Part shown: positions 1 through 64,000 of the stretch, in pieces
How positions within the stretch are numbered: the stretch's first letter is position 1
Layout: every line of letters starts with the position of its first letter
Source of the DNA: Xanthocytophaga agilis
GTDB lineage: Bacteria > Bacteroidota > Bacteroidia > Cytophagales > 172606-1
Assembly: GCF_030068605.1 (NCBI RefSeq)
Contig: NZ_JASJOU010000012.1
Location: 1 to 64,000 of the forward strand
Direction: 5' to 3'
DNA: 64,000 bases
Made by a program: the position numbers and the translations under genes
The notes under the pieces: model-generated
What the model was told of the DNA's origin: nothing
Databases searched by the model: none
Seen by the model: only the letters and a program-made list of their open reading frames with translations

Positions 1-432
1 GTTCAGGTGTATGACCATATGAATCTAAGCTCATTTGCCGGATGTTATTATGTGACAGTGGTAGACCGAAGTGGCAATGAGAGTGCTCCAAGCAACATTG
101 TTTGTCAGGATAATTGTCCTTACTATGCATTGCCCAATGTAATTACCCCTGATAATGGAGATACACTAAATCAAGTGTTTGAACCCTATCCTTGTCCCAG
201 ATTTATTGAGTCAGGAAAGATAACTATACTGAACCGTTGGGGACGTAAAGTTTTCGAAACCAGTGATATACACATTAATTGGGCTGGTGGTTTAAATAAT
301 AATGCAGAGGTCTCAGATGCAAACAACGTATCACCAGGTGTTTATTATTATTCAGCTGAACTAAAAACAATGAGGCTCCGTCGAAGAGATGAACGAATAG
401 TCATAAAAGGTTGGGTCCATATACTTAAATAA
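1..432 (+). CDS. C-terminal end of a T9SS type B cargo protein (5' truncated)
   Basis: The reading frame is open at the first base of the window, so only the last 143 codons are present. The visible part ends in the gliding-motility-associated C-terminal domain (CHU_C / type B T9SS sorting signal): an LPNVITPDNGD-like opening, an ITILNRWGRKVFE strand and a SPGVYYYSAEL strand close to the end. In this family the domain directs secretion across the outer membrane by the type IX system and is retained or cleaved at the cell surface. The upstream part, which would reveal the function of the passenger, is outside the window. A strong terminator follows directly. Confidence 0.85.
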   Translation, partial: VQVYDHMNLSSFAGCYYVTVVDRSGNESAPSNIVCQDNCPYYALPNVITPDNGDTLNQVFEPYPCPRFIESGKITILNRWGRKVFETSDIHINWAGGLNNNAEVSDANNVSPGVYYYSAELKTMRLRRRDERIVIKGWVHILK

Positions 433-434
433 AA

Positions 435-478
435 GAAAACGCCCGATTCAATAATGAGTCGGGCGTTTTCTTTTTTTA
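435..478. terminator. bidirectional rho-independent terminator
   Basis: A 15-bp stem (435-449 with 456-470, one G-T wobble) closes a 6-nt loop and is followed by a run of T; A residues on the other side allow it to work for hemB on the opposite strand too. It sits between two convergent genes. Confidence 0.9.
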
Positions 479-487
479 TACGAAAGA

Positions 488-1456
488 TCATTTTTGTAGC
501 AATGCAAATTCTTTGGCAAAGTAGGTGAGGATTATTTTGGCTCCTGCACGCTTAATACTTACTAGCATTTCCAACATAGCTCTTTCTCCATCCAGCCAAC
601 CATTCTGAGCTGCTGCTTTAATCATTGCGTATTCTCCACTCACATTATATGCAGCAATAGGTATGGGAAAATTTTCGTTCAGCGTTTGAATGATATCCAA
701 ATACGAAAAGGCTGGCTTAACCATTAGAAAGTCAGCTCCTTCTGCATAATCTAACTCTGCTTCGATGAGAGCTTCTCTTCGATTAGCCGGATTCATCTGG
801 TAGGTTTTCTTATCACCAAATTTTGGGGCAGAATCCAGTGCATCCCGAAAAGGACCATAAAATGCACTTGCATATTTAGCACTATAGGACATAATGGCTA
901 CATTCGTAAATCCTTCATCATCCAGTGTTTCACGTATATAACCTACTCGTCCATCCATCATATCTGATGGGCCAATGATATCTGCTCCAGCTCTTGCCTG
1001 AGCTAATGCCATTTTACCCAACACAACTAACGTCTCATCATTCAGAATTTTTCCATCCTTCACAATACCATCATGGCCATCACTGCTATAAGGGTCCATG
1101 GCTACATCTGTCATAATTGTAGCTTCAGGCAGTTTTTCCTTAATCTCACGAATCGTTCGCAAATAAAGCCCATCTGAATTATAGCTTTCAGTGGCATATT
1201 TATCTTTTTTACTTTCCTCTAATTGAGGAAAGATATCAAATGTTTTGATGCCTAACTTTAGACAACTTTCAATTTCTTTTAGCAATAAGTCGGGCGAGTA
1301 ACGATAAATTCCTGGCATAGAGCTTACTTCAACCGCTTTATTTGTTCCTTCTGTTACGAATAGTGGAAAAATCAGGTCGTCCGTGGATAATGTTGTTTCC
1401 TGTGCCAGGCGACGAATTGTTTCTGATTGGCGATTACGTCGGGGTCTTCTAATCAT
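488..1456 (-). CDS. hemB: delta-aminolevulinic acid dehydratase (porphobilinogen synthase)
   Basis: Condenses two 5-aminolevulinate molecules to porphobilinogen in cytoplasmic haem synthesis. The 322-aa length is normal. Both active-site lysines are visible: K194 in SAKYAS and the Schiff-base K247 in MVKPA. Other family signatures are GPSDMMDGRVG (162-172) and MNPANRREAL (221-230). At the metal site (116-130) the stretch TDVAMDPYSSDGHDG carries Asp and Ser where zinc-type enzymes have three Cys, which predicts the Mg/K-dependent class. It is transcribed alone, convergent with the T9SS cargo gene. A TAnnTTTG box lies about 90 bp upstream. Confidence 0.96.
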   Translation of the reverse strand: MIRRPRRNRQSETIRRLAQETTLSTDDLIFPLFVTEGTNKAVEVSSMPGIYRYSPDLLLKEIESCLKLGIKTFDIFPQLEESKKDKYATESYNSDGLYLRTIREIKEKLPEATIMTDVAMDPYSSDGHDGIVKDGKILNDETLVVLGKMALAQARAGADIIGPSDMMDGRVGYIRETLDDEGFTNVAIMSYSAKYASAFYGPFRDALDSAPKFGDKKTYQMNPANRREALIEAELDYAEGADFLMVKPAFSYLDIIQTLNENFPIPIAAYNVSGEYAMIKAAAQNGWLDGERAMLEMLVSIKRAGAKIILTYFAKEFALLQK

Positions 1457-1544
1457 TATAAGAAATCAGTTAGGTAAGCACACTAAGAATGAGAAAGGAA
1501 TAAAATCTTTGTATTAATGTTATCCTTTCTTATATAATAGGTTG

Positions 1545-1552
1545 CAAAAATA
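1545..1552 (-). promoter_or_regulatory. candidate -7 promoter box for hemB
   Basis: On the minus strand this reads TATTTTTG, matching the Bacteroidota -7 consensus TAnnTTTG, in the gap between hemB and the response regulator. No convincing -33 TTG was found at the expected spacing, so this is a weak call. Confidence 0.3.
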
Positions 1553-1573
1553 GAGAAAAGAAGATAAAACTTC

Positions 1574-2272
1574 TTAAGCTCCTAACACTTGTAATCGATA
1601 GCCTGTTCCATGAACATTAATGATTTCTACCTGTGGGTCATCTTTTAAATATTTGCGAAGTTTTGTTATATAAACATCCATACTCCTCGCGTTAAAGTAG
1701 GTATCGTCTCGCCAGATAAGACGCAGGGCCAGGCTACGCTCCAATGTCTGGTTCAGATTGTTGCATAATAGTTTAAGTAATTCTGCTTCTTTGGTAGTTA
1801 ATTTGGTGGTTTTTTCATCTTTTTTTAACAATTGTTGTTCGTAATCAAATAAATAGGCTCCTATTTCGAATATCTTTTTTTCTTCTGCCGAATTTGTCTG
1901 TGGTTGAGACCGACGAAGGATGGCTTTCATTCGCAATAACAACTCTTCCATACTAAAAGGCTTTGTCATATAATCATCAGCGCCTATTCGTAGTCCTTCT
2001 AGTGTATCTTCCTTCATTGATTTTGCGGTTAAAAAGATAATGGGGATCTGTTTGTCAACACTACGAACTTCTTTCGCCAGAGAAAATCCATCTTTTTTGG
2101 GCATCATTACGTCGAAGATGCAAAGATCATAGGTCTCTTTTCGGAAGAGGTTAAATGCTTCTTCTCCATCCCGGGCTAGTCTTGCCTCATATCCTTTCAG
2201 ATCCAGGTATTCTTTTAGTAGTTCACCCAGATTATTGTCATCTTCAACCAGTAAAATTTTGAGTTTACTCAT
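1574..2272 (-). CDS. OmpR/PhoB-family response regulator
   Basis: Receiver domain followed by a winged-helix DNA-binding domain, 232 aa. The receiver shows the acidic pair in LLVEDD, the phosphoacceptor Asp in CIFDVMMPKKDG, a T in FLTAKS and the conserved K in MTKPFS. The C-terminal half has LTTKEAELLKLL, RSMDVYITKLRKYL and a GTGYRL wing, typical of Trans_Reg_C. I place the start at the ATG of MSKLKILLVEDD rather than 23 codons upstream, since the longer N-terminus adds non-family sequence. It lies downstream of the histidine kinase on the same strand and is its likely partner, although about 410 bp separate them. Confidence 0.93.
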   Translation of the reverse strand: MSKLKILLVEDDNNLGELLKEYLDLKGYEARLARDGEEAFNLFRKETYDLCIFDVMMPKKDGFSLAKEVRSVDKQIPIIFLTAKSMKEDTLEGLRIGADDYMTKPFSMEELLLRMKAILRRSQPQTNSAEEKKIFEIGAYLFDYEQQLLKKDEKTTKLTTKEAELLKLLCNNLNQTLERSLALRLIWRDDTYFNARSMDVYITKLRKYLKDDPQVEIINVHGTGYRLQVLGA

Positions 2273-2449
2273 ATTAGGATAGTAATAAGGATCAGATATT
2301 TTAAAAGATCTCGAAGTCTTGTACAAGGATAATAAATTCAAATTTCATTAGAGTAACTGTTTCTTTGAGTAACCTTTCTTTGGGCATCCACTATAACTGG
2401 AAGCTTAGAAAGAGATCTACTTTTATAATTGCCTATTACCTGTACTATC

Positions 2450-2632
2450 CTATTCTTCTCTCTTTATAAAAGAGGGACCACAATTACCACATGATTCATC
2501 GAAAACAGTTTTTCCTGTCATGATTCTTTTGATAGTATGAATATTCTTGTCTTTGGGTAATACAACTATGAAGTATAAAGGGTCAGTTTTTTCATTCTGA
2601 TATTCCTTATAAGAAATTAAGGCAAGCAACAA
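2450..2632 (-). CDS. possible small secreted or membrane protein, start unclear
   Basis: A small open frame between the kinase and regulator genes on the same strand. It encodes about 60-68 residues. Before the first usual start (TTG at 2632) the frame stays open for roughly eight codons and adds a hydrophobic run, so the N-terminus looks like a signal peptide or membrane helix (IIFVLLLALIS). The C-terminus has a CGNC pair. No ATG is available in frame. It may be a real accessory protein of the two-component system, a decayed gene, or chance. I do not recognise a family. Confidence 0.25.
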   Translation of the reverse strand: MLLALISYKEYQNEKTDPLYFIVVLPKDKNIHTIKRIMTGKTVFDESCGNCGPSFIKREE

Positions 2633-2684
2633 GACAAAGATTATACAGCGATTATTTATATTTTAATGCACTGCATAAGAGAGC

Positions 2685-4553
2685 CTATATCTGGCTATAA
2701 GGTAAAAATACTTCAAATGTACTTCCTACCCCTGGCTGACTTTCTACTGTAATCTGGCCATGATGGACATCTATCACAGTTTTTACATAACTTAATCCTA
2801 GTCCAAAGCCTTTTACATCATGTAGATTACCAGTAGAGACACGATAAAATTTGTCAAATATTTTACTTAGGGCTTCTTTGCTCATACCAATGCCATGATC
2901 TGTAATACTTATTTTTAAACCATCTGATACATTTTGTGTTGATATTTGAATCTGCGGTTTATCTGGAGAATACTTATTTGCATTATCCAGTAAATTATAA
3001 ATCAGATTAGTGATATGTACCTCATCTGCCTCAATTTCAGTATTCTCCGCATCTAACTGAAGGTCTACGGTTCCCTCACGTTTTTCAATCTGAACGCCAA
3101 TATTTTGTAACACATCTTCAATTACCTCATGTACATTTATAGTACTAAGTTTCAGTTTCAACTGACCTTTATCAAGAGTTGCCGCCTGAAGAACTTTTTC
3201 TACCTGAGACCCAAGTCGGCGGTTTTCATCGGAAATTACCCTCAAATACCGGTTTAAAGAGCTTGAATGTGTTTGAATATCAGGGTCCTGGAGCATCTCG
3301 CATGCTAACGAGATCGTTGCAATAGGCGTCTTAAATTCGTGGGTCATGTTATTAATAAAGTCATTTTTTACTTCTGATAATTTCTTTTGTTTTAGAATCG
3401 TATTAACTGACACATAAAAAATTGCCATAATGACTCCACACAAGACAATAGAGGTTAGTAAAATCCAGAATGTAGAGCTATTGATAAATGTCTGCTTATC
3501 TGGAAATAGTACATATAATATATCATTTTTTGCATGCAAGTCATTGGTAAACAGATTAATTGTAAATGCCTCTGAAGGAATCGAACGGTCAACAGATTGA
3601 TTTGATGCGAAGAATACTTGTTTGGATTTGGATGAATGAACGCCATATTCAAAAGGAATGTCTATACTCTGATTTCTAATCTCTGCTTTTAGTAGAGAAT
3701 CCAGTTTAATAGGATCAATGCGTTGCTCAACAGGTCTTTCTTTGGAAAATAACTGTTGGAAGACTTCTTTGACAATAGTAGATTGTTGTTGAACCTTATC
3801 TACTTTAGTCTGTATCTCAGGTTGAGGAATAGTAGCAATTACTTGATTATTATCTTTTTTGCCTTTTCGTGTTTTAGATGGTTTTTTTGTCTGAAGAGCT
3901 CCTGATGTATATTGATTTGTTGTGTCCAATATCAATGAATCTACCGGAATCCCCATCAAGCGCATTTGTTCAAGCATTGCCTCATTTAGCCAACGTTCCA
4001 GTGCCTCATTCTGTCGTTGCATTTCCTGCATTTCTTGTCTAAACTCAGACATATCACGAAAGGGATCATGTCTGCGAAAAAGATTATTTTGAGGCTGGCT
4101 GCTTGGATAAATACTTGCAGAATCATATCCACTATATAAAGGACTATACTCTGTGTAAGTTTGCTGAATATGAAACTGAACGATTCCAGGATAAATTATT
4201 TCCATGGAGTCTGTAGCAGCAATATAATTATCTTTTTTAGAATCGCTTTTGCGATTCCTTTTATGAAGGTTCTTTATTGGTTTTGCTGCTTTTACTAAAG
4301 CATCATTATTTTGAATAGTAGTTCCTCTTATATTTTGATGACTGGTATCTCGCAGTTGTTGAGATGCTAGCCATACTACTTCTTCCCGTTGCAATTTATT
4401 GGCGACATGTTGCAATGCCTCCTGTACATTCTGATCAAATCGTTCTTCTGCAACCGTACGTGCCTGAAAGATCCAATATCCCTGAAAACCGATAAGCCCA
4501 AGTGTGGCTAATGCCATCAGGAAGATAATCCATCTGATTTGTTGCTTTTTCAT
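2685..4553 (-). CDS. membrane sensor histidine kinase
   Basis: About 622 aa. An N-terminal membrane helix follows MKKQQIRW. It is followed by a long periplasmic region of some 330 residues that is rich in Gln, Met and charged residues, then a second helix (WILLTSIVLCGVIMAIFYV). The HisKA box is NNMTHEFKTPIA with the phosphoacceptor His. The HATPase_c domain shows NLLDNANKYSP (N box), DHGIGM (G1) and GFGLGLSYV (G2). The ATG at 4553 is chosen because it directly precedes the membrane segment; an upstream start would add only six residues. It pairs with the OmpR-type regulator downstream. The sensing domain is not one I recognise, so the signal is unknown. Confidence 0.93.
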   Translation of the reverse strand: MKKQQIRWIIFLMALATLGLIGFQGYWIFQARTVAEERFDQNVQEALQHVANKLQREEVVWLASQQLRDTSHQNIRGTTIQNNDALVKAAKPIKNLHKRNRKSDSKKDNYIAATDSMEIIYPGIVQFHIQQTYTEYSPLYSGYDSASIYPSSQPQNNLFRRHDPFRDMSEFRQEMQEMQRQNEALERWLNEAMLEQMRLMGIPVDSLILDTTNQYTSGALQTKKPSKTRKGKKDNNQVIATIPQPEIQTKVDKVQQQSTIVKEVFQQLFSKERPVEQRIDPIKLDSLLKAEIRNQSIDIPFEYGVHSSKSKQVFFASNQSVDRSIPSEAFTINLFTNDLHAKNDILYVLFPDKQTFINSSTFWILLTSIVLCGVIMAIFYVSVNTILKQKKLSEVKNDFINNMTHEFKTPIATISLACEMLQDPDIQTHSSSLNRYLRVISDENRRLGSQVEKVLQAATLDKGQLKLKLSTINVHEVIEDVLQNIGVQIEKREGTVDLQLDAENTEIEADEVHITNLIYNLLDNANKYSPDKPQIQISTQNVSDGLKISITDHGIGMSKEALSKIFDKFYRVSTGNLHDVKGFGLGLSYVKTVIDVHHGQITVESQPGVGSTFEVFLPYSQI

Positions 4554-5145
4554 AAACGTATATTCACACACTTATTTATTTCAACTAAGGCTGTTACCAT
4601 ACTATAGTACAGCCTATTCTAAGATAACAAAATTACAAGTCGTTTATCTTTACTTTTGGTTTTTAACACTCTTTAACACAATTTCTTAAGTAATAGGTTA
4701 CTTTTTTGGAATACTCCCATAAAAATAAAATGCACACTGCTGCAACCATTTATCCGCTTTTTGCATCTTATTACTGTCTTGTTTCACCGACCGTCCGATT
4801 TTGAGATAAAGTGTCCGAAATCGGATAAATAGATTTTGAAATATAGGCTGAATTTTTAAAAGAAAGCATTTTTTGTTTTTGGCATGTGGCTTGTAGTTGT
4901 TAAGAGCTGGGTAAACTGTTTCCAGAGACTCATCTGCCAGAAATCGCACTTCACGCTGTAATTTTATGAGTTACGCGGAATAATCTTGTTCAAAACACTA
5001 CAATTTGTTTTTTTGACATTATTCAATAAATGAAAAAAATATTTTTCAAAATATATAGTACTATGTATTGCAAGGTATTGTCTATTAACATATATTTGTC
5101 ACTATAATCCATACATTTGATTTTTAGCCTTTTATATATATTATC
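4554..5145. other. intergenic region, no confident gene
   Basis: About 590 bp between divergent genes. It holds a minus-strand TAATTTTG (4628-4635), a plausible -7 box for the kinase, and an 8-bp inverted repeat tccgattt/aaatcgga (4794-4801, 4818-4825). An 83-codon minus-strand frame (4698-4949) has a basic, low-complexity translation without recognisable motifs and is not called as a gene. Confidence 0.5.
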
Positions 5146-5472
5146 ATGAAACCAGTAAAAGTTTACTCCCAATTAGCATTGCTTTGTCTGTTATTGATGA
5201 GCATGGGCTTTCCGAGCGTAATAGCGGAGGATGACACAGGTTCGGATAAAACTAAATCTGTACGGTACGTAAAGGTTGGCTTTCTAGCTTGTACTCGCCA
5301 AGTGTCACAGGCGGAGGATACACAGAAAATCCAGGAGACCAAATGCGTAAATAAGATAGATAAAGGAGAAGATGGCAAAATAATTAATAATAACTCTCCC
5401 AAAATCTCGCAAAAGGTAGGGGCTAGTGTGGAAACTGTAGCTCAACACATTGAGCAGTGGATAAGACATTAG
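5146..5472 (+). CDS. small exported protein of unknown function
   Basis: 108 aa starting at an ATG and followed by a strong terminator, which supports a real transcript. Residues 1-27 form a signal peptide (positive start, LALLCLLLMSMGF core, likely cleavage after VIA). The mature part is short, hydrophilic and Lys/Glu/Asn-rich, with two Cys at about residues 49 and 67 that could form a disulfide. No family is recognised. It is a stand-alone gene between the two-component system and a glycosyltransferase. Confidence 0.6.
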   Translation: MKPVKVYSQLALLCLLLMSMGFPSVIAEDDTGSDKTKSVRYVKVGFLACTRQVSQAEDTQKIQETKCVNKIDKGEDGKIINNNSPKISQKVGASVETVAQHIEQWIRH

Positions 5473-5491
5473 GATTAAACGATTGTTACAA

Positions 5492-5533
5492 AAAGAAAAG
5501 GTTCCTGTATAGCACAGGAACCTTTTCTTTTTG
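5492..5533 (+). terminator. rho-independent terminator
   Basis: A perfect 17-bp stem (5492-5508 with 5514-5530), 5-nt loop and flanking T run, directly after the small exported protein gene. Confidence 0.9.
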
Positions 5534-5684
5534 GGTAAAACCTTACACTTGTCAACAATCTTGATTAAAAAATCCAGCCTGCCAGTATAAGTCTGAGGTT
5601 AGCATAACTCTTTTTGTTATTTTTGAGACGTCATTATGTGCAGTTCTCTTATACACTTTTGCAGGACAATTTTTCATTTATCGA

Positions 5685-6836
5685 ATGATTTCAGAATTAC
5701 CTTTATTTACCCATTATCCTCCCTACATAAATATTCTATTTTGTGTATTTGTGGGTACTATTATTATATCCCTGTTTTATCAATTATTTTTCTTTAGTCG
5801 ACTGGCATTTTACAAAGAGATACAGCAAAAAGAGTCTGAACAGGAATGGCCTGGTGTCTCAGTTGTGGTATGTGCTTGGAACGAACTGGAAAATCTGAAA
5901 AAGCTAATTCCACTCTTATTAAAACAGAATTACCCTCATTTTGAGATTGTTATAGTAGATGATCGTTCTGATGATGAATGTTATGACTTTCTATTGTTTG
6001 AATCATTTAAGCATCCACAGTTAAATCTAGTTCGGATTAATGACACGCCTGATCATATATCTTCCAAAAAGTATGCGTTAACATTGGGTATCAAGGCCGC
6101 TCAATATGATATTATATTACTGACAGATGCAGATTGCCTTCCTGAGAGTGAGAATTGGATTTCTTATATGACTAGTCCCATCCGAGATGAAAAAAAGGTG
6201 GTTTTAGGTTTCTCTCCTTATAAATATGACACTGGATTCCTGAATTTTCTAATCAGGCATGAAACTTTTTATACTGCAGTTCAGTATATGTCTTTTGCAG
6301 TAGCAGGATTACCTTATATGGGTGTTGGCCGTAATCTTAGTTATAGGAAGTCACTTTTCATACAGAATAAAGGATTCCACTCACATTTAAGAGTAGTAGG
6401 GGGGGACGATGATTTATTTGTGGGAGAAGTGGCTAACAAAAAAAATACTTCAATATGCATTTTACCTGAGGCCTTTATGGTTTCTGAGCCCAAATCTACA
6501 TTTAAGACATGGTTCAGACAGAAAAGAAGACACTTGAATGTTGGGAAAAAATATAAATTGCGTAATAAAATCTTATTAGCTATGTTGTCACTGTCTCAAT
6601 TATTATTTTGGATTTGTGGCATACTTTTAGTCAGCTTTCAAGCGTTTATACCTTTTGTAGTAATAGGTTGGCTGATACGTACCATAATACAAACATGGTT
6701 ATTATATCGTATTGCCAGACGTTTGGATGAAAGTATTGAATGGTATACATTACCTTTATTTGATTTCTTTTATACATTTTACTACATGTTCATTGGAACC
6801 TGGGCTTTATTTACAAAACGTGCCTCATGGAGTTAG
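5685..6836 (+). CDS. membrane-bound family 2 glycosyltransferase
   Basis: 383 aa. One N-terminal membrane helix (about 15-38) precedes a GT-A domain: VSVVVCAWNE, IVIVDDRSDD (89-97) and the DXD-type DAD at 148-150. It is followed by GGDDDLF near residue 240 and QKRRH near 280 (the Q..RW-like region of processive GT2 enzymes). Two or three C-terminal membrane helices complete it. It probably transfers a sugar from a nucleotide donor to a lipid or polysaccharide acceptor at the inner membrane; the sugar and acceptor cannot be told. Its last 10 bp overlap the start of the ECF sigma gene, implying co-transcription. Confidence 0.9.
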   Translation: MISELPLFTHYPPYINILFCVFVGTIIISLFYQLFFFSRLAFYKEIQQKESEQEWPGVSVVVCAWNELENLKKLIPLLLKQNYPHFEIVIVDDRSDDECYDFLLFESFKHPQLNLVRINDTPDHISSKKYALTLGIKAAQYDIILLTDADCLPESENWISYMTSPIRDEKKVVLGFSPYKYDTGFLNFLIRHETFYTAVQYMSFAVAGLPYMGVGRNLSYRKSLFIQNKGFHSHLRVVGGDDDLFVGEVANKKNTSICILPEAFMVSEPKSTFKTWFRQKRRHLNVGKKYKLRNKILLAMLSLSQLLFWICGILLVSFQAFIPFVVIGWLIRTIIQTWLLYRIARRLDESIEWYTLPLFDFFYTFYYMFIGTWALFTKRASWS

Positions 6837-7432
6837 ATAAAGAATTCTCATCGAAAGCCTTAGAAGATTTTAAGCTGGTAGACCAGGCTATTGGTGGTGA
6901 CCAGAAGGCATATGCCGAGTTAATGAAACGGTATAAGAAACCACTGTACCATACAGTATTGAAAATGGTCCGGAATGTTGATGATGCAGAAGACCTGACA
7001 ATCGAGTCTTTTGCCAAAGCGTTTCGTAATCTGGATAAGTTTAAGAAAGATTTTAGTTTCAGCACCTGGTTGTTTCGTATAGCGACTAATAATTGTATTG
7101 ACTTTTTACGTAAAAAGAGATTGGATACCATGCGTATTGCAGGCTCATTGCGTGATAGCAATGGTGATGAAGTAGCTATTGAAATAAAAGATAGCAAACT
7201 GAATCCGCAGGAAGAAGCTATTAAAGATCAGAAGAATGAAATCATTCGGTTGATTATACATAAGTTGCCTCCAAAATACCAGACTCTTGTAAACCTGAGG
7301 TATTTTCAGGAGCTTTCTTATGAAGAAATTGCAGATGAATTACAAGCTCCTTTAGGAACTGTCAAGGCTCAACTGCACCGTGCCAGAGAATTACTCTATG
7401 ACCTGGTAAAAGACAAACAAGAACATATCTAA
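6827..7432 (+). CDS. ECF-type RNA polymerase sigma factor
   Basis: 201 aa with region 2 (AYAELMKRYKKPLYHTV, DDAEDLTIESFAKAF, FSTWLFRIATNNCIDFLRKK) and region 4 (LPPKYQTLVNLRYFQELSYEEIA, PLGTVKAQLHRAR). The family directs RNA polymerase to alternative promoters. No anti-sigma gene is adjacent. It begins inside the last codons of the glycosyltransferase gene, an unusual coupling that suggests translational linkage. A terminator follows it. Confidence 0.94.
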   Translation: MELDKEFSSKALEDFKLVDQAIGGDQKAYAELMKRYKKPLYHTVLKMVRNVDDAEDLTIESFAKAFRNLDKFKKDFSFSTWLFRIATNNCIDFLRKKRLDTMRIAGSLRDSNGDEVAIEIKDSKLNPQEEAIKDQKNEIIRLIIHKLPPKYQTLVNLRYFQELSYEEIADELQAPLGTVKAQLHRARELLYDLVKDKQEHI

Positions 7433-7460
7433 TAGTTTTATTTTTGCTTTATGCATCTTT

Positions 7461-7486
7461 TAGCATCTGAAAAGATGCTATTTTTG
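7461..7486 (+). terminator. rho-independent terminator
   Basis: 8-bp stem tagcatct/agatgcta with a GAAA tetraloop followed by a T run, 29 bp after the sigma factor stop. Confidence 0.8.
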
Positions 7487-7511
7487 AAGCATTAACAAAA
7501 TATAATAACCT

Positions 7512-8141
7512 GTGGATATAATCCTGAAGTATTTTCCTCATCTTACCGAAAAACAGAAGGAACAATTTGCCTTATTGGAATCTCTTTACAAAGAGTGGAA
7601 TGAGAAGATCAATGTTATTTCCCGAAAAGACATTGATGCGTTATATGAAAAGCATATTCTACATTCATTAGGCATTGCAAAAGTGATTACCTTTAAATCT
7701 GGTACTGATATTTTGGATGTTGGTACTGGAGGTGGCTTTCCTGGTATTCCTTTGGCTATCTTATTTCCGGAATGTAATTTTCATCTGGTAGATTCAATAG
7801 GAAAGAAGATTAAAGTTGTGCAGGAAGTTGCAAATGGCGTTGGGCTTACCAATATCAAAGCAGAGCAGACCAGGGCTGAACAATTGCCTCTTACCTATGA
7901 TTTTGTTGTGAGCAGAGCTGTTACTCAAATGAAAGAGTTCTACGGGTGGGTAAAGCACAAAATCAACAAACATTACCAGCACGATCTGCGAAATGGTATT
8001 TTATATCTTAAAGGAGGCGATTTGACAGAGGAGCTTGAAGCTGCACGGGTAAAGTATAAGTTATACCCGCTGACAGAATACTTTGAAGAGGAATTTTTTG
8101 AAACAAAATATGTAGTATATATTCCAATAGACAAGAAATAA
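7512..8141 (+). CDS. rsmG: 16S rRNA (guanine-527-N7) methyltransferase RsmG
   Basis: 209 aa, GidB family. The SAM-binding motif I is ILDVGTGGGFPGIPLAI, preceded by NVISRKD and HILHSL, and followed by DFVVSRAV. It methylates N7 of G527 in 16S rRNA using S-adenosylmethionine. The start codon is GTG at 7512; no ATG is available before the conserved N-terminal helix. It lies between two terminators and so appears to be transcribed alone. Confidence 0.95.
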   Translation: MDIILKYFPHLTEKQKEQFALLESLYKEWNEKINVISRKDIDALYEKHILHSLGIAKVITFKSGTDILDVGTGGGFPGIPLAILFPECNFHLVDSIGKKIKVVQEVANGVGLTNIKAEQTRAEQLPLTYDFVVSRAVTQMKEFYGWVKHKINKHYQHDLRNGILYLKGGDLTEELEAARVKYKLYPLTEYFEEEFFETKYVVYIPIDKK

Positions 8142-8180
8142 AAAACAAAGGGCAATCTTTAGATTGCCCTTTGTTTTTTA
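8140..8180. terminator. bidirectional rho-independent terminator
   Basis: A perfect 19-bp stem (8140-8158 with 8161-8179), A-rich on one side and T-rich on the other. It lies between convergent rsmG and the SusD-like gene and overlaps both stop codons. Confidence 0.9.
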
Positions 8181-9551
8181 TTGTGCATAACCTGGATTCT
8201 GTGTCAGGTTTTTATTGGTATCTCTTTCTCGTTGAGGAATTGGTAAAACTAACTCATCAGCGTTGAAAGGCAAATCTCCTACAGGTTGTTCTGTACGTTT
8301 CAAATCATACAAGAGGTGCCCTTCAAAGGCCAGCTCTAATTTTCTTTCTTTTAAAATCTGTGTGAGATTAACAGTCGCTAAAGGATTGAGTCCAGCTCTT
8401 TCACGAATAACATTGATATCATCTACAGGGTCAGCACCTACACTTTCACCAAGTCTGAAGTTAGCTTCAGCGCGAGTCAGATACATTTCGGCAAAACGAA
8501 TAATCGGGACGTTTCCATACTGATCTGTGTACTTTTCAGTGAATACCCTATTACTGGATGTATAAAAGAATGTTCCTCTTACATCATTTTCTTCATATAA
8601 CTGCAAATGCTTTTGTTGTACACGAATATCCCCACGGCCTCCATAACCAGAAGAAACAAAAAATGTATTTAGTCCATTGACTCCGTCCTGGTTTGTCACT
8701 TTGATTGAAAATATATTTTCAGCAGTAGGTGTTCCTCCAAAAATTTCATAATTATTGAATGCTTCTGTAAAATCACTTAATAAAGTATATGCTTCTGATT
8801 CAATAACAGCGTTTGCTGCATCTCTTGCTGCTGCATAATTTCCCTGCATTAAATAAACTCTGGATAACATTGCAGTAACAACTTGTTTATTGGCAAGAGT
8901 ACTGCCTCCTGAAGCATCTTCTAATAGACTTTCTGCTTTGGTTAAATCACTAATGACCTGGGCATATACCTCTGCTACAGTTGCCCTTGCTGGATAATCT
9001 GTTTCATCAAGCGGAACATGAGTAGCAGTTAATATAATAGGTACTCCTGGGTTTTGTGCTGGATTACCATCATTCCAGGATTTTGCAAATAACCTAACCA
9101 ATTCAAAGTGCATGGCGGCTCTAATAAATAACGCTTCTCCTTCAACTCTTGCTCTTTCATCTTCAACAACAATAGGCAAGGCCTCTAGAACATTATTTAC
9201 CCGATTAATAACATCATAGCATCCTAGCCAAGTATCTCGAACCTGAGTATTGGTGGTTGCAATGGTTTTACGCCATAATTCATCCAAACTTGAGAATGTA
9301 CCCGCGAAAACGACTTCCCTGTTATCACCTACTAAATCTGCAATATAGGAAATAGCCCCTGCATATGTATCATCAGATTGTAGGCCATCATACGCTCCTG
9401 TGAGTGCAGCAATAACTGCAGTAGAAGTTGTTAATGCATTTGTTTCGTCTATTTCTTGTATAGGAGTTACATCCAGCTTATTGTTACAAGAACTCAAAAC
9501 AAATAGTAAAGCAGATGTAGTTATTGTAAAGAATGATCTGTAAAATCTCAT
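8178..9551 (-). CDS. SusD/RagB-family nutrient-binding lipoprotein
   Basis: About 457 aa. The start is set at the ATG of MRFYRSFFT because this gives a lipoprotein signal with lipobox LSSC; an upstream ATG would overlap susC. Family features are YDGLQSDDTYAG, DTWLGCYDVINRVNNVLE, the EALFIRAAMHFELVRLF helix, AMLSRVYLMQGNY, and the C-terminal IIRFAEMYLTRAEANFR and ERKLELAFEGHLLYDLKR. SusD proteins lie on the cell surface as the lid of a SusC channel and bind glycan or peptide ligands. The substrate is not evident, as no glycosidase or peptidase lies in the same operon. Confidence 0.95.
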   Translation of the reverse strand: MRFYRSFFTITTSALLFVLSSCNNKLDVTPIQEIDETNALTTSTAVIAALTGAYDGLQSDDTYAGAISYIADLVGDNREVVFAGTFSSLDELWRKTIATTNTQVRDTWLGCYDVINRVNNVLEALPIVVEDERARVEGEALFIRAAMHFELVRLFAKSWNDGNPAQNPGVPIILTATHVPLDETDYPARATVAEVYAQVISDLTKAESLLEDASGGSTLANKQVVTAMLSRVYLMQGNYAAARDAANAVIESEAYTLLSDFTEAFNNYEIFGGTPTAENIFSIKVTNQDGVNGLNTFFVSSGYGGRGDIRVQQKHLQLYEENDVRGTFFYTSSNRVFTEKYTDQYGNVPIIRFAEMYLTRAEANFRLGESVGADPVDDINVIRERAGLNPLATVNLTQILKERKLELAFEGHLLYDLKRTEQPVGDLPFNADELVLPIPQRERDTNKNLTQNPGYAQ

Positions 9552-9564
9552 ATAGTGGTTTTTA

Positions 9565-12500
9565 TTAAAAATTAACATTTATGCCTACTAAAAACGTCTT
9601 TGCTTGAGGTGCAGAATAAAAGTCATAGCCTTGAGCAATATTCGAAACAATATCATCGGCATTTACCTCTGGGTCCCAGCCTTTGTAATTTGTAATAGTA
9701 AGTAGGTTCTGAGCAGAAAAATATATATGAGCCTTACTGATTTTAGCCTTATTGATAATGGATTGTGGAATCGTATATCCAAGTGTCAGTGTGCGGAGGC
9801 GCAGAAAGGATCCATCATAGATAAAACGTGTAGATGGCTGTGCTCCATTGTTGTAAAACAGACGAGCCTCTGGGATATTTGTATTAGTATTTTGTGGAGT
9901 CCACGCGTTTAACTGATCCGCAGTTTGATTATCCTCATAACGACCATTTGCAGATGAATAGCGACCTACACCATAAAAGTTTATTTTATTTCCATATTGA
10001 CCGTTAAAGAATACACTTAAATCAAATCCTTTATAGTTAAAGGTATTGGTGATGCCACCTACTAGAGATGGCCATGGGTTTCCAGATACCACTCTTTGGG
10101 TTTCTGTATAATCATTTGTTGTAGTACGATCTCTTGACCCATCTGCATTTGGTGTGTTTTTATACCAGAGAGCATCTCCATTGGCTGGATCTACACCAGC
10201 ATATTCCGCTGTATAAAATACTCCAATAGGCTGGCCTTCCACAACTCTACTCATATTTTCAAGGCCAGCTTCAATAATTTGTCCTTGAATATTGATTACC
10301 TTATTGCGATTACTAGATAGATTGAGCGAGGTTGTCCATTTAAACTCATTCACCAAGTTTTGTGTATTTAGGACAAATTCCCATCCTTGATTCTGCAATT
10401 TTCCCACATTTTGAACAATCGTAGGAAATCCTGTTGACCCTGGAACATTTACATTTAATAATAGATCTTTAGTCTCTTTAAAATAATAATCTATTTCACC
10501 ACTAATACGGTTATTAAAGAAGCCAAAGTCGATTCCAACATCTGTCTGAGTAGTTGTTTCCCATTTCAGGTTTGGATTTGATAGCTGATAGGGGCGTTGT
10601 CCAGGAGTGTCACCATAGTTGCCATCTCCTGCAAATAGCCCTAATTGAGGAAAATTACCAATTTCTGCATTTCCTGTTAATCCATAACTGGTACGTAACT
10701 TAAGAAAACTCATAAAAGAATTATCTTTTAACCAATCTTCTTCTGAGAGTACCCATCCGGCAGAAGCTGCGGGGAAGAAACCATATTTACTGTTTTTACC
10801 AAACCGGGATGAGCCATCAATACGAGCACTGACAGAAAGCAGATATTTCTCATTGAGTTTGTAGTTAGCTCTCAGGAAATAGGATAAGAATCGAAAATTA
10901 CTTTCTCTGGAGAAGCCACCAGATTTTAATGCTGCACTTTGAATCAAACGATACGCTTCTCCTGGAAACTGGCGACCTTCAATGTAATTACGTTTTGTCT
11001 GAGATTGTTGATAAGATGTACCTAAAGTTAATCCCAGGCTGTGAATACCCAATACTTTGTTATAGCTAAAATAGTTGTTGGTAGTATAATTGAGCACTCC
11101 CGTATAATAATTCTGCCCTAAACCATTTGCACCGGAAGTATTACGGTTGGTTTTTGCATTATAATATGCTTCTTCCTGTTGGTTTAAGATATCTATTCCA
11201 AATTCAGAGCGGAAAGTCAAGCCTTCAAGAAGTGTTAACTCTCCAAACACATTACTGATATTGCGGTAACCTATCTGACGATAATAGGCATTGCCAATAT
11301 TAATTAAAGGGTTATAATAGTTTGGCAAATCTGGGTCTCCTGGAGGAGTTCCTATTGCTAAACCAGTAGTTGGATCAATGGTTGGAGAAATAGGTGTTAA
11401 TGCGGCTGCTTGTAACGGATTGTCAAACTGGCGATCTCCTGACAGCCGATCATTAAAGCTACGAGCTAAACTTAAATTAAATCCGAATTTAAAAATCTTG
11501 GAAACTTGCTGATCTAAGTTTATTCGTCCTGATATTCTGTTGAATGCATTTCCAATCAGAATACCCTTCTGATCAAGATATTGGCCTGAGATAAAAAATC
11601 GTGTCTTATCTGAACCCCCACTTACATTTAGATCAATTTGATTGGAAGGAGCATCATTAAGAAATATCTCATCTTGCCAATTTGTATTTACAGCTTTATC
11701 TGTACCAAATGTTTCTGCACTATAATAGTCAAAGAACCCATTCATATAGGTTGTATAAGAATCTTCAGATGCAGGGTCTATTTCTTCAATTCGATCAGAG
11801 TTGGCCGCTGCCTGGCGGTAGAAGTTAACATATTCTGTTGCATTAAGCATGCGAACTCTACGTGTAGGTTTACTGATACCTGTTTGATAGTTTACAGCTA
11901 CATTTGTTTTTGCACTTTTTCCTCGTTTTGTGGTAATAACGACAACGCCATTCGCAGCCCGTGAACCATATATAGCTGCAGCAGAAGCATCTTTAAGGAT
12001 TTCAAATGACTCAACGTCATTAAAATTTATGTCTGCCAGAGGATTGGTTGCCCCTCCTGATGAAGATTGATCACCAGTCGTAAGGACAATACCATCAACA
12101 ACGTACAAAGGTTGTGTGCCTGCTGATATGGAAGATGCCCCCCGTATACGTACCTGAACAGCCTGTCCAAGTTTACCTGTACCTTGATTAACAAGTACAC
12201 CGGCTGCGCGTCCTTGCAAGGCAGCATCTAAACTAGGTGTAGGAGTATTTTCTATTTCTTTAGAAGTAACTCTGGCTATATTACCTGTTACATCTCTTTT
12301 AATCTGTGAGCCATAACCTGTAACTACTATTTCAGATAATTCATTTACATCGGTAATAAGTGGCACATCAATAATAGATTGGTTTCCTACTGGAACTTCT
12401 TTTGAGAGATAACCTATGAAACTGAATACCAAAGTCGCATTTTCAGGGACAGAAAGTGTGTACTTTCCAGATGCATCTGTTGAGCTACCACGAGCAGTTC

Positions 12501-12639
12501 CTTTAATAATAACTGAAACTCCTGGTAAAGGTTGTTGGTCTGAGCTGGATGTGACTTGTCCTGTTATGGTTCTTTCTTGTGCTATCAGCCATCCAGAGAT
12601 GCAGAAAAAGCACATACTAAATAGGAAAAGTTTTCTCAT
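9565..12639 (-). CDS. SusC/RagA-family TonB-dependent outer-membrane transporter
   Basis: 1024 aa. Signal peptide (about 1-20), then a carboxypeptidase-D-like regulatory domain (ITGQVTSSSDQQPLPGVSV through IGYLSKEV), TonB-box-like sequence and a plug domain (EIVVTGYGSQIKRDVTG, LDAALQGRAAGVLV, VRIRGASSISAG, PLYVVDGI, EILKDASAAAIYGSRAANGVVVITTKRG), followed by a 22-strand-type barrel with many aromatic turns. Length and architecture match SusC transporters, which import large ligands using TonB energy. It is the first gene of a two-gene operon, 13 bp upstream of the susD-like gene. Confidence 0.96.
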   Translation of the reverse strand: MRKLFLFSMCFFCISGWLIAQERTITGQVTSSSDQQPLPGVSVIIKGTARGSSTDASGKYTLSVPENATLVFSFIGYLSKEVPVGNQSIIDVPLITDVNELSEIVVTGYGSQIKRDVTGNIARVTSKEIENTPTPSLDAALQGRAAGVLVNQGTGKLGQAVQVRIRGASSISAGTQPLYVVDGIVLTTGDQSSSGGATNPLADINFNDVESFEILKDASAAAIYGSRAANGVVVITTKRGKSAKTNVAVNYQTGISKPTRRVRMLNATEYVNFYRQAAANSDRIEEIDPASEDSYTTYMNGFFDYYSAETFGTDKAVNTNWQDEIFLNDAPSNQIDLNVSGGSDKTRFFISGQYLDQKGILIGNAFNRISGRINLDQQVSKIFKFGFNLSLARSFNDRLSGDRQFDNPLQAAALTPISPTIDPTTGLAIGTPPGDPDLPNYYNPLINIGNAYYRQIGYRNISNVFGELTLLEGLTFRSEFGIDILNQQEEAYYNAKTNRNTSGANGLGQNYYTGVLNYTTNNYFSYNKVLGIHSLGLTLGTSYQQSQTKRNYIEGRQFPGEAYRLIQSAALKSGGFSRESNFRFLSYFLRANYKLNEKYLLSVSARIDGSSRFGKNSKYGFFPAASAGWVLSEEDWLKDNSFMSFLKLRTSYGLTGNAEIGNFPQLGLFAGDGNYGDTPGQRPYQLSNPNLKWETTTQTDVGIDFGFFNNRISGEIDYYFKETKDLLLNVNVPGSTGFPTIVQNVGKLQNQGWEFVLNTQNLVNEFKWTTSLNLSSNRNKVINIQGQIIEAGLENMSRVVEGQPIGVFYTAEYAGVDPANGDALWYKNTPNADGSRDRTTTNDYTETQRVVSGNPWPSLVGGITNTFNYKGFDLSVFFNGQYGNKINFYGVGRYSSANGRYEDNQTADQLNAWTPQNTNTNIPEARLFYNNGAQPSTRFIYDGSFLRLRTLTLGYTIPQSIINKAKISKAHIYFSAQNLLTITNYKGWDPEVNADDIVSNIAQGYDFYSAPQAKTFLVGINVNF

Positions 12640-13368
12640 AAGCGTTTAATTAATGGTTAAATAAATGGTGTTTTATACTAACTGTCATTGTAAAAATCTT
12701 ATATCTTGGTATTATACAGAAAAAAGATTTTTATTTGGGTAATTAGAAAAGGTAATATACAAAATAAACTATTTTGTATATTAATAAATATCTTATTTTG
12801 AAAAAATGTCTAATGACAGATAATATTTTGGATATATGGCAAGATAAATTATTATCTTATTAGTAGAAATTGGTATAATACATAGCTTAAACCGCCTTTT
12901 TATTCTCCGATGTTTTTCTGGTTTTCTGACCACGTTACTAGTTTTAGTCAAAATTGTAAATTATTAAAAATAAGATCTTCTCAAAAGTGTGAGAGAAAAG
13001 TACTATATCACAATACCACACACTTTATTTACTAAAATAGAATCGTTGGCAAGTCAAAATCTTAACTGTTTGCCTATGTATGCATCTTTTTAGCCTTTAA
13101 CCTGCCTTTACCTGCAAATTCTTACACTCTCTTACATATCTTTTCTTCTGTCTGTATATGAGTGATTTAACTAAATACAGGTGATAAATGTCATTCATCT
13201 AAAGTTCCTGATAGAAAAATAGCTAAGGGATAGTTTTTAGTGGGGGAAACTTTAATAATATATTACGTGCATTAGTAATCAGTTACTTAGCACTACTCAA
13301 TAAAGTGGGTTTCTATTACTTTTGGCTTACGATTATAGAAAAGAACATCCAATCTTCTCATTGAAAAT
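12640..13368. other. intergenic region upstream of susC, no gene seen
   Basis: About 730 bp, strongly AT-rich, between the divergently oriented susC-like and response-regulator genes. Apart from the inverted repeat at 12754-12782, I see no open frame with coding character and no RNA gene. Its size suggests promoters for both sides and regulatory sites. Confidence 0.6.
12754..12782. promoter_or_regulatory. perfect 13-bp inverted repeat upstream of susC
   Basis: Arms 12754-12766 and 12770-12782 are exact reverse complements (aatatacaaaata / tattttgtatatt) with a 3-nt centre. It begins 115 bp upstream of the susC start. Symmetry and position suit a dimeric regulator site, but AT-rich sequence gives such repeats by chance more often; no T run follows a GC stem, so it is not a terminator. 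Confidence 0.4.
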
Positions 13369-13782
13369 ATGATTGACTTAGTATTATTGGTGGATGATAA
13401 CGATACTGATAATTTTATCAGCAAACGTATTATTGAAATCACCAAATTTGCCAAAAGAGTGGAGGTGAAGAACTCAGGAAAGAGTGCTCTGGAATTTCTG
13501 GAACGTGAACAAAACAATCCGGAGAACTTACCAGAAATTGTCTTTCTGGATATTAATATGCCTATTGTTGATGGATTTGTTTTTCTTTTTGAATTTGAAA
13601 TGTTTCCAGAAGCGTTGAAAAACAAGTGTAAGATTGTAATTCTTTCAAGCTCTGATAATCGTCGTGATATTGAAAAGATTGTAGATAATGAATATGTGAT
13701 TAAATTTGTCACCAAACCGTTGACAGAAAGTATTTTAAGCGAAGTAAAAGCTCTTCCACAGGTAAATCCGATTTTCAGATAA
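13369..13782 (+). CDS. single-domain response regulator (CheY-like)
   Basis: 137 aa, receiver domain only. It shows LLVDDNDTDNF (acidic pair), phosphoacceptor Asp in VFLDINMPIVDG, SSS in ILSSSDN and the conserved K in FVTKPLT. There is no output domain. The style (VDDNDTDNFIS, LPEIVFLDINMP) is that of Bacteroidota receivers that relay phosphate between hybrid kinases or act on protein partners. No kinase is adjacent, so the partner is unknown. Confidence 0.92.
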   Translation: MIDLVLLVDDNDTDNFISKRIIEITKFAKRVEVKNSGKSALEFLEREQNNPENLPEIVFLDINMPIVDGFVFLFEFEMFPEALKNKCKIVILSSSDNRRDIEKIVDNEYVIKFVTKPLTESILSEVKALPQVNPIFR

Positions 13783-13862
13783 GAGCTTAATAAGAATATA
13801 GTCTTAAATACCTGCCGTGTTTTATGGACAGGTATTTTTGTATTTTTAGATGTATCAATACA

Positions 13863-14477
13863 ATGAACCGAAAATATCTGTATAGTATAACAGGTGCTGT
13901 CCTGTTGGGAGTAGGTGGATGGTTTGGATATCAGAAATATCGGGAAGCGCAGCCTTTGTTTGCACTTTTACAGATAAAAGATGCCTATGAGACACATGAC
14001 CTTTCGTTATTTAAAAAACATGTAGCTATTGAATCTGTAGTTAATAATGCTATTGACCAGATTATGGCACAGACTATTTCAAAAACTACATCAAATCAAT
14101 CTGCTGATAATGAGATAAAGATTGCTACTGACATTATTGCTTTTGTAAAACCACGTTTGGTGGAAACAATAGGAGAACAAGTTTACAAGGCAGTAGAAAC
14201 GGGTAGTCTAAATCTGGAAAATTCCGGAGATCTGGCAATTACATCACTAAAGGATGCTTCCGGCCCTTTTATGAATGGAAGCTATCAGTTTGATGAGATT
14301 GAAAATATTGAAGTTCATGATACGGATGCATTAATTACTTTACGATTTATGCCTTCAGATCGGCATAAAAAACCCTTTTTATTAAAATGTAAAATGAGTA
14401 AGGAAGAGGATGACTGGAAATTAGTAGAAATACTCAATACAAGTGAACTTATGGAATTACATAACATAAAACAGTGA
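13863..14477 (+). CDS. DUF2939-like membrane-anchored protein
   Basis: About 204 aa from the ATG at 13863, chosen because it begins MNRKYLYSITG just before a membrane helix (YSITGAVLLGVGGWFGY). The rest resembles DUF2939: YREAQPLFALLQIKDAYETHDLSLFKKHV, a middle segment on VKPRLVETIGEQV and a final DALITLRF and WKLVEI beta region. The family's function is unknown; the pattern suggests a helix-anchored periplasmic domain. A terminator follows. Confidence 0.65.
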   Translation: MNRKYLYSITGAVLLGVGGWFGYQKYREAQPLFALLQIKDAYETHDLSLFKKHVAIESVVNNAIDQIMAQTISKTTSNQSADNEIKIATDIIAFVKPRLVETIGEQVYKAVETGSLNLENSGDLAITSLKDASGPFMNGSYQFDEIENIEVHDTDALITLRFMPSDRHKKPFLLKCKMSKEEDDWKLVEILNTSELMELHNIKQ

Positions 14478-14488
14478 ATTTCCTCTTT

Positions 14489-14527
14489 AAAAAAAGAAGC
14501 CATCCCATTTGGATGGCTTCTTTTTTT
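14489..14527. terminator. bidirectional rho-independent terminator
   Basis: 17-bp perfect stem (14489-14505 with 14511-14527), 5-nt loop, A tract on one side and T tract on the other, between convergent genes. Confidence 0.9.
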
Positions 14528-15801
14528 CAGGTTTTCTGCTTTTTCTTTTTAGCAGCAGGAAATAAAATATTGTTTAATATGAGACGATAACCTGCCGAGT
14601 TTGGATGTAAGCTAAGATCGGTAGGTTCTTCACCAACTTGGTGCTGGTAATCCTCAGGATCATGCCCACCATAGAATGTCCAGGTCCCTTTGCCAAAAAT
14701 TCCATGAACATATTTGGCCTCACCAATAGACTTGCTTTCACCCATAATCACAACTTCTGGTTTAATAAGGCTTTTCTTAAAACCTGTAGTTTGACCTAGG
14801 AAACCTTTGACTACATTCAAATGATTTTGTGTTAGCATTGTAGGTACTGGATCCCATTTAGCTGAAAACTGAAACAATGTAAAATAATCATTGCTTTCAT
14901 TAACAGGACGCTCATAAATCTGATTATCAATGTTTGAGTACTCATAATCAAATGGATCCTTATTCAGTATAAAATTACGGAAGGCAAAAGTTTTACTATA
15001 ATCGAGCTTTTGCTGTGCATTAGGGTCTGCAGGATCACCATCATAAATGCTTTCACAAATATCCACACCATCTGCTGCCAGAGCGATGTCATATGTGTCT
15101 GCTGCTGAACACATAGCAAACAGAAAGCCTCCTCCTGCACAAAAATCACGTATTTTCTTTACTACAGCTAGTTTGAGTTGTGAAACCTTGGCAAATCCAT
15201 ACTTCTTAGCACAGGTCTCAAATTCTCGTTGCTGAGCTTTATACCAGGCGTGATGCCCATGAGTACGATAAAATTTACCATACTGGCCTGTAAAGTCTTC
15301 ATGATGCAAATGGAGCCAATCATATTTGGGTAAAAGCCCGTCCATAACTTCATCATCAAAAATGATGTCATAAGGAATCTCCGCGTAGCTTAATACAAGA
15401 GTAACTGCATCATCCCAGGGTTGCTTAGATTTTGGAGAATATACTGCTACTTTAGGTGCTTTTTCCAGCTTCATCACATCCATATTCACATCTGGAGCAC
15501 TGATTTCAGCAGTGATCTGACCTGCCTGTGCATCAGATATTACCTGGTAGCTGACTCCTCTAATTCTAAGTTCGCTTTCAAAGACAGGCTGATACTGAAA
15601 CATAAAGCTACCTCCTCTGTAGTTGAGTAACCAGTCTACTTCTGTACTTTTGGTCAGTACCCAATAGGCTATACCATAAGCTTTTAAATGATTGGCTTGT
15701 GCCTCATCCATAGGGATCAAAATAGAGGATGCCCAACTGGTTCCAATACTGCAAATTCCCATTAGGGTCAGCAGAAAACGACGAAATGCCCTTATATGCA
15801 T
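14527..15801 (-). CDS. exported protein with a possible class I amidotransferase-like fold
   Basis: 424 aa with a signal peptide (cleavage near AWASSIL, about residue 24). Proteins of this kind in Bacteroidota are sometimes labelled asparagine synthetase B, but I see none of that enzyme's motifs: no N-terminal Cys2 nucleophile and no ATP-pyrophosphatase loop. Instead there are a PKVAVYSPK strand, YDWLHLHHEDF, a CAGGGFLFAMCSAADT turn recalling the nucleophile elbow of glutamine amidotransferase/ThuA folds, and a late GTWTFYGGHDPEDYQH. A lysine-rich tail ends the protein. The role is unknown. Confidence 0.7.
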   Translation of the reverse strand: MHIRAFRRFLLTLMGICSIGTSWASSILIPMDEAQANHLKAYGIAYWVLTKSTEVDWLLNYRGGSFMFQYQPVFESELRIRGVSYQVISDAQAGQITAEISAPDVNMDVMKLEKAPKVAVYSPKSKQPWDDAVTLVLSYAEIPYDIIFDDEVMDGLLPKYDWLHLHHEDFTGQYGKFYRTHGHHAWYKAQQREFETCAKKYGFAKVSQLKLAVVKKIRDFCAGGGFLFAMCSAADTYDIALAADGVDICESIYDGDPADPNAQQKLDYSKTFAFRNFILNKDPFDYEYSNIDNQIYERPVNESNDYFTLFQFSAKWDPVPTMLTQNHLNVVKGFLGQTTGFKKSLIKPEVVIMGESKSIGEAKYVHGIFGKGTWTFYGGHDPEDYQHQVGEEPTDLSLHPNSAGYRLILNNILFPAAKKKKQKT

Positions 15802-15937
15802 AATTGAAAAAATAAATTAACTATTCAAAACGTATTCATTCTGAGCAGATAACGTTTAAAAGTACTAGAACTATCAATCAAGATGCTACTTTTTACTAAT
15901 AGACAAAGATGTACGCTGTTAATTATATATAAGTAGC

Positions 15938-16618
15938 TTATTTCTTGACAGTACGTTTATTGCCGCTTGCCTGCCAGCCTAGTTTTTCTACATTAAAATA
16001 TAGCTCTTTTTGATGTAATTCATTTGGTTCTTCTAAGATAATTTTGTCAGTGCCACTAGAAAGATCTCGATTTTTAACAGTCAAACCAAGTGTTTCCATA
16101 TAGATCTGTTCATCACCAATGGAAATAACAACAATGGCGGTTTTGGATGTTTTACCATCTCCGCTTTTTTCAAGGACTTCTAATAATTTCTCGAACTTAT
16201 TAAGCCATTTTTGAGATTCAGCCTGCTGACCCAGATTATCGTAGGCATAATGCAAGCCAAAAATGTAATTCATATTAAATGGAGACTTTTTGATTCCCTC
16301 TTTACCTACTGCAATCGCCTTTTGGTAGTCTTTGGCTGCAATCAGTGCATTAAACTCTTTTTGGCGAAGGTCTTTCTCATAAGGATCGTAAGTGGGTTGT
16401 TGGGTGAATCCATAATATAAATGTTTGTACTGTTCATGTGTAAGTGTTGTGTCATTCTTTTCGTATCTGGACAGCAGTACCGGATAAAAATAAGATGAAG
16501 ATGATGTTGAGATATTTTTGTATATATCTGTAAAATTAACATTGGAGATTTGCTGTCCATATCCTGTGTATAAAGACAAGCAAATGAATAAGAGGCTGAA
16601 AGTGAGGTTGCGTTTCAT
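15938..16618 (-). CDS. DUF4919-family exported TPR-like protein
   Basis: About 226 aa. The chosen ATG begins MKRNLTFSLLF, giving a clean signal peptide that ends near YGQQ. The body has VNFTDIYKNI, YPVLLSRYEKNDTTLT, YKHLYYGFTQQPTYDPY and a TPR-like segment (ALIAAKDYQKAIAVGKEGIKKSPFNMNYIFGLHYAYDNLGQ), all typical of DUF4919. The C-terminal part is a beta region about a metabolite or property query (VVISIGDEQIYME). The family's function is unknown. The gene is transcribed alone, divergent from the permease. Confidence 0.8.
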   Translation of the reverse strand: MKRNLTFSLLFICLSLYTGYGQQISNVNFTDIYKNISTSSSSYFYPVLLSRYEKNDTTLTHEQYKHLYYGFTQQPTYDPYEKDLRQKEFNALIAAKDYQKAIAVGKEGIKKSPFNMNYIFGLHYAYDNLGQQAESQKWLNKFEKLLEVLEKSGDGKTSKTAIVVISIGDEQIYMETLGLTVKNRDLSSGTDKIILEEPNELHQKELYFNVEKLGWQASGNKRTVKK

Positions 16619-16859
16619 ACAAATATAGTGTTTTTTCATTTCATACGTACATACACTCAAAAAGATACTGTAGCCGATAAACCATACTATTATCCGTTTG
16701 CCATAATTATTAGTAAGCTAGCAGGTTTTTTAGTAACTAGGAAGTTAATATATAAGAGATGTAATAAAATTTAATACTCAACGAGTTGTTGACAATGCTA
16801 TTGGGTAAGATACTATTATTTATATCAACTGGTATATACTAAACGTAAAACCTAAGAAA

Positions 16860-18095
16860 ATGAATCTGACTGAGAATATTAAAGAGGGACTGCGTTCTAT
16901 TCAGGGAAATTTACTGAGGACGATTCTGACAGCTTTAATCATCACTATCGGCATTACCGCCCTGGTTGGGATCTTAACTGCTATTGAAGGAATAAGAGCA
17001 CAGGTAGATAGTAGTTTTTCGTCGCTTGGGGCAAATTCTTTTACACTGGAAGGGACAAGATGGTGGAGAAGACAAAATGCAGGCAGAAATGAAAAAATAT
17101 ATCCGCCATTGGAGTATCGGGAAGCCAAGAAGTTTATGGAAGAATATACTTTTTCCCCAACTGTCACGGTGAATACAATGGTGTCAGGGAATGTAGAAGC
17201 CAAATACCTTTCCAAAAAAACTAATCCCAATTCCCGTTTGATGGGAGGTAATAACCAATATATAGCTATTAAAGGATATAAGTTGTCTTCTGGCCGTGAA
17301 TTTTCGAATCCAGAGATGAAATACGCAGGTTTGGTTGCAATAATAGGCAGTGAAGTACAATCTACTTTATTTGATAAAGTAGATCCTCTTGGAAAAGAAG
17401 TTGTTGTAAAGGGACTACGTTTTAAAGTGATTGGAGTTTTGGAAAAGGCTGGCGGTATGTTTGGAGGGGGAGGAGCAGACCGTACCATACTGGTACCTCT
17501 GGAGACTGCGCGTAAAGTACCTACTAGTTTTGATCTTACCTATGATATCACTGTTTCAGTGCCTAAAGTAGAAGATCTGGATGAGGCAATAGGAGAGGCA
17601 ACAGGACTAATGCGGGCTATCCGACATGACCGTCCCGGACAACCTGAATCATTTGAGATCGAAAGTAGCGGATCATTGAGAGAAGAACTGGATGGTATAA
17701 CAGGTGCATTAAAAATAGGAGGGGGAGTGATAGGATTTGTTACATTGCTTGGTGCTGCTATTTGCCTAATGAATATTATGATGGTTTCTGTGACGGAACG
17801 TACACGTGAGATCGGAATACGTAAAGCATTAGGAGCAACTCCTTTACGTATTAGACAACAGTTTTTAATTGAAGCTATTGTGATTTGTCAGCTGGGAGGG
17901 ATCGCAGGTGTGCTTCTGGGTATTTTGGTTGGTAATGGAATGTCTAGTTTGTTAGGGGCTAATAATTTTGTGGTTCCCTGGTTCTGGATGATACTAGGTC
18001 TGATCGTTTGTGTTACTGTAGGTTTGATCGCTGGATATTATCCAGCATATAGAGCTTCCAAGCTTGATCCTATTGAGTCTTTACGTTACGAATAA
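16860..18095 (+). CDS. MacB/FtsX-like ABC transporter permease
   Basis: 411 aa. An N-terminal helix (TILTALIITIGITALVGILTA) precedes a periplasmic MacB core domain containing IKGYKLSSGREFS, VAIIGSEV, DPLGKEVVVKGLRFKVIGVLEK. Three C-terminal helices follow in an FtsX domain (GFVTLLGAAICLMNIMMVSVTERTREIGIRKALGAT, LGGIAGVLLGI, AGYYPAYRASKLDPIESLRYE). Such permeases work with a separate ATPase and often a periplasmic adaptor to export lipoproteins, peptides or toxic compounds. Neither partner is in this window, so it must use an ATPase encoded elsewhere. Confidence 0.92.
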   Translation: MNLTENIKEGLRSIQGNLLRTILTALIITIGITALVGILTAIEGIRAQVDSSFSSLGANSFTLEGTRWWRRQNAGRNEKIYPPLEYREAKKFMEEYTFSPTVTVNTMVSGNVEAKYLSKKTNPNSRLMGGNNQYIAIKGYKLSSGREFSNPEMKYAGLVAIIGSEVQSTLFDKVDPLGKEVVVKGLRFKVIGVLEKAGGMFGGGGADRTILVPLETARKVPTSFDLTYDITVSVPKVEDLDEAIGEATGLMRAIRHDRPGQPESFEIESSGSLREELDGITGALKIGGGVIGFVTLLGAAICLMNIMMVSVTERTREIGIRKALGATPLRIRQQFLIEAIVICQLGGIAGVLLGILVGNGMSSLLGANNFVVPWFWMILGLIVCVTVGLIAGYYPAYRASKLDPIESLRYE

Positions 18096-18110
18096 AAACT
18101 ATATTTTTAT

Positions 18111-18150
18111 AAAAAGAGTGTTCTGAATACGTATTCAGAACGCTCTTTTT
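18111..18150. terminator. bidirectional rho-independent terminator
   Basis: A 20-bp hairpin (18111-18130 with 18131-18150, one wobble) with A and T flanks between convergent genes. Confidence 0.88.
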
Positions 18151-18168
18151 ATAGTATCGGAGTAAAAG

Positions 18169-18795
18169 CTATAAGAACTGATCAATATCTCCGAGCCCTT
18201 CTCTAATTACTTCTATCTCATCCCTTGTACAGTCTACTACAGTTGAAGCCACATTATTGCCATACCCTCCATCAATTACGATATCTACAAGATGCTCGTA
18301 TTTTTCAAATATAAGTTCAGGATCAGTAGAATACTCTATAATTTCATCATCATCTTTCACAGAGGTTGTAATAATTGGATGTCCCAGTTCTTTTACAATC
18401 ATACGTGGTATATTGTGATCTGGTACACGGATGCCAACTGTTTTTTTATTAGAGTGGAAAATTCGGGGAACATCATTACTGGCGCGTAAAATAAAAGTAA
18501 AAGGACCCGGCAGTGCCTTTTTCATAAGTTTGAATACAGGAGTGTCTACATTCGCATATTCAGCGATGTGACTAAGGTCATTACAGATAAATGAAAGATT
18601 TATCTTTTGAGGTTTAATGCCTTTGATATGGCATATTTTCTCAACTGCACGCTGATTATGAATATCACATCCCAACCCATATACAGTATCTGTTGGGTAT
18701 ATGACAAGTCCTCCATCACGCAGACATTCTACTACCTGTAGAATCTTTCGTAATTCAGGATTTTCTGGATGGATCTTTATGAATTGTGCTGACAT
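18169..18795 (-). CDS. tsaC: YrdC/Sua5-family L-threonylcarbamoyladenylate synthase
   Basis: 208 aa, a single YrdC domain without the extra Sua5 C-terminal domain. Key signs are [17 protein letters not shown] (28-44), the [14 protein letters not shown] loop, [33 protein letters not shown] and a final ASTVVDC. The reaction makes threonylcarbamoyl-AMP from Thr, bicarbonate and ATP for the t6A37 modification of tRNA. The usual KxR motif appears as KPQKINLS, a shift seen in some bacterial YciO-like paralogues, so YciO-type function is an alternative. Confidence 0.85.
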
Positions 18796-19032
18796 AATTA
18801 CGTATATATAATCTTGTTTACAGTTACTGATAAGTTAAACTGTAAATTATAGGATTGTTTTCAGCTATAGAGCCGAACTATTCAAAATTAACCTATTATA
18901 TGTGTACAGACAAAAACCATACAAACTGTTTTTGGAGCCTGAACGAAAAACCATACTTTTGTTGTTGATTCTGAGTTGCTCTATAATTTAGAAGTCATAT
19001 TTATTATTATAAAACCACAAAATCTTGCCGCT

Positions 19033-20079
19033 ATGGCACAACCAAAAAACTGGAAGATAGGTCTTTTTCTCGCAATAGCGTGTATATTTATCACTGTTGC
19101 ATTCTATGCATATCAGGTTACGCAAACTGCTAATTTACAAGTAGACAAAGAAGATACCTTTTTATATATACCTTCAGGGGCTGTGTATCAGACAGTAATG
19201 GATTCTCTGAAACAGAGGAAGATTATTCAGGATGAGCTTTCCTTTAGCTTTCTGGCTAAACTGCTCAAATACCAGGAAAGAGTAAAGGCTGGTCGTTATC
19301 GTATCAGAAAGAATATGGGTAATCTGGCTGCAATCCGTATGTTACGAGCAGGCTTACAAGACCCTGTAAAAGTTACGTTTAACAACATTCGTCTAAAAGA
19401 GGAATTGCCGGGTAAGATCTGTAAAAATCTGGAGGCAGACTCTGTAGCATTTGCAGCGTTGATTAGTGATCCTGAATTTGTAGGTAAATGGGGGTTTGAT
19501 ACAGTCTCTATTACGACCATGTTTTTGCCCAATACCTATCAGTTTTACTGGAATACCTCTGCTGAAGAAGTGCTGGAACGTTTACATAAAGAATATAAGA
19601 AGTTCTGGACAGACGAACGAAAAGCAAAAGCAAAGGCTATAGGTTTTAGTCCTGTGCAGGTAACAGTTCTGGCTTCTATTATTGAGGCGGAGACTAATAA
19701 GAATGATGAGAAACAACGTATGGCTGGTACGTATATCAACCGATTGACAGCAGAAGAGACTAATCGTCGGCTACAGGCAGATCCAACATTGAAGTTTGCT
19801 TTGAAAGATTTTGGTATTAAACGGATTCTGAATGTACACAAAGATGTAGAATCTCCGTACAATACATATAAGTATCCTGGACTTCCACCCGGTCCTATTA
19901 ATTTGCCATCTATTCCTTCTATAGATGCGGTGTTGAATTACGAGAAAAATAACTACTTGTATTTCTGTGCTAAAGAAGATTTTTCAGGCCATCACAACTT
20001 TGCTGTCACTTATAAAGACCATTTGGCAAACGCTAGGTTATATCAGGCAGCATTAGATAAGCGGAAGATTATGAAATAA
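19033..20079 (+). CDS. mltG: endolytic peptidoglycan transglycosylase MltG (YceG-like)
   Basis: About 348 aa from the ATG of MAQPKNWKIG, which places one membrane helix (IGLFLAIACIFITVAFYAY) at the N-terminus. Family hallmarks are a LysM-like segment (FLYIPSGAVYQTVMDSLKQ), MFLPNTYQFYW, the catalytic Glu in VLASIIEAETNK, AGTYINRL, LQADPTLKF, SPYNTYKYPGLPPGPINLPS and YLYFCAKEDFSGHHNFAVTY. It cuts nascent glycan strands at the inner membrane. It stands alone between divergent tsaC and convergent dut. Confidence 0.95.
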   Translation: MAQPKNWKIGLFLAIACIFITVAFYAYQVTQTANLQVDKEDTFLYIPSGAVYQTVMDSLKQRKIIQDELSFSFLAKLLKYQERVKAGRYRIRKNMGNLAAIRMLRAGLQDPVKVTFNNIRLKEELPGKICKNLEADSVAFAALISDPEFVGKWGFDTVSITTMFLPNTYQFYWNTSAEEVLERLHKEYKKFWTDERKAKAKAIGFSPVQVTVLASIIEAETNKNDEKQRMAGTYINRLTAEETNRRLQADPTLKFALKDFGIKRILNVHKDVESPYNTYKYPGLPPGPINLPSIPSIDAVLNYEKNNYLYFCAKEDFSGHHNFAVTYKDHLANARLYQAALDKRKIMK

Positions 20080-20091
20080 TAAATTTCACAT

Positions 20092-20136
20092 AAAAAGATG
20101 GCAGTTGAATTTTCAACCGCCATCTTTTTATTTTTT
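20092..20136. terminator. bidirectional terminator between mltG and dut
   Basis: Hairpin with an 18-bp stem and one mismatch (arms about 20092-20109 and 20112-20129), followed by T residues; it overlaps the dut stop codon. Confidence 0.82.
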
Positions 20137-20571
20137 ACCTGTACTGCCATATCCTCCAGTACCCCTCTGGGTTTCACTAAGATTATCTGTTGCTTCCCAC
20201 CGTACTTGCTGATAAGGTGATACAATCATCTGAGCAATACGCTCTCCATGCTCTACTACAAAGACTACATCGGATAAGTTAATCAGCAGAACCATAATTT
20301 CGCCACGGTAATCGGCATCAATAGTGCCTGGGCTATTTAATACAGTAATACCATGTTTGAGCGCCAAACCACTACGGGGGCGGATCTGTGCTTCATAACC
20401 CTCTGGTAGTTCAATAAATAATCCTGTTGGAACCAGTTTACGCTGACCAGGTGGTAAAGTAATAGCTTCTGTAAGATTAGCCCGTATATCCATTCCAGCA
20501 GAATGTTCTGTCTGATAACTGGGTAGATCGTTGGTAGATTGATTAATGACTTTAACAGAAACGGTTTGCAT
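20128..20571 (-). CDS. dut: deoxyuridine 5'-triphosphate nucleotidohydrolase
   Basis: 147 aa from the ATG of [10 protein letters not shown]; an upstream frame would add 13 unlikely residues. All five trimeric dUTPase motifs are present: [20 protein letters not shown], the [11 protein letters not shown] uracil loop with catalytic Asp, GERIAQMI and C-terminal [10 protein letters not shown]. It hydrolyses dUTP to dUMP and pyrophosphate, keeping uracil out of DNA. It is the last gene of a leftward group behind the flippase. Confidence 0.97.
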
Positions 20572-20628
20572 GAATATGTTTGAGTTGTAAATGAATAATA
20601 ACGAATTCAACTTTAAGGCTCTCGAACG

Positions 20629-22140
20629 TTATTTTTTGTTTGCTAGAGAAGTGATGCGTCTAAGTGGAATCTTTTCAAAATAAATTACAGCTGCTAGGAA
20701 TGTGAAGGTAACAAGCAGATGAAATAATGCTGCCAGCCACTCTGAAGAGAATGTTATCAGAGGAACCACAAGGATAAGTAAAGCAGCACCAGTTAAATAA
20801 GCAATAGCTGAGAAAATAGAATAGGGTACAGGAAAATATTTATCGCCTAACAGATAAGACGCTACGGTCATCGCTGCACAAGACAACAAAAATGCTAGAG
20901 CGCAACCCATATACCCAATATAAGGGATCAATACAATATTCAGAATAATATTTACTCCTGCCCCCATAAATGTAAGCCAAGTACCATAATATGTTTTATC
21001 GGTTAATTTAAACCATACACTAAGATTATAGTATACTCCTAATAATAAGTTACCCAGTAGGAGAAAGGGAACTACTGCCAGACCTTCACGATATTCAGGA
21101 CGACGTAAAAACAAGGGGCTGATCCAATCAAGGTTTACACTGATACCAACCCACAATACGCTACAGGCGATAATAAACCATTTCATTACTAATGCAAAAG
21201 TTCCGGGAGCATTCTTGTCTGCACTTTGGCTAAAGAAGAAAGGTTCGGCTGAATAACGAAATGCCTGTACTACCACATTCATTAGAATAGATAACTTGTA
21301 GCAGGAACCATAAATACCTAATGCAGCCTGAGAACTGCGACCAGGATAAAAACCTTTTGGTAGAAAAGAATCAAATGTAAGGCGATCAAATAACTGATTG
21401 GCTGTACCTGCTAGTCCCATAATCAAAATAGGATACCCATAGAGCCATACAGGTTCAAAAGACTTCCAGTTAAACTTAAATTTGAAATCGCGGAATAAAT
21501 CCCACAAAAGGGGAATAAATGCCACATTGGCAATCAGATTTGACAAAAATACATAACCTATCTTGAAAGAGGGAAAATAGATATAGCTGATGGCAGGCTT
21601 TAGAAAGACCAAAAAGTTTTCTTCATAAATATTACGACAAAACCATAGGAAAAAGACATTCAAAAAAACATTCAGAAGAATGTTGACCATACGGACAAAT
21701 GCAAACCTACGAGGTCTTCGTTCCAGCCTAAGTCGGGCAAATGGGATAGAAACGATTCCATCCAAAGCTACCACAATAGCCATGATGACAATGTATTGTT
21801 CTTGTCCCGGATAACCTATTAAGTTAGCAATAGATCCTGCAAACAGAATAAAAACAAGGCTAAAAAAAACTGAGACAGAGATAACTGCACTGAAGATGAG
21901 ATTGTAATAGGATTTAAAATTATCACGTGAGGCAAAACGGAAAAACGAAGTTTCCATTCCAAACGTGTATACAATCTGAAGAAATGCGACATAGGTAAAC
22001 AATTTGATTTGAATACCTGATTCTTCTGCAGTAAATGCAACGGTGTGTAAACTGACCAGCAGAAAATAAATAGACCGCCCAACAATGCTGGGCAGTCCAT
22101 ATAATGCGGTTTCTCCGGCAAGTCTTTTTAAAACTGACAA
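20629..22140 (-). CDS. polysaccharide-type flippase (MOP superfamily, Wzx-like)
   Basis: 503 aa and about 12-14 membrane helices along the length. The N-terminal segment (LKRLAGETALYGLPSIVGRSIYFLLV) and the mid-protein pattern PILIMGLAGTANQLFDRLTF recall the polysaccharide biosynthesis/MATE-like transporters that flip lipid-linked sugars. The start is TTG at 22140: an in-frame stop lies eight codons upstream and no ATG precedes the first helix. It lies between crotonase and dut on the same strand with short gaps, probably one transcript. No glycan gene cluster surrounds it, so the substrate is unknown. Confidence 0.85.
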   Translation of the reverse strand: MSVLKRLAGETALYGLPSIVGRSIYFLLVSLHTVAFTAEESGIQIKLFTYVAFLQIVYTFGMETSFFRFASRDNFKSYYNLIFSAVISVSVFFSLVFILFAGSIANLIGYPGQEQYIVIMAIVVALDGIVSIPFARLRLERRPRRFAFVRMVNILLNVFLNVFFLWFCRNIYEENFLVFLKPAISYIYFPSFKIGYVFLSNLIANVAFIPLLWDLFRDFKFKFNWKSFEPVWLYGYPILIMGLAGTANQLFDRLTFDSFLPKGFYPGRSSQAALGIYGSCYKLSILMNVVVQAFRYSAEPFFFSQSADKNAPGTFALVMKWFIIACSVLWVGISVNLDWISPLFLRRPEYREGLAVVPFLLLGNLLLGVYYNLSVWFKLTDKTYYGTWLTFMGAGVNIILNIVLIPYIGYMGCALAFLLSCAAMTVASYLLGDKYFPVPYSIFSAIAYLTGAALLILVVPLITFSSEWLAALFHLLVTFTFLAAVIYFEKIPLRRITSLANKK

Positions 22141-22187
22141 TTCGTATCGTAATTTATAATCCTAGCTAATACAACAACGCCTCTTGC

Positions 22188-22973
22188 TTACCGTCCCTGG
22201 AAGTTAGCAGGGCGTTTTTCCAGAAAGGCTCTGGTTCCTTCTTTAAAATCTTCTGTCTTACAACAGATGCTAAAGGCGTTGGCTTCTGTCTGGTAACCAT
22301 TCTCATCCTTATTGAAAACGGCATTTACACATTCAATTACCATTTCAATGGCTACAGGTGCTTTGGATAATATTTTGGTTAGCAGTTCTTCTGCTTTTGG
22401 GAGTAATTCTTCCTGTGTGGCAACTAAATGGTTTACCAGGCCATATTGATGTGCTTCCTGTGCTAAGATCATATCTCCTGTCATCATCCATTCCATTGCT
22501 TTGGATTTACCCACCAGTTGAGTCATACGTTGTGTGCCTCCATATCCTGGAATGATGCCCAAATTTACTTCTGGCTGCCCAAATTTTGCTGTTTCGATAG
22601 CAATTCGTAAATGGCAGGCCATTGCCAGTTCACACCCTCCGCCAAGAGCAAATCCGTTTACTGCTGCAATAACAGGCTTAGGGCTGTTTTCAAGTAGTGC
22701 AAATATTTCCTGGCCGTTTTCGGCAAACTTTCTGCTATTTACTTCATTCATTTCCATGAACTCAGAAATGTCTGCTCCTGCTATAAATGCTTTGTCTCCT
22801 GCTCCAGTTATAATAATACCTCGAACTGTGGGATTCGCATACACATCCTGCATTACCTGTTTTATTTCTTTTAAGGTTGCAAGATCAAGTGCGTTTCTTT
22901 TTTCGGGGCGATTTATTGTTATTATCAGAATATTTTCTTTCTGGCGAATGTCCAGATTCTGGAGTTTTTTCAT
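22188..22973 (-). CDS. enoyl-CoA hydratase/crotonase-family protein
   Basis: 261 aa from the ATG of MKKLQNLDIRQK; an ATG seven codons upstream is also possible. The oxyanion-hole sequences are visible: AFIAGADISEF and NGFALGGGCELAMACHL, the latter carrying the first catalytic Glu. QPEVNLGIIPGYGGTQRM carries the second, as in classical 2-enoyl-CoA hydratase. TGDMILAQEAHQYGLVNHLV follows. It should hydrate trans-2-enoyl-CoA in the cytoplasm. Lone placement with a flippase and dut gives no pathway hint. Confidence 0.92.
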   Translation of the reverse strand: MKKLQNLDIRQKENILIITINRPEKRNALDLATLKEIKQVMQDVYANPTVRGIIITGAGDKAFIAGADISEFMEMNEVNSRKFAENGQEIFALLENSPKPVIAAVNGFALGGGCELAMACHLRIAIETAKFGQPEVNLGIIPGYGGTQRMTQLVGKSKAMEWMMTGDMILAQEAHQYGLVNHLVATQEELLPKAEELLTKILSKAPVAIEMVIECVNAVFNKDENGYQTEANAFSICCKTEDFKEGTRAFLEKRPANFQGR

Positions 22974-23209
22974 AAAGGCAAAATCCTGTGTCATAGTTGA
23001 CAGATACGTTTTGTTAATGGTTGTTTTTAACCAGAAATCACTTCAAAGGAATAAAAAATCCATTGCTTTTCCCAAAAAGGAATCAGTAATTTGGATCAGT
23101 TAAAATTGGAATAAATAACAAAGGGATTCTGAAAGTAGTTTCAACCCTTCTTTTCTGTTATTCTGGTCCACTAAATTTCTATTATTTTATTTTCTAAACA
23201 AACTAAGTT

Positions 23210-24658
23210 ATGGCCAATAAAACCCCAATTACGGTTGCATATGGTGATGGCATCGGTCCGGAAATTATGCGGGCTGTTTTGCGTATACTGGATGCTGCGG
23301 GAGCACAGATTGCTCCTGAAGTAATCGAAATCGGTGAAAAAGTATATCTGAAAGGTGTAACAGCGGGTATAGAAGAGTCTTCATGGGAAAGTTTGCGCCG
23401 TACAAAAGTGTTTCTTAAAGCTCCAATCAGTACTCCACAGGGAGGAGGTTATAAGAGTTTAAATGTGACTACCCGTAAGTCATTGGGATTGTATGCCAAC
23501 GTACGTCCAGTACAGGCTTATCATCCGTTTGTAGATACATTGCACCCTCGTATGGATCTGGTGATAGTTCGTGAAAATGAAGAGGACTTGTATGCAGGCA
23601 TCGAACATCAGCAGACTGACCAGGTAGTACAATGTTTAAAGATCATTAGTCGGCCGGGTAGTGAGAAAATCATTCGCTATGCGTTTGAATATGCTCGAGC
23701 TTATGGTCGCAAGAAAGTGACTTGCTTTACCAAAGATAATATCATGAAAATGACAGACGGATTGTTTCGTAAAGTCTTTGATGAAGTAGGGCAGCAGTAC
23801 CCTGATATTGAGAAAGAACACTGGATTATTGATATTGGCTCCGCCTTACTGGCAGATGAGCCAGAGCGCTTTGGGGTGATTGTTACATTGAATCTGTATG
23901 GAGATATTATTTCAGATATTGCAGCACAGATTGCAGGGTCTGTAGGAATGGGTGGTTCTGCCAATATTGGTGATCAGTGTGCTATGTTTGAAGCTATCCA
24001 TGGTTCAGCACCTGATATTTCCGGAAAAGGTATCGCTAATCCTTCTGGGTTGCTAAACGGAGCTATATCCATGTTGGTGCATATCGGACAGGCAGATGTT
24101 GCAGCTAAAATACATAACGCGTGGTTATGTACCATTGAGTCTGGAGTTCACACAGGTGATATCTATAAAGAAGGTGTATCTAAAAAGCGGGTAGGCACTG
24201 AAGGTTTTGCGGATGCCGTTATTGAGAGACTTGGTCAATTACCACATCATTTCAAAGCCGTAAGCTATCAGACTGCGCCAAAAGATGTACAACCTACCCC
24301 ATTGAGTTTACAAACAAGGAAGAAAAAGGAACTGGTGGGTGTGGATGTATTTCTAGACTGGACTCAAGGAACAGCTAATGACCTAAGTAAGATTATGGAA
24401 GAGATAAAAACTCCTGCACTGAAACTAAAAATGATTTCGAATCGTGGTGTGAAAGTATATCCCGATGGAATGCCTGAAACCTTCTGTTCAGATCACTGGC
24501 GTTGTCGATATACAGCCGTCTCTGATCCAATTATAAAACATACAGATATTGTTGAATTACTACAGAAAGTTGGAGAGGCGGGACTTGATTTTATTAAAAC
24601 AGAGCATCTATATACATTTGATGGTGTAAGAGGTTATTCTTTGGAACAAGGAGAATAA
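23210..24658 (+). CDS. icd: isocitrate dehydrogenase with C-terminal extension, NAD-type cofactor residues
   Basis: 482 aa: a beta-decarboxylating dehydrogenase domain (1-335) plus a C-terminal domain of about 130 residues, the architecture of Thermus-type IDH. Substrate residues are visible: S91, N97, R99 (TTRKSLGLYANVRP), R121 (RENEEDLYAG), Y128 and K175; metal Asp at 232 and 236 (GDIISD). At the adenosine-ribose site HGSAPDISGKGIANP has D269, I270 and A276 where NADP enzymes have Lys, Tyr and Val, so NAD is predicted. It converts isocitrate to 2-oxoglutarate in the TCA cycle. It is transcribed alone, with a terminator after it. Confidence 0.9.
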   Translation: MANKTPITVAYGDGIGPEIMRAVLRILDAAGAQIAPEVIEIGEKVYLKGVTAGIEESSWESLRRTKVFLKAPISTPQGGGYKSLNVTTRKSLGLYANVRPVQAYHPFVDTLHPRMDLVIVRENEEDLYAGIEHQQTDQVVQCLKIISRPGSEKIIRYAFEYARAYGRKKVTCFTKDNIMKMTDGLFRKVFDEVGQQYPDIEKEHWIIDIGSALLADEPERFGVIVTLNLYGDIISDIAAQIAGSVGMGGSANIGDQCAMFEAIHGSAPDISGKGIANPSGLLNGAISMLVHIGQADVAAKIHNAWLCTIESGVHTGDIYKEGVSKKRVGTEGFADAVIERLGQLPHHFKAVSYQTAPKDVQPTPLSLQTRKKKELVGVDVFLDWTQGTANDLSKIMEEIKTPALKLKMISNRGVKVYPDGMPETFCSDHWRCRYTAVSDPIIKHTDIVELLQKVGEAGLDFIKTEHLYTFDGVRGYSLEQGE

Positions 24659-24683
24659 AATCCGATAATAAATATAATTTTTT

Positions 24684-24723
24684 ATGCGTACAGTGATTTT
24701 GCGATCCTGTACGCATTTTTTTT
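24684..24723 (+). terminator. rho-independent terminator
   Basis: Stem atgcgtacag/ctgtacgcat (24684-24693 with 24707-24716), 13-nt loop, followed by eight T residues. Confidence 0.9.
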
Positions 24724-25118
24724 GTTCCATATTAAAAAATGTGTTATAGTAACTGATTTATGGTGTGTTTATTTTGATTTTAAGAGTTGTGTGAAATGAT
24801 TGAGGTACATGTCTAGCAGTTATAGTAAAATTAGTAATTATAGTTTTTATTTGTAAAATAATTATACATTCATTTTGGCTATTGATATATAATTGAAATA
24901 AATTTTATATATTTGTGTTATTAATTTATTAATAAAAACAATATTTAACTATGTTAGGAATCTTCTATGATACTAGTTGAAAATGGGAAATATTATTCTA
25001 TTAGTAACTCATAAATATGTGCGCATATCTAAAGTTTGATATGGTCTATTTAGAGGCAGTCATTTATTATTAAGTCACTATAACTATTTGAAAAACTTAA
25101 TCCAATTATTCCAGCTTT
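24724..25118. other. AT-rich intergenic region, no gene seen
   Basis: About 395 bp of very AT-rich sequence before the propeller lipoprotein. A TATATTTG at 24908-24915 fits the -7 promoter consensus, with a TTG about 23 bp upstream, but this would leave a leader of some 195 nt. No coding frame or folded RNA is evident. Confidence 0.45.
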
Positions 25119-26975
25119 ATGAAACAGAGACTAATATTATTCAGCATTCTTTTAGTTATTGCTCTTATCGCTTGTAAGAAAGAAGAGTTTATGGGTTCAT
25201 TTGTTGGACATGCTTCATCTTCAGCAAGAGTAATCTCACCTACATCAACCTGCTGCTTAACTAACGGCACTTGGTCAACACAAACGATCTCTACACAAAA
25301 CTTGAGAGGGAGCTATTTTGTAAGTGCTTCCAAAGGGTTTGCTTTTGGCACAAGTGGCACATTGCTGAGCACCACTAATGGTGGAAGTACATGGAATTCT
25401 TCTATCTTAGGAAGTCAGTCTTTCTATAATATGCAGTTTGTGGATGCCAATACAGGTATTCTGATTGGGGCTGGAAGTACAATACGCAAGACAACAGATG
25501 GGGGAACTACTTGGAACTTAGTAACTTCTCCTGTTTCGTCGGATTTCAGATGGATAGATTTTCCTACTTCTACAGTTGGCTATGTAGTTGGAACAGGAGG
25601 TGCTATCATCAAAACAACAGATGCAGGTTCTAACTGGACAGCTTTGAGCAGTGGAACAAGTAATTATCTGGCAAGTGTATATTTCATAGATGCCAATACC
25701 GGCTTTGCAGTTGGAGATGCAGGAACTGTTCGTAAAACTACAAATGGTGGTAGCACATGGTCAACAGTAAGTGTTCCTGTTAGTTCAGATTTTCGTTCTG
25801 TTATGTTTTTTGATGCTACTACTGGTTTAATTATTGGATCTGGAGGAACAGTGCTTAAAACAACAGATGGAGGTTCTACCTGGATAAGCCAGACATCCGG
25901 TTCAAGTGCTTTTCTAAATTCAGTAAGCATTGTAGATGCATGTAATGCATATGCTGTAGGTCTAAATACGATTCTGAAATCAACAGACAAAGGGGCAAGC
26001 TGGCAAGTTATGGATTCTACACATGCATTGTATAGTTCATTTTTCTTGAATTCAACTACTGGTTTCGCTGTTGGCAATTCCGGACTTTTAATGAAGTTTA
26101 CTGCTACATCAAATTGCTGTATCTATAATGGCACTTGGTCAACACAAATGATCTCTACACAAAACTTGAGAGGGAGCTATTTTGTAAGTGCTTCCAAAGG
26201 GTTTGCTTTTGGCACAAGTGGCACATTGCTGAGCACCACTAATGGTGGAAGTACATGGAATTCTTCTATCTTAGGAAGTCAGTCTTTCTATAATATGCAG
26301 TTTGTGGATGCCAATACAGGTATTCTGATTGGGGCTGGAAGTACAATACGCAAGACAACAGATGGGGGAACTACTTGGAACTTAGTAACTTCTCCTGTTT
26401 CGTCGGATTTCAGATGGATAGATTTTCCTACTTCTACAGTTGGCTATGTAGTTGGAACAGGAGGTGCTATCATCAAAACAACAGATGCAGGTTCTAACTG
26501 GACAGCTTTGAGCAGTGGAACAAGTAATTATCTGGCAAGTGTATATTTCATAGATGCCAATACCGGCTTTGCAGTTGGAGATGCAGGAACTGTTCGTAAA
26601 ACTACAAATGGTGGTAGCACATGGTCAACAGTAAGTGTTCCTGTTAGTTCAGATTTTCGTTCTGTTATGTTTTTTGATGCTACTACTGGTTTAATTATTG
26701 GATCTGGAGGAACAGTGCTTAAAACAACAGATGGAGGTTCTACCTGGATAAGCCAGACATCCGGTTCAAGTGCTTTTCTAAATTCAGTAAGCATTGTAGA
26801 TGCATGTAATGCATATGCTGTAGGTCTAAATACGATTCTGAAATCAACAGACAAAGGGGCAAGCTGGCAAGTTATGGATTCTACACATGCATTGTATAGT
26901 TCATTTTTCTTGAATTCAACTACTGGTTTCGCTGTTGGCAATTCCGGACTTTTAATGAAATTTACTGCTAATTAA
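25119..26975 (+). CDS. lipoprotein with two nearly identical YCF48/BNR-type beta-propellers
   Basis: 618 aa. A lipoprotein signal (LLVIALIAC, Cys19) is followed by a short linker and two 281-residue repeats of almost identical sequence. Each repeat contains about six or seven blades with a GTVRKTTNGGSTW-like turn, as in Ycf48/HCF136 and BNR or sialidase-type propellers. Each begins with a CC pair (TCCLTNGTW, NCCIYNGTW). Such proteins are usually periplasmic or surface-exposed binding modules, the ligand unknown here. No catalytic residues are recognised. The repeats are so alike at DNA level that duplication must be very recent or an assembly effect. A terminator follows. Confidence 0.88.
   Translation: MKQRLILFSILLVIALIACKKEEFMGSFVGHASSSARVISPTSTCCLTNGTWSTQTISTQNLRGSYFVSASKGFAFGTSGTLLSTTNGGSTWNSSILGSQSFYNMQFVDANTGILIGAGSTIRKTTDGGTTWNLVTSPVSSDFRWIDFPTSTVGYVVGTGGAIIKTTDAGSNWTALSSGTSNYLASVYFIDANTGFAVGDAGTVRKTTNGGSTWSTVSVPVSSDFRSVMFFDATTGLIIGSGGTVLKTTDGGSTWISQTSGSSAFLNSVSIVDACNAYAVGLNTILKSTDKGASWQVMDSTHALYSSFFLNSTTGFAVGNSGLLMKFTATSNCCIYNGTWSTQMISTQNLRGSYFVSASKGFAFGTSGTLLSTTNGGSTWNSSILGSQSFYNMQFVDANTGILIGAGSTIRKTTDGGTTWNLVTSPVSSDFRWIDFPTSTVGYVVGTGGAIIKTTDAGSNWTALSSGTSNYLASVYFIDANTGFAVGDAGTVRKTTNGGSTWSTVSVPVSSDFRSVMFFDATTGLIIGSGGTVLKTTDGGSTWISQTSGSSAFLNSVSIVDACNAYAVGLNTILKSTDKGASWQVMDSTHALYSSFFLNSTTGFAVGNSGLLMKFTAN
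25266..26108 (+). repeat. first copy of an 864-bp-period tandem duplication
   Basis: Direct repeat within the propeller gene, paired with 26130-26972 at an offset of 864 bp (288 codons). By eye only two base differences were found: C/T at 25285 and G/A at 26097. Confidence 0.95.
26130..26972 (+). repeat. second copy of the 864-bp-period tandem duplication
   Basis: Matches 25266-26108 over about 843 bp. The 21 bases between the copies differ from the sequence before the first copy but keep the CC-containing codons, so reading frame and domain boundary are preserved. Confidence 0.95.
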
Positions 26976-27010
26976 ATAATTGTGTAGTAAGCTTAAATTA
27001 TAAAATCCTT

Positions 27011-27042
27011 AAAAGGCTATCATATATGATAGCCTTTTCTTT
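27011..27042 (+). terminator. rho-independent terminator
   Basis: 13-bp palindromic stem aaaaggctatcat/atgatagcctttt followed by T residues, about 36 bp after the propeller gene. Confidence 0.85.
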
Positions 27043-27111
27043 AGTGAATTTTCCTGAAGACATTTTATTTCAATCTGGAACATTATTATTGTATATATTT
27101 GACTTTATTAG

Positions 27112-27636
27112 ATGGCCAGCATGATTATTATCGAAACTCCTCGTCTGATATTACGCCAGCTAGAGCTTGAAGATGACTCCTTTGTCCTTGAACTTTTGAA
27201 TACTCCTTCCTGGCTACAATTTATTGGGGATAGAGGTGTAAATACACTGGAAGATGCCCGAAATTATATCCGTACAGGCCCTATGGATAGTTACAGCCGA
27301 TTTGGGTTTGGATTATTATTGATTTTTTTAAAGGGAGAAGATACTCCTATCGGTATGTGTGGCTTGTTAAATAGAGACGTTTTGGATGATCCTGATATTG
27401 GGTTTGCCTTACTACCTGTATATGAAGGAAAAGGATATGCATTTGAAGCGGCTTCTGCTGTGTTGGAGTATAGCCACAACGAATTACGACTTAAACGCAT
27501 TGTTGCTATTGTGATGCGGGAAAACCAGCGATCTGTTTCATTGCTTCAACGGCTTGGCTTCATTTATGAAAAAGATATTGTTTTTCCCTATTCTAATGAA
27601 GAGTTGTTGTTATTTGGGTGTCAACTCCTAAATTAG
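27112..27636 (+). CDS. GNAT-family N-acetyltransferase (RimJ/RimL-like)
   Basis: 174 aa. ETPRLILRQLELEDDSFV at the N-terminus, a YEGKGYAFEAASAVLEYS acetyl-CoA-binding motif A with the G-x-G/A pattern and a NQRSVSLLQRLGFIYEKD motif B are typical of RimJ/RimL-type acetyltransferases. The acceptor (protein N-terminus, amino acid or small amine) cannot be read from sequence. The ATG at 27112 is used; a second ATG three codons on is equally good. A TATATTTG box lies about 15 bp before the start, implying a very short leader. It is followed by the cyclase-family gene after 44 bp. Confidence 0.9.
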   Translation: MASMIIIETPRLILRQLELEDDSFVLELLNTPSWLQFIGDRGVNTLEDARNYIRTGPMDSYSRFGFGLLLIFLKGEDTPIGMCGLLNRDVLDDPDIGFALLPVYEGKGYAFEAASAVLEYSHNELRLKRIVAIVMRENQRSVSLLQRLGFIYEKDIVFPYSNEELLLFGCQLLN

Positions 27637-27680
27637 AGCGGTTCATATTTTTTACAATCAAAATCACAGCAAAATTACCC

Positions 27681-28574
27681 ATGGATAGAAGAGTTGTTTT
27701 TGACTTCGATATTGAGTTTACCAATGGTGGAGGCATACAGGGACAGGACTTTCGCCTGGATATTGAAAAGGATGAGATATCAGATAAGGAACTATCTGAT
27801 TATATTGTTGCTGATCTTCGTTTGTTGATGGTTGGAAAGGTCACTATTTTAAATAAATATTATATTGAGGAAAGACACAAACGGAAAATCCATTCAGAAA
27901 ACACAACAAAGGAATTACTGATAGATTTAAGCCATACTATAGAAAATGGGCTAATTACCTATAAAGGACTTCCTGCACCAATAATATGTGATTATCTGAG
28001 TCGTGAAAATTCAAAGCAGTTTTATGAAGAAGGGACACAATTTCAGATTGGTAAAATAGAAATGGTAACCAATACTGGTACTTATCTGGATTGTCCGTTT
28101 CATCGGTATGAATATGGGAAAGATCTCTCAGAAATAGAATTAGCTGCATTCACAGATCTGGATTCCATTGTAATTCGCATTCCCTACACAGATACACTAA
28201 ATATTACCGCAAAGCATCTGAAAGGATATGAGGTTCGGAATCGTGCCGTATTGATCCATACAGGATGGGATTCTCACTGGAATACAGAAACCTATTATGA
28301 AAATCACCCCTCACTAACAAGTGATGCTGCTGAATATCTTCGTGATTGTGAGGTAAAGCTTGTTGGTATTGATTCGCACAATATTGATGATACACGAGGT
28401 AAAAACCGTCCAGTACATACTATCTTATTAGGTGCCGAAATTTTAATTGTAGAACATCTCTGTAACCTCTCTTTATTGCCAGACGATGGATTTTCATTTA
28501 GTGCAATCCCTCCCAAGTTTAAAGGAGTAGGAACTTTTCCTGTACGAGCTATGGCAAAGATTTATACAAAATAG
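27681..28574 (+). CDS. cyclase-family (kynurenine formamidase-like) protein with extra N-terminal domain
   Basis: 297 aa from the ATG of MDRRVVFDFD. Residues 1-70 form a separate small domain (FDIEFTNGGGIQGQDFRLDI, DYIVADLRLLMVGKV) that I do not recognise by name. Residues 79-297 are Cyclase PF04199-like (LLIDLSHTIENGL, WDSHWNTETYYENHPSL, VGIDSHNIDD, PVHTILLGAEILIVEHLCN). The family metal motif HxGTHxDxPxH appears as NTGTYLDCPFH (131-141): the first two His are Asn and Tyr, while Asp137 and His141 remain. It is therefore probably a variant hydrolase with altered or no metal chemistry. It is likely cotranscribed with the GNAT gene. Confidence 0.82.
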   Translation: MDRRVVFDFDIEFTNGGGIQGQDFRLDIEKDEISDKELSDYIVADLRLLMVGKVTILNKYYIEERHKRKIHSENTTKELLIDLSHTIENGLITYKGLPAPIICDYLSRENSKQFYEEGTQFQIGKIEMVTNTGTYLDCPFHRYEYGKDLSEIELAAFTDLDSIVIRIPYTDTLNITAKHLKGYEVRNRAVLIHTGWDSHWNTETYYENHPSLTSDAAEYLRDCEVKLVGIDSHNIDDTRGKNRPVHTILLGAEILIVEHLCNLSLLPDDGFSFSAIPPKFKGVGTFPVRAMAKIYTK

Positions 28575-28654
28575 AGTAAGTTTTGCTTTACGCTTTTTTC
28601 ACAGCAGTGACAGTTTTCTAAGGAATTATTTACTATGCTGGTTAAAATGCTTGC

Positions 28655-28784
28655 TGACCGGAACTCCGATCACTTTCATTTTTGCGAATAATTCACCGCA
28701 AACTTTATTTTGACCAGAACTCTGTTCATTTTTATGTTTGCGCATAACTCACGGCAAAACATTTTTTGATCAGAATTCAACGCA
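28655..28784. repeat. imperfect tandem repeat in intergenic region
   Basis: Two units of about 56 bp (28655-28710 and 28712-28767) plus a partial third (28768-28784). Each begins gacc/gatc-(g/a)-gaa-ctc-like and, in the two full units, carries a tttgcg(a/c)ataa(t/c)tcac(c/g)gcaaa core. The whole 28575-28890 gap has no gene otherwise. The units have no clear coding frame. Confidence 0.6.
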
Positions 28785-28836
28785 GGTTAATTAATATATA
28801 TACAAGACATATCAAAATGTATAGGGAAAGACACAA

Positions 28837-28878
28837 AAAAACGCCTGTGATCAAATGAGATCACAGGCGTTTTTAGTT
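28837..28878. terminator. bidirectional rho-independent terminator
   Basis: A perfect 16-bp stem (28837-28852 with 28859-28874), 6-nt loop, A and T flanks. It serves the PD40/OmpA gene on the minus strand and possibly the cyclase gene. Confidence 0.88.
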
Positions 28879-28890
28879 TTACAGTTATTT

Positions 28891-31092
28891 TTATTTTTTG
28901 ATAATTACAAATTCTACGCGACGGTTTTGCTGACGGCCTTCTTTTGTTGTATTATCTGCTACAGGGTTGCTTTCGCCGTATCCCTGAGAACTAAGTCTGG
29001 TAGAGCTTATTCCTTTGCTGGTTAGGTACTTGACAACCGCTTTTGCTCGATTTTGGGAAAGAGTTATGTTATACATATCATTACCAACATTGTCTGTATG
29101 TCCCTGGATCTTAATCGCCATTTTAGGATTTTCTTTCAGCATTTTCACTAATTGATCAAGCTCAGTAATTGATTCCTTTCTTAATGCAAATTTATTTGTG
29201 TCAAAGAGCAGATCATTCAGACTAACAGTTTCTTCGGCTTCAGTTGGCTGAGAAGGATTAGTTTGTTTGGTATCTGGCTGGCTAACAGGCTGTTCTTTGG
29301 GTTCTGTTTTTTTCGTAGATGTCAGATATAAATCTCGTTTTATTTCCTCGTATTTATCTACTTCTTTTAAATCTATAGTTTCTGTTACAGCATTAAAATC
29401 TCGTTTACGCGCCATAAAAGTATAGGCAATACCTGCAGGAAGTGCAATTTTGTATGATCCATCTACAGGGTTAGAAGTGGCTATACCTAGTTCTTTGTTT
29501 GTTTTCTGATTACGATAAACAATGTCTGCCTGTACAGGTTTATGAGTTTGACTATCCAGAACATAACCATATACAATAACAACAGGTTTCGGTTTAGCTA
29601 CTTCTGGCAAGTTCAATTTGATTATATCTAATAAGCCAAGGCTATTCTGGTCGCTAGTCAAATAAGCATATGCTCCAGATGCAGGAATATTGTAATAGCC
29701 GTCCCAGCCAGGTGTATTTACTCCCAGACCAAGGTTTTGAGGAGTAGACCAGTTTTTCCATGTATCATCCAGTCGTCGGGAAACAAATATATCTGCTGAA
29801 CCAAATCCCGGATGACCTTCAGATGCAAAGTACAAGCTAACTCCATCTGCTGCCAAAAAAGGGGATGATTCATCTTTTTTTGTATTGACCACATTACCAA
29901 TATTAAAAGGACTACCCCATTTTCCATTTGCCCCTTTTAAACTCACATAAATATCTCGTTCTCCATAACTATCCTTCTTCTTTAATGTAATCATAATTAC
30001 TTTCTGATCTGCAGACATGGCCATTTCAAGGATTTTTGATTTGCTACTTAAGTCAGGGATATCAATATTTTCGCGTAACATCCAACCTGTATCGGTTTTT
30101 TGAATAATAGATAGTCCCCATTCTGGAATAACCGTCATATCATCATAGTACTTACAGTTCATAACCAATGTATTGTTATCTGGAAGTGCACTAACTACAT
30201 AAGTTGATCCAATATCATTGGGTGGAGCAGGCAGTTTTTTGCGAGGGCCCCAGTTACCATTTTCATCCATTTGCGAATACCAGGCATCATCTGAATCTGA
30301 GGTTCCACCTGTGTTTTCTGGATGATTTTTTATACTATAATAAATTGTTTTCCCATCAGGAGCTATGCGTGGGATAACCTCGTCATATGTTGTATTAATG
30401 CCTGCCCCCATACTTTCCTTTTTTAGATAAGGAGGCATATCTGGAAGTATATTGGTCGCATTATCTTGTTTAAAGACCACTTGTTCTACTTCCATCTTCA
30501 TTTTGTTGGCTACCACAAATCCAAAATTGCCGTTGAACCGTTCAAAATTTTTAGAATATCCTCCCCGAAATACTTCTGTATCATTGACCAGAAAAATAAT
30601 TTCATCTCCTTGTCTGCGAAGGGTAAGTTTATTAAGTGCTGTATCTTTTTTGATAGAAGTACTAGTTCTGTAATCATTTGAAGAAAACTCCTTGCTGGTA
30701 TTATTTATAATAGATTTCCATGTCTTTTTGAATGCACCTACCCAGCTTTGCTGTTTTTCAGAGTTAATACGAAACTGATAAACAGTTCCATTCTTTCCCA
30801 ATACGGCTATTCCAAAATCCGCTATTTCATCTCCTTCTGCCTTGCGGGCTAATACTTCGTAGGAGAAATCTTTATCGGCATTCATAGAGATTTGTTTGCA
30901 GGTCCAATAAGGATTACTATTCTTAACCTCTATGGTATATGCTCCATTAGTTAGTGCATATCGGTTCTCTGCTGATTCACTAATGGGCCAGTTGGAATGA
31001 TTGTCCACAAAATCGTCATAAAACCAGAGAGTGCTCTGAGCATTAGCACAATAAGAGATGAAAAGGAAAATAAATAGTATACAGTGTTTCAT
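28891..31092 (-). CDS. exported PD40 beta-propeller protein with C-terminal OmpA domain
   Basis: About 733 aa from the ATG of MKHCILFIF, which gives a signal peptide ending at CANAQ. Order of parts: a lectin-like/LamG-type beta-sandwich (about 20-215); WD40-like PD40 repeats (PDGKTIYYSIKN, ADQKVIMITLKKKDSYGERDIYVS, ADGVSLYFASEGHPGFGSADIFVSR); a carboxypeptidase-like beta domain (VIVYGYVLDSQTHKPVQADI); a Pro/Gln/Thr-rich linker; and an OmpA peptidoglycan-binding domain (IKIQGHTDNVGN, LSQNRAKAVVKYL, GYGESNPVADN, RQQNRRVEF). It probably anchors a surface or periplasmic assembly to the cell wall, as in T9SS or gliding-associated PorE-like proteins, but its partners are unknown. Confidence 0.9.
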   Translation of the reverse strand: MKHCILFIFLFISYCANAQSTLWFYDDFVDNHSNWPISESAENRYALTNGAYTIEVKNSNPYWTCKQISMNADKDFSYEVLARKAEGDEIADFGIAVLGKNGTVYQFRINSEKQQSWVGAFKKTWKSIINNTSKEFSSNDYRTSTSIKKDTALNKLTLRRQGDEIIFLVNDTEVFRGGYSKNFERFNGNFGFVVANKMKMEVEQVVFKQDNATNILPDMPPYLKKESMGAGINTTYDEVIPRIAPDGKTIYYSIKNHPENTGGTSDSDDAWYSQMDENGNWGPRKKLPAPPNDIGSTYVVSALPDNNTLVMNCKYYDDMTVIPEWGLSIIQKTDTGWMLRENIDIPDLSSKSKILEMAMSADQKVIMITLKKKDSYGERDIYVSLKGANGKWGSPFNIGNVVNTKKDESSPFLAADGVSLYFASEGHPGFGSADIFVSRRLDDTWKNWSTPQNLGLGVNTPGWDGYYNIPASGAYAYLTSDQNSLGLLDIIKLNLPEVAKPKPVVIVYGYVLDSQTHKPVQADIVYRNQKTNKELGIATSNPVDGSYKIALPAGIAYTFMARKRDFNAVTETIDLKEVDKYEEIKRDLYLTSTKKTEPKEQPVSQPDTKQTNPSQPTEAEETVSLNDLLFDTNKFALRKESITELDQLVKMLKENPKMAIKIQGHTDNVGNDMYNITLSQNRAKAVVKYLTSKGISSTRLSSQGYGESNPVADNTTKEGRQQNRRVEFVIIKK

Positions 31093-31221
31093 ACAGCGAT
31101 CTGTATTTATAATTAATCTGGCAAAACACACGAAAACTTGTTTGATATTCATTATCAGAACTATAGTAATTCTTACAAATGAATTAAAACTGAGTGTTTT
31201 GTCATATTACCAAATAAATAG

Positions 31222-31285
31222 CCCTGAAGTACAATAGATTATGCCCAAAAATCCATTTTTTACGCATAATCTATTGACTTCAGGG
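31222..31285 (-). terminator. long stem-loop downstream of the S9 peptidase gene
   Basis: Arms 31222-31244 and 31264-31285 pair over 22 bp with a single bulged base; the loop is about 19 nt. On the minus strand a T-rich stretch follows, and the gene stop is 23 bp before the stem, so a terminator is the likely role. Confidence 0.6.
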
Positions 31286-31307
31286 TCCTGAAATAGATGC
31301 TATATTT

Positions 31308-33257
31308 TTACTTAGGTAGTTCTTCGATTAAGAATTTTTCCAAAAACTGAGCAATTGCTACATTTACCTGATCGCGATTTGCTTTCTTGGTAATGCCATG
31401 ACCTTCGTCTTTGGCCATTATATACCATACTGAATTACTGTTATTTTTGAGTGCATTTACCATCTGCTCCGACTCAGAAATAGGCACTCTTGGATCATTT
31501 TTTCCCTGGAATATCAGCATGGGTTTTGTTATATTTTTGATATTTGTAAGAGGTGATATTTGCTCAAGATGAAGGTTCATTTTGGGGTCTCTTTCATCTC
31601 CATATTCTGCTCTTCGTAAGTCCTGACGATAAGGACTTGTATTTTTCAGAAAGGTGACAAAGTTACTGATTCCAAAGAGGTCTATGCCACAACGTAGTCG
31701 TGCATTAAAGTGTGTCATACATGCCAGTGACATATATCCGCCATAAGATCCTCCATACACAGAAACCCGCTGAGCATCCAGATTGGGTTGTTTTTCAACC
31801 CAGTCCAGAAGCGACCCAATGTCCTTCACAGAGTTTTCACGCAAGATTCCATTATCCAGTTTGAGATATGTTTTTCCATAACCAGAAGAACCCCGTACAT
31901 TGGGTACCAATACGGCAATCTTCATTTCATTAACCCAAAACTGAATAAGAGAATTGAAAGTGGGTAATGACTGACTTTCCGGACCACCATGTATGGATAT
32001 TACAATCGGAGCTTTTCCAGATATATTTTTAGGAGTGAATAGAAAAGCAGGAATCATACGTGACTTACCATTCACTTTATCAAAGGTAGGATATTCGATT
32101 AGTGTCGGTTCGGTAAAATCAGACACTTTTAACCCTCCTGTTTCGCTAAACGTCCAGCGATCCAGTTTACCAGATCGTATGTTTACTACAAATACGTCAC
32201 TTGGAATGGTTGCAGAATTGATAGTTAATGCGAGTCGTTCATTATCAGGATTGAATCGCATACTACCAATAACTCCATTAGGAATACTTTCTATAAATTG
32301 ATATTGATTATTTTGTGTATCAAGAATATATAGTTTTGAATATCCTCCTTCATTTGTAGTGAATGCAATCCATTTACCGCTTTTGCTCAATTCTAAATTA
32401 TCTACATCCCAGTTAATCTTTTGAGTAAGGTTGGTGATTTTCTTTGTGGAAAAATCATAAAAACGCAACTGCATAAATTCATTGTCTTCGTCAGATAAAA
32501 AGAAAAATCCTTTTCTATCTTTAGAAAATTGTGCATTACTATAAGCAATCTGCTTTTTTGAAGGATTAAATTCTTCCATTGTACCTGTAGTGTTTAACAG
32601 GTACAACCTGGATTCGTTGATAGAGATGTATTCCTGTACCAATAGTTGTTGTTCATCAGCAGACCAGTCACTGATTTGCCAGCCGCCTCCTTTGCCTTGA
32701 AAGATCATTCTGTTTTTGGAAGGGTCATTTAGCTGGGCTTCATAAATATCCAGATCTCCAGCATTACGATGATTGCTTGTATACAGATACTTATCCCCTT
32801 TATGATTCCATGTTAGATTACCATGTCGTGATTTTCCATCAGTTAGAAGGCGTTTTTGGCTTGAGGCGAGATCAAAGTAGTAAAGTTGATAGTTTTCATT
32901 TCCGCCAACATCCCGTAAAAAAATAAAACCTTGATTGGATGGGTCTGGACAAACAGATGCATTCGACACAGGTTCTTTCTCAAATGTAATTTGTTGTCTA
33001 TCTCCACCCGGAAATGATACCTTATGTATTTGGTTGGCATCACCAAAGCGAGTAGAAATCAGTATGCTCTTTCCTATGGCATCCCAATCTGCCAAACTGG
33101 CAGCCCGGACATTTTGGTACTGCTCTAACCTTTCCTGTATTTCCTGTACAGGCATAGGAATATTCTCCAGTAACAAGTTACCAGATTCCCGTTTTTGAGC
33201 ATAGGTAAACCCAGTACTAAATAGAAAGAAAATAAATAAGAGGTTTAAGTGTTTCAT
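31308..33257 (-). CDS. exported prolyl oligopeptidase-family (S9) serine peptidase
   Basis: 649 aa with a signal peptide (MKHLNLLFIFFLFSTGFTYAQ). Residues 50-390 are beta-propeller-type repeats; the C-terminal alpha/beta hydrolase has the catalytic triad S504 (GGSYGGY), D588 (GKNDPRVP) and H620 (DEGHGI), and the oxyanion segment ISIHGGPESQ. It is expected to act in the periplasm or outside, cleaving oligopeptides, either as acylaminoacyl-peptidase or dipeptidyl-peptidase type. It is transcribed alone; a hairpin follows it. Confidence 0.94.
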   Translation of the reverse strand: MKHLNLLFIFFLFSTGFTYAQKRESGNLLLENIPMPVQEIQERLEQYQNVRAASLADWDAIGKSILISTRFGDANQIHKVSFPGGDRQQITFEKEPVSNASVCPDPSNQGFIFLRDVGGNENYQLYYFDLASSQKRLLTDGKSRHGNLTWNHKGDKYLYTSNHRNAGDLDIYEAQLNDPSKNRMIFQGKGGGWQISDWSADEQQLLVQEYISINESRLYLLNTTGTMEEFNPSKKQIAYSNAQFSKDRKGFFFLSDEDNEFMQLRFYDFSTKKITNLTQKINWDVDNLELSKSGKWIAFTTNEGGYSKLYILDTQNNQYQFIESIPNGVIGSMRFNPDNERLALTINSATIPSDVFVVNIRSGKLDRWTFSETGGLKVSDFTEPTLIEYPTFDKVNGKSRMIPAFLFTPKNISGKAPIVISIHGGPESQSLPTFNSLIQFWVNEMKIAVLVPNVRGSSGYGKTYLKLDNGILRENSVKDIGSLLDWVEKQPNLDAQRVSVYGGSYGGYMSLACMTHFNARLRCGIDLFGISNFVTFLKNTSPYRQDLRRAEYGDERDPKMNLHLEQISPLTNIKNITKPMLIFQGKNDPRVPISESEQMVNALKNNSNSVWYIMAKDEGHGITKKANRDQVNVAIAQFLEKFLIEELPK

Positions 33258-33719
33258 CTGTGTCAGTTTTAACTTGTAAGGTATTATTTTTGTGCCACTT
33301 TCGTGTGTGCTAATTTTTGAGGTTTCTGCTGGTATGTGCAGATATAGTAATAATAAAAATTATCTTGAGATAGAATATATTCAAATGTAATTTTACAGGG
33401 CTGTAATTAGTGGATTATAACAAAAGATAGCCTCCTGCAAGATCTGTATAGTATAAAAGCGATTATCTTTAGCCTGATGGAATAGTCACTTTAAAATGCT
33501 TACTTATCTAAAGCTATTCCTATTAAAGTATGAGGCAGTTTACTACTGCGAAGGTTCAGTATACCATTTATCAAAAACTATTTTCAGAACAGGAAATAAT
33601 GTTTTTCTTTGATTTGTCTTTTCCCCTCTGGATTAGTTTTAATCTGTTTTACGATTTTAAACCGGCAAAAACGTTTATAGGAATATTCTCGTAATTTTGC
33701 CATTTATCCTTATCCTGAT
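33258..33719. other. intergenic region between S9 peptidase and sigma factor
   Basis: About 460 bp between divergent genes without a coding frame or RNA gene that I can support. It contains the candidate promoter at 33692-33699. Confidence 0.5.
33692..33699 (+). promoter_or_regulatory. candidate -7 promoter box of the ECF sigma gene
   Basis: TAATTTTG matches the Bacteroidota -7 consensus. It lies 20 bp before the ATG, giving a short leader. The -33 element is at best a TTT about 17 bp further up, so certainty is limited. Confidence 0.4.
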
Positions 33720-34370
33720 ATGATTGACGACGTAGTGCATAACCATACCGAATCTGATGACGAAAGCCTATCTGCGCTCGTTCCAGGTTCTGAACATCCT
33801 ATACAAAACTACACAGAAGCAGAAAAATACACTATCTTCGAGCAGGAGTTTATGCCACACATCCACTCGATGTATAATTTTGCATTTCGTCTTGCTATGG
33901 ATGAAGATGATGCAAATGATTTAGTACAAGATACTTATCTGAAGGCATTTCGTTTTATTAATTCTTTTCAAAAGGGAACTAACGCCAAAGCATGGTTGTT
34001 CAGAATTTTGAAGAACAGTTTCATCAACGATTACCGGAAAAAAAGTAAAGAGCCGGCAAAAGTTGATTATCAGGAAATAGAAACGTTCTATAATTCTGAG
34101 GATGCGGAGGCAGATAATATTACAACAGACCTCCGAGTAGAAACCCTTCAGGAGATGATTGGAGATGAAGTTGCTAATGCTTTAAATACATTAGCAGTAG
34201 ATTTCAGAACCGTTATTATCCTGGCTGATATCGAGGGTTTTACGTATGAGGAAATGGCAAAAATTCTGAACATCCCTATCGGAACTGTTCGGTCTCGCTT
34301 ACACCGTGCCAGAAATTTGTTGAAAGATAAATTGAAAGAATACGCTAAAAGTATGGGATATGGAGATTAA
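33720..34370 (+). CDS. ECF-type RNA polymerase sigma factor, likely partner of the following anti-sigma protein
   Basis: 216 aa. An acidic N-terminal extension of about 35 residues precedes region 2 (FMPHIHSMYNFAFRLA, DDANDLVQDTYLKAFRFI, AKAWLFRILKNSFINDYRKKS) and region 4 (LAVDFRTVIILADIEGFTYEEMAKIL, PIGTVRSRLHRARNLL). It belongs to the RpoE/SigR-like part of the ECF family by the layout with a small ZAS-type protein downstream. The regulated stress or target genes are unknown. The anti-sigma-like gene lies 370 bp away, farther than is usual. Confidence 0.95.
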   Translation: MIDDVVHNHTESDDESLSALVPGSEHPIQNYTEAEKYTIFEQEFMPHIHSMYNFAFRLAMDEDDANDLVQDTYLKAFRFINSFQKGTNAKAWLFRILKNSFINDYRKKSKEPAKVDYQEIETFYNSEDAEADNITTDLRVETLQEMIGDEVANALNTLAVDFRTVIILADIEGFTYEEMAKILNIPIGTVRSRLHRARNLLKDKLKEYAKSMGYGD

Positions 34371-34740
34371 TGCTCTGTAATTTTATCCAACAATAAATAA
34401 GAACGAGGCATGGAAGTTTATCATCCGATTATGTCTTAATGTAAGCAGAAAAAATACTACAGCATTTCTTAAAACAAGTAACATATCTCTTAGAAGGGAT
34501 AGAGGGATTTTTTGTGCAAAAATTAAATAAAAAGTAGAACTTTTTATTTAGCCTTTGTTAAAAAAAATGTTTTACTAGGGCGGAAATAAATTTTGTTATT
34601 CTTTATAAACGCGATATTTTGCGTAAATTTTGTGGATTTTAAAAGATAATCATATTGTTTCAGGTGAGGTCTGTGAAATCAGACTTATCTATTTAAATGT
34701 TATTTCAGAATCAAATTAAAAGCTATTAAAATTAATTATT
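34371..34740. other. 370-bp AT-rich gap inside the sigma/anti-sigma locus
   Basis: No reading frame with coding character and no hairpin terminator were found. The length suggests that the anti-sigma-like gene can be transcribed from its own promoter rather than only with the sigma gene. Confidence 0.45.
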
Positions 34741-35049
34741 ATGTCTACGCCTAAGAAGTTGCCGTTACTCATTCAGAAAGAAGAGGGTGTCGAGTATCGA
34801 AAACAGTGTGAACATCACCATGAGTGTATGCAAGCCATACGGCTCATTCTGGACGGAGAAGCAACCACAGAACAAATAGCACACTTCAAAGCCAACATCA
34901 ATCATTGCCTCCCCTGCATTGAAAACCATAATCTGGAGGTAACTATTCGTCAGATTCTCTGCGATAAAATCCAGCAAAAACCGGTTCCTGAAGACCTTAT
35001 CCAAAGTATCCGCACCCAAATCCTGAATAAAACAAGCGAAGTGAAATAA
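34741..35049 (+). CDS. small anti-sigma-factor-like protein with altered zinc motif
   Basis: 102 aa, cytoplasmic, His/Cys-rich N-terminal half. The pattern ILDGEAT and HFKANINHCLPC (48-59) matches the ZAS zinc anti-sigma layout found beside such sigma factors in Bacteroidota, where the motif is HxxxCxxC. Here the His position is Asn52, with His55 beside Cys56 and an extra Cys74. It is therefore either a divergent zinc site or a redox-insensitive form. The C-terminal part (VPEDLIQSIRTQILNK) is amphipathic. Position after the sigma gene supports the role as its inhibitor. Confidence 0.75.
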   Translation: MSTPKKLPLLIQKEEGVEYRKQCEHHHECMQAIRLILDGEATTEQIAHFKANINHCLPCIENHNLEVTIRQILCDKIQQKPVPEDLIQSIRTQILNKTSEVK

Positions 35050-35159
35050 GTACTGAACAGTTTACTGTTTTCTGTAAGAGCCTATTTATTGGCGTTTTTA
35101 TATAGTAAAGCCAATAAATACATGCATCTATATACAAGGAATAGTAAACTGTTTTATTT

Positions 35160-35774
35160 TTGCGGCATATTAATCAAATTATTACCGCTATCAGTACCCA
35201 TATTCATTTTCAGGGCCGAACTATCATCTTTTCAGCACCATCAGGATCTGGTAAGACAACCATTGTTCAGCATTTACTTAGTAAATATTCAAATCTTGGA
35301 TTTTCAATTTCCGCTTGTACACGAGCTAAAAGGCCACATGAACAAGACGGGATAGATTACTATTTTATGACTCCGGAAGAATTTCGAAGTAAAATTGATA
35401 ATCAGGAATTTGTTGAATGGGAACAAGTATATGCGGGTATGTACTATGGAACGCTGAAATCAGAAGTAGATCGTTTATGGAGCAATGAAAGACATGTTCT
35501 GTTTGATGTGGATGTAAAAGGAGGAGTAAATCTGAAGAATTATTTTGGTGATAAGGCCTTATCTATTTTTGTAAAAGTTCCTTCACTTGAATTGCTGGAG
35601 CATCGGTTGCGTAAAAGAGGAACTGAGACAGAAGAAAAGATCCAACAACGTGTGGCCAAAGCGGCCTATGAACTCTCTTATGAAGATTCGTTTGATGTAA
35701 CACTGCTTAATGCAGACCTGAGTGAAACATTAGTTCAGGCTGAAAAACTTATTGATGATTTCCTTAGCAAATAG
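35160..35774 (+). CDS. gmk: guanylate kinase
   Basis: Phosphorylates GMP to GDP with ATP. The P-loop [13 protein letters not shown], then [62 protein letters not shown] and the [16 protein letters not shown] segment are all family features. The start is odd: no ATG lies in frame before the P-loop. TTG at 35160 is the only common alternative, but it lies inside a TATTTTTG promoter-like box; an ATT start near 35202 would give the usual length. nadD follows after 44 bp, a common pairing. Confidence 0.94.
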
Positions 35775-35818
35775 GTTGAATAGATTGAAAGCAGTGACCA
35801 ATATTTGATAGTATAAGA

Positions 35819-36391
35819 ATGAAAGTAGGTTTGTTCTTTGGGTCATTTAACCCTATACACGTGGGACATCTAATCATTGCCAATGCAATGGCCTATCATG
35901 CCGATTTGGAGCAAGTATGGTTTGTTGTATCTCCTCAAAACCCCTTCAAAAAGAGTAAAAGCCTTCTTCACGAATTTGATCGATATGATATGGTGCAGAT
36001 GGCAATAGATGACAATCCACGTTTTCGGGTAACAGATATTGAATTTAAGCTGCCACGTCCTAGTTATACTATTGATACACTGACTTATATCCAAGAGAAA
36101 TATCCCCAACATGCTTTTCGTCTGATAATAGGAGGAGATAATCTGGAACAGTTTAAAAACTGGAAGAACTATGATAAGATTCTGGAATACTATGGTTTGT
36201 ATGTATATCCACGTCCAGGATCTGAAGTGAATGAACTTGTTCAACATCCAAATGTGCAAGTAGTAAACGCACCTTTGATGGATATTTCTGCAACATTTAT
36301 CAGAGAATGCATCCGAGACAATAAATCAATAAAATATCTGGTTCCTGACCGGATTGAAGACTACATTGTACGAAAGAAATTCTATCTCTAA
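35819..36391 (+). CDS. nadD: nicotinate-nucleotide adenylyltransferase
   Basis: 190 aa. GLFFGSFNPIHVGHL is the nucleotidyltransferase HxGH motif and LMDISATFIREC the C-terminal ISxTxxR motif; FRLIIGGDNLEQFKNWKNY is the typical middle. It transfers AMP from ATP to nicotinate mononucleotide in NAD synthesis. It follows gmk on the same strand and is probably cotranscribed. Confidence 0.96.
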   Translation: MKVGLFFGSFNPIHVGHLIIANAMAYHADLEQVWFVVSPQNPFKKSKSLLHEFDRYDMVQMAIDDNPRFRVTDIEFKLPRPSYTIDTLTYIQEKYPQHAFRLIIGGDNLEQFKNWKNYDKILEYYGLYVYPRPGSEVNELVQHPNVQVVNAPLMDISATFIRECIRDNKSIKYLVPDRIEDYIVRKKFYL

Positions 36392-36505
36392 CAGAGTAGT
36401 TTAACTGTTTATTTTGTACTGATTAGGTTTTTTTGCTGGAATCTCTTGGTTAAATACAATATTTTTCCGAAAATTGGGTTATAGATATATACATTCTGAT
36501 CTGCT

Positions 36506-37138
36506 ATGATATATTTATTACCCAAAAGTTTGCCTTCCACTATAATTCTGTGCTTTTCGATTGTCGTCGCTCTGACTTCCTGTGGCAAAAAACTAACTGT
36601 GGTAACTTATGAAAAAAAACGTGGTACAAACCGATCAAATACCAATACCACTCATACCAGGAAGAAGGAAGAATATTTTGATTTTGATGAGAAGAAAAAT
36701 GCTTCCCGATCCAGCACCAGTACTTCTTCATCCACAATTGTAAAAGCAACAGGTAGTACGTTAAAACTGATTCAAACTGCTCAATCTTATATTGGTACAC
36801 CTTATCGTTATGGAGGTACCAGTCGATCTGGTATTGATTGTTCCGGATTATTATGTAATTCCTTTGAGTCAATAGGAATAAAAATACCCCGATCGTCAAA
36901 TGAACAAGCTGAGTTTGGACAAAAAGTTTCTCTTAGAGAAATAGCACCCGGAGATATGGTTTTTTTCTCAGAACGTAAGGGTGGTTCCAAAGTTACGCAT
37001 GCTGGATTAGTCACTGTTGTTAAAGGGTCAGATAACATTACATTTATTCATTCTTCTACCAGCAGAGGTGTTGTAGAAGATAATCTTTTATCAGAGTACT
37101 ATCAGGGGATTTTTGTAAAGGCTGTACGTCCTTATTAA
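36506..37138 (+). CDS. NlpC/P60-family lipoprotein peptidase
   Basis: 210 aa. Lipobox LTSC with Cys26, then a Ser/Thr/Asn-rich linker to about residue 80. The NlpC/P60 domain shows AQSYIGTPYRYGGTS, catalytic Cys112 in DCSGLL, PGDMVFF, His165 (THAGLV) and His182 (FIHSSTS). These enzymes cut D-gamma-Glu-diaminopimelate or related bonds in peptidoglycan stems. The membrane or outer-membrane lipid anchor suggests a wall-remodelling role. It sits 115 bp after nadD, probably separately promoted. Confidence 0.94.
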   Translation: MIYLLPKSLPSTIILCFSIVVALTSCGKKLTVVTYEKKRGTNRSNTNTTHTRKKEEYFDFDEKKNASRSSTSTSSSTIVKATGSTLKLIQTAQSYIGTPYRYGGTSRSGIDCSGLLCNSFESIGIKIPRSSNEQAEFGQKVSLREIAPGDMVFFSERKGGSKVTHAGLVTVVKGSDNITFIHSSTSRGVVEDNLLSEYYQGIFVKAVRPY

Positions 37139-37464
37139 TTTTGTAATAATCTATAGTACAGTGACTTATTGAGATTTTATTACATTGATGATTTCTCCTT
37201 CCCTCTTCTGCATTTTTACTTTAATCCCATGTAATCTGTAAATTATTCTACTTCATCTGTTTATTTGATAATCTTACCGAAAAGAAGACATTCTTTTCAA
37301 AAAAAATCTTACATTTATAACCGGATTCCTCTTCGCAATAAAGTAAGTGTTAAGCTGAAAAGATAATAAAATTTTTAAGGATAAAATCTCTTCTTATCAG
37401 AGCCTGTAACTAGGCATCAACACAATTCCATATTATTTCTCAGGACAAGAATTAACATTACTCT
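37139..37464. other. intergenic region, no gene seen
   Basis: 326 bp without a supported reading frame or RNA. It probably holds the promoter of the T9SS cargo gene that follows. Confidence 0.45.
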
Positions 37465-39684
37465 ATGAAGAAATATTTACTACTAACAATAGTATGTATC
37501 CTGGTCTCTGTGCATTATTCAAAAGCTACACATATTGTAGGCGGGGAGCTGGAAATGCAATCTGTAGACAGCTTACGTTATATTTATAGACTCGCTCTGA
37601 ATTTGTATTTTGATGTGATTAACGGAGACGCTGGTGCAGAAGATGATGTAGTATATGCTGTTATTTATAATAAGCGAACAGATCAGGCAGTCGCAACTGT
37701 TACCTTGTATAAGACACAACGGATATTGATTCCCTATACAAATCCCAGTTGTAGCCAGAATAATCTCAGTACACGATTAATACGTTATGAACAGGATATT
37801 ATCCTAAGTCCTGATTTTTTTACAGAAACAACAGGCTATTATGTTGTATGGGAAAGATGTTGTCGAAATAGAACGATTGTAAATATTCGTAATCCAGAAG
37901 CAGCAGGCAATAGTTTTTATCTGGAGTTTCCTCCAGTACGTGTAAACCAGAAACCTTTTATTAACAGTTCGCCTGTATTTTCTATTCCTAAAGGGGATTA
38001 TGCTTGTGTGAATAAGCCATTTACATTTGAATTTGGAGCGACAGATGTTAATGGTGATGAATTGCGTTATTCACTCGTTACTCCTTATACAGGGTATAGC
38101 ACTCAGCAAAATCCTAGTCCCTTGGCTTCCTCTGCACCATACCCAACTGTACAATGGATAGCAGGAGTTAGTTTAAATAATGTAATACCTGGCCCTAAAC
38201 CTTTACGGGTAGATCCGAAGACAGGAGTGTTAAGCTTTACTGCAAATAAGGTGGGGCTTTATGTATTTTCAGTGCTTTGTGAGGAATATCGGAATAATGT
38301 GAAAATAGGAGAAGTACGTCGGGACTTTCAATTGCTTGTTGTAGATTGCCCTACTACTATCCCTCCTGTTGCGCAGTTAAAAGAGAAAGGAAAGTCTTCT
38401 TTTTATAAAGAAGGAGAAATAATGATCTTAAAAGCTTCACAAGACGATCGTTGCCTGGATCTTTTACTTTCTGATGCTAATGGAGGAACGAATCTGAAAG
38501 TAAAAATTAATCCTATCAATTTTTCTCCAGATATGGTTTCAATTTCACCAGCCAGCGGAACAATCCAAAATGCTCAGGATACATTGCGCTCAAAACTCTG
38601 CTGGTCTGAATGTGCAGCAAGTGATGCTAAGAATCCTTACGAATTTGATGTAATTGTAGAAGATGATGGCTGTCCCAGACCAGAAGCCGATACCTTACAT
38701 GTAAAACTGATTATTGAACCTCTGCCTAATCAGGGACCCGAAGTAAAAACAAATTTACCAGGTAATATGGCATTGGTAATGGAAGGTGAGAATTTGACAT
38801 TCAATGTAACAGGTATAGATTCCGATGAAGACAATATCTATCTTGAAGCTATTGGGAGAGGATTTAGTTTAAGTGATTTAGGAATGTCATTTTCCAACGG
38901 TACAGGTAAAGCAAGCCTTACATTACCTTTTACCTGGAATCCTCCCTGTGATAAAGTACAGGAAGGAAAAGAGTACATAGTAGATTTTATTGTAACAGAT
39001 AAACGTTGTCCAAATACCGGCAAAAAAGATACAGTAAGTGTGCGTCTCCAGTTTCAGCGCCTACCTAATCAAAAACCAGAAGTCTCTACAACGCTGCCTG
39101 GTAATACTATAAGTGTAAAAGTAGGAGATAGTATACAGTTTGATGTATTGGGAACAGATCCTGATAATGATCCTATTGTAGTAAAAGCTGTAGGAAGAGG
39201 ATTTTCGTTGGAGGAAGCAGGAATGCAGTTTAGAAGTGGAGCTACCGGAATTGGAACGCTTAAAGAGCCATTTTTATGGATACCAGATTGCCATGCATTA
39301 CAATTAGTACCAGATGGAAAGTTCATTGTTGATTTTTTACTTGAGGATAATACATGCTCCCCTAACAATGCAGATACAATAAGTGTAGAAATGAATGTAA
39401 AAGACATCGAATTTACAATTTCACGTGACTCTGTTCCTAATGTTTTCACCCCAAATGGAGATTCATATAATGAAACGTTCCAGTTGTATGAATATCTACC
39501 ACCTGATAACTGTAAAGACCAGTTCGTAAAAATAGAAGTCTATAATCGTTGGGGAAAACTGGCTTTTGAAAGTACAACCCGTGAATTTAGCTGGACTGGC
39601 TTTGGTTTTCCTACAGGTGTTTATTACTACATGGTTAAATATCGAAACAGCTACTACAAAGGAACTGTTTCTTTATTACGCTGA
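37465..39684 (+). CDS. T9SS type B cargo protein with cadherin/PKD-like repeats
   Basis: 739 aa. Signal peptide followed by THIVGGELEMQ, an N-terminal pattern common to large Cytophagales surface proteins. It then has beta-rich repeats: two similar units of about 100 residues (NQGPEVKTNLPGNMALVMEGE and NQKPEVSTTLPGNTISVKVGD) each with a D-E-D/D-N-D turn. The C-terminal 80 residues are the type B sorting domain (VPNVFTPNGDSYNETF, VEVYNRWGKLAFES-like, PTGVYYYMVKY). It should be exported through T9SS to the cell surface, and is probably an adhesin. No enzyme domain is recognised. It is transcribed alone. Confidence 0.9.
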   Translation: MKKYLLLTIVCILVSVHYSKATHIVGGELEMQSVDSLRYIYRLALNLYFDVINGDAGAEDDVVYAVIYNKRTDQAVATVTLYKTQRILIPYTNPSCSQNNLSTRLIRYEQDIILSPDFFTETTGYYVVWERCCRNRTIVNIRNPEAAGNSFYLEFPPVRVNQKPFINSSPVFSIPKGDYACVNKPFTFEFGATDVNGDELRYSLVTPYTGYSTQQNPSPLASSAPYPTVQWIAGVSLNNVIPGPKPLRVDPKTGVLSFTANKVGLYVFSVLCEEYRNNVKIGEVRRDFQLLVVDCPTTIPPVAQLKEKGKSSFYKEGEIMILKASQDDRCLDLLLSDANGGTNLKVKINPINFSPDMVSISPASGTIQNAQDTLRSKLCWSECAASDAKNPYEFDVIVEDDGCPRPEADTLHVKLIIEPLPNQGPEVKTNLPGNMALVMEGENLTFNVTGIDSDEDNIYLEAIGRGFSLSDLGMSFSNGTGKASLTLPFTWNPPCDKVQEGKEYIVDFIVTDKRCPNTGKKDTVSVRLQFQRLPNQKPEVSTTLPGNTISVKVGDSIQFDVLGTDPDNDPIVVKAVGRGFSLEEAGMQFRSGATGIGTLKEPFLWIPDCHALQLVPDGKFIVDFLLEDNTCSPNNADTISVEMNVKDIEFTISRDSVPNVFTPNGDSYNETFQLYEYLPPDNCKDQFVKIEVYNRWGKLAFESTTREFSWTGFGFPTGVYYYMVKYRNSYYKGTVSLLR

Positions 39685-39813
39685 AAAGACTATCTCTTAA
39701 TTAGTTTTTGGAAAAAGAATGTCATGAAATCTTATACTTTTTAAGGTAGATTTCTTGATATTCTTTTTTTTTGTATATTCTGTACAAGAAACTATCTCTT
39801 TCTATTCCCATTT

Positions 39814-41739
39814 ATGAAACAAAAATTAGTACTCCTTGCTTTATGCCTCTGTATTTGTTCTATTGTCAGTTCACAAAATCCTCTCAAATGGGGTAAGATA
39901 TCAGATAAGGAAATAAAGTTCTCAATTTGTTCGTATGATAGCACTGCTTCTGCCGTAGTACTGGCTGATTATGGCAAAATAACGATCGATTACAACAATG
40001 TTACAATAGAACGTCATCGACGTATAAAGATTCTAGATAAAAAAGGACTTAATCGTGCGGATATTATTTTACCATATTATGCAAAAGATCGTATTGAAAA
40101 CATTGATAAAGTAGAAGCTCAGACTATTAATGTAGATAAGAATGGAAAAACTATCATTACAGAAGTGCCTAAAAATCAGATTTTTGATGTGGATGCCTCT
40201 ACAAACTGGCGGGAAAAACGATTTACTTTTCCTGCCGTAGAGGTAGGTTCTGTTATTGAATACCGCTCAAAAATGATTTCTCAGAACTATACTTTTCTGG
40301 AAGGTTGGGTTTTTCAGACAGACATTCCAACTCTTCATAGTGAAATGAGTGTAAATATTCAGGTAGAGGATATGGACTATAGGGTCCTGCTTCAGGGGGA
40401 AAGATTAATGACCAAATATCAGAAGATGGGTGACAAACCTGTATCTACCTGGGCGTTAGAGAATTTACCTGCCTTGGTAGAAGAACCATATGTTGCCAAT
40501 TATTATGATTATGCAGAAAAAGTAAGATTTCAGCTGGCAGGATACAAAAAAGTTACTACTGGCGCCGTAGAGTATAAAAGTGTAATGACAACTTGGGAAA
40601 AATTGGCAGAAGAGGTATTATCAAGTACAGAATATGAGAATTTTTTAAATAGAGGAGGAAGAGCTAAAGACGTACTGAGCCAAATTATTACACCTGCAGA
40701 TCCTGACGCTGTCAAGGTTCAGAAAATCTATAATTATGTTAGAAATACCATCACATGGAATGGAAAATATCGTGTATGGCCAGAACAGATATTCAGCAGG
40801 TTCTTGGAATCAAAGCAGGGAAATAGCGCTGAAATAAATTTATTCCTCACTCTATTGCTGGAAGAAGCAGGCCTTAAAGCAAATCCTGCACTTACCAGCA
40901 TTCGTTCACATGGAAAAATTCAAAAATCCTATGCATTATTATCACAGTTCAGCCATACACTTGCATACATAAATCTGGGTGGAAAAGATGTATTACTGGA
41001 TGCTTGTGATCCTTTACGTCCTTATCAACTGCTTGCAAAAGAAGATTTGAACTGGTCTGCATTTATATTAGATAAAAAAGATAGTCGCTGGATAAAAATA
41101 GACCAGGCACCTGCTGCAAAAGAGACAGTATATGCAGATATCAATCTGGAAAATCCACAAAAACCAGTCTACAATTTTTCTGTCAGATATGAAGGATATA
41201 AGGCTGTAGATGTTCGGCGGACATATCTAGCTTTGGGAGAAGAAAAATTTTTAAATAATCAGAGAACTGTATTTAATGATAAGAAACTAATAAAATTTGA
41301 GAAAGAAAACCAGGATCAGACAGACGAGTATTTACTACATAAATATCAGCTTGTTCCGGAAGATGATCCTGAGTCTGCTCAAACCTTGTATTTTAAACCT
41401 GTGATGTGGCATCACTTTCAGGAAAATCCTTTCAAAGGGTCAAAACGAAACTTACCTATTGAATTAGACTATCCGGAAAGTTTTCAGTTTGTACTAAATC
41501 TGCACATACCAGATGGTTATGAGATACAAGAGATGCCAAAATCGGCCTTGGTGTCTCTGCCTGATAATATAGGTATTTTCAGGTATCAGACATCTGTTAA
41601 TGGTTCACAGTTTCAACTCTCTACCCAGCTTCAAATTAAATCAGTATTTATTCCGGTAGACTATTATACACATTTACAACAGTTTTATGACCATGTCATC
41701 GGCAAGTTTGGCGAAATGATTGTTTTAAAGAAGAAATAA
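39814..41739 (+). CDS. exported DUF3857/transglutaminase-like protein lacking the catalytic Cys
   Basis: 641 aa with a signal peptide. An N-terminal DUF3857 domain (SAVVLADYGKITID, AEVEAQTINV-like, VGSVIEYRSKM) is followed by a transglutaminase-like core. In that core the usual GxC sequence reads KQGNSAEINLFL, so Ser338 replaces Cys, while His381 (FSHTLAYI) and Asp396/Asp399 (LLDACDPLRP) remain. The C-terminal part is beta-rich. Proteins with this order are common in Bacteroidota; their role is unknown. Loss of the Cys suggests a non-catalytic, binding or scaffold role. It ends at a perfect palindrome. Confidence 0.82.
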   Translation: MKQKLVLLALCLCICSIVSSQNPLKWGKISDKEIKFSICSYDSTASAVVLADYGKITIDYNNVTIERHRRIKILDKKGLNRADIILPYYAKDRIENIDKVEAQTINVDKNGKTIITEVPKNQIFDVDASTNWREKRFTFPAVEVGSVIEYRSKMISQNYTFLEGWVFQTDIPTLHSEMSVNIQVEDMDYRVLLQGERLMTKYQKMGDKPVSTWALENLPALVEEPYVANYYDYAEKVRFQLAGYKKVTTGAVEYKSVMTTWEKLAEEVLSSTEYENFLNRGGRAKDVLSQIITPADPDAVKVQKIYNYVRNTITWNGKYRVWPEQIFSRFLESKQGNSAEINLFLTLLLEEAGLKANPALTSIRSHGKIQKSYALLSQFSHTLAYINLGGKDVLLDACDPLRPYQLLAKEDLNWSAFILDKKDSRWIKIDQAPAAKETVYADINLENPQKPVYNFSVRYEGYKAVDVRRTYLALGEEKFLNNQRTVFNDKKLIKFEKENQDQTDEYLLHKYQLVPEDDPESAQTLYFKPVMWHHFQENPFKGSKRNLPIELDYPESFQFVLNLHIPDGYEIQEMPKSALVSLPDNIGIFRYQTSVNGSQFQLSTQLQIKSVFIPVDYYTHLQQFYDHVIGKFGEMIVLKKK

Positions 41740-41744
41740 AATAA

Positions 41745-41790
41745 ATTTGAATAAAGTTAGCCAATAATTATTGGCTAACTTTATTCAAAT
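41745..41790. terminator. 46-bp perfect palindrome between convergent genes
   Basis: Arms 41745-41767 and 41768-41790 are exact reverse complements without a spacer. It is AT-rich (only 12 G or C) and lies 5 bp after one stop and 28 bp before the other gene's stop. There is no clear T run, so termination by the hairpin itself or transcript-end protection is the likely role. Confidence 0.7.
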
Positions 41791-41818
41791 AGTGACATTT
41801 ATAGATACAAAGATATCA

Positions 41819-42568
41819 TTATATACTGGTAACCAGCTTTACCTTGTATCGATATACACCTTTGTAAAACTCCTCCATCTTCAATACTTCCGGATTTTGT
41901 TTTGTGATCCAAAAGGTAGCATAGCTATCAGTGTTGTAGTCAATGCGTAACATCCAGCAATCTATCTCTTTACCTGTACTCACTCCTATTTTTTCACTAC
42001 CTGTTACTTTATATGTATAATAAGCAGGTATTTGAGAACCACCTGGGTGGTAAAAATCAATGATAAAGGTTTTACCCATGCCCAGAGGTAACATTTCGAA
42101 AGTTTCCAGATCCAGTTCCCAGTTGAAGGTAGGATGCTTTAACCCTACCTGGAAATCTTTTTTTGTATTGCTAGATACACTATCTGCTCCTGTAATTTGT
42201 TTCTCTCCAAAGTTAAATGCAGCTACTCCCATCTTTGGCATGTAGGTGTAATGATATACAGGCTCAAAGTTATCCTTCTTACATAGAGACCAAAGTTTTC
42301 GGTTTGTCAATGTATCCTGTCCTGACCATTGCTGACTAATCACTACCATATCTTTCTGGAATGAGACTTCTCTTGTCCATAATGATACATTGGTAATCAG
42401 ATTGTTCTTTTGAGGAATTTTAAGATAAACCATGTATTGCCTTTTAGTTGGTTTAAGCTGGCGGATAAGTAATTTTTTGTTTTTCACATTAATAGTATCT
42501 GTCTGAGCCCAAACAGAATACATATGGGATAATACTATACATAGTGTAGTAGCAAAAAAGCGTAGCAT
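41819..42568 (-). CDS. exported protein of unknown function (DUF3108-like)
   Basis: 249 aa. Signal peptide to about residue 21 (VWAQ). The body is beta-rich: QYMVYLKIPQ, VVISQQWSGQDTLTNRKLW, a central DFQVGLKHPTFNWELDLETFEMLPL and C-terminal YTYKVTGSEKIGV with TFWITKQNPEVLKMEE, reminiscent of DUF3108/lipoprotein-carrier-like folds. I cannot be sure of the family. It converges on the DUF3857 gene and is the only gene on its transcript. Confidence 0.6.
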   Translation of the reverse strand: MLRFFATTLCIVLSHMYSVWAQTDTINVKNKKLLIRQLKPTKRQYMVYLKIPQKNNLITNVSLWTREVSFQKDMVVISQQWSGQDTLTNRKLWSLCKKDNFEPVYHYTYMPKMGVAAFNFGEKQITGADSVSSNTKKDFQVGLKHPTFNWELDLETFEMLPLGMGKTFIIDFYHPGGSQIPAYYTYKVTGSEKIGVSTGKEIDCWMLRIDYNTDSYATFWITKQNPEVLKMEEFYKGVYRYKVKLVTSI

Positions 42569-42816
42569 AGATATAAATGGTTAGCAAGAGTGAAACACAG
42601 GCAATATGCATGGTCTCATCCTCCCTGACAATTTTATTCAACCATTACCAGTATTGATTCAACCGTTTCCCATGAATATCTGCTCTCTAGAGAAGACATA
42701 TGCGTTAGAGGTTGTCTAATAAAGGCCAAACTATTGAATAAATACTTCCATTGGTTAAAAACATACTGGATATAGATAGTATTCTGGTTATTTTTACCCA
42801 TCTGAAATTATTGTTC

Positions 42817-43836
42817 ATGTCACGTAGTATTACCTCATTTCCTCTACACTGGATCCAGCTTATAGCCTGGCTATTGTTTTATTGTATCAGTGTACTCTAT
42901 CTTCTGCCTCAGGACCCTATCCATACTGCTCTCATTAATCCATTGGTATCTATCTCTTTTTACATAGTAATCATTTATGGTAATGCGTATCTTCTGATTC
43001 CCTGGCTGTATGAGAAACGAAAGCCAGGATACTATGCACTTGTCTTGTTTATATTCTTTGTAGCAGTGGTTAGCCTGCGTGTATTTCTATACCATGAACT
43101 ATATTTCAAGATCTGGAAGGAAAGCTTCTTTCAATATACTTTTGCACATATAGCTTATGCGGCATTTTCCACATTTCTGACACTCTGTATCAGCATAATT
43201 TTTAAGATAGCTCTTAATTATTTTGCTCTTCGAAAAGTCCAGGAAGAGCTTAAAGCAAAGCAATACCAGACAGAACTTAACCTCCTCAAATCACAGATAC
43301 AACCTCACTTTCTATTTAATACGCTCAATAATATTTATTATGAAGCCTACAAGGAATCTCCTAAAACTGCCTATCTTATCGAAAAGCTATCGGAGGTGAT
43401 GCGGTATTTTATAGATGATTGCCCGCAAGACTTAGTTCCTATCTCCAGAGAGATGCAGTTTATTCATCACTACATTGAGTTGGAAAAGATTCGGATGCGC
43501 TACCCAATACAAATAACTATCAATAGTAGTGTATCTACTGATTATCTCCTTCCTCCTATGCTTTTGATGCCCTTTGTCGAAAATGTATTTAAGCATGGTA
43601 TCAATAAAAAAAATGATACAAATGAAGTGGTGATCGAATTGATCGAAAAAGAACAAACACTCCATTTTACAGTAAGAAACACGTTGTTAAAGGAAACCAC
43701 TTTATCATCAGAAGGCGGGTTTGGCTTGCGCAATCTCAAGGATCGACTGGAACTGATTTTCCCTAACCGCTTTACACTTTCTGCCAAGGTATCTGACGAC
43801 TATTTTATTGCTTCACTTAGTATTCCTAAACCATGA
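42817..43836 (+). CDS. LytS/YehU-type sensor histidine kinase, first of two paralogues
   Basis: 340 aa. The ATG of MSRSITSF is chosen since it starts right before the first membrane helix. Four helices (about 10-150) are followed by the His_kinase domain PF06580 (LNLLKSQIQPHFLFNTLNNIYY, where H is the phosphoacceptor) and an HATPase with LLMPFVENVFKHGI and GGFGLRNLKDRL. It reads out membrane signals to the regulator that overlaps its end by 4 bp (ATGA). A second pair with the same layout lies 1 kb downstream. Confidence 0.93.
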   Translation: MSRSITSFPLHWIQLIAWLLFYCISVLYLLPQDPIHTALINPLVSISFYIVIIYGNAYLLIPWLYEKRKPGYYALVLFIFFVAVVSLRVFLYHELYFKIWKESFFQYTFAHIAYAAFSTFLTLCISIIFKIALNYFALRKVQEELKAKQYQTELNLLKSQIQPHFLFNTLNNIYYEAYKESPKTAYLIEKLSEVMRYFIDDCPQDLVPISREMQFIHHYIELEKIRMRYPIQITINSSVSTDYLLPPMLLMPFVENVFKHGINKKNDTNEVVIELIEKEQTLHFTVRNTLLKETTLSSEGGFGLRNLKDRLELIFPNRFTLSAKVSDDYFIASLSIPKP

Positions 43837-44534
43837 ATATTACCTGCCTGATTGTTGATGACGAGCCCAACGCAGTAAACCTACTGCAAGAATACATTCG
43901 TCAGATACCATTTCTTACACTTTCACATCAATGTTATGATGCTGCGGAAGTCCTGGAATACCTTCAAACACATCAGGTCGATTTAATCTTTCTGGATATC
44001 AATATGCCTGGTATCTCAGGAATGGAGTTAACAGAATTTTTATCTAAAGGACAAAAAATCATCTTCACAACAGCTTATACCCAATATGCTATTGAGAGCT
44101 ATGAAAAGAATGCAATTGATTACCTACTCAAACCCATTACATTCAAACGTTTCTCGCAAGCAATAGCCAAGTTGCACTCCGGTTATCTGTCAACAGGTAC
44201 CCCTCAAGTTAATTCTGATACCGATTATTTTTTTGTAAAGTCTGGCAAACAATTCCTCAGGCTTGAATATGATAGTATTTCATATTTTGAAGGCTGGAAG
44301 GAATATGTTTCTCTCTATACACAGGACAGCAAAATACTCGTCTATAAACGTATGAAAGAACTGGAAGACAGCCTCCCTGATTATTTTCAACGTGTTCATC
44401 ATTCCTATATCATTAATATTCATGCAATACATAAGATTGAAGATAACCATATTTACATTCAAGAGGTCCGTATACCTATAAGTGAGAAATACCGCACGGC
44501 ATTTATGCAGATAGTTCAGCAAAAGTTATTATGA
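43833..44534 (+). CDS. LytTR-family response regulator, first of two paralogues
   Basis: 233 aa. Receiver with IVDDEPNAV, phosphoacceptor Asp in IFLDINMPGISG, TTAYTQYA and KPITF; then a LytTR DNA-binding domain (FFVKSGKQFLRL, SISYFEGWKEYVSLY, YFQRVHHSYIINI, HKIEDNHIYI, IPISEKYR). The family binds DNA as a beta-type fold. It is translationally coupled to the kinase upstream. It closely resembles the regulator at 46694-47407. Confidence 0.95.
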   Translation: MNITCLIVDDEPNAVNLLQEYIRQIPFLTLSHQCYDAAEVLEYLQTHQVDLIFLDINMPGISGMELTEFLSKGQKIIFTTAYTQYAIESYEKNAIDYLLKPITFKRFSQAIAKLHSGYLSTGTPQVNSDTDYFFVKSGKQFLRLEYDSISYFEGWKEYVSLYTQDSKILVYKRMKELEDSLPDYFQRVHHSYIINIHAIHKIEDNHIYIQEVRIPISEKYRTAFMQIVQQKLL

Positions 44535-44560
44535 CAGCTCATTTTCATCCATACTCAGTA

Positions 44561-45442
44561 TTAATGTGCTTGTTTTTTCAGGGCCTCCAGATCTAACTCT
44601 TTCCGTTCAACCTGATAAATATTCTCCTCCCACTTTTTTCCTTTTTTTACACGGGAGAAGTAGAAATATTTGCCATCAGCAGACATAGAAGGACAGAACT
44701 CTCCGTGGGTAGTATTTATAACATTACCCAGATTTTGGGGTGTTGTCCAGCCTGTTTCTTTTTTAAAGGTGATGTATAAATCAGAATCGCCATATCCATC
44801 TTTTCGATCCGTTGCCAAAAAAATCAGAAAATCTTCCTTGGGTGATATATATGGATTAGACTCAAATCCAGCAGTATTCACAATGTTACCTAGATTAACA
44901 GGTTGGTTATATTTACCCTTATCCTGTGTAGCTACATAGATATCTGTTTTCCCATATCCCCCAGCCCGATTGGAAGTAAAGTATATATTTCCATTGGATG
45001 CCATTGTTGCATAAAAATCAGAAGAATCGGAATTGATAACCTTTCCTAATGAGGATGGTTCGCCCCAGCCATTCTTTTGTTTTTTAACTATCCATATATC
45101 AAAGTTTTTAGGATCATTAAATCGGTTTGAATTAAAAAGGATCGTTTTGCCATCTGGCGCAAAGAAAGGATCAATATCTTTAAATTTACGTGTGGTGACT
45201 GAAAACGGAGCAGGTTGAGGAGTACTCCAGTGATTATTGACTTTATGAGAAGTAAGAATCATGAGACTGTCTCGCCCGCCCCATGATTTAACCCAAAAGG
45301 CTTCTGTCTGATCTGCATTAAGAGTCAGTCCAAAAACATCATTGGTAGAGATTGTGTCAGGTGCTACAACACGTGTCTGGCCGATAGAAGCATCTATCCA
45401 AAAATACAATACTATCCAAAGAAAAATGTGGTGAGGTTTCAT
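44561..45442 (-). CDS. exported PD40 (WD40-like/TolB-type) beta-propeller protein
   Basis: 293 aa. Hydrophobic N-terminus ending near SIGQT is a signal peptide. Repeats with the pattern FFAPDGKTILFNSNR, ASNGNIYFTSNRAGGYGKTDIYVA, SPKEDFLIFLATDRKDGYGDSDLYI and ADGKYFYFSRVKKGKKW are PD40 blades. There is no OmpA domain, in contrast to the gene at 28.9 kb. It lies between two LytS/LytTR pairs on the opposite strand, so it might be their target or a signal-binding protein, but this is only position. Confidence 0.88.
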   Translation of the reverse strand: MKPHHIFLWIVLYFWIDASIGQTRVVAPDTISTNDVFGLTLNADQTEAFWVKSWGGRDSLMILTSHKVNNHWSTPQPAPFSVTTRKFKDIDPFFAPDGKTILFNSNRFNDPKNFDIWIVKKQKNGWGEPSSLGKVINSDSSDFYATMASNGNIYFTSNRAGGYGKTDIYVATQDKGKYNQPVNLGNIVNTAGFESNPYISPKEDFLIFLATDRKDGYGDSDLYITFKKETGWTTPQNLGNVINTTHGEFCPSMSADGKYFYFSRVKKGKKWEENIYQVERKELDLEALKKQAH

Positions 45443-45544
45443 AGGTTTATCAAATGGTTATGCAATTTTATAAGCCTTTTTTTTCTCTTACCACTTTCTT
45501 AGATAATTGAGATTCTATTTTAGATCATTAGACAAAATGGAGAA

Positions 45545-46654
45545 ATGTCGAAAAAAAAGGGGCTGTGGCCGAAAAAAAGGTGGAAGAGAGCAAAGTTTCA
45601 CGAACTTGACACATTGAAAATGCCCAAGATGAGACCTCCTTCTATCAATATAAAGCTGTTGCAATTCGCAGCCTGGATCATTTTATACTTATTTCTTATG
45701 CTTTATAGCATTCAGAAGTGGGAAGATTGGATGTATGGCCTTGCGCGAGCGTCCATTTATACTTTCTTTTATATTCTGGCTGTTTACACACAAAGCAACT
45801 GGCTTCTGACTGTCTACTTTCGGAGAGGGGTTTATACCAGATATATCATTGTGTCTCTCCTTATACTTATACTGTTAGTGACATTGCGGATGTTTACCGA
45901 ATATTGGGTACTGCATCTGAATCTGACGTATCACCAGTTTTATGGATTTAATCTGAGCCATTGGGCCTTTGTATTTGTCACTCAATTTCTAGCTTCGCTA
46001 TTTGGGATACTATTACGCATTGCAATGAACTATACCTGGTTATTGCAAACACAGGAAAAAATTCGCACACAGCAATTAATGGCAGAAATGAACTTGCTTA
46101 AATCACAGGTCCAACCTCACTTTCTATTTAATACGCTCAATAATATTTATTATCTGGCTCACAGTAAGTCAGAGAAGACCACCATCATGATTGCCAAGCT
46201 ATCGGATATGATGCGCTATTTTTTGGAAGAAGCTCCTAAAGAAAAGGTTCCTCTTTCTGTAGAGGTTGAGTTTATTAAGGATTATATTGAGTTAGAAAAA
46301 ATCCGGATACCTTATCCCGTACAAATAGAATTATGTCTGGATGGCTTAAAAGAAGAAGTCTTGGTTTCTCCTATGTTATTGATGCCATTAGTGGAAAATG
46401 TCTTCAAACATGGTATTGACAAAACACAATCGAAGAGCTGGGCAAAAATGAAACTGCATACTGAGACTAATTATGTCCGGTTTGAAGTTACTAATAGCCT
46501 TTGGCCTCAATCGTCCAACCCAAAAGGATTAGGACTGAAAAATCTCAAAAAACGCCTGGAAATGATTTATAATGAGACTTACACATTAACTATCCAATCT
46601 GATACAAGTCAGTTTACAGCTATTCTTCAGATACCTCTACTGAATTTCCAGTAA
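45545..46654 (+). CDS. LytS/YehU-type sensor histidine kinase, second paralogue
   Basis: 369 aa. It has the same plan as the kinase at 42817: four membrane helices (about 35-160), PF06580 with LLKSQVQPHFLFNTLNNIYY and HATPase with LLMPLVENVFKHGI and GLGLKNLKKRLEMI. The first 35 residues are unusually basic (MSKKKGLWPKKRWKRAK) and the ATG of MPKMRPPS at 45620 is an alternative start. The codons for the phosphoacceptor box are identical over 42 nt to those of the first kinase. Its regulator follows 39 bp later. Confidence 0.93.
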   Translation: MSKKKGLWPKKRWKRAKFHELDTLKMPKMRPPSINIKLLQFAAWIILYLFLMLYSIQKWEDWMYGLARASIYTFFYILAVYTQSNWLLTVYFRRGVYTRYIIVSLLILILLVTLRMFTEYWVLHLNLTYHQFYGFNLSHWAFVFVTQFLASLFGILLRIAMNYTWLLQTQEKIRTQQLMAEMNLLKSQVQPHFLFNTLNNIYYLAHSKSEKTTIMIAKLSDMMRYFLEEAPKEKVPLSVEVEFIKDYIELEKIRIPYPVQIELCLDGLKEEVLVSPMLLMPLVENVFKHGIDKTQSKSWAKMKLHTETNYVRFEVTNSLWPQSSNPKGLGLKNLKKRLEMIYNETYTLTIQSDTSQFTAILQIPLLNFQ

Positions 46655-46693
46655 AACCAATAACATACAAAACCTGTTTTTAATACACAAGAA

Positions 46694-47407
46694 ATGAAAA
46701 TTAAATGTCTGGTAATTGATGATGAGCCCCTCGCTGTTCAGTTATTGTGTGATTATATTGAACAAGTGCCTTTTCTAACTTTAGAGAAAACCTGCTACAA
46801 TGCAATGGAGGCTTTAGACTTTATGCAGCTTCACAAAGTAGATCTGATTTTTCTGGATATCAATATGCCTCATATTACAGGTATGGCATTTGCTGGTCTA
46901 CTTGATAAGCAGCAGAAAGTTATCTTTACAACTGCCTATACTGACTATGCGTTAGAAAGTTATGAAAAAAATGCAGTTGACTACCTACTCAAGCCCATCA
47001 CATTCGAACGATTCATGAAAGCAGTCACTAAGGTAGTTGCTCTTTCAAAAGACCCTTCTCCCGTTGCCTCTTCTATTGAGAGAGAAACAGACACAGAAAG
47101 TGTGTTTGTAAAAACAGGGAAGTCTGTTGTAAAAGTGGAATTGAAGAAAGTCCTGTACATTGAAGGATTAAAAGACTACGTTATTTTTTATCTAGATCAG
47201 GAAAAACATATTGTTTACAAACGTATGAAGGAATTAGAAGATATTCTCCCAGAATATTTTCATCGCATCCACAACTCCTATATTGTGAATGTTCATACCA
47301 TTCATAAGATTGAAGACAATCATATTTACATTCATGACATCAGACTGCCTATAAGCGAGAAATACCGTGTTACATTTATGCAGATAATTCAACAAAAATT
47401 ATTGTAA
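46694..47407 (+). CDS. LytTR-family response regulator, second paralogue
   Basis: 237 aa. Receiver (VIDDEPLAVQLL, FLDINMPHITG, TTAYTDYALESYEKNAVDYLLKPITFERF) plus LytTR domain (VFVKTGKSVVKVELKKVLYIEGLKDYVIFY, FHRIHNSYIVNVHTIHKIEDNHIYI). The last 45 residues differ from the first regulator at only about a dozen positions. It probably works with the kinase directly upstream, but cross-talk with the first pair is plausible. Confidence 0.95.
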   Translation: MKIKCLVIDDEPLAVQLLCDYIEQVPFLTLEKTCYNAMEALDFMQLHKVDLIFLDINMPHITGMAFAGLLDKQQKVIFTTAYTDYALESYEKNAVDYLLKPITFERFMKAVTKVVALSKDPSPVASSIERETDTESVFVKTGKSVVKVELKKVLYIEGLKDYVIFYLDQEKHIVYKRMKELEDILPEYFHRIHNSYIVNVHTIHKIEDNHIYIHDIRLPISEKYRVTFMQIIQQKLL

Positions 47408-47649
47408 TAGACGCAAGTGTCCTCATTTATCCCCGCTTCATCTTTCTCTGTCATCTTATATTAGGCATCTATTTTCAGGCATATTGTTTTATAAAGTTTT
47501 GTTGCGGCGAGTATGTATTGTCGTTTGGATACAGTTTTTTGCAAAGTATCTAGTAATCAGAAAGTTTCATCGAAATTATAGACTTAACATCTTGCATCTA
47601 TTTATAGATTTTGTATTTTACATAAGGTTACATTTAGCTCCTTACACAT

Positions 47650-48222
47650 ATGAAACAACACTACTTTTATATCTTATTTTTCATGTTGCTTGGGCTATTG
47701 CCAGAAGTGAAGGCGCAGAGTATGCAGTTTACAGGGAGTAACCCTATGCTTATCAGTATATCTGATGGGAAGAAGAACTACTTATTTACAGCTCCTGAGA
47801 TTAAAGGTAGATATAATAACCGACTTAAACGGTTTGAATTTGTTCTGATGGTTGCTAATATATCTCCCAAGCCCAATAATTCACTTCTGGTATCCTTGTT
47901 CAACTTTATTTTTCACCCTGACCAATCAGAGGAAGTACGTATGTTTGCTTACTTACCCTCCGAGACACGTGGTTTTGAGGGCTTTGTGAATCCACAAACT
48001 CTTTTATTAACAGGTCAGATAGAAATTGCAGGTAAATCCTATCAATTGCCGATTACCATGAATCTGAAATATAACAGTGGTATACTCTATTATGGTTTGC
48101 AGGGATTGATTGCTTCTGATTTTGGAATTATAGCCTCTACAGGTGAGGAAAAAGAAATTCATCCAAGAGAAATTCAATTTGTGATTCCAGAAAGCCCCAT
48201 GGGTATTTACATGGAAGATTGA
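47650..48222 (+). CDS. exported protein of unknown function
   Basis: 190 aa. Signal peptide MKQHYFYILFFMLLGLLPEVKAQ, then a beta-rich mature part (FTGSNPMLISISDGKKNYLF, FEFVLMVANISPKP, LLTGQIEIAGKSYQLPITMNLKYNSG, GLQGLIASDFGI). The strand pattern GxFEFVLxV and LxGxIxIxGxxYxLPIxM faintly recalls YceI-type lipocalin-like proteins, but no firm family match can be claimed. It is followed by a strong terminator and is not operonic with the regulators. Confidence 0.65.
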   Translation: MKQHYFYILFFMLLGLLPEVKAQSMQFTGSNPMLISISDGKKNYLFTAPEIKGRYNNRLKRFEFVLMVANISPKPNNSLLVSLFNFIFHPDQSEEVRMFAYLPSETRGFEGFVNPQTLLLTGQIEIAGKSYQLPITMNLKYNSGILYYGLQGLIASDFGIIASTGEEKEIHPREIQFVIPESPMGIYMED

Positions 48223-48233
48223 TAAAAATACAT

Positions 48234-48273
48234 AAAAAGAAAACGGCCATTGATCAATGGCCGTTTTCTTTTT
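48234..48273. terminator. bidirectional rho-independent terminator
   Basis: A perfect 20-bp palindrome (48234-48253 with 48254-48273) with A and T ends, between convergent genes. Confidence 0.9.
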
Positions 48274-48280
48274 AGATCTA

Positions 48281-49027
48281 CTACATGTAATTGAGATCGT
48301 TATTGGGTTTCAGCTTTATAATATGCACTGCATTAAAAAGAAGTATAAATGGATAGGCTGGGTCAAATTCGTGCCACTTAATACCAAAGTTAGCGCGACC
48401 TCCAAATTTGTGATGATTGTTGTGATAGCTCTCTCCGAACATTAGAAAGTCAAGAGGCAATAGGTTTTTAGCCGTATCATTCACTTTAAAGTTTACATAG
48501 CCAAACTTGTGAGCAAACCAGTTAATAATCGCACCATGTACAGGTCCCATCAGGTAATGGATAGGCAATAATAAAAACATCCACCAATGTGTAGCAAAAT
48601 GAATATAAAATAAAGTATAGAGTGTCCCCCAGGCAATACGACTTATCCACCGATCTCCCAGCCATTCCATAAACTTCCAATTAGGTACATTCTTAGTGAA
48701 CTTGGGATCTATATTAGCTTTTCCTGTAAGGATATCGTTGTAAATATTTTTTGTCTTCCACATCATATCAAACAAATTATCGGAATATTGAGGGGAGTGG
48801 GGATCTTTCTCTGTATCTGCATAGGCATGATGAAGGCGATGCATTACACCATAGGTATATGGACTCAAAAAAGACGATCCCTGCGAGATCCAGGTAAGAA
48901 CATAGAATGTTCGCTCCCAAAACTTGTTCATGGTAAACATCTGATGGGCTGCATACCGATGTAAAAAGAAAGTCTGAAAGAATAAGGATAAATACCAGTG
49001 GGCAATAAAGAAAATTAAAATTTTCAT
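48281..49027 (-). CDS. acyl-CoA desaturase-type membrane di-iron enzyme
   Basis: About 248 aa from the ATG of MKILIFFIAHW; a longer frame adds 25 unlikely residues. It has the three histidine boxes of stearoyl-CoA delta-9-type desaturases: HRYAAH, HRLHHAYADTEKDPHSP and SYHNNHHKFGG, plus membrane segments between them. It should introduce a cis double bond in fatty acyl chains at the membrane with O2. It is shorter than eukaryotic homologues and lacks a cytochrome b5 domain, so it needs separate electron donors. It lies next to the DES1-like desaturase on the same strand. Confidence 0.92.
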   Translation of the reverse strand: MKILIFFIAHWYLSLFFQTFFLHRYAAHQMFTMNKFWERTFYVLTWISQGSSFLSPYTYGVMHRLHHAYADTEKDPHSPQYSDNLFDMMWKTKNIYNDILTGKANIDPKFTKNVPNWKFMEWLGDRWISRIAWGTLYTLFYIHFATHWWMFLLLPIHYLMGPVHGAIINWFAHKFGYVNFKVNDTAKNLLPLDFLMFGESYHNNHHKFGGRANFGIKWHEFDPAYPFILLFNAVHIIKLKPNNDLNYM

Positions 49028-49156
49028 GAATAGGTAGATAAAAAGATCAGGATAATAATACGCCATAAAAGTAGAGTCTGCCTTCTGAAGAGATAATGAC
49101 AAATATCATGATCCAAAAAGATCATTCGCATCAAATCCTGTTTACGAATTCATCAC

Positions 49157-49198
49157 AAAAAAGAAAAGGGTAACTGTTTTCACAATCACCCTCTTTTA
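49157..49198 (-). terminator. imperfect terminator after the DES1-like gene
   Basis: On the minus strand a roughly 10-bp stem (aaaagagggt / acccttttc, one bulge) is followed by six T. It suggests that the two desaturase genes need not share one transcript end. Confidence 0.4.
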
Positions 49199-49231
49199 CG
49201 GCTTTACAGTATTACCCTTAAATCGCCTGTT

Positions 49232-50254
49232 TTAATACTTTTGCAGTTGCTCCTCTGCTGATATTACCTGCAGGTCTGGTGTAGAATTATCACTTAATGT
49301 AACCTTACCTCTTTCTTTGCGCACTATTCGGGAAAATAAACTGACCTCCTGACTAAAAAGAAAGGTAAAAAACAATTTGGTAAAAGAAGTATGATACTTT
49401 AGGTTATCATAAAACTCAGGTGCAATAGACTTCAATTTAGGCAGGTTGTTCCAGGGAATAGAAGGCATATCATGGTGTTCGTTGTGATAGCCTACATTCA
49501 TATTCACTGTATTTAAAACCCCATAGTAGCTATAAGTCTCCTGATTCTTATCCAGTACCAGATAGTGCTCCTGAATCCAGCGTGCGCCTAGTGGATGTAG
49601 GCCTACCGAAAACAAAAAACTAGCTCCCAGATATCCTAATGCAGGCCATCCCCAGAAATATACAATCAAACCATCAAACAGAATCTGGCAAATAATGTTC
49701 ATAGCTACATACTTATCCACTGCTGCAAGTTCGATACAACGAAGTGTACGAATAGCCTGAAAAACAGGGAAGAATAACAACCAGATCATTTTTCCAATAA
49801 AATAATTGTTAATCAGCCGTGCTTCCCAATAATCTGGTAGATCAGCATCCAGTTCATGCACTCCCTGAAAAGCATGGTGCTTCAGGTGGTAATTTTTAAA
49901 TGAAATAGCTGTTGGGATAAGGGATGGAAAGTTGGCAATAATACCAGCTGCTACATTGGCCCAGGGCTTTCTGAATATAAGGTTATGTGCTGCTTCATGG
50001 ATACAAACGAACAATGTATGTACCGGAAATGCACCAATCAACCAGGCTGCTGCAAGTATGATATACCAAGGCTGGTCTTTAAGGAGATAAGCCATTACCA
50101 ATTGAATCCCTACGCATACCAGTATCCATACCATTGTTACTGGATTCTTCGAAATTAGCTTTTTTACTTCCGGATGTGACTTTAAAATTTGACGTGTACG
50201 AATACGATGAGGTTCTGTACCCGTTACATAAGTAAAATCTTTAGGAGAACTCAT
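49232..50254 (-). CDS. sphingolipid delta-4 desaturase (DES1)-like membrane enzyme
   Basis: 340 aa. The N-terminus (DFTYVTGTEPHRIRTRQIL, 6-24) matches the Lipid_DES segment of eukaryotic sphingolipid delta-4 desaturases. The histidine boxes are HEAAH (86-90), HLKHH (123-127) and HNEHH (257-261). The surroundings match remembered human DEGS1 closely: ISFKNYHLKHH, SVGLHPLGARWIQEHY, ETYSYYGVLN and NVGYHNEHHDMPSIP. It probably desaturates the sphingoid base of dihydroceramide-like lipids, with O2 and an external electron donor. Bacteroidota make sphingolipids, so a substrate exists; a different lipid is still possible. The adjacent gene is another desaturase. Confidence 0.85.
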   Translation of the reverse strand: MSSPKDFTYVTGTEPHRIRTRQILKSHPEVKKLISKNPVTMVWILVCVGIQLVMAYLLKDQPWYIILAAAWLIGAFPVHTLFVCIHEAAHNLIFRKPWANVAAGIIANFPSLIPTAISFKNYHLKHHAFQGVHELDADLPDYWEARLINNYFIGKMIWLLFFPVFQAIRTLRCIELAAVDKYVAMNIICQILFDGLIVYFWGWPALGYLGASFLFSVGLHPLGARWIQEHYLVLDKNQETYSYYGVLNTVNMNVGYHNEHHDMPSIPWNNLPKLKSIAPEFYDNLKYHTSFTKLFFTFLFSQEVSLFSRIVRKERGKVTLSDNSTPDLQVISAEEQLQKY

Positions 50255-50426
50255 AAAATCAGTTATAGCATTTACAGATGATTCAGACTAAAATAGACAA
50301 TGACACAAGGCTACAATTTTATGTCCTTCTTCAAAATTAATACAACATTATCTGTAAATTATCTTTTTATCATCTTTTATTATACAAATTTTTACAAGAA
50401 ATGATTAAACAGATCATTTCTTCTGT

Positions 50427-51998
50427 TTACTTTTTCACTGCATTTATATGAAACTCCTGAATTAGCGGATTCTTTTCCGGGGTTAAGGTAAAGCTTACCT
50501 GAATATTAGCTTTCTCTCCTTCCATTATAAAAACACCTCGCAGTTGGTTTTCGGGCATTAACTCTCTTACCTTGATAACTTTACCAGCATTAGCAAATAT
50601 CTCGGCACTTTGTGTCTGCAGGATCTCCAATGGATTATCGGGGAAGAAATTTTCTGCAAAGATCCCACTATTTACAGCATTCTTCCAATCAGGTAATAAG
50701 GCAATGATTTCATTTTTTCGCTTCTCAAGAATAGAAGATACAGGTAATTTACGCGGTTTTAGTTCCGCCAATGTAATGAGAGAATCCAGTACTTGTACAT
50801 TAATAGCGCCAGTAGGTGCATAGGTCAGATTAGAGAAACACACAACACCAATGCCATAATCCGGCAAAACAGACCAATTACTACCAAAACCCGGCAATCC
50901 GCCACTATGACCTACTGAAACACGATTGTCACAATCTTTTGTCCAACGTAACCCAAAATTATAGCCACTCACTGTCGGACACAAACGCCCACTCGGATAT
51001 TTATATTGTGCATTCAATGTATTGATACGTCCCAGTTGATGCATCTCTCGGAGTGAAGATCTTTTGATAATTCCATTGTCAGCCTCATCTCTCGGAGGCC
51101 AGGCTTGCAAATGTAAGGCCATGTATCGACTAAAGTCTTCAATAGAGGTTAACATTCCTCCCATAGCTCCATATGAACCATCATGCAGTAGTGCTTCCTC
51201 CTGCCACTGGTCATTGAGGCGTCGATACCCATGCGCCAGCTGATCTGCTGGAACCTTGGTATATTCCCAATACGTACTTGTCATGCCAAGAGGCTTACAG
51301 ATAGTTTCCGTAATATATTGCTGGTAGGGTTTGCCAGATACTTTGGTAATGATATTACCAAGTAAGGCAAATCCCAGGTTGCTGTATTCATATTGGAGTC
51401 CAGGTGCATTAGAGAAGGTTATACCACCTTCAACCAATTGAAGTAGTTCTACATCTGTATCTGCAAGCTGTCGGTCTCCCCACGGATTATCTTCCGGAAA
51501 GCCAGCAGAGTGAGTGAGCAAATGACGAATGGTGATAGGAGGAGAATCTTTAGTTAGAGTTTGTACTTTCGCAAATTGAGGAATATACTTTGAAACTGGA
51601 TCATCCAGATTGAGTTTGCCTTTATCGCGAAGTTTGAGGATCGCCATTGCAGTAAAGCTTTTGGTCATTGAGGCAATCCGAAAAACGGACTTAGTATTGA
51701 CAACAGTCTTTTTCTTCAGATCGGTATAACCTGTATAGTCTGCATAGATCAGATTTCCATCCACTACCACACCAAATACAAAACCAGGAAAATTATTTTT
51801 TTCAGCATATCCCTTGTAAAGCTCTTCTATAACAGGAATGGCTTTTTTGATCTTAGTTAGCCGTTTGGTATCTTCAAAGTATGGAGGCTGATATGATTTT
51901 TGTGCATAGAGATTTAAAGGAATTATCCCTATAATCCATAAACAATAGTATATCTTCAAAAATATAGGAGGTATCTGGTTTGTAGTAGTTCTGTTCAT
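50427..51998 (-). CDS. exported beta-lactamase-family (class C-like) serine hydrolase
   Basis: 523 aa. A longer than usual N-terminal signal/anchor (YYCLWIIGIIPLNLYAQ), then the serine hydrolase domain with S110-M-T-K113 as nucleophile and base, Tyr205-Ser-Asn207 as the YxN motif and HSGGLPGFGS as the third box. A C-terminal beta extension of about 110 residues follows (IFAENFFPDNPLEIL). Members may be D-amino acid peptidases, esterases or cell-wall enzymes; beta-lactamase activity is not implied. The gene is transcribed alone. Confidence 0.92.
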   Translation of the reverse strand: MNRTTTNQIPPIFLKIYYCLWIIGIIPLNLYAQKSYQPPYFEDTKRLTKIKKAIPVIEELYKGYAEKNNFPGFVFGVVVDGNLIYADYTGYTDLKKKTVVNTKSVFRIASMTKSFTAMAILKLRDKGKLNLDDPVSKYIPQFAKVQTLTKDSPPITIRHLLTHSAGFPEDNPWGDRQLADTDVELLQLVEGGITFSNAPGLQYEYSNLGFALLGNIITKVSGKPYQQYITETICKPLGMTSTYWEYTKVPADQLAHGYRRLNDQWQEEALLHDGSYGAMGGMLTSIEDFSRYMALHLQAWPPRDEADNGIIKRSSLREMHQLGRINTLNAQYKYPSGRLCPTVSGYNFGLRWTKDCDNRVSVGHSGGLPGFGSNWSVLPDYGIGVVCFSNLTYAPTGAINVQVLDSLITLAELKPRKLPVSSILEKRKNEIIALLPDWKNAVNSGIFAENFFPDNPLEILQTQSAEIFANAGKVIKVRELMPENQLRGVFIMEGEKANIQVSFTLTPEKNPLIQEFHINAVKK

Positions 51999-52191
51999 AT
52001 TTCTGTGTGTTGGTTAGGAGGATAGGAATGGTGTTTCTCAGCCTTACTAAAATACAGAAATCTTTTAAAACCTCAGATAGCTAGCAATTGCTTATCAAAG
52101 TATAATTGGAAAGATCTATCTCTGCACTAATCATTTCTTCAGCAGCTAACTTTACCAGGTAACATGCTTTTTTAATTTGAAAATTACAATA

Positions 52192-52737
52192 CTATTCTTT
52201 AGCAGCCAGTAAGTTAACCATCTTCCATACAGAGTTTGCATCTTCAAGGCTTCGAATAGGAGACATCTTTAAGATATCTTTACGAAGGTAGTTAAGCTGT
52301 TTTATTTCTATTTCAGAGATATTCTCTTTCTGCCATACTAAGACACCTATGGCTGTTTTTAGTGTGGTTGCTTTAACTCTTATTGTGTGCATAGAATAGC
52401 GAGCCGGATGAATATGAATATACTGCCCAGCTTTTTCTCCAAACCGCAAAATCCATAAAGATCCATCACTCAGAAAAACAGAACGGTATTGTTCCGGATG
52501 CAAAAATTCTTTAAAATCTATCTCAGATAAAAGATTTGCTGTTGTAAGCAGAGTAATTACTTCCTCCTTTATAGTTGTTTCTGATAGATTTCCAGTATAC
52601 AAATCCATTTGTGAATTCCCGATACTACATATTTGCTGTTCCAGTAAGTGCATGCTTTTTGTATCATAAGTATTGATGAAATTCTGGATAATCTGGTAGT
52701 GGTGTTTGAGTCCGTTAAATAGTATTCTGGAAGACAT
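52192..52737 (-). CDS. conserved-looking protein of unknown function
   Basis: 181 aa without signal peptide or membrane segment. It looks like a soluble alpha/beta protein: helical N-terminal half (HHYQIIQNFINTYDTKSMHLLEQQI), a beta part (YRSVFLSDGSLWILRFGEKAGQYIHIHPARYS) and a helical end (IEIKQLNYLRKDILKM). The 21-residue segment from residue 105 pairs a short-chain 'IHIHPAR' motif with Arg and His residues. No family recognised. Good codon quality and a clean ATG support a real gene. Confidence 0.55.
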   Translation of the reverse strand: MSSRILFNGLKHHYQIIQNFINTYDTKSMHLLEQQICSIGNSQMDLYTGNLSETTIKEEVITLLTTANLLSEIDFKEFLHPEQYRSVFLSDGSLWILRFGEKAGQYIHIHPARYSMHTIRVKATTLKTAIGVLVWQKENISEIEIKQLNYLRKDILKMSPIRSLEDANSVWKMVNLLAAKE

Positions 52738-52976
52738 TCCGGTTTTTTAGGGCAAAAGTTAGTAGATTAATGGAAAAATATGTATTTTAGTAGCCTTGTG
52801 CAAATTCGTTAATCGCTGAATATCATTGAGTTTGCTTTTATTTTCTTACATCAATAATGAAGTTAAGCCTATAGGGCTATTTTGAAATTCAGAATGATCT
52901 TCCATATATTTGAAGAAAATTGGAAGAATTATCTGTATAAAATACAAATTACACCTTTTTCAGAGAGAAATATATA

Positions 52977-53618
52977 ATGGAGATAACCTTAATTATAGCT
53001 GGCTTTATCGCATCCTATCTGATTGGTTCCTTACCTACAGCTCTTTGGTATGGACAGGCTTTTCACGGAATTGACATACGCAACTATGGTAGTGGTAACT
53101 CTGGAGCAACTAATACATTCAGAGTATTGGGAAAGAAAGCTGGATCTATTGTGATGGCGGTAGATATTTTTAAAGGCTGGACTGCTACTTCTATAGCTGC
53201 TATTCTTTTGCATCTGCATGCCTTTACCGAGCCTAACCTAATTACCTATCAACTATTTATTGGTATTTTGGCTGTTATTGGTCATATCTTTCCAATCTAT
53301 GCTAATTTTCGTGGAGGTAAAGGGGTTGCAACATTATTGGGAATGGTGCTTGCAATCCATGTAGAAGCTGCATTATTATGTATTGCTATATTCTTCCTGG
53401 TTGTACTTTTGTCTAAATATGTATCTCTTGGTTCAATGATAGCAGCATTGGCGTTTCCTTTATTGTTGCTTATGCCTCGGTTTAGCCCTGATGATCCAAT
53501 TCTGATTATTTTTGGATTTGCAATGTTTGCCATAGTAGTCCTGACTCATCAGAAAAACATCATCCGCCTTATTCATGGTGAAGAAAGCCGGACTAATATA
53601 AGATTTAGGAAGAAGTAA
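52977..53618 (+). CDS. plsY: glycerol-3-phosphate acyltransferase PlsY
   Basis: 213 aa, five or six membrane helices. Signature motifs are IGSLPTALWYG, DIRNYGSGNSGATNTFRVLGKKAG and HIFPIYANFRGGKGVATLLG. It transfers an acyl group from acyl-phosphate to glycerol-3-phosphate, the first step of phospholipid synthesis, at the inner membrane. Its partner PlsX is not in the window. It is transcribed alone, with a terminator after it. Confidence 0.96.
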   Translation: MEITLIIAGFIASYLIGSLPTALWYGQAFHGIDIRNYGSGNSGATNTFRVLGKKAGSIVMAVDIFKGWTATSIAAILLHLHAFTEPNLITYQLFIGILAVIGHIFPIYANFRGGKGVATLLGMVLAIHVEAALLCIAIFFLVVLLSKYVSLGSMIAALAFPLLLLMPRFSPDDPILIIFGFAMFAIVVLTHQKNIIRLIHGEESRTNIRFRKK

Positions 53619-53658
53619 CTTAACTAATCTTCCTAGACTGCTGACTATAAGATCTTTC

Positions 53659-53693
53659 AAAAATGCCTGATTTGTTCAATCAGGCATTTTTGT
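53659..53693. terminator. bidirectional rho-independent terminator
   Basis: Perfect 14-bp stem (53659-53672 with 53678-53691), 5-nt loop, followed by T residues; between convergent plsY and the DUF4494 gene. Confidence 0.88.
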
Positions 53694-53731
53694 TTATTGG
53701 ATAAGAAAGATATTTTGCTGATAAGTAAAAA

Positions 53732-54235
53732 TTAGCCTTCCTGCTCTGTTTTTTCTGCTCTCACTTCTGCAAGTGGTCTGAAATTTCCTCCTTTTAAAGG
53801 ATCTTCACCTTCTTTTTCGTAAGGGATTACTTCAAGGATATTTGTAATATTTACGTCTGTGATTATGTAATCCTGTATTTTACCAAGTCTTTCCTTTAAT
53901 AAGTCATACGCTTCTCGTGGATCAGGAGCATTGATAAGCATATTGTAGGGCACTTTTTTCTCTTTCTGCGTTTTCTCATCAAAAGTGATATATTGTACTT
54001 TTAATTTATACCACGTTTCAGCGCCATCCTCTACAAAAAATACCTCACTTAATCGCATACGTGAAAGCTTGGAAAGGAAAAATTCTGCCAGGTTACTGGC
54101 TACGGAATCGTAAATGCGGGATTCTGCATCTGTATAAGAAACTGCATCCACCAGATGAACTTCTGTGATAGTCTTATTTATTCCCTTGTCATCAGGTTGT
54201 TGATAACGGATTGTTGCTTGATACCAAACCGGCAT
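53732..54235 (-). CDS. DUF4494-family protein
   Basis: 167 aa, soluble. It has the family outline: MPVWYQATIRYQQ, TEVHLVDAVSYTDAESRIYD, FFLSKLSRMRLSEVFFVEDGAETWYKLKVQYITFDEKTQKEKKVPYNMLI split across beta strands, AREAYDLLKERL-like, and DYIITDVNITNILEVIPYE. The charged C-terminus (GEDPLKGGNFRPLAEVRAEKTEQEG) is typical. Its role is unknown; it is conserved in Bacteroidota and small. Confidence 0.88.
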   Translation of the reverse strand: MPVWYQATIRYQQPDDKGINKTITEVHLVDAVSYTDAESRIYDSVASNLAEFFLSKLSRMRLSEVFFVEDGAETWYKLKVQYITFDEKTQKEKKVPYNMLINAPDPREAYDLLKERLGKIQDYIITDVNITNILEVIPYEKEGEDPLKGGNFRPLAEVRAEKTEQEG

Positions 54236-54408
54236 ATAAGAAAGATAAAGTTAAAATTTCACAATTTAAATAAGCTCTGCATAAGAATGACTTCAAAGAT
54301 AGCAACACCCATCCAGAATAAGAAAAAGAAAGATGTATATATGGAGAGTTGTTGTAGTAAACTGCTGGCTAGTAGTACATTATTATTGATTTATGAATTG
54401 GTAAAAAA

Positions 54409-54441
54409 TAAGGGCCATAGTTTTAAAGCTATGACCCTTAT
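54409..54441 (-). terminator. rho-independent terminator of the TauE/SafE gene
   Basis: 12-bp stem with one mismatch (54409-54420 with about 54429-54440) followed on the minus strand by TTATTTTTT, about 20 bp after the stop. Confidence 0.75.
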
Positions 54442-54461
54442 ATACATAAGTACTAACTATG

Positions 54462-55367
54462 TCAGAAAAATGTCATAATAAGTGTCCGGATACTTAAGCC
54501 AATAATTAAAACGCCTACCATAATCATCAATGTCCGTGTAGAGAATTTCTGGCATAGATAGGCCGCAAAAGGAGCCGCTACGCTGCCACCCAACACCAGA
54601 CCAACAATAATTTGCCAGTTTCCTGCTCCAATCAATGTTACAAAGGTAATAGCTCCTGCCAATGCAATGAAAAATTCTGCAAGGTTTACAGACCCAATGG
54701 CATAGCGGGGCTGATGTCCTTTACTTAATAAAGTTGATGCGACAATAGGACCCCATCCACCGCCACCTACTGCATCCATAAATCCACCAAATAAGGCTAG
54801 AGGAGCCAGTGTTTTTTCATCACGAGGTTCTGTTTTTTTGCGGAAAGCTTTTCGAAGAACAATAACCCCCATTACCAGAAGATATACTGCAATATATGGT
54901 TTGATTACAGCACCATCAATACTAGTAAGTATATAAGCTCCAGCTATAGCTCCAATTACTCCTGGCAATACCAGACGTTTGAATAATTGTTTATTCACAT
55001 TTCCCATCTTAAGATGAGACAAACCAGAAATTCCAGCTGTAAATACTTCTGCCACATGGACACTGCTACTTGCCAGAGCAGGAGGGACACCAAGTCCAAG
55101 TAAAAAAGAGGTACTACTAATTCCATAGGCCATCCCCAAAGCGCCGTCAATCATTTGTGCAAAGAAGCCTACCAATGCAAAGAAAAGTAGATCCTTTGTG
55201 AAAAGTTTAGAAGTATATGGTTTTATCAACTCCCAGGTAGTAGAGTTTAAATATAGGAATGCTCCAATACCAAGTATTACCAGCACAGATCCACCAACGA
55301 TAAACAAAGTACGTTTGTTTGTCTTTTTAGCGGGTTGAACAGCTACAGTTTCTTCTGCTACAATCAT
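54462..55367 (-). CDS. TauE/SafE-family membrane transporter (sulfite-exporter type)
   Basis: 301 aa with about seven to eight membrane helices: an N-terminal cytoplasmic tail, TLFIVGGSVLVILGIGAFLYL, then FFALVGFFAQMIDGALGMAYGISSTSFLLGLGVPPALASSSVHVAEVFTAGISGLSHL and later GGFMDAVGGGGWGPIVASTLL. The paired A(x)GxGGG-type helices are the family hallmark. It exports or imports small sulfur or organic anions; substrate not clear. Stand-alone gene. Confidence 0.92.
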   Translation of the reverse strand: MIVAEETVAVQPAKKTNKRTLFIVGGSVLVILGIGAFLYLNSTTWELIKPYTSKLFTKDLLFFALVGFFAQMIDGALGMAYGISSTSFLLGLGVPPALASSSVHVAEVFTAGISGLSHLKMGNVNKQLFKRLVLPGVIGAIAGAYILTSIDGAVIKPYIAVYLLVMGVIVLRKAFRKKTEPRDEKTLAPLALFGGFMDAVGGGGWGPIVASTLLSKGHQPRYAIGSVNLAEFFIALAGAITFVTLIGAGNWQIIVGLVLGGSVAAPFAAYLCQKFSTRTLMIMVGVLIIGLSIRTLIMTFF

Positions 55368-55589
55368 AATAGTTTAGATCTGGGTAGAAGTAAATTAGAA
55401 TTGGTATGCAAGATATGATTAAGTCTATGTATTTACTAGGGTTTATTTAAGTTTTTTACGTATTTGTTCTCTTTTATTCTCTAGTATGTCCTCTTGTAGA
55501 ACTAATTCAGGATACTAGTAGTATATTTCTAAGGGTAAGTTTTAGACAGATAGTATTTAACTAAAAAGAAGGACTTAACAGAATGAAAA

Positions 55590-55634
55590 ATAAAAAAATC
55601 CCTCCTCTAAAATAATAACTTGAGAAAGGATTTT
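55590..55634 (-). terminator. rho-independent terminator after the 443-aa gene
   Basis: On the minus strand an 11-bp stem with two G-T wobbles is followed by seven T. It lies just after the stop at 55658. Confidence 0.6.
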
Positions 55635-55657
55635 AAAAGTATCATAAAAATTCCTGA

Positions 55658-56989
55658 TCAGGAGATAAACTTTCGTTCAATAACATCAATAAAGGCTATA
55701 TATTCTTCACTTTGCAGATCCCACCCTAATGAGTGGGCATACTTTACCTGAAGAAGTTTCATAGCAGTGTCCATATCTCTTGCTTGTTCCAATTCATAAA
55801 TGGCTTGAGCAAAAGCAATATTATCTCCACCAAACAGGCTATTAATAAAATAGTACTTCTGATTCAGATTCAATGCATCTTTAATACTGGTAATGGGTTG
55901 GTTCTGAGCTTTTTCAATAAAAGTGCTATCCTCCTTACGTAATTTCTCATTAAGAGTAGTCATATCTTTGTTGAGGGTCTCATTGAGAGTTGTTTCTTCC
56001 ATTTTCTTCTTGACAGAAAGGACAGAAACCAATGGTTTATTTGCCGCCTTTGCAAATTCTTCAATATCAACTTTTACCTCCTCTGCTTTTACTTCATGTA
56101 TTACATTGAGAGCAACTGGTGGCAGTTCTGGAGTTATGACAGGCTTAGACTCAATGGGTTGATTCTCAATTGGCTTTGTTTCTGTAGATTTATTTTCAAC
56201 TGATAGTGGTTCTGTTTTTGGCTCTATTTTGGGTAAAGTCTTTACTACTTTCTCTTGTGTGCCAATTGGAAGGTCATCTCCTAGTGTGTCAAAGAAAGAA
56301 CCGGAAGTAGTAGCTTTCTTTTCTGGCTCTGGCTTCTTTTCGTCCTCTATTTTTTCCAGCTCAGAAACCTCAAGTGGAACCTGTGCCGAAAATTGAGCAA
56401 TATATTCCTCTGGGTTATCGAGGGTAATTCCCTCTGAAGTCAGAACATCTTCCAATACAGCAATGGCTTTATCCAATGACAATACATCCGAACTTTCAAC
56501 TCCAGTAGATTGTAATTGAGCAATCAAACTTTCCCAGACAGTACGGTTAATCCGTATATAACGGGTATGATCCTGTAAACGCTGTATGGTGAGTGGTTCA
56601 AAGTCAATATATTTCAGAATACTCACAAACTGGTTTCTGGGTGAAAGAAGTAATTCGATTGTAGCAGAAGATGCATCTGCTACTAACGGTTCAAATGCAT
56701 CTTGTTTTACCATAATGAACCGGGAGAGAGTATTCATCAGATTTTCGAGTGCTGACTTTACCTCATCCTGAGAATAATCAAAGTAAGGACTTTGTAAACG
56801 TCCTGCTTCCTGTTTCCAGTTGGTAAATAGTTTAAAGAGAATCAGATAGTTTACCTGTGGGATATCTGTGAAGGAAACAATATCTTTTCCGGAAACACTG
56901 TCCTGCTGCGAAAAGAATGTGTCACATGTATGCTTAGCATACGCATTAGCATATCGGTTTAGAGCTGCTGGGTTGATTGTATGTATCAT
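55658..56989 (-). CDS. cytoplasmic protein of unknown function with acidic/Lys-Pro-rich linker
   Basis: 443 aa, no signal peptide. Residues 1-215 are helical and look folded (NYLILFKLFTNWKQEAGRL, RFIMVKQDAFEPL, YIRINRTVWESLIAQLQ). Residues 215-315 are a Glu/Lys/Pro/Thr-rich linker (KPEPEKKATTSG, EPKTEPLSVENK, KPIENQPIESKP). A C-terminal helical domain of about 100 residues ends the protein (DALNLNQKYYFINSLFGGDNIAFAQAIYELEQA). The layout recalls a scaffold, but I do not recognise a family. It is 73 bp downstream of the 731-aa gene, possibly in one transcript. Confidence 0.6.
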   Translation of the reverse strand: MIHTINPAALNRYANAYAKHTCDTFFSQQDSVSGKDIVSFTDIPQVNYLILFKLFTNWKQEAGRLQSPYFDYSQDEVKSALENLMNTLSRFIMVKQDAFEPLVADASSATIELLLSPRNQFVSILKYIDFEPLTIQRLQDHTRYIRINRTVWESLIAQLQSTGVESSDVLSLDKAIAVLEDVLTSEGITLDNPEEYIAQFSAQVPLEVSELEKIEDEKKPEPEKKATTSGSFFDTLGDDLPIGTQEKVVKTLPKIEPKTEPLSVENKSTETKPIENQPIESKPVITPELPPVALNVIHEVKAEEVKVDIEEFAKAANKPLVSVLSVKKKMEETTLNETLNKDMTTLNEKLRKEDSTFIEKAQNQPITSIKDALNLNQKYYFINSLFGGDNIAFAQAIYELEQARDMDTAMKLLQVKYAHSLGWDLQSEEYIAFIDVIERKFIS

Positions 56990-57062
56990 GATTGTTTCAA
57001 AGCTACAGGTAGTAAAGACACAGTAAATTAGGATAAATCCAATGAATGATCAAACTTAATTG

Positions 57063-59258
57063 TTATTTTGTTTTTTGTTTGGCCTCATTTCCAATACCTG
57101 CACATTTTTCACAGTAGAAGCTTCTAAGTTCCTCATCATCAAATACCTGGAAATTGATGCGACATTCTCCCATAAAAAGATCGCACCACTTTGCAGGCGA
57201 TAACTTTTGAGAGGCTTCAATCAAAAGTTTAGTATACACTCTTTTTTGTTGATAATCCGGATGTATAAATATCAGTTTAAGGTATTGGGCATATATATCT
57301 TCATCAAAAGCAGTCTTTTTTAGATAATTATCTAATACCTGAATAGCAGGCTTAAATGCCTCCATTTCAATTAGGAAATTAGCCAGTTGTAAAGATGTAT
57401 TTCGATTAGTTACTACTTCTGGTTGACTTGTATAGTAAGTATACATAAAGTCTACACCTTCTTTTACTTTTCTGTAATTGCCTGTCTGTAAGTAATAAGG
57501 CACTGTATTAATGTAGAATATCGATCTTGCCTTTTTCTCAAGGGATCTGTATTTGTTGTTGCTGGTGACCTGCTGAATAAGCTGTAGTATGTCTTTTTCC
57601 TTGTAATCCTGTCTTTTGACAAAGTCCCATTCAGATAAAATAAACGTCATTGCATAGTATTGCATTTCGCTCAGGCTATCTTTTTCTACCAAAGTAGTTT
57701 GTAAATCATTCCAGTGATTGATCCACTGTGCCTCTGACCAGTGTTGACGATTAAATTCATAATCCATGATCATTTGGTTCTGACGGAGAGAATTGTATTC
57801 TTCTGTCTTGGGATAGTGAACAGAGAATAAAGTATTTGGGGCTAATTTCCCGGCTTTACATTGACGATAGTAGAAACTTTGTAATGCGGCAGCTTGGGCT
57901 GCTGTTTTTGCTTTGTAGTATTTTTGTACATATGTCAGGGTATCTCGTACATTCAAGTGGGTCTCGAGGCGTACAGATGCACTGCGTTGTTCATCCAGGT
58001 ATTTTTCCCAGACCTTTAATACTCCAGGCTTCTGTAATTCCTGTTTGATTCGTGTCTTGGACCAGCTTTTCCATTCCGGATTAGGTGACTGTGCCAATTG
58101 CTGATAAAATAACTCCCAGTTTTCACCTGTTTGTACTGTAATTGTGGTTTTATGATCTATATATTTTCTCAGGTATCCCACAATACTATCTGCTCTTGAT
58201 TGATACAACTGCTTATTCATTTTGCCAATTCCTTCAATAGACGCAAAGGCGTCAATGAGTATTCGGTCTATCTGGTAGTTTTTTAATGTATCCCGAACTA
58301 CTTCCATAGATGCATGGTCTGGGCTTATGCTATTTCGAGCAAACGGTATCTGAAATGAAAAGGATTTATCCTCTGAAGAAAAATCCAACGGTGTGGTAAC
58401 CAGTTGAGGTGTCAGGGGTAAAGAATCTCTTAGGCTCAAATCTCCACATATATCTGTATAGTGTACTACTCCTACAATTCGTTTCTTATGTATCAGCAGG
58501 AAATTGGCCGTGACAAATTTTGAGGAATCATTCTGAGGAATTGCTCCTGCCAACACAGAAACAGCTTCTGGTTGCCATGTCGTTGTATCAATTGCTTTCT
58601 TATTTTTTGCAGAACCTGATAAACGTGCTTTACTTGCCTGTAACTGTTTAAATTCCTGTTTCTGTTTATTTAGATCACGCAATAACTCTTTTTTATAGAT
58701 AGGCTTTAATATAGTCCCGTTAATAGATGATCCTGCACGTCTTCCCAGAGTTGTATAATACTCTTTACTTCCACATGTATACGATTTCTGATTGACAAGT
58801 TCTATGGCTATTCCATCTTTGCGATTTTTGAGAACATCTAGCAACTGCAGAGGTGTACTACTCCTGACAATGATTCCCTGAGATGTATAATCTAGTTGGA
58901 GTTGTAACTGATCATTCTGAAAAACTTTCCAGAATTCACTATTTGCAGTAGTTTTTGCATTCAGAGGTCTTAATTTCCAGGGTAATTTTTGTTTTTTCCC
59001 TTTTGGTAATTCAGCCTTGTTTTTGATCTTTATTGTATCTAAGGGACTTGTTTCTTTATCCTGTTGTTTCTGATAAGCAGTAAGTGTCGTTTGTTGGCTC
59101 AAATTGTTTGTTTGAGCCTTGACCAGATACTCTGGATAGGATAAATGAATGGATGTCTGTGAAATGGGAGTGGCTGGCAATTGCCCATAGCTGCAAATGA
59201 CAAGGGCAGAAAGCACCAATAGCCAAGCAAATGACTTGGCGTTTTTACAGAAATTCAT
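57063..59258 (-). CDS. exported protein with OmpA-like domain and TPR-like C-terminus, role unknown
   Basis: 731 aa with a signal peptide (AWLLVLSALVICSYGQ). After a basic linker (about 75-95) comes a beta part (NDQLQLQLDYTSQGIIV). Around residues 290-370 is an OmpA-like region (LIDAFASIEGIGKMNKQLYQ, SRADSIVGYLRKYI). The C-terminal half is helical with TPR-like repeats (ALQSFYYRQCKAGKLAPN, NYRKVKEGVDFMYTYYTSQ) and ends in CEKC. The OmpA motif lacks the usual peptidoglycan-binding Asp and Arg pair. Function unknown. Confidence 0.6.
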   Translation of the reverse strand: MNFCKNAKSFAWLLVLSALVICSYGQLPATPISQTSIHLSYPEYLVKAQTNNLSQQTTLTAYQKQQDKETSPLDTIKIKNKAELPKGKKQKLPWKLRPLNAKTTANSEFWKVFQNDQLQLQLDYTSQGIIVRSSTPLQLLDVLKNRKDGIAIELVNQKSYTCGSKEYYTTLGRRAGSSINGTILKPIYKKELLRDLNKQKQEFKQLQASKARLSGSAKNKKAIDTTTWQPEAVSVLAGAIPQNDSSKFVTANFLLIHKKRIVGVVHYTDICGDLSLRDSLPLTPQLVTTPLDFSSEDKSFSFQIPFARNSISPDHASMEVVRDTLKNYQIDRILIDAFASIEGIGKMNKQLYQSRADSIVGYLRKYIDHKTTITVQTGENWELFYQQLAQSPNPEWKSWSKTRIKQELQKPGVLKVWEKYLDEQRSASVRLETHLNVRDTLTYVQKYYKAKTAAQAAALQSFYYRQCKAGKLAPNTLFSVHYPKTEEYNSLRQNQMIMDYEFNRQHWSEAQWINHWNDLQTTLVEKDSLSEMQYYAMTFILSEWDFVKRQDYKEKDILQLIQQVTSNNKYRSLEKKARSIFYINTVPYYLQTGNYRKVKEGVDFMYTYYTSQPEVVTNRNTSLQLANFLIEMEAFKPAIQVLDNYLKKTAFDEDIYAQYLKLIFIHPDYQQKRVYTKLLIEASQKLSPAKWCDLFMGECRINFQVFDDEELRSFYCEKCAGIGNEAKQKTK

Positions 59259-59407
59259 AGCTGGGAGTTAGAAACTCTTTAGTAAAACTGATTGAATCGT
59301 AACTTTTCGATTTTGGTCAGTGGTATACTGTAACCTGTACCACAGGTTATCTTAAAAAATGTATAGTTTTCTATCAATAGAAAACTCAGTATTTTGGAAT
59401 AAACCTT

Positions 59408-60289
59408 TTATAAAATATTTAATGACTGTTCTTTAATCTTTTCCAGTTCATCTTTCATCTCTACGACAAAGCGCTGAATGACTGCATCATTGGCTTTAGA
59501 CCCGATTGTATTGATTTCACGACCAATTTCCTGACTGATGAAATTTAATTTTTTACCTGGTGTTTCATCTTTGGCTAATACTTCCATAAAATGATCCAAA
59601 TGAAGCTTTAACCGTACCTTTTCTTCACTGATATCCAGTTTCTCAATGTAATAGATCAACTCTTGCTCAAATCGATTTGGGTCAAAATGTTCATCGCTTA
59701 CTACTTCTGCAATACGTTCACGAATGCGGGTTCGGATGTTTTGTAACCGTTCCGGATCATGAGTAGCTATTGCATTCAGATTCGTACTAATTTTATGGAT
59801 ATACTCTGTTAATTTACCTGAGAGTTCATTCCCTTCTTTAATCCGGAATTCATCACATGCCAGTGCTGCCTGTTTAAATGTTTCCTGAATCAGTGCCCAA
59901 TCCTTTGCTGCATTTTCATCTGGTGCTGTATCATATATGTATGCGTCTGGAAGCTGCATAGCCAATCTGAAGATGTCATCTTCTGGAACTGCTGCCGCTA
60001 TTGCTGCCTCTCTTAGTTGCTGGCAATAGGCTCTTACCAGGGGAGTATTTACAGTTACCCGGGGTTTCACTTCACCTATCACCTGAATATCAATGGATAC
60101 ATTCAATTTGCCTCGCTCCAGTATCTGATTCAGCAGATTTCGGATCTCAAGTTCTTTATCTGAAAAGTTTTTAGGTAATCGTAAATTTACATCTAGTGTT
60201 TTAGAATTCAGTGAGCGGATTTCTACGCTTACACTGATGTTTGTATTGGCCGCTCTGGCCAGGCCAAAGCCGGTCATTGATTTTAGCAT
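59408..60289 (-). CDS. yicC: YicC-family endoribonuclease-like protein
   Basis: 293 aa starting at the ATG of MLKSMTGFG (a TTG two codons earlier is an alternative). The YicC-like N domain (SVEIRSLNSKTLDVNLRLP, ILERGKLNVSIDIQ) is followed by the DUF1732 C-terminal domain (FEQELIYYIEKLDISEEKVRLKLHLDHF, GKKLNFISQEIGREINTIGSKA). Family members cleave RNA and affect stationary-phase physiology. In many genomes it precedes gmk; here it is 24 kb away from gmk-nadD. Confidence 0.93.
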   Translation of the reverse strand: MLKSMTGFGLARAANTNISVSVEIRSLNSKTLDVNLRLPKNFSDKELEIRNLLNQILERGKLNVSIDIQVIGEVKPRVTVNTPLVRAYCQQLREAAIAAAVPEDDIFRLAMQLPDAYIYDTAPDENAAKDWALIQETFKQAALACDEFRIKEGNELSGKLTEYIHKISTNLNAIATHDPERLQNIRTRIRERIAEVVSDEHFDPNRFEQELIYYIEKLDISEEKVRLKLHLDHFMEVLAKDETPGKKLNFISQEIGREINTIGSKANDAVIQRFVVEMKDELEKIKEQSLNIL

Positions 60290-60899
60290 ACTCAAATAAG
60301 GTTATAAGTTTCTTCTACTCAAATGAATGAGAAGCACACAAAGTACTATTTTTTTAGACAAATATCGAACACACTTTTTTTATCTAGGAGGAGTTCTTTA
60401 CAGATTCAAGGAATTTGAACGGAAAAAGATCCTTTTTATACAGATTTACAAACATATTTGGCAAGATGTAGAGTAATCAAGTGACCTTATAAGTTTGTTC
60501 TGATACACATACTATAAAACACAATAAAAGGTGATTATGGCACTTCAAGAAGCATGTTTGTGTGGTAACTTTGTGATTGTCAGATGATTTTAGGTAAATT
60601 ATATGCAACAATTTTGTACTAAATATTACCTGAGTTATTGGATCGTAAACTTGAAACAATAATTCCGGATATATAAGTGCACGAAATTATACAGAATAAA
60701 TACCAGAAGTTGTGTCTGGATATTGGATCTTCAGCAATGTTATGTAAGTCCCAAAGCAAAAACTTCTGAAAATTTTTGGTGGGGTTTTTTTGTTTTCTTA
60801 CCTGTCATGTTGATATTTGGTATGCGACCAGTACTATTTTATAGTTAATCAATCATAAAGTTTTTCCTCAAACCACAGAAAATATACCCTCCTTCTATT
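60290..60899. other. 600-bp intergenic region, no gene seen
   Basis: AT-rich, between divergent yicC and the oxidoreductase gene. A 60-codon frame on the minus strand (60477-60659) has no coding character. No RNA gene or CRISPR-like repeat was found. It probably holds two divergent promoters. Confidence 0.5.
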
Positions 60900-62342
60900 A
60901 TGAAAAAGGATACCCCTGCTTCACGCCGTAAATTTATCAAACAAAGTTCGCTGGCTCTGGCTGGCTTTTCTATTGTGCCTCGTCATGTCCTGGGCAAAGG
61001 ATTTGTTGCCCCTTCTGATAAATTAAATATTGCAGCTGTAGGTTGTGGAGGTAAGGCGGACTTTAATATTCAGCAGGCATTTAATAATGGAACAGATAAT
61101 ATTGTTGCGTTATGTGATGTAGATGACCGCCAGGCTAAAAAGTATCGGGAGAAATTTCCTAAAGCTCCTTATTACAAGGATTTTCGCCAGATGTTGGTAA
61201 AAGAAAAGAAGAATATTGATGCGGTGATTGTCTCAACACCGGATCACATGCATTATCCGGTTGCTATGGCTGCTATGCAGTTGGGTAAACATGTATATGT
61301 AGAGAAGCCTTTGACACATGATATCTGGGAGGCTCGCCAGTTAACTGAGGCTGCTCAGAAATACAAAGTAGTTACCCAGATGGGTAATCAGGGAAGTAGT
61401 GGTAAAGGTACTCGCCTTACAGAGGCTATCATTCAATCGGGTGCTATCGGAGATGTGCATACAGTTGAAGTCTGGACTAACCGTCCTGTTTGGCCACAGG
61501 GAGTAAAATCTCCAAAAGACAAAGGAGAAACGCAGTCTGTACCATCAGAGGTTGACTGGAATTTATGGCTGGGAACTGCGCCATTTCGTGAATACCATGA
61601 AGCCTATATGCCATTTCGCTGGAGAGGATACTGGGATTTTGGTACGGGGTCATTAGGTGATATGGGATGTCATTTTATGGATGTGCCTTTCCGGGCACTT
61701 AAATTGGGTTATCCAACATCCGTAGAATGTTCTGTAGGACAAATCTATAGTGATTTCTTTAAGGAAGCTTTCTTTGATGATGTATGTCCACCTTCTGCCG
61801 CTATTCACTTAAAGTTTCCAAACACAGGAAAAGGATCACATAAGGAAATAAGTGTATCCTGGTATGATGGAGGAATCAGACCACGTCTTCCTGAAGGATG
61901 TGATTATGAAAAAGTGTTTGCACGTGTAGATGGAGGTATTCTTTTTATTGGGAGTCAAGGTATTCTGGCTGCTGAGTTGTTTGGTGAAAATCCAAAGTTG
62001 TTTCCATCTGAAAAATTTGCAAATTATGTCCTTCCTGACCCTAAAAGGCCATTAGTAGAAGGTGATACCAATGGACATCAACAACAATGGGTAAAAGCAT
62101 GTAAAAAGGGATATGGCACTTATACCAGTTCTGCCTTTAATGAATCTGGCCCGTTGACGGAAATGGTACTCATGGGCAATCTGGCTGTTAGATCTTTCTT
62201 ATACAGAACACCAAGAGAACAAGGTGGCTTTGATTTTCCTGGGCGCAAAAAGTTGCTTTGGGATGGTGCTAATATGAAGATCACCAACTTTGATGTAGCA
62301 AACCAGTTTGTTAAGCGCCAATATCGGGAGGGTTGGTCTTAG
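60900..62342 (+). CDS. Tat-exported Gfo/Idh/MocA-family oxidoreductase
   Basis: 480 aa. The N-terminus ASRRKFIKQSSLALAGFSIV is a twin-arginine signal. A Rossmann NAD(P) domain follows (LNIAAVGCGGKADFN, VALCDVDD, VIVSTPDHMHYPVA, EKPLTHD with the conserved Lys). The C-terminal catalytic half includes WRGYWDFGTGSLGDMGCHFMDVPF, GKGSHKEISVSWYDGG and LPDP. Such periplasmic members often act on sugars or glycosides; the substrate is not certain. It is co-transcribed with the next gene, 3 bp downstream. Confidence 0.92.
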   Translation: MKKDTPASRRKFIKQSSLALAGFSIVPRHVLGKGFVAPSDKLNIAAVGCGGKADFNIQQAFNNGTDNIVALCDVDDRQAKKYREKFPKAPYYKDFRQMLVKEKKNIDAVIVSTPDHMHYPVAMAAMQLGKHVYVEKPLTHDIWEARQLTEAAQKYKVVTQMGNQGSSGKGTRLTEAIIQSGAIGDVHTVEVWTNRPVWPQGVKSPKDKGETQSVPSEVDWNLWLGTAPFREYHEAYMPFRWRGYWDFGTGSLGDMGCHFMDVPFRALKLGYPTSVECSVGQIYSDFFKEAFFDDVCPPSAAIHLKFPNTGKGSHKEISVSWYDGGIRPRLPEGCDYEKVFARVDGGILFIGSQGILAAELFGENPKLFPSEKFANYVLPDPKRPLVEGDTNGHQQQWVKACKKGYGTYTSSAFNESGPLTEMVLMGNLAVRSFLYRTPREQGGFDFPGRKKLLWDGANMKITNFDVANQFVKRQYREGWS

Positions 62343-62345
62343 AAG

Positions 62346-63047
62346 ATGTCAAACAGCAAATGGTCCCCAATTATAAAGAGTGCAGGATATCTGCTTCTGT
62401 ATCTTTTTATCTTATGCTGGATTGCTTTTTATTCTCCCTGGCGTTTAAGCAAACATTGGTTACAGAATACACCTGAAAAATACAAGAAGGAACTAGCTGC
62501 TATTCGAAGAGAGAGAAAAAAACTAACTCAACAAGCAAATAGCAGTAATAGTAGAACTGCTTTTGTAGAGGCCATAGACAATCACATATTTCCACATTGG
62601 TATGGAACATTTTGGTCTTTTAATGGGACTACACAGGTTCCGGGACGAGGATCTATTGCCTGTGGATATTTCGTTACTACTGTTTTGCGTGATGCAGGAT
62701 TAGAAATCAATCGTAGTGCACTAGCACAGATGCCTTCTGAACAAATGATTAAGGCCCTGATAAGTGAAGAACATATCAAACGATTTAGTAACAAATCGCT
62801 GGAGGAATTTATCGCACAGATTGAGAAAACCGGAAAGGGTTTATATATAGTAGGTTTGGACAACCATACAGGTTTTCTTGTCAATGAAGGTAACGGTGTC
62901 TATTTTGTCCATGCCAGTGGAGCCTATCCATTTTGCGTGATTCGTGAAAAGGCCAGCAGTGCATCTATCTTAAGAAAATCTAAGTATAGAATTATCGGTA
63001 GAATCAGTGAAGATAAATCGGTACTTAGAAGTTGGTTGAAAGTATGA
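62346..63047 (+). CDS. membrane-anchored papain-like (NlpC/P60-type) putative hydrolase
   Basis: 233 aa. One membrane helix (AGYLLLYLFILCWIAFY, about 13-29) is followed by a basic coiled stretch and a domain with Cys106 (GSIACGYFVTTVLRDAG), His174 (LDNHTGFLV) and His189 (YFVHASG). This spacing is NlpC/P60-like, but I see no standard family motif. It begins 3 bp after the oxidoreductase, indicating translational coupling. A role in cell-wall or amide metabolism is guesswork. A terminator follows. Confidence 0.7.
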   Translation: MSNSKWSPIIKSAGYLLLYLFILCWIAFYSPWRLSKHWLQNTPEKYKKELAAIRRERKKLTQQANSSNSRTAFVEAIDNHIFPHWYGTFWSFNGTTQVPGRGSIACGYFVTTVLRDAGLEINRSALAQMPSEQMIKALISEEHIKRFSNKSLEEFIAQIEKTGKGLYIVGLDNHTGFLVNEGNGVYFVHASGAYPFCVIREKASSASILRKSKYRIIGRISEDKSVLRSWLKV

Positions 63048-63061
63048 TTATAGTAGAGTAC

Positions 63062-63107
63062 AAAAAGAAAAACCCCGCGCATCATTTAGCAGGGTTTTTC
63101 TTTTTAT
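63062..63107. terminator. bidirectional rho-independent terminator
   Basis: 16-17-bp stem (63062-63078 with about 63089-63105, one mismatch), 10-nt loop and T tract, between convergent genes. Confidence 0.82.
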
Positions 63108-64000
63108 TGTTGATTCACAGAATAAGTATTATTCTGAATGTTTATGTCTGGTATTTCCGGACTACCAAGATCAATCTTCTGGATAGACTTTGTATATTTT
63201 TTTGTAATGGCAAACTCTCTTACTCCACTTTGCCATACACGAGCTGTCTCATGATGTGTATCAGTTGTTCCATCTGTGAACGTAACAGTTAAGGTGATCG
63301 AAACAGGTAGTATACCATTGCGTCCAATGATGATTTTAGTGGTTTTTCCTGTTTCTACTTTCTTTATGCTTAGATCGCTATATCCTCTCTCAAAGAACCA
63401 AGGCTTCCAGAACCAGGTTAGATCTTCTTTGGTTGCATTATTGAATGTATAGAAAAAGTCATATGGAGAAGGGTGCTTACCATTCCAGCGATTCATATAC
63501 TCATTCAATACTTGTTTAAATTTATCCTTACCTAAAAGATCCTGCAATGTTGCATATGCTACAGCTGGGCGGAAATAGGAGGCAAAGCCGTAAGAGAGTT
63601 GGTTTTCCAGAATAGTGCTAGGCATCATCATTGGCATTTCCATCTCACGTCCATTAACGCTGGAAAGATACAATGCATTGTACTGTTGTGGATAAAATGT
63701 ATTGGCACCAATCTGGAAAGGAATTCCATTAGGTAAGAATTGTGCCCAACCTTCATCCATCCAGGCATATTTACGTTCATTAATACCCATATAAAATGGG
63801 AAGTAAGTATGTGCAATCTCATGTGCCACTACTTCTGCCGCTTCTTCCATTGGATAAGAGGCATCATTAACAAACATCGGGAACTCCATACCTCCTGAAC
63901 CATTAAAGATTGTCAGGTTTGGATACGGATAGGGTACACCTGGCATCTGTGTAGACAAATACTCAACAGATTGTTTGGAGAACTTAGCTATTTCATAAAA
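63104..64000 (-). CDS. M1-family aminopeptidase, N-terminal part outside the window
   Basis: The frame is open to the last base of the window, so only the C-terminal 298 codons are here. The zinc motif HEIAH plus the downstream Glu (KYAWMDEGWAQFL) is gluzincin M1. NGSGGMEFPMF is the exopeptidase GxMEN-like motif with Phe in place of Asn. The tail has a short beta domain (TKIIIGRNGILPVSITLTVTF) typical of periplasmic Bacteroidota M1 proteins. It removes N-terminal amino acids from peptides. The signal sequence lies outside the window. Confidence 0.9.
   Translation of the reverse strand, partial: FYEIAKFSKQSVEYLSTQMPGVPYPYPNLTIFNGSGGMEFPMFVNDASYPMEEAAEVVAHEIAHTYFPFYMGINERKYAWMDEGWAQFLPNGIPFQIGANTFYPQQYNALYLSSVNGREMEMPMMMPSTILENQLSYGFASYFRPAVAYATLQDLLGKDKFKQVLNEYMNRWNGKHPSPYDFFYTFNNATKEDLTWFWKPWFFERGYSDLSIKKVETGKTTKIIIGRNGILPVSITLTVTFTDGTTDTHHETARVWQSGVREFAITKKYTKSIQKIDLGSPEIPDINIQNNTYSVNQQ

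Follow-up and report, generated by a model that had tools for sequence, protein, structure and literature searches.

In animals, DES1 (DEGS1) places the characteristic double bond in ceramide, and eukaryotic relatives of this enzyme can also hydroxylate C4, a choice which the sequence does not decide. Flavocristamide A is a 4-unsaturated N-acylcapnine compound, and the acylhalocapnine of Salinibacter is an unsaturated analogue. Cysteate-C-fatty acyltransferase (CFAT) is described as catalysing the first committed step towards capnine sulfonolipids (PMC9304779, PMC10191378), and no sulfonolipid desaturation step is named in the accessible text of three papers on this pathway (CapB/SulA, CapC; PMC10191378, PMC11211663, PMC9304779). 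According to a review, sphingolipids were first discovered in bacteria that are mostly anaerobes (PMC10626005); bacterial bases may have been thought saturated because an oxygen-using desaturase could not work in such organisms. No bacterial DES1-like desaturase was found in the literature searched (mostly outside subscription journals, with the leading matches of large result sets).

We analysed a stretch of 64,000 nucleotides from Xanthocytophaga agilis (the window), for which a preliminary description had placed a DES1-type desaturase at 49232-50254, with the strand unstated. These coordinates match exactly one ORF, on the minus strand, and the plus-strand reading of the same interval contains stop codons throughout. 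The features are as follows.

49232..50254, minus strand: DES1-like desaturase gene, single ORF, 340 aa
50141..50245, minus strand: Lipid_DES (PF08557) N-terminal segment, residues 4-38, Pfam match
49985..49999, minus strand: histidine box 1, HEAAH, residues 86-90 (coordinates computed from the ORF)
49874..49888, minus strand: histidine box 2, HLKHH, residues 123-127 (computed from the ORF)
49565..49597, minus strand: HPLGARWIQEH stretch, residues 220-230 (computed from the ORF)
49472..49486, minus strand: histidine box 3, HNEHH, residues 257-261 (computed from the ORF)
48281..49102, minus strand: second desaturase, 129 bases downstream of the DES1-like gene, FA_desaturase 52 bits

Both Pfam domains lie far above chance in the 340-aa protein, Lipid_DES (PF08557) with 46.4 bits against a cut-off of 23 and FA_desaturase (PF00487) with 93.1 bits against a cut-off of 29.7, and the Lipid_DES match is the only one in the 9.77 Mb genome. 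Histidine box 3 sits within NVGYHNEHHD. The Lipid_DES-like N-terminus, the three histidine boxes and NVGYHNEHHD, all read earlier from the letters, are thus present by Pfam and ORF translation. Contamination is ruled out as the source of the gene: regional GC runs from 0.33 to 0.42 with no break at the gene, which lies within a 312 kb contig, and a protein of Xanthocytophaga flavus, the nearest named relative among the matches listed, is 98% identical.

The protein was compared with a provisional reference sequence of human DEGS1, checked by Pfam scores and not letter by letter. This reference scores 74.3 bits for Lipid_DES, which supports it without verifying each letter. Against this reference the DES1-like protein aligns end to end, with 39.8% identity over 322 columns. 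The likeness to DES1/DEGS1 comprises both Pfam domains, the three histidine boxes, a colinear whole length and about 40% identity to the provisional human reference, and the family assignment first made by eye was right. The genome holds five further FA_desaturase genes, of which four were compared pairwise with the DEGS1 reference, the neighbour at 48281-49102 being left out. Two of them align over 43 and 57 columns and two gave no match, so that a full-length match was found in none of these four.

With the membrane di-iron enzymes SCD1, AlkB, DesA and DesB, the protein has in common the FA_desaturase domain and a predicted fold matching AlkB and, more weakly, SCD1. It differs from this group in its scores for the NCBIfam equivalogs DesA and DesB (21.7 and 22.9 bits, far under their cut-offs of 500), and the four other genome desaturases differ from it by their want of a full-length match to the DEGS1 reference. 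The carotenoid models CrtW (40.9 bits, cut-off 350) and CrtR (22.9 bits, cut-off 475) also scored below their thresholds, and a PDB sequence search with the protein returned zero matches up to E=1. An AlphaFold2 model from 33 sequences (mean pLDDT 76.5, pTM 0.80) agrees with a membrane di-iron fold and is silent on the substrate. In VIA-align, where a Z of up to about 13 can reflect an arrangement common among helical proteins, the best matches were two chains of a Chlamydomonas motor complex, by title not desaturases (Z 14.7 and 13.2), followed by AlkB structures (Z 13.0 and 12.3) and mouse SCD1 (Z 4.6). The best matches in a viral structure library, giant-virus fatty-acid desaturases with TM-scores of at most 0.54, indicate no more than a shared fold.

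Conservation was examined in 157 bacterial sequences drawn from two collections, with some genomes counted twice. Histidine boxes 1 and 2, HNEHHD and the stretch [QH]ETxSYYG, the last also present in the human DEGS1 reference, are kept in 157/157. Ahead of the last box, 152 sequences have a stretch of HPLGARWIQEH type and five, all of family f43, one of HPLSGHFISEH type. The latter is the type of the provisional human reference, which has HPISGHFIAEH where the DES1-like protein has HPLGARWIQEH; the GARW-type stretch of 152/157 bacterial sequences thus stands as a difference from DES1/DEGS1. A role of GARW as a sulfonate-binding mark is ruled out, since the motif extends to carriers without CFAT (families f36, f54 and f62). 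As a separate observation, five bacterial proteins of the DES1-like type (L173-L177, from G473, G376, G542, G655 and G470) have the SGHF/AGHF motif known from the eukaryotic enzyme; they reach at most 48.7% identity to the human DEGS1 reference and are its closest bacterial kin among those examined.

A gene of this kind is no oddity in Bacteroidota. PF08557 occurs in 55/291 genomes of the order (12/115 genera) and in 41/392 genomes of a phylum sample (26/179 genera), with none in 14 control genomes, and a scan of named genomes gave at least 534 relatives; rarity is thus ruled out. The best 80 of these relatives include Xanthocytophaga, Arcicella, Pseudarcicella, Flectobacillus, Aquirufa, Sandaracinomonas, Spirosoma, Fibrella, Fibrisoma, Hymenobacter, Chitinophaga, Puia, Mucilaginibacter, Ferruginibacter, Saprospiraceae and others, together with one Acidobacteriota MAG contig. 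Carriage on mobile elements gained no support: phages and plasmids had no relative, and two pattern scans of viral contigs gave none either.

The gene neighbourhood was compared at 41 of the 55 carrier loci of the order (40 fetched plus the window; 14 were not fetched). Leaving aside frames overlapping the desaturase gene, these 41 loci show no gene within 4 kb that recurs in more than two genera, and an operon with sphingolipid genes is ruled out by this lack of a conserved neighbour. The second desaturase, for which the nearest NCBIfam model is the DesA family (114 bits, cut-off 400), does lie right downstream, as had been noted. The further suggestion of a small lipid-desaturation locus fared less well: the two genes adjoin in only 2/41 carrier loci, both of Xanthocytophaga. 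Elsewhere in the window, 42751-44534 and 45545-47407 read by eye, without a search, as two tandem pairs of a LytS-type histidine kinase and a LytTR-type response regulator, apparently duplicated.

Synthases of long-chain bases were sought elsewhere in the genome, as the preliminary description had proposed for spt-type genes. An SPT-like protein is encoded there (L007, G000:C2:64643-65659); its best PDB matches are the SPT structures 8guh and 3a2b (375 bits), and it scores 472 bits against NF047600, below the curated cut-off of 640. The genome also encodes a CFAT ortholog (P0003, G000:C3:12505-13770; 611 bits to PDB 28eh), an enzyme of sulfonolipid synthesis. Judged from ORF lists, without a family search, neither gene has evident lipid partners alongside. 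A 44-row tree splits into BioF-, CFAT-, Kbl- and SPT-type clades, the labels being checked on single members (Kbl above its cut-off; BioF as nearest model, below its cut-off; CFAT nearest to 7u7h and 28eh). Within it, the SPT-like protein falls on the SPT side (98/97), where its partners are three family f36 proteins (100/98); for f36-type proteins SPT is the best model, at about 500 bits, short of its cut-off. It may be noted that L007 groups with these f36 proteins and not with the order's own SPTs, a possible transfer.

Co-occurrence was scored with thresholds of E<=1e-130 for CFAT-type and E<=1e-125 for SPT-level matches, and of at least 470 bits for SPT in the order; divergent synthases may escape the models used. 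In the order sample of 291 genomes, SPT was found in 3/55 carriers and 22/236 non-carriers (Fisher p 0.44), and CFAT in 55/55 carriers and 211/236 non-carriers (Fisher p 0.006), the latter value being driven by a reduced-genome family, with kinship ignored. Twenty-three genomes of this sample have neither synthase, and none of them is a carrier. When all synthases at E<=1e-20 were collected from ten carriers of ten genera, CFAT-type proteins were present in 10/10 and SPT-type proteins in 0/10, and the rest were BioF- or Kbl-type. Eighteen named carriers were examined, some of them shared with the order sample; Flectobacillus is represented by a MAG of 3.7 Mb. All 18 show a match in the CFAT range (275-300 bits), with 13 fetched and confirmed by best match. 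An SPT-side protein occurs in six (Mucilaginibacter, two Chitinophaga, two Saprospiraceae and X. flavus), and the 12 without one include two Arcicella.

The phylum sample gives a different picture from family to family. SPT-level matches occur in 294/392 of its genomes, 18 of them above the curated cut-off. The CFAT comparison covered 80 hand-chosen genomes (36 carriers and 44 non-carriers). Carriers of the 'same class' group have CFAT in 10/10 and SPT above the curated cut-off in 8/10; those of family f43 have CFAT-level matches in 9/9, at 51-53% identity, and SPT-level matches in 9/9, below the curated cut-off; those of families f36, f54 and f62 have CFAT-level matches in 0/17 and SPT-level matches in 17/17. 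Non-carriers have CFAT in 24/24 of f43, in 0/12 of f36, f54 and f62 together and in 2/8 of the 'same class' group, these eight having been picked for SPT. The pairing with synthases is therefore a trait of families more than of the desaturase. In all, a CFAT-type or an SPT-level match is present in 91/91 carrier genomes examined. Since non-carriers largely show the same synthases, this co-occurrence looks necessary without fixing the substrate. A divergent alpha-oxoamine synthase of Arcicella aurantiaca (L280, G669, 816-2237), whose identity to the closest SPT-side protein is about 27%, was also observed, with relatives at 41-46% identity in 4/80 genomes hand-picked from the 291-genome order sample. 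As a missing long-chain-base enzyme it is ruled out, because matches at E<=1e-50 occur in 0/40 carriers and 4/40 non-carriers of that set.

On the sequence evidence, the DES1-like protein is probably a C4 desaturase of N-acylated long-chain bases, of ceramide or capnine type according to the lineage. As a membrane di-iron desaturase of the DES1 family, it would remove two hydrogens from C4 and C5, beside the C3 hydroxyl, of the N-acylated base, leaving an allylic alcohol like that of sphingosine. In Xanthocytophaga the base may be of sphinganine type, made by the SPT-like enzyme, or of capnine type, made by CFAT. Across lineages the family would serve whichever long-chain base the cell makes and would not be particular about the headgroup carbon, which is the simplest account because carriers have CFAT without SPT, SPT-level proteins without CFAT, or the two together, and none was seen with neither. 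We infer alike the action on any long-chain base, the C4 position, desaturation as opposed to hydroxylation, and the electron donor.

The narrower reading of a dihydroceramide delta-4 desaturase making sphingosine-type ceramide in this bacterium appears rather unlikely. The true ceramide-type bases foreseen in the preliminary description would fit the SPT-side enzyme of the genome, and SPT is also what the 'same class' carriers (8/10 above the curated cut-off) and the 17 carriers of f36, f54 and f62 have, the latter with no CFAT-level match; but the expectation is weakened by the order, where SPT is found in 3/55 carriers against 22/236 non-carriers, and by the presence of CFAT in the same genome. 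The enzyme of the genome itself falls under its curated cut-off (472 against 640), 52/55 order carriers are without an SPT match of at least 470 bits, the ten carriers of ten genera have synthases of CFAT, BioF or Kbl type throughout, and 12 of the 18 named carriers, which partly overlap the order sample, are without an SPT-side protein. Sphingolipids with a 4(E) base, reportedly described from Flectobacillus major and Arcicella by Batrakov in 1999 and 2000, count for the ceramide substrate. A sulfonolipid desaturase making 4-unsaturated N-acylcapnine may be entertained tentatively. As in the capnine pathway, a CFAT ortholog is present in the same genome and a CFAT-type match in 55/55 order carriers, mostly without SPT; CFAT also occurs in 10/10 'same class' carriers against 2/8 non-carriers chosen for SPT, and Salinibacter ruber is stated to have sulfonolipids of varying saturation (PMC2596770). 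However, CFAT is near-universal in the order, so that its presence tells little, and capnine as a family-wide substrate is excluded, because 17/17 carriers of f36, f54 and f62 are without a CFAT-level match; the GARW motif occurs in these carriers too.

Two other readings are less probable than either of these. It is improbable that the substrate is some other 3-hydroxylated lipid chain or a carotenoid and that the likeness to DES1 reflects common ancestry only. Neither neighbourhood nor co-occurrence fixes the substrate, and there is a weak similarity to CrtW; but that score (40.9 bits against 350), like the carotenoid models generally, is far under cut-off, and the Lipid_DES domain and the end-to-end similarity to the DEGS1 reference speak against this reading. 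Slightly more improbable still is a C4 hydroxylase, or a bifunctional DES2-like enzyme, giving phyto-type bases: DES1 and DES2 have fold and motifs in common and are not separable by sequence here, and no positive evidence for hydroxylation was met. The preferred reading remains the C4 desaturase acting on N-acylated bases of either type.

If Flectobacillus major does have the reported 4(E) base, the chemistry would be known and the gene would be the new part. F. major is a known sphingolipid producer, an aerobic member of the Bacteroidota that lives on the skin and gills of trout (PMC5155239). If the bacterial DES1 branch is common, many aerobic Bacteroidota may contain sphingosine-like bases or unsaturated capnine bases. 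Such a branch would also offer a bacterial model for the human DEGS1 enzyme, and it makes the origin of eukaryotic DES1 testable.

No placement among ordinary fatty-acid desaturases, the outcome that had been set against a DES1 enzyme, was obtained from the trees. With distant desaturases as outgroup, the outgroup branches were saturated and did not fall on one side, so that the rooted tree does not bear on the grouping either way. In an unrooted tree of 39 rows made with a careful method, the DEGS1 reference falls among the bacterial DES1-like proteins and joins L173, L174 and L177 of family f43 (100/99), a provisional placement because the sequence forms a long branch and no other eukaryote is in the tree; L173 shares 48.7% identity with it over 310 columns. 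The DES1-like protein lies on a branch apart from this eukaryote-like one, a further difference from DES1/DEGS1, and joins Arcicella rosea and G241 of genus g56 (99/95). It is 78% identical to the copies of G189 and G268, and the CFAT of Xanthocytophaga is 65% identical to theirs. In six further genera, the lead of the desaturase over CFAT in similarity does not exceed about 2 points, and in three the desaturase is clearly the less similar of the two. The nearest copies are those of Arcicella and Aquirufa. Because of the 78% against 65% identity and the 99/95 grouping, the comparison suggests that the Xanthocytophaga copy was exchanged with the Arcicella/Aquirufa lineage, and it speaks against a recent eukaryotic source of this copy. 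A wider picture may be sketched with considerable doubt: Bacteroidota would hold a large, little-noticed DES1 branch acting on any N-acyl long-chain base, in Cytophagales chiefly of capnine type, so that DES1 chemistry would extend beyond ceramide, and the eukaryotic ceramide desaturase would be a twig beside f43, pointing to an exchange between bacteria and early eukaryotes. One further copy, on a contig of a Thermoanaerobaculia (Acidobacteriota) MAG (L139), falls among Saprospiraceae and represents contamination or transfer.
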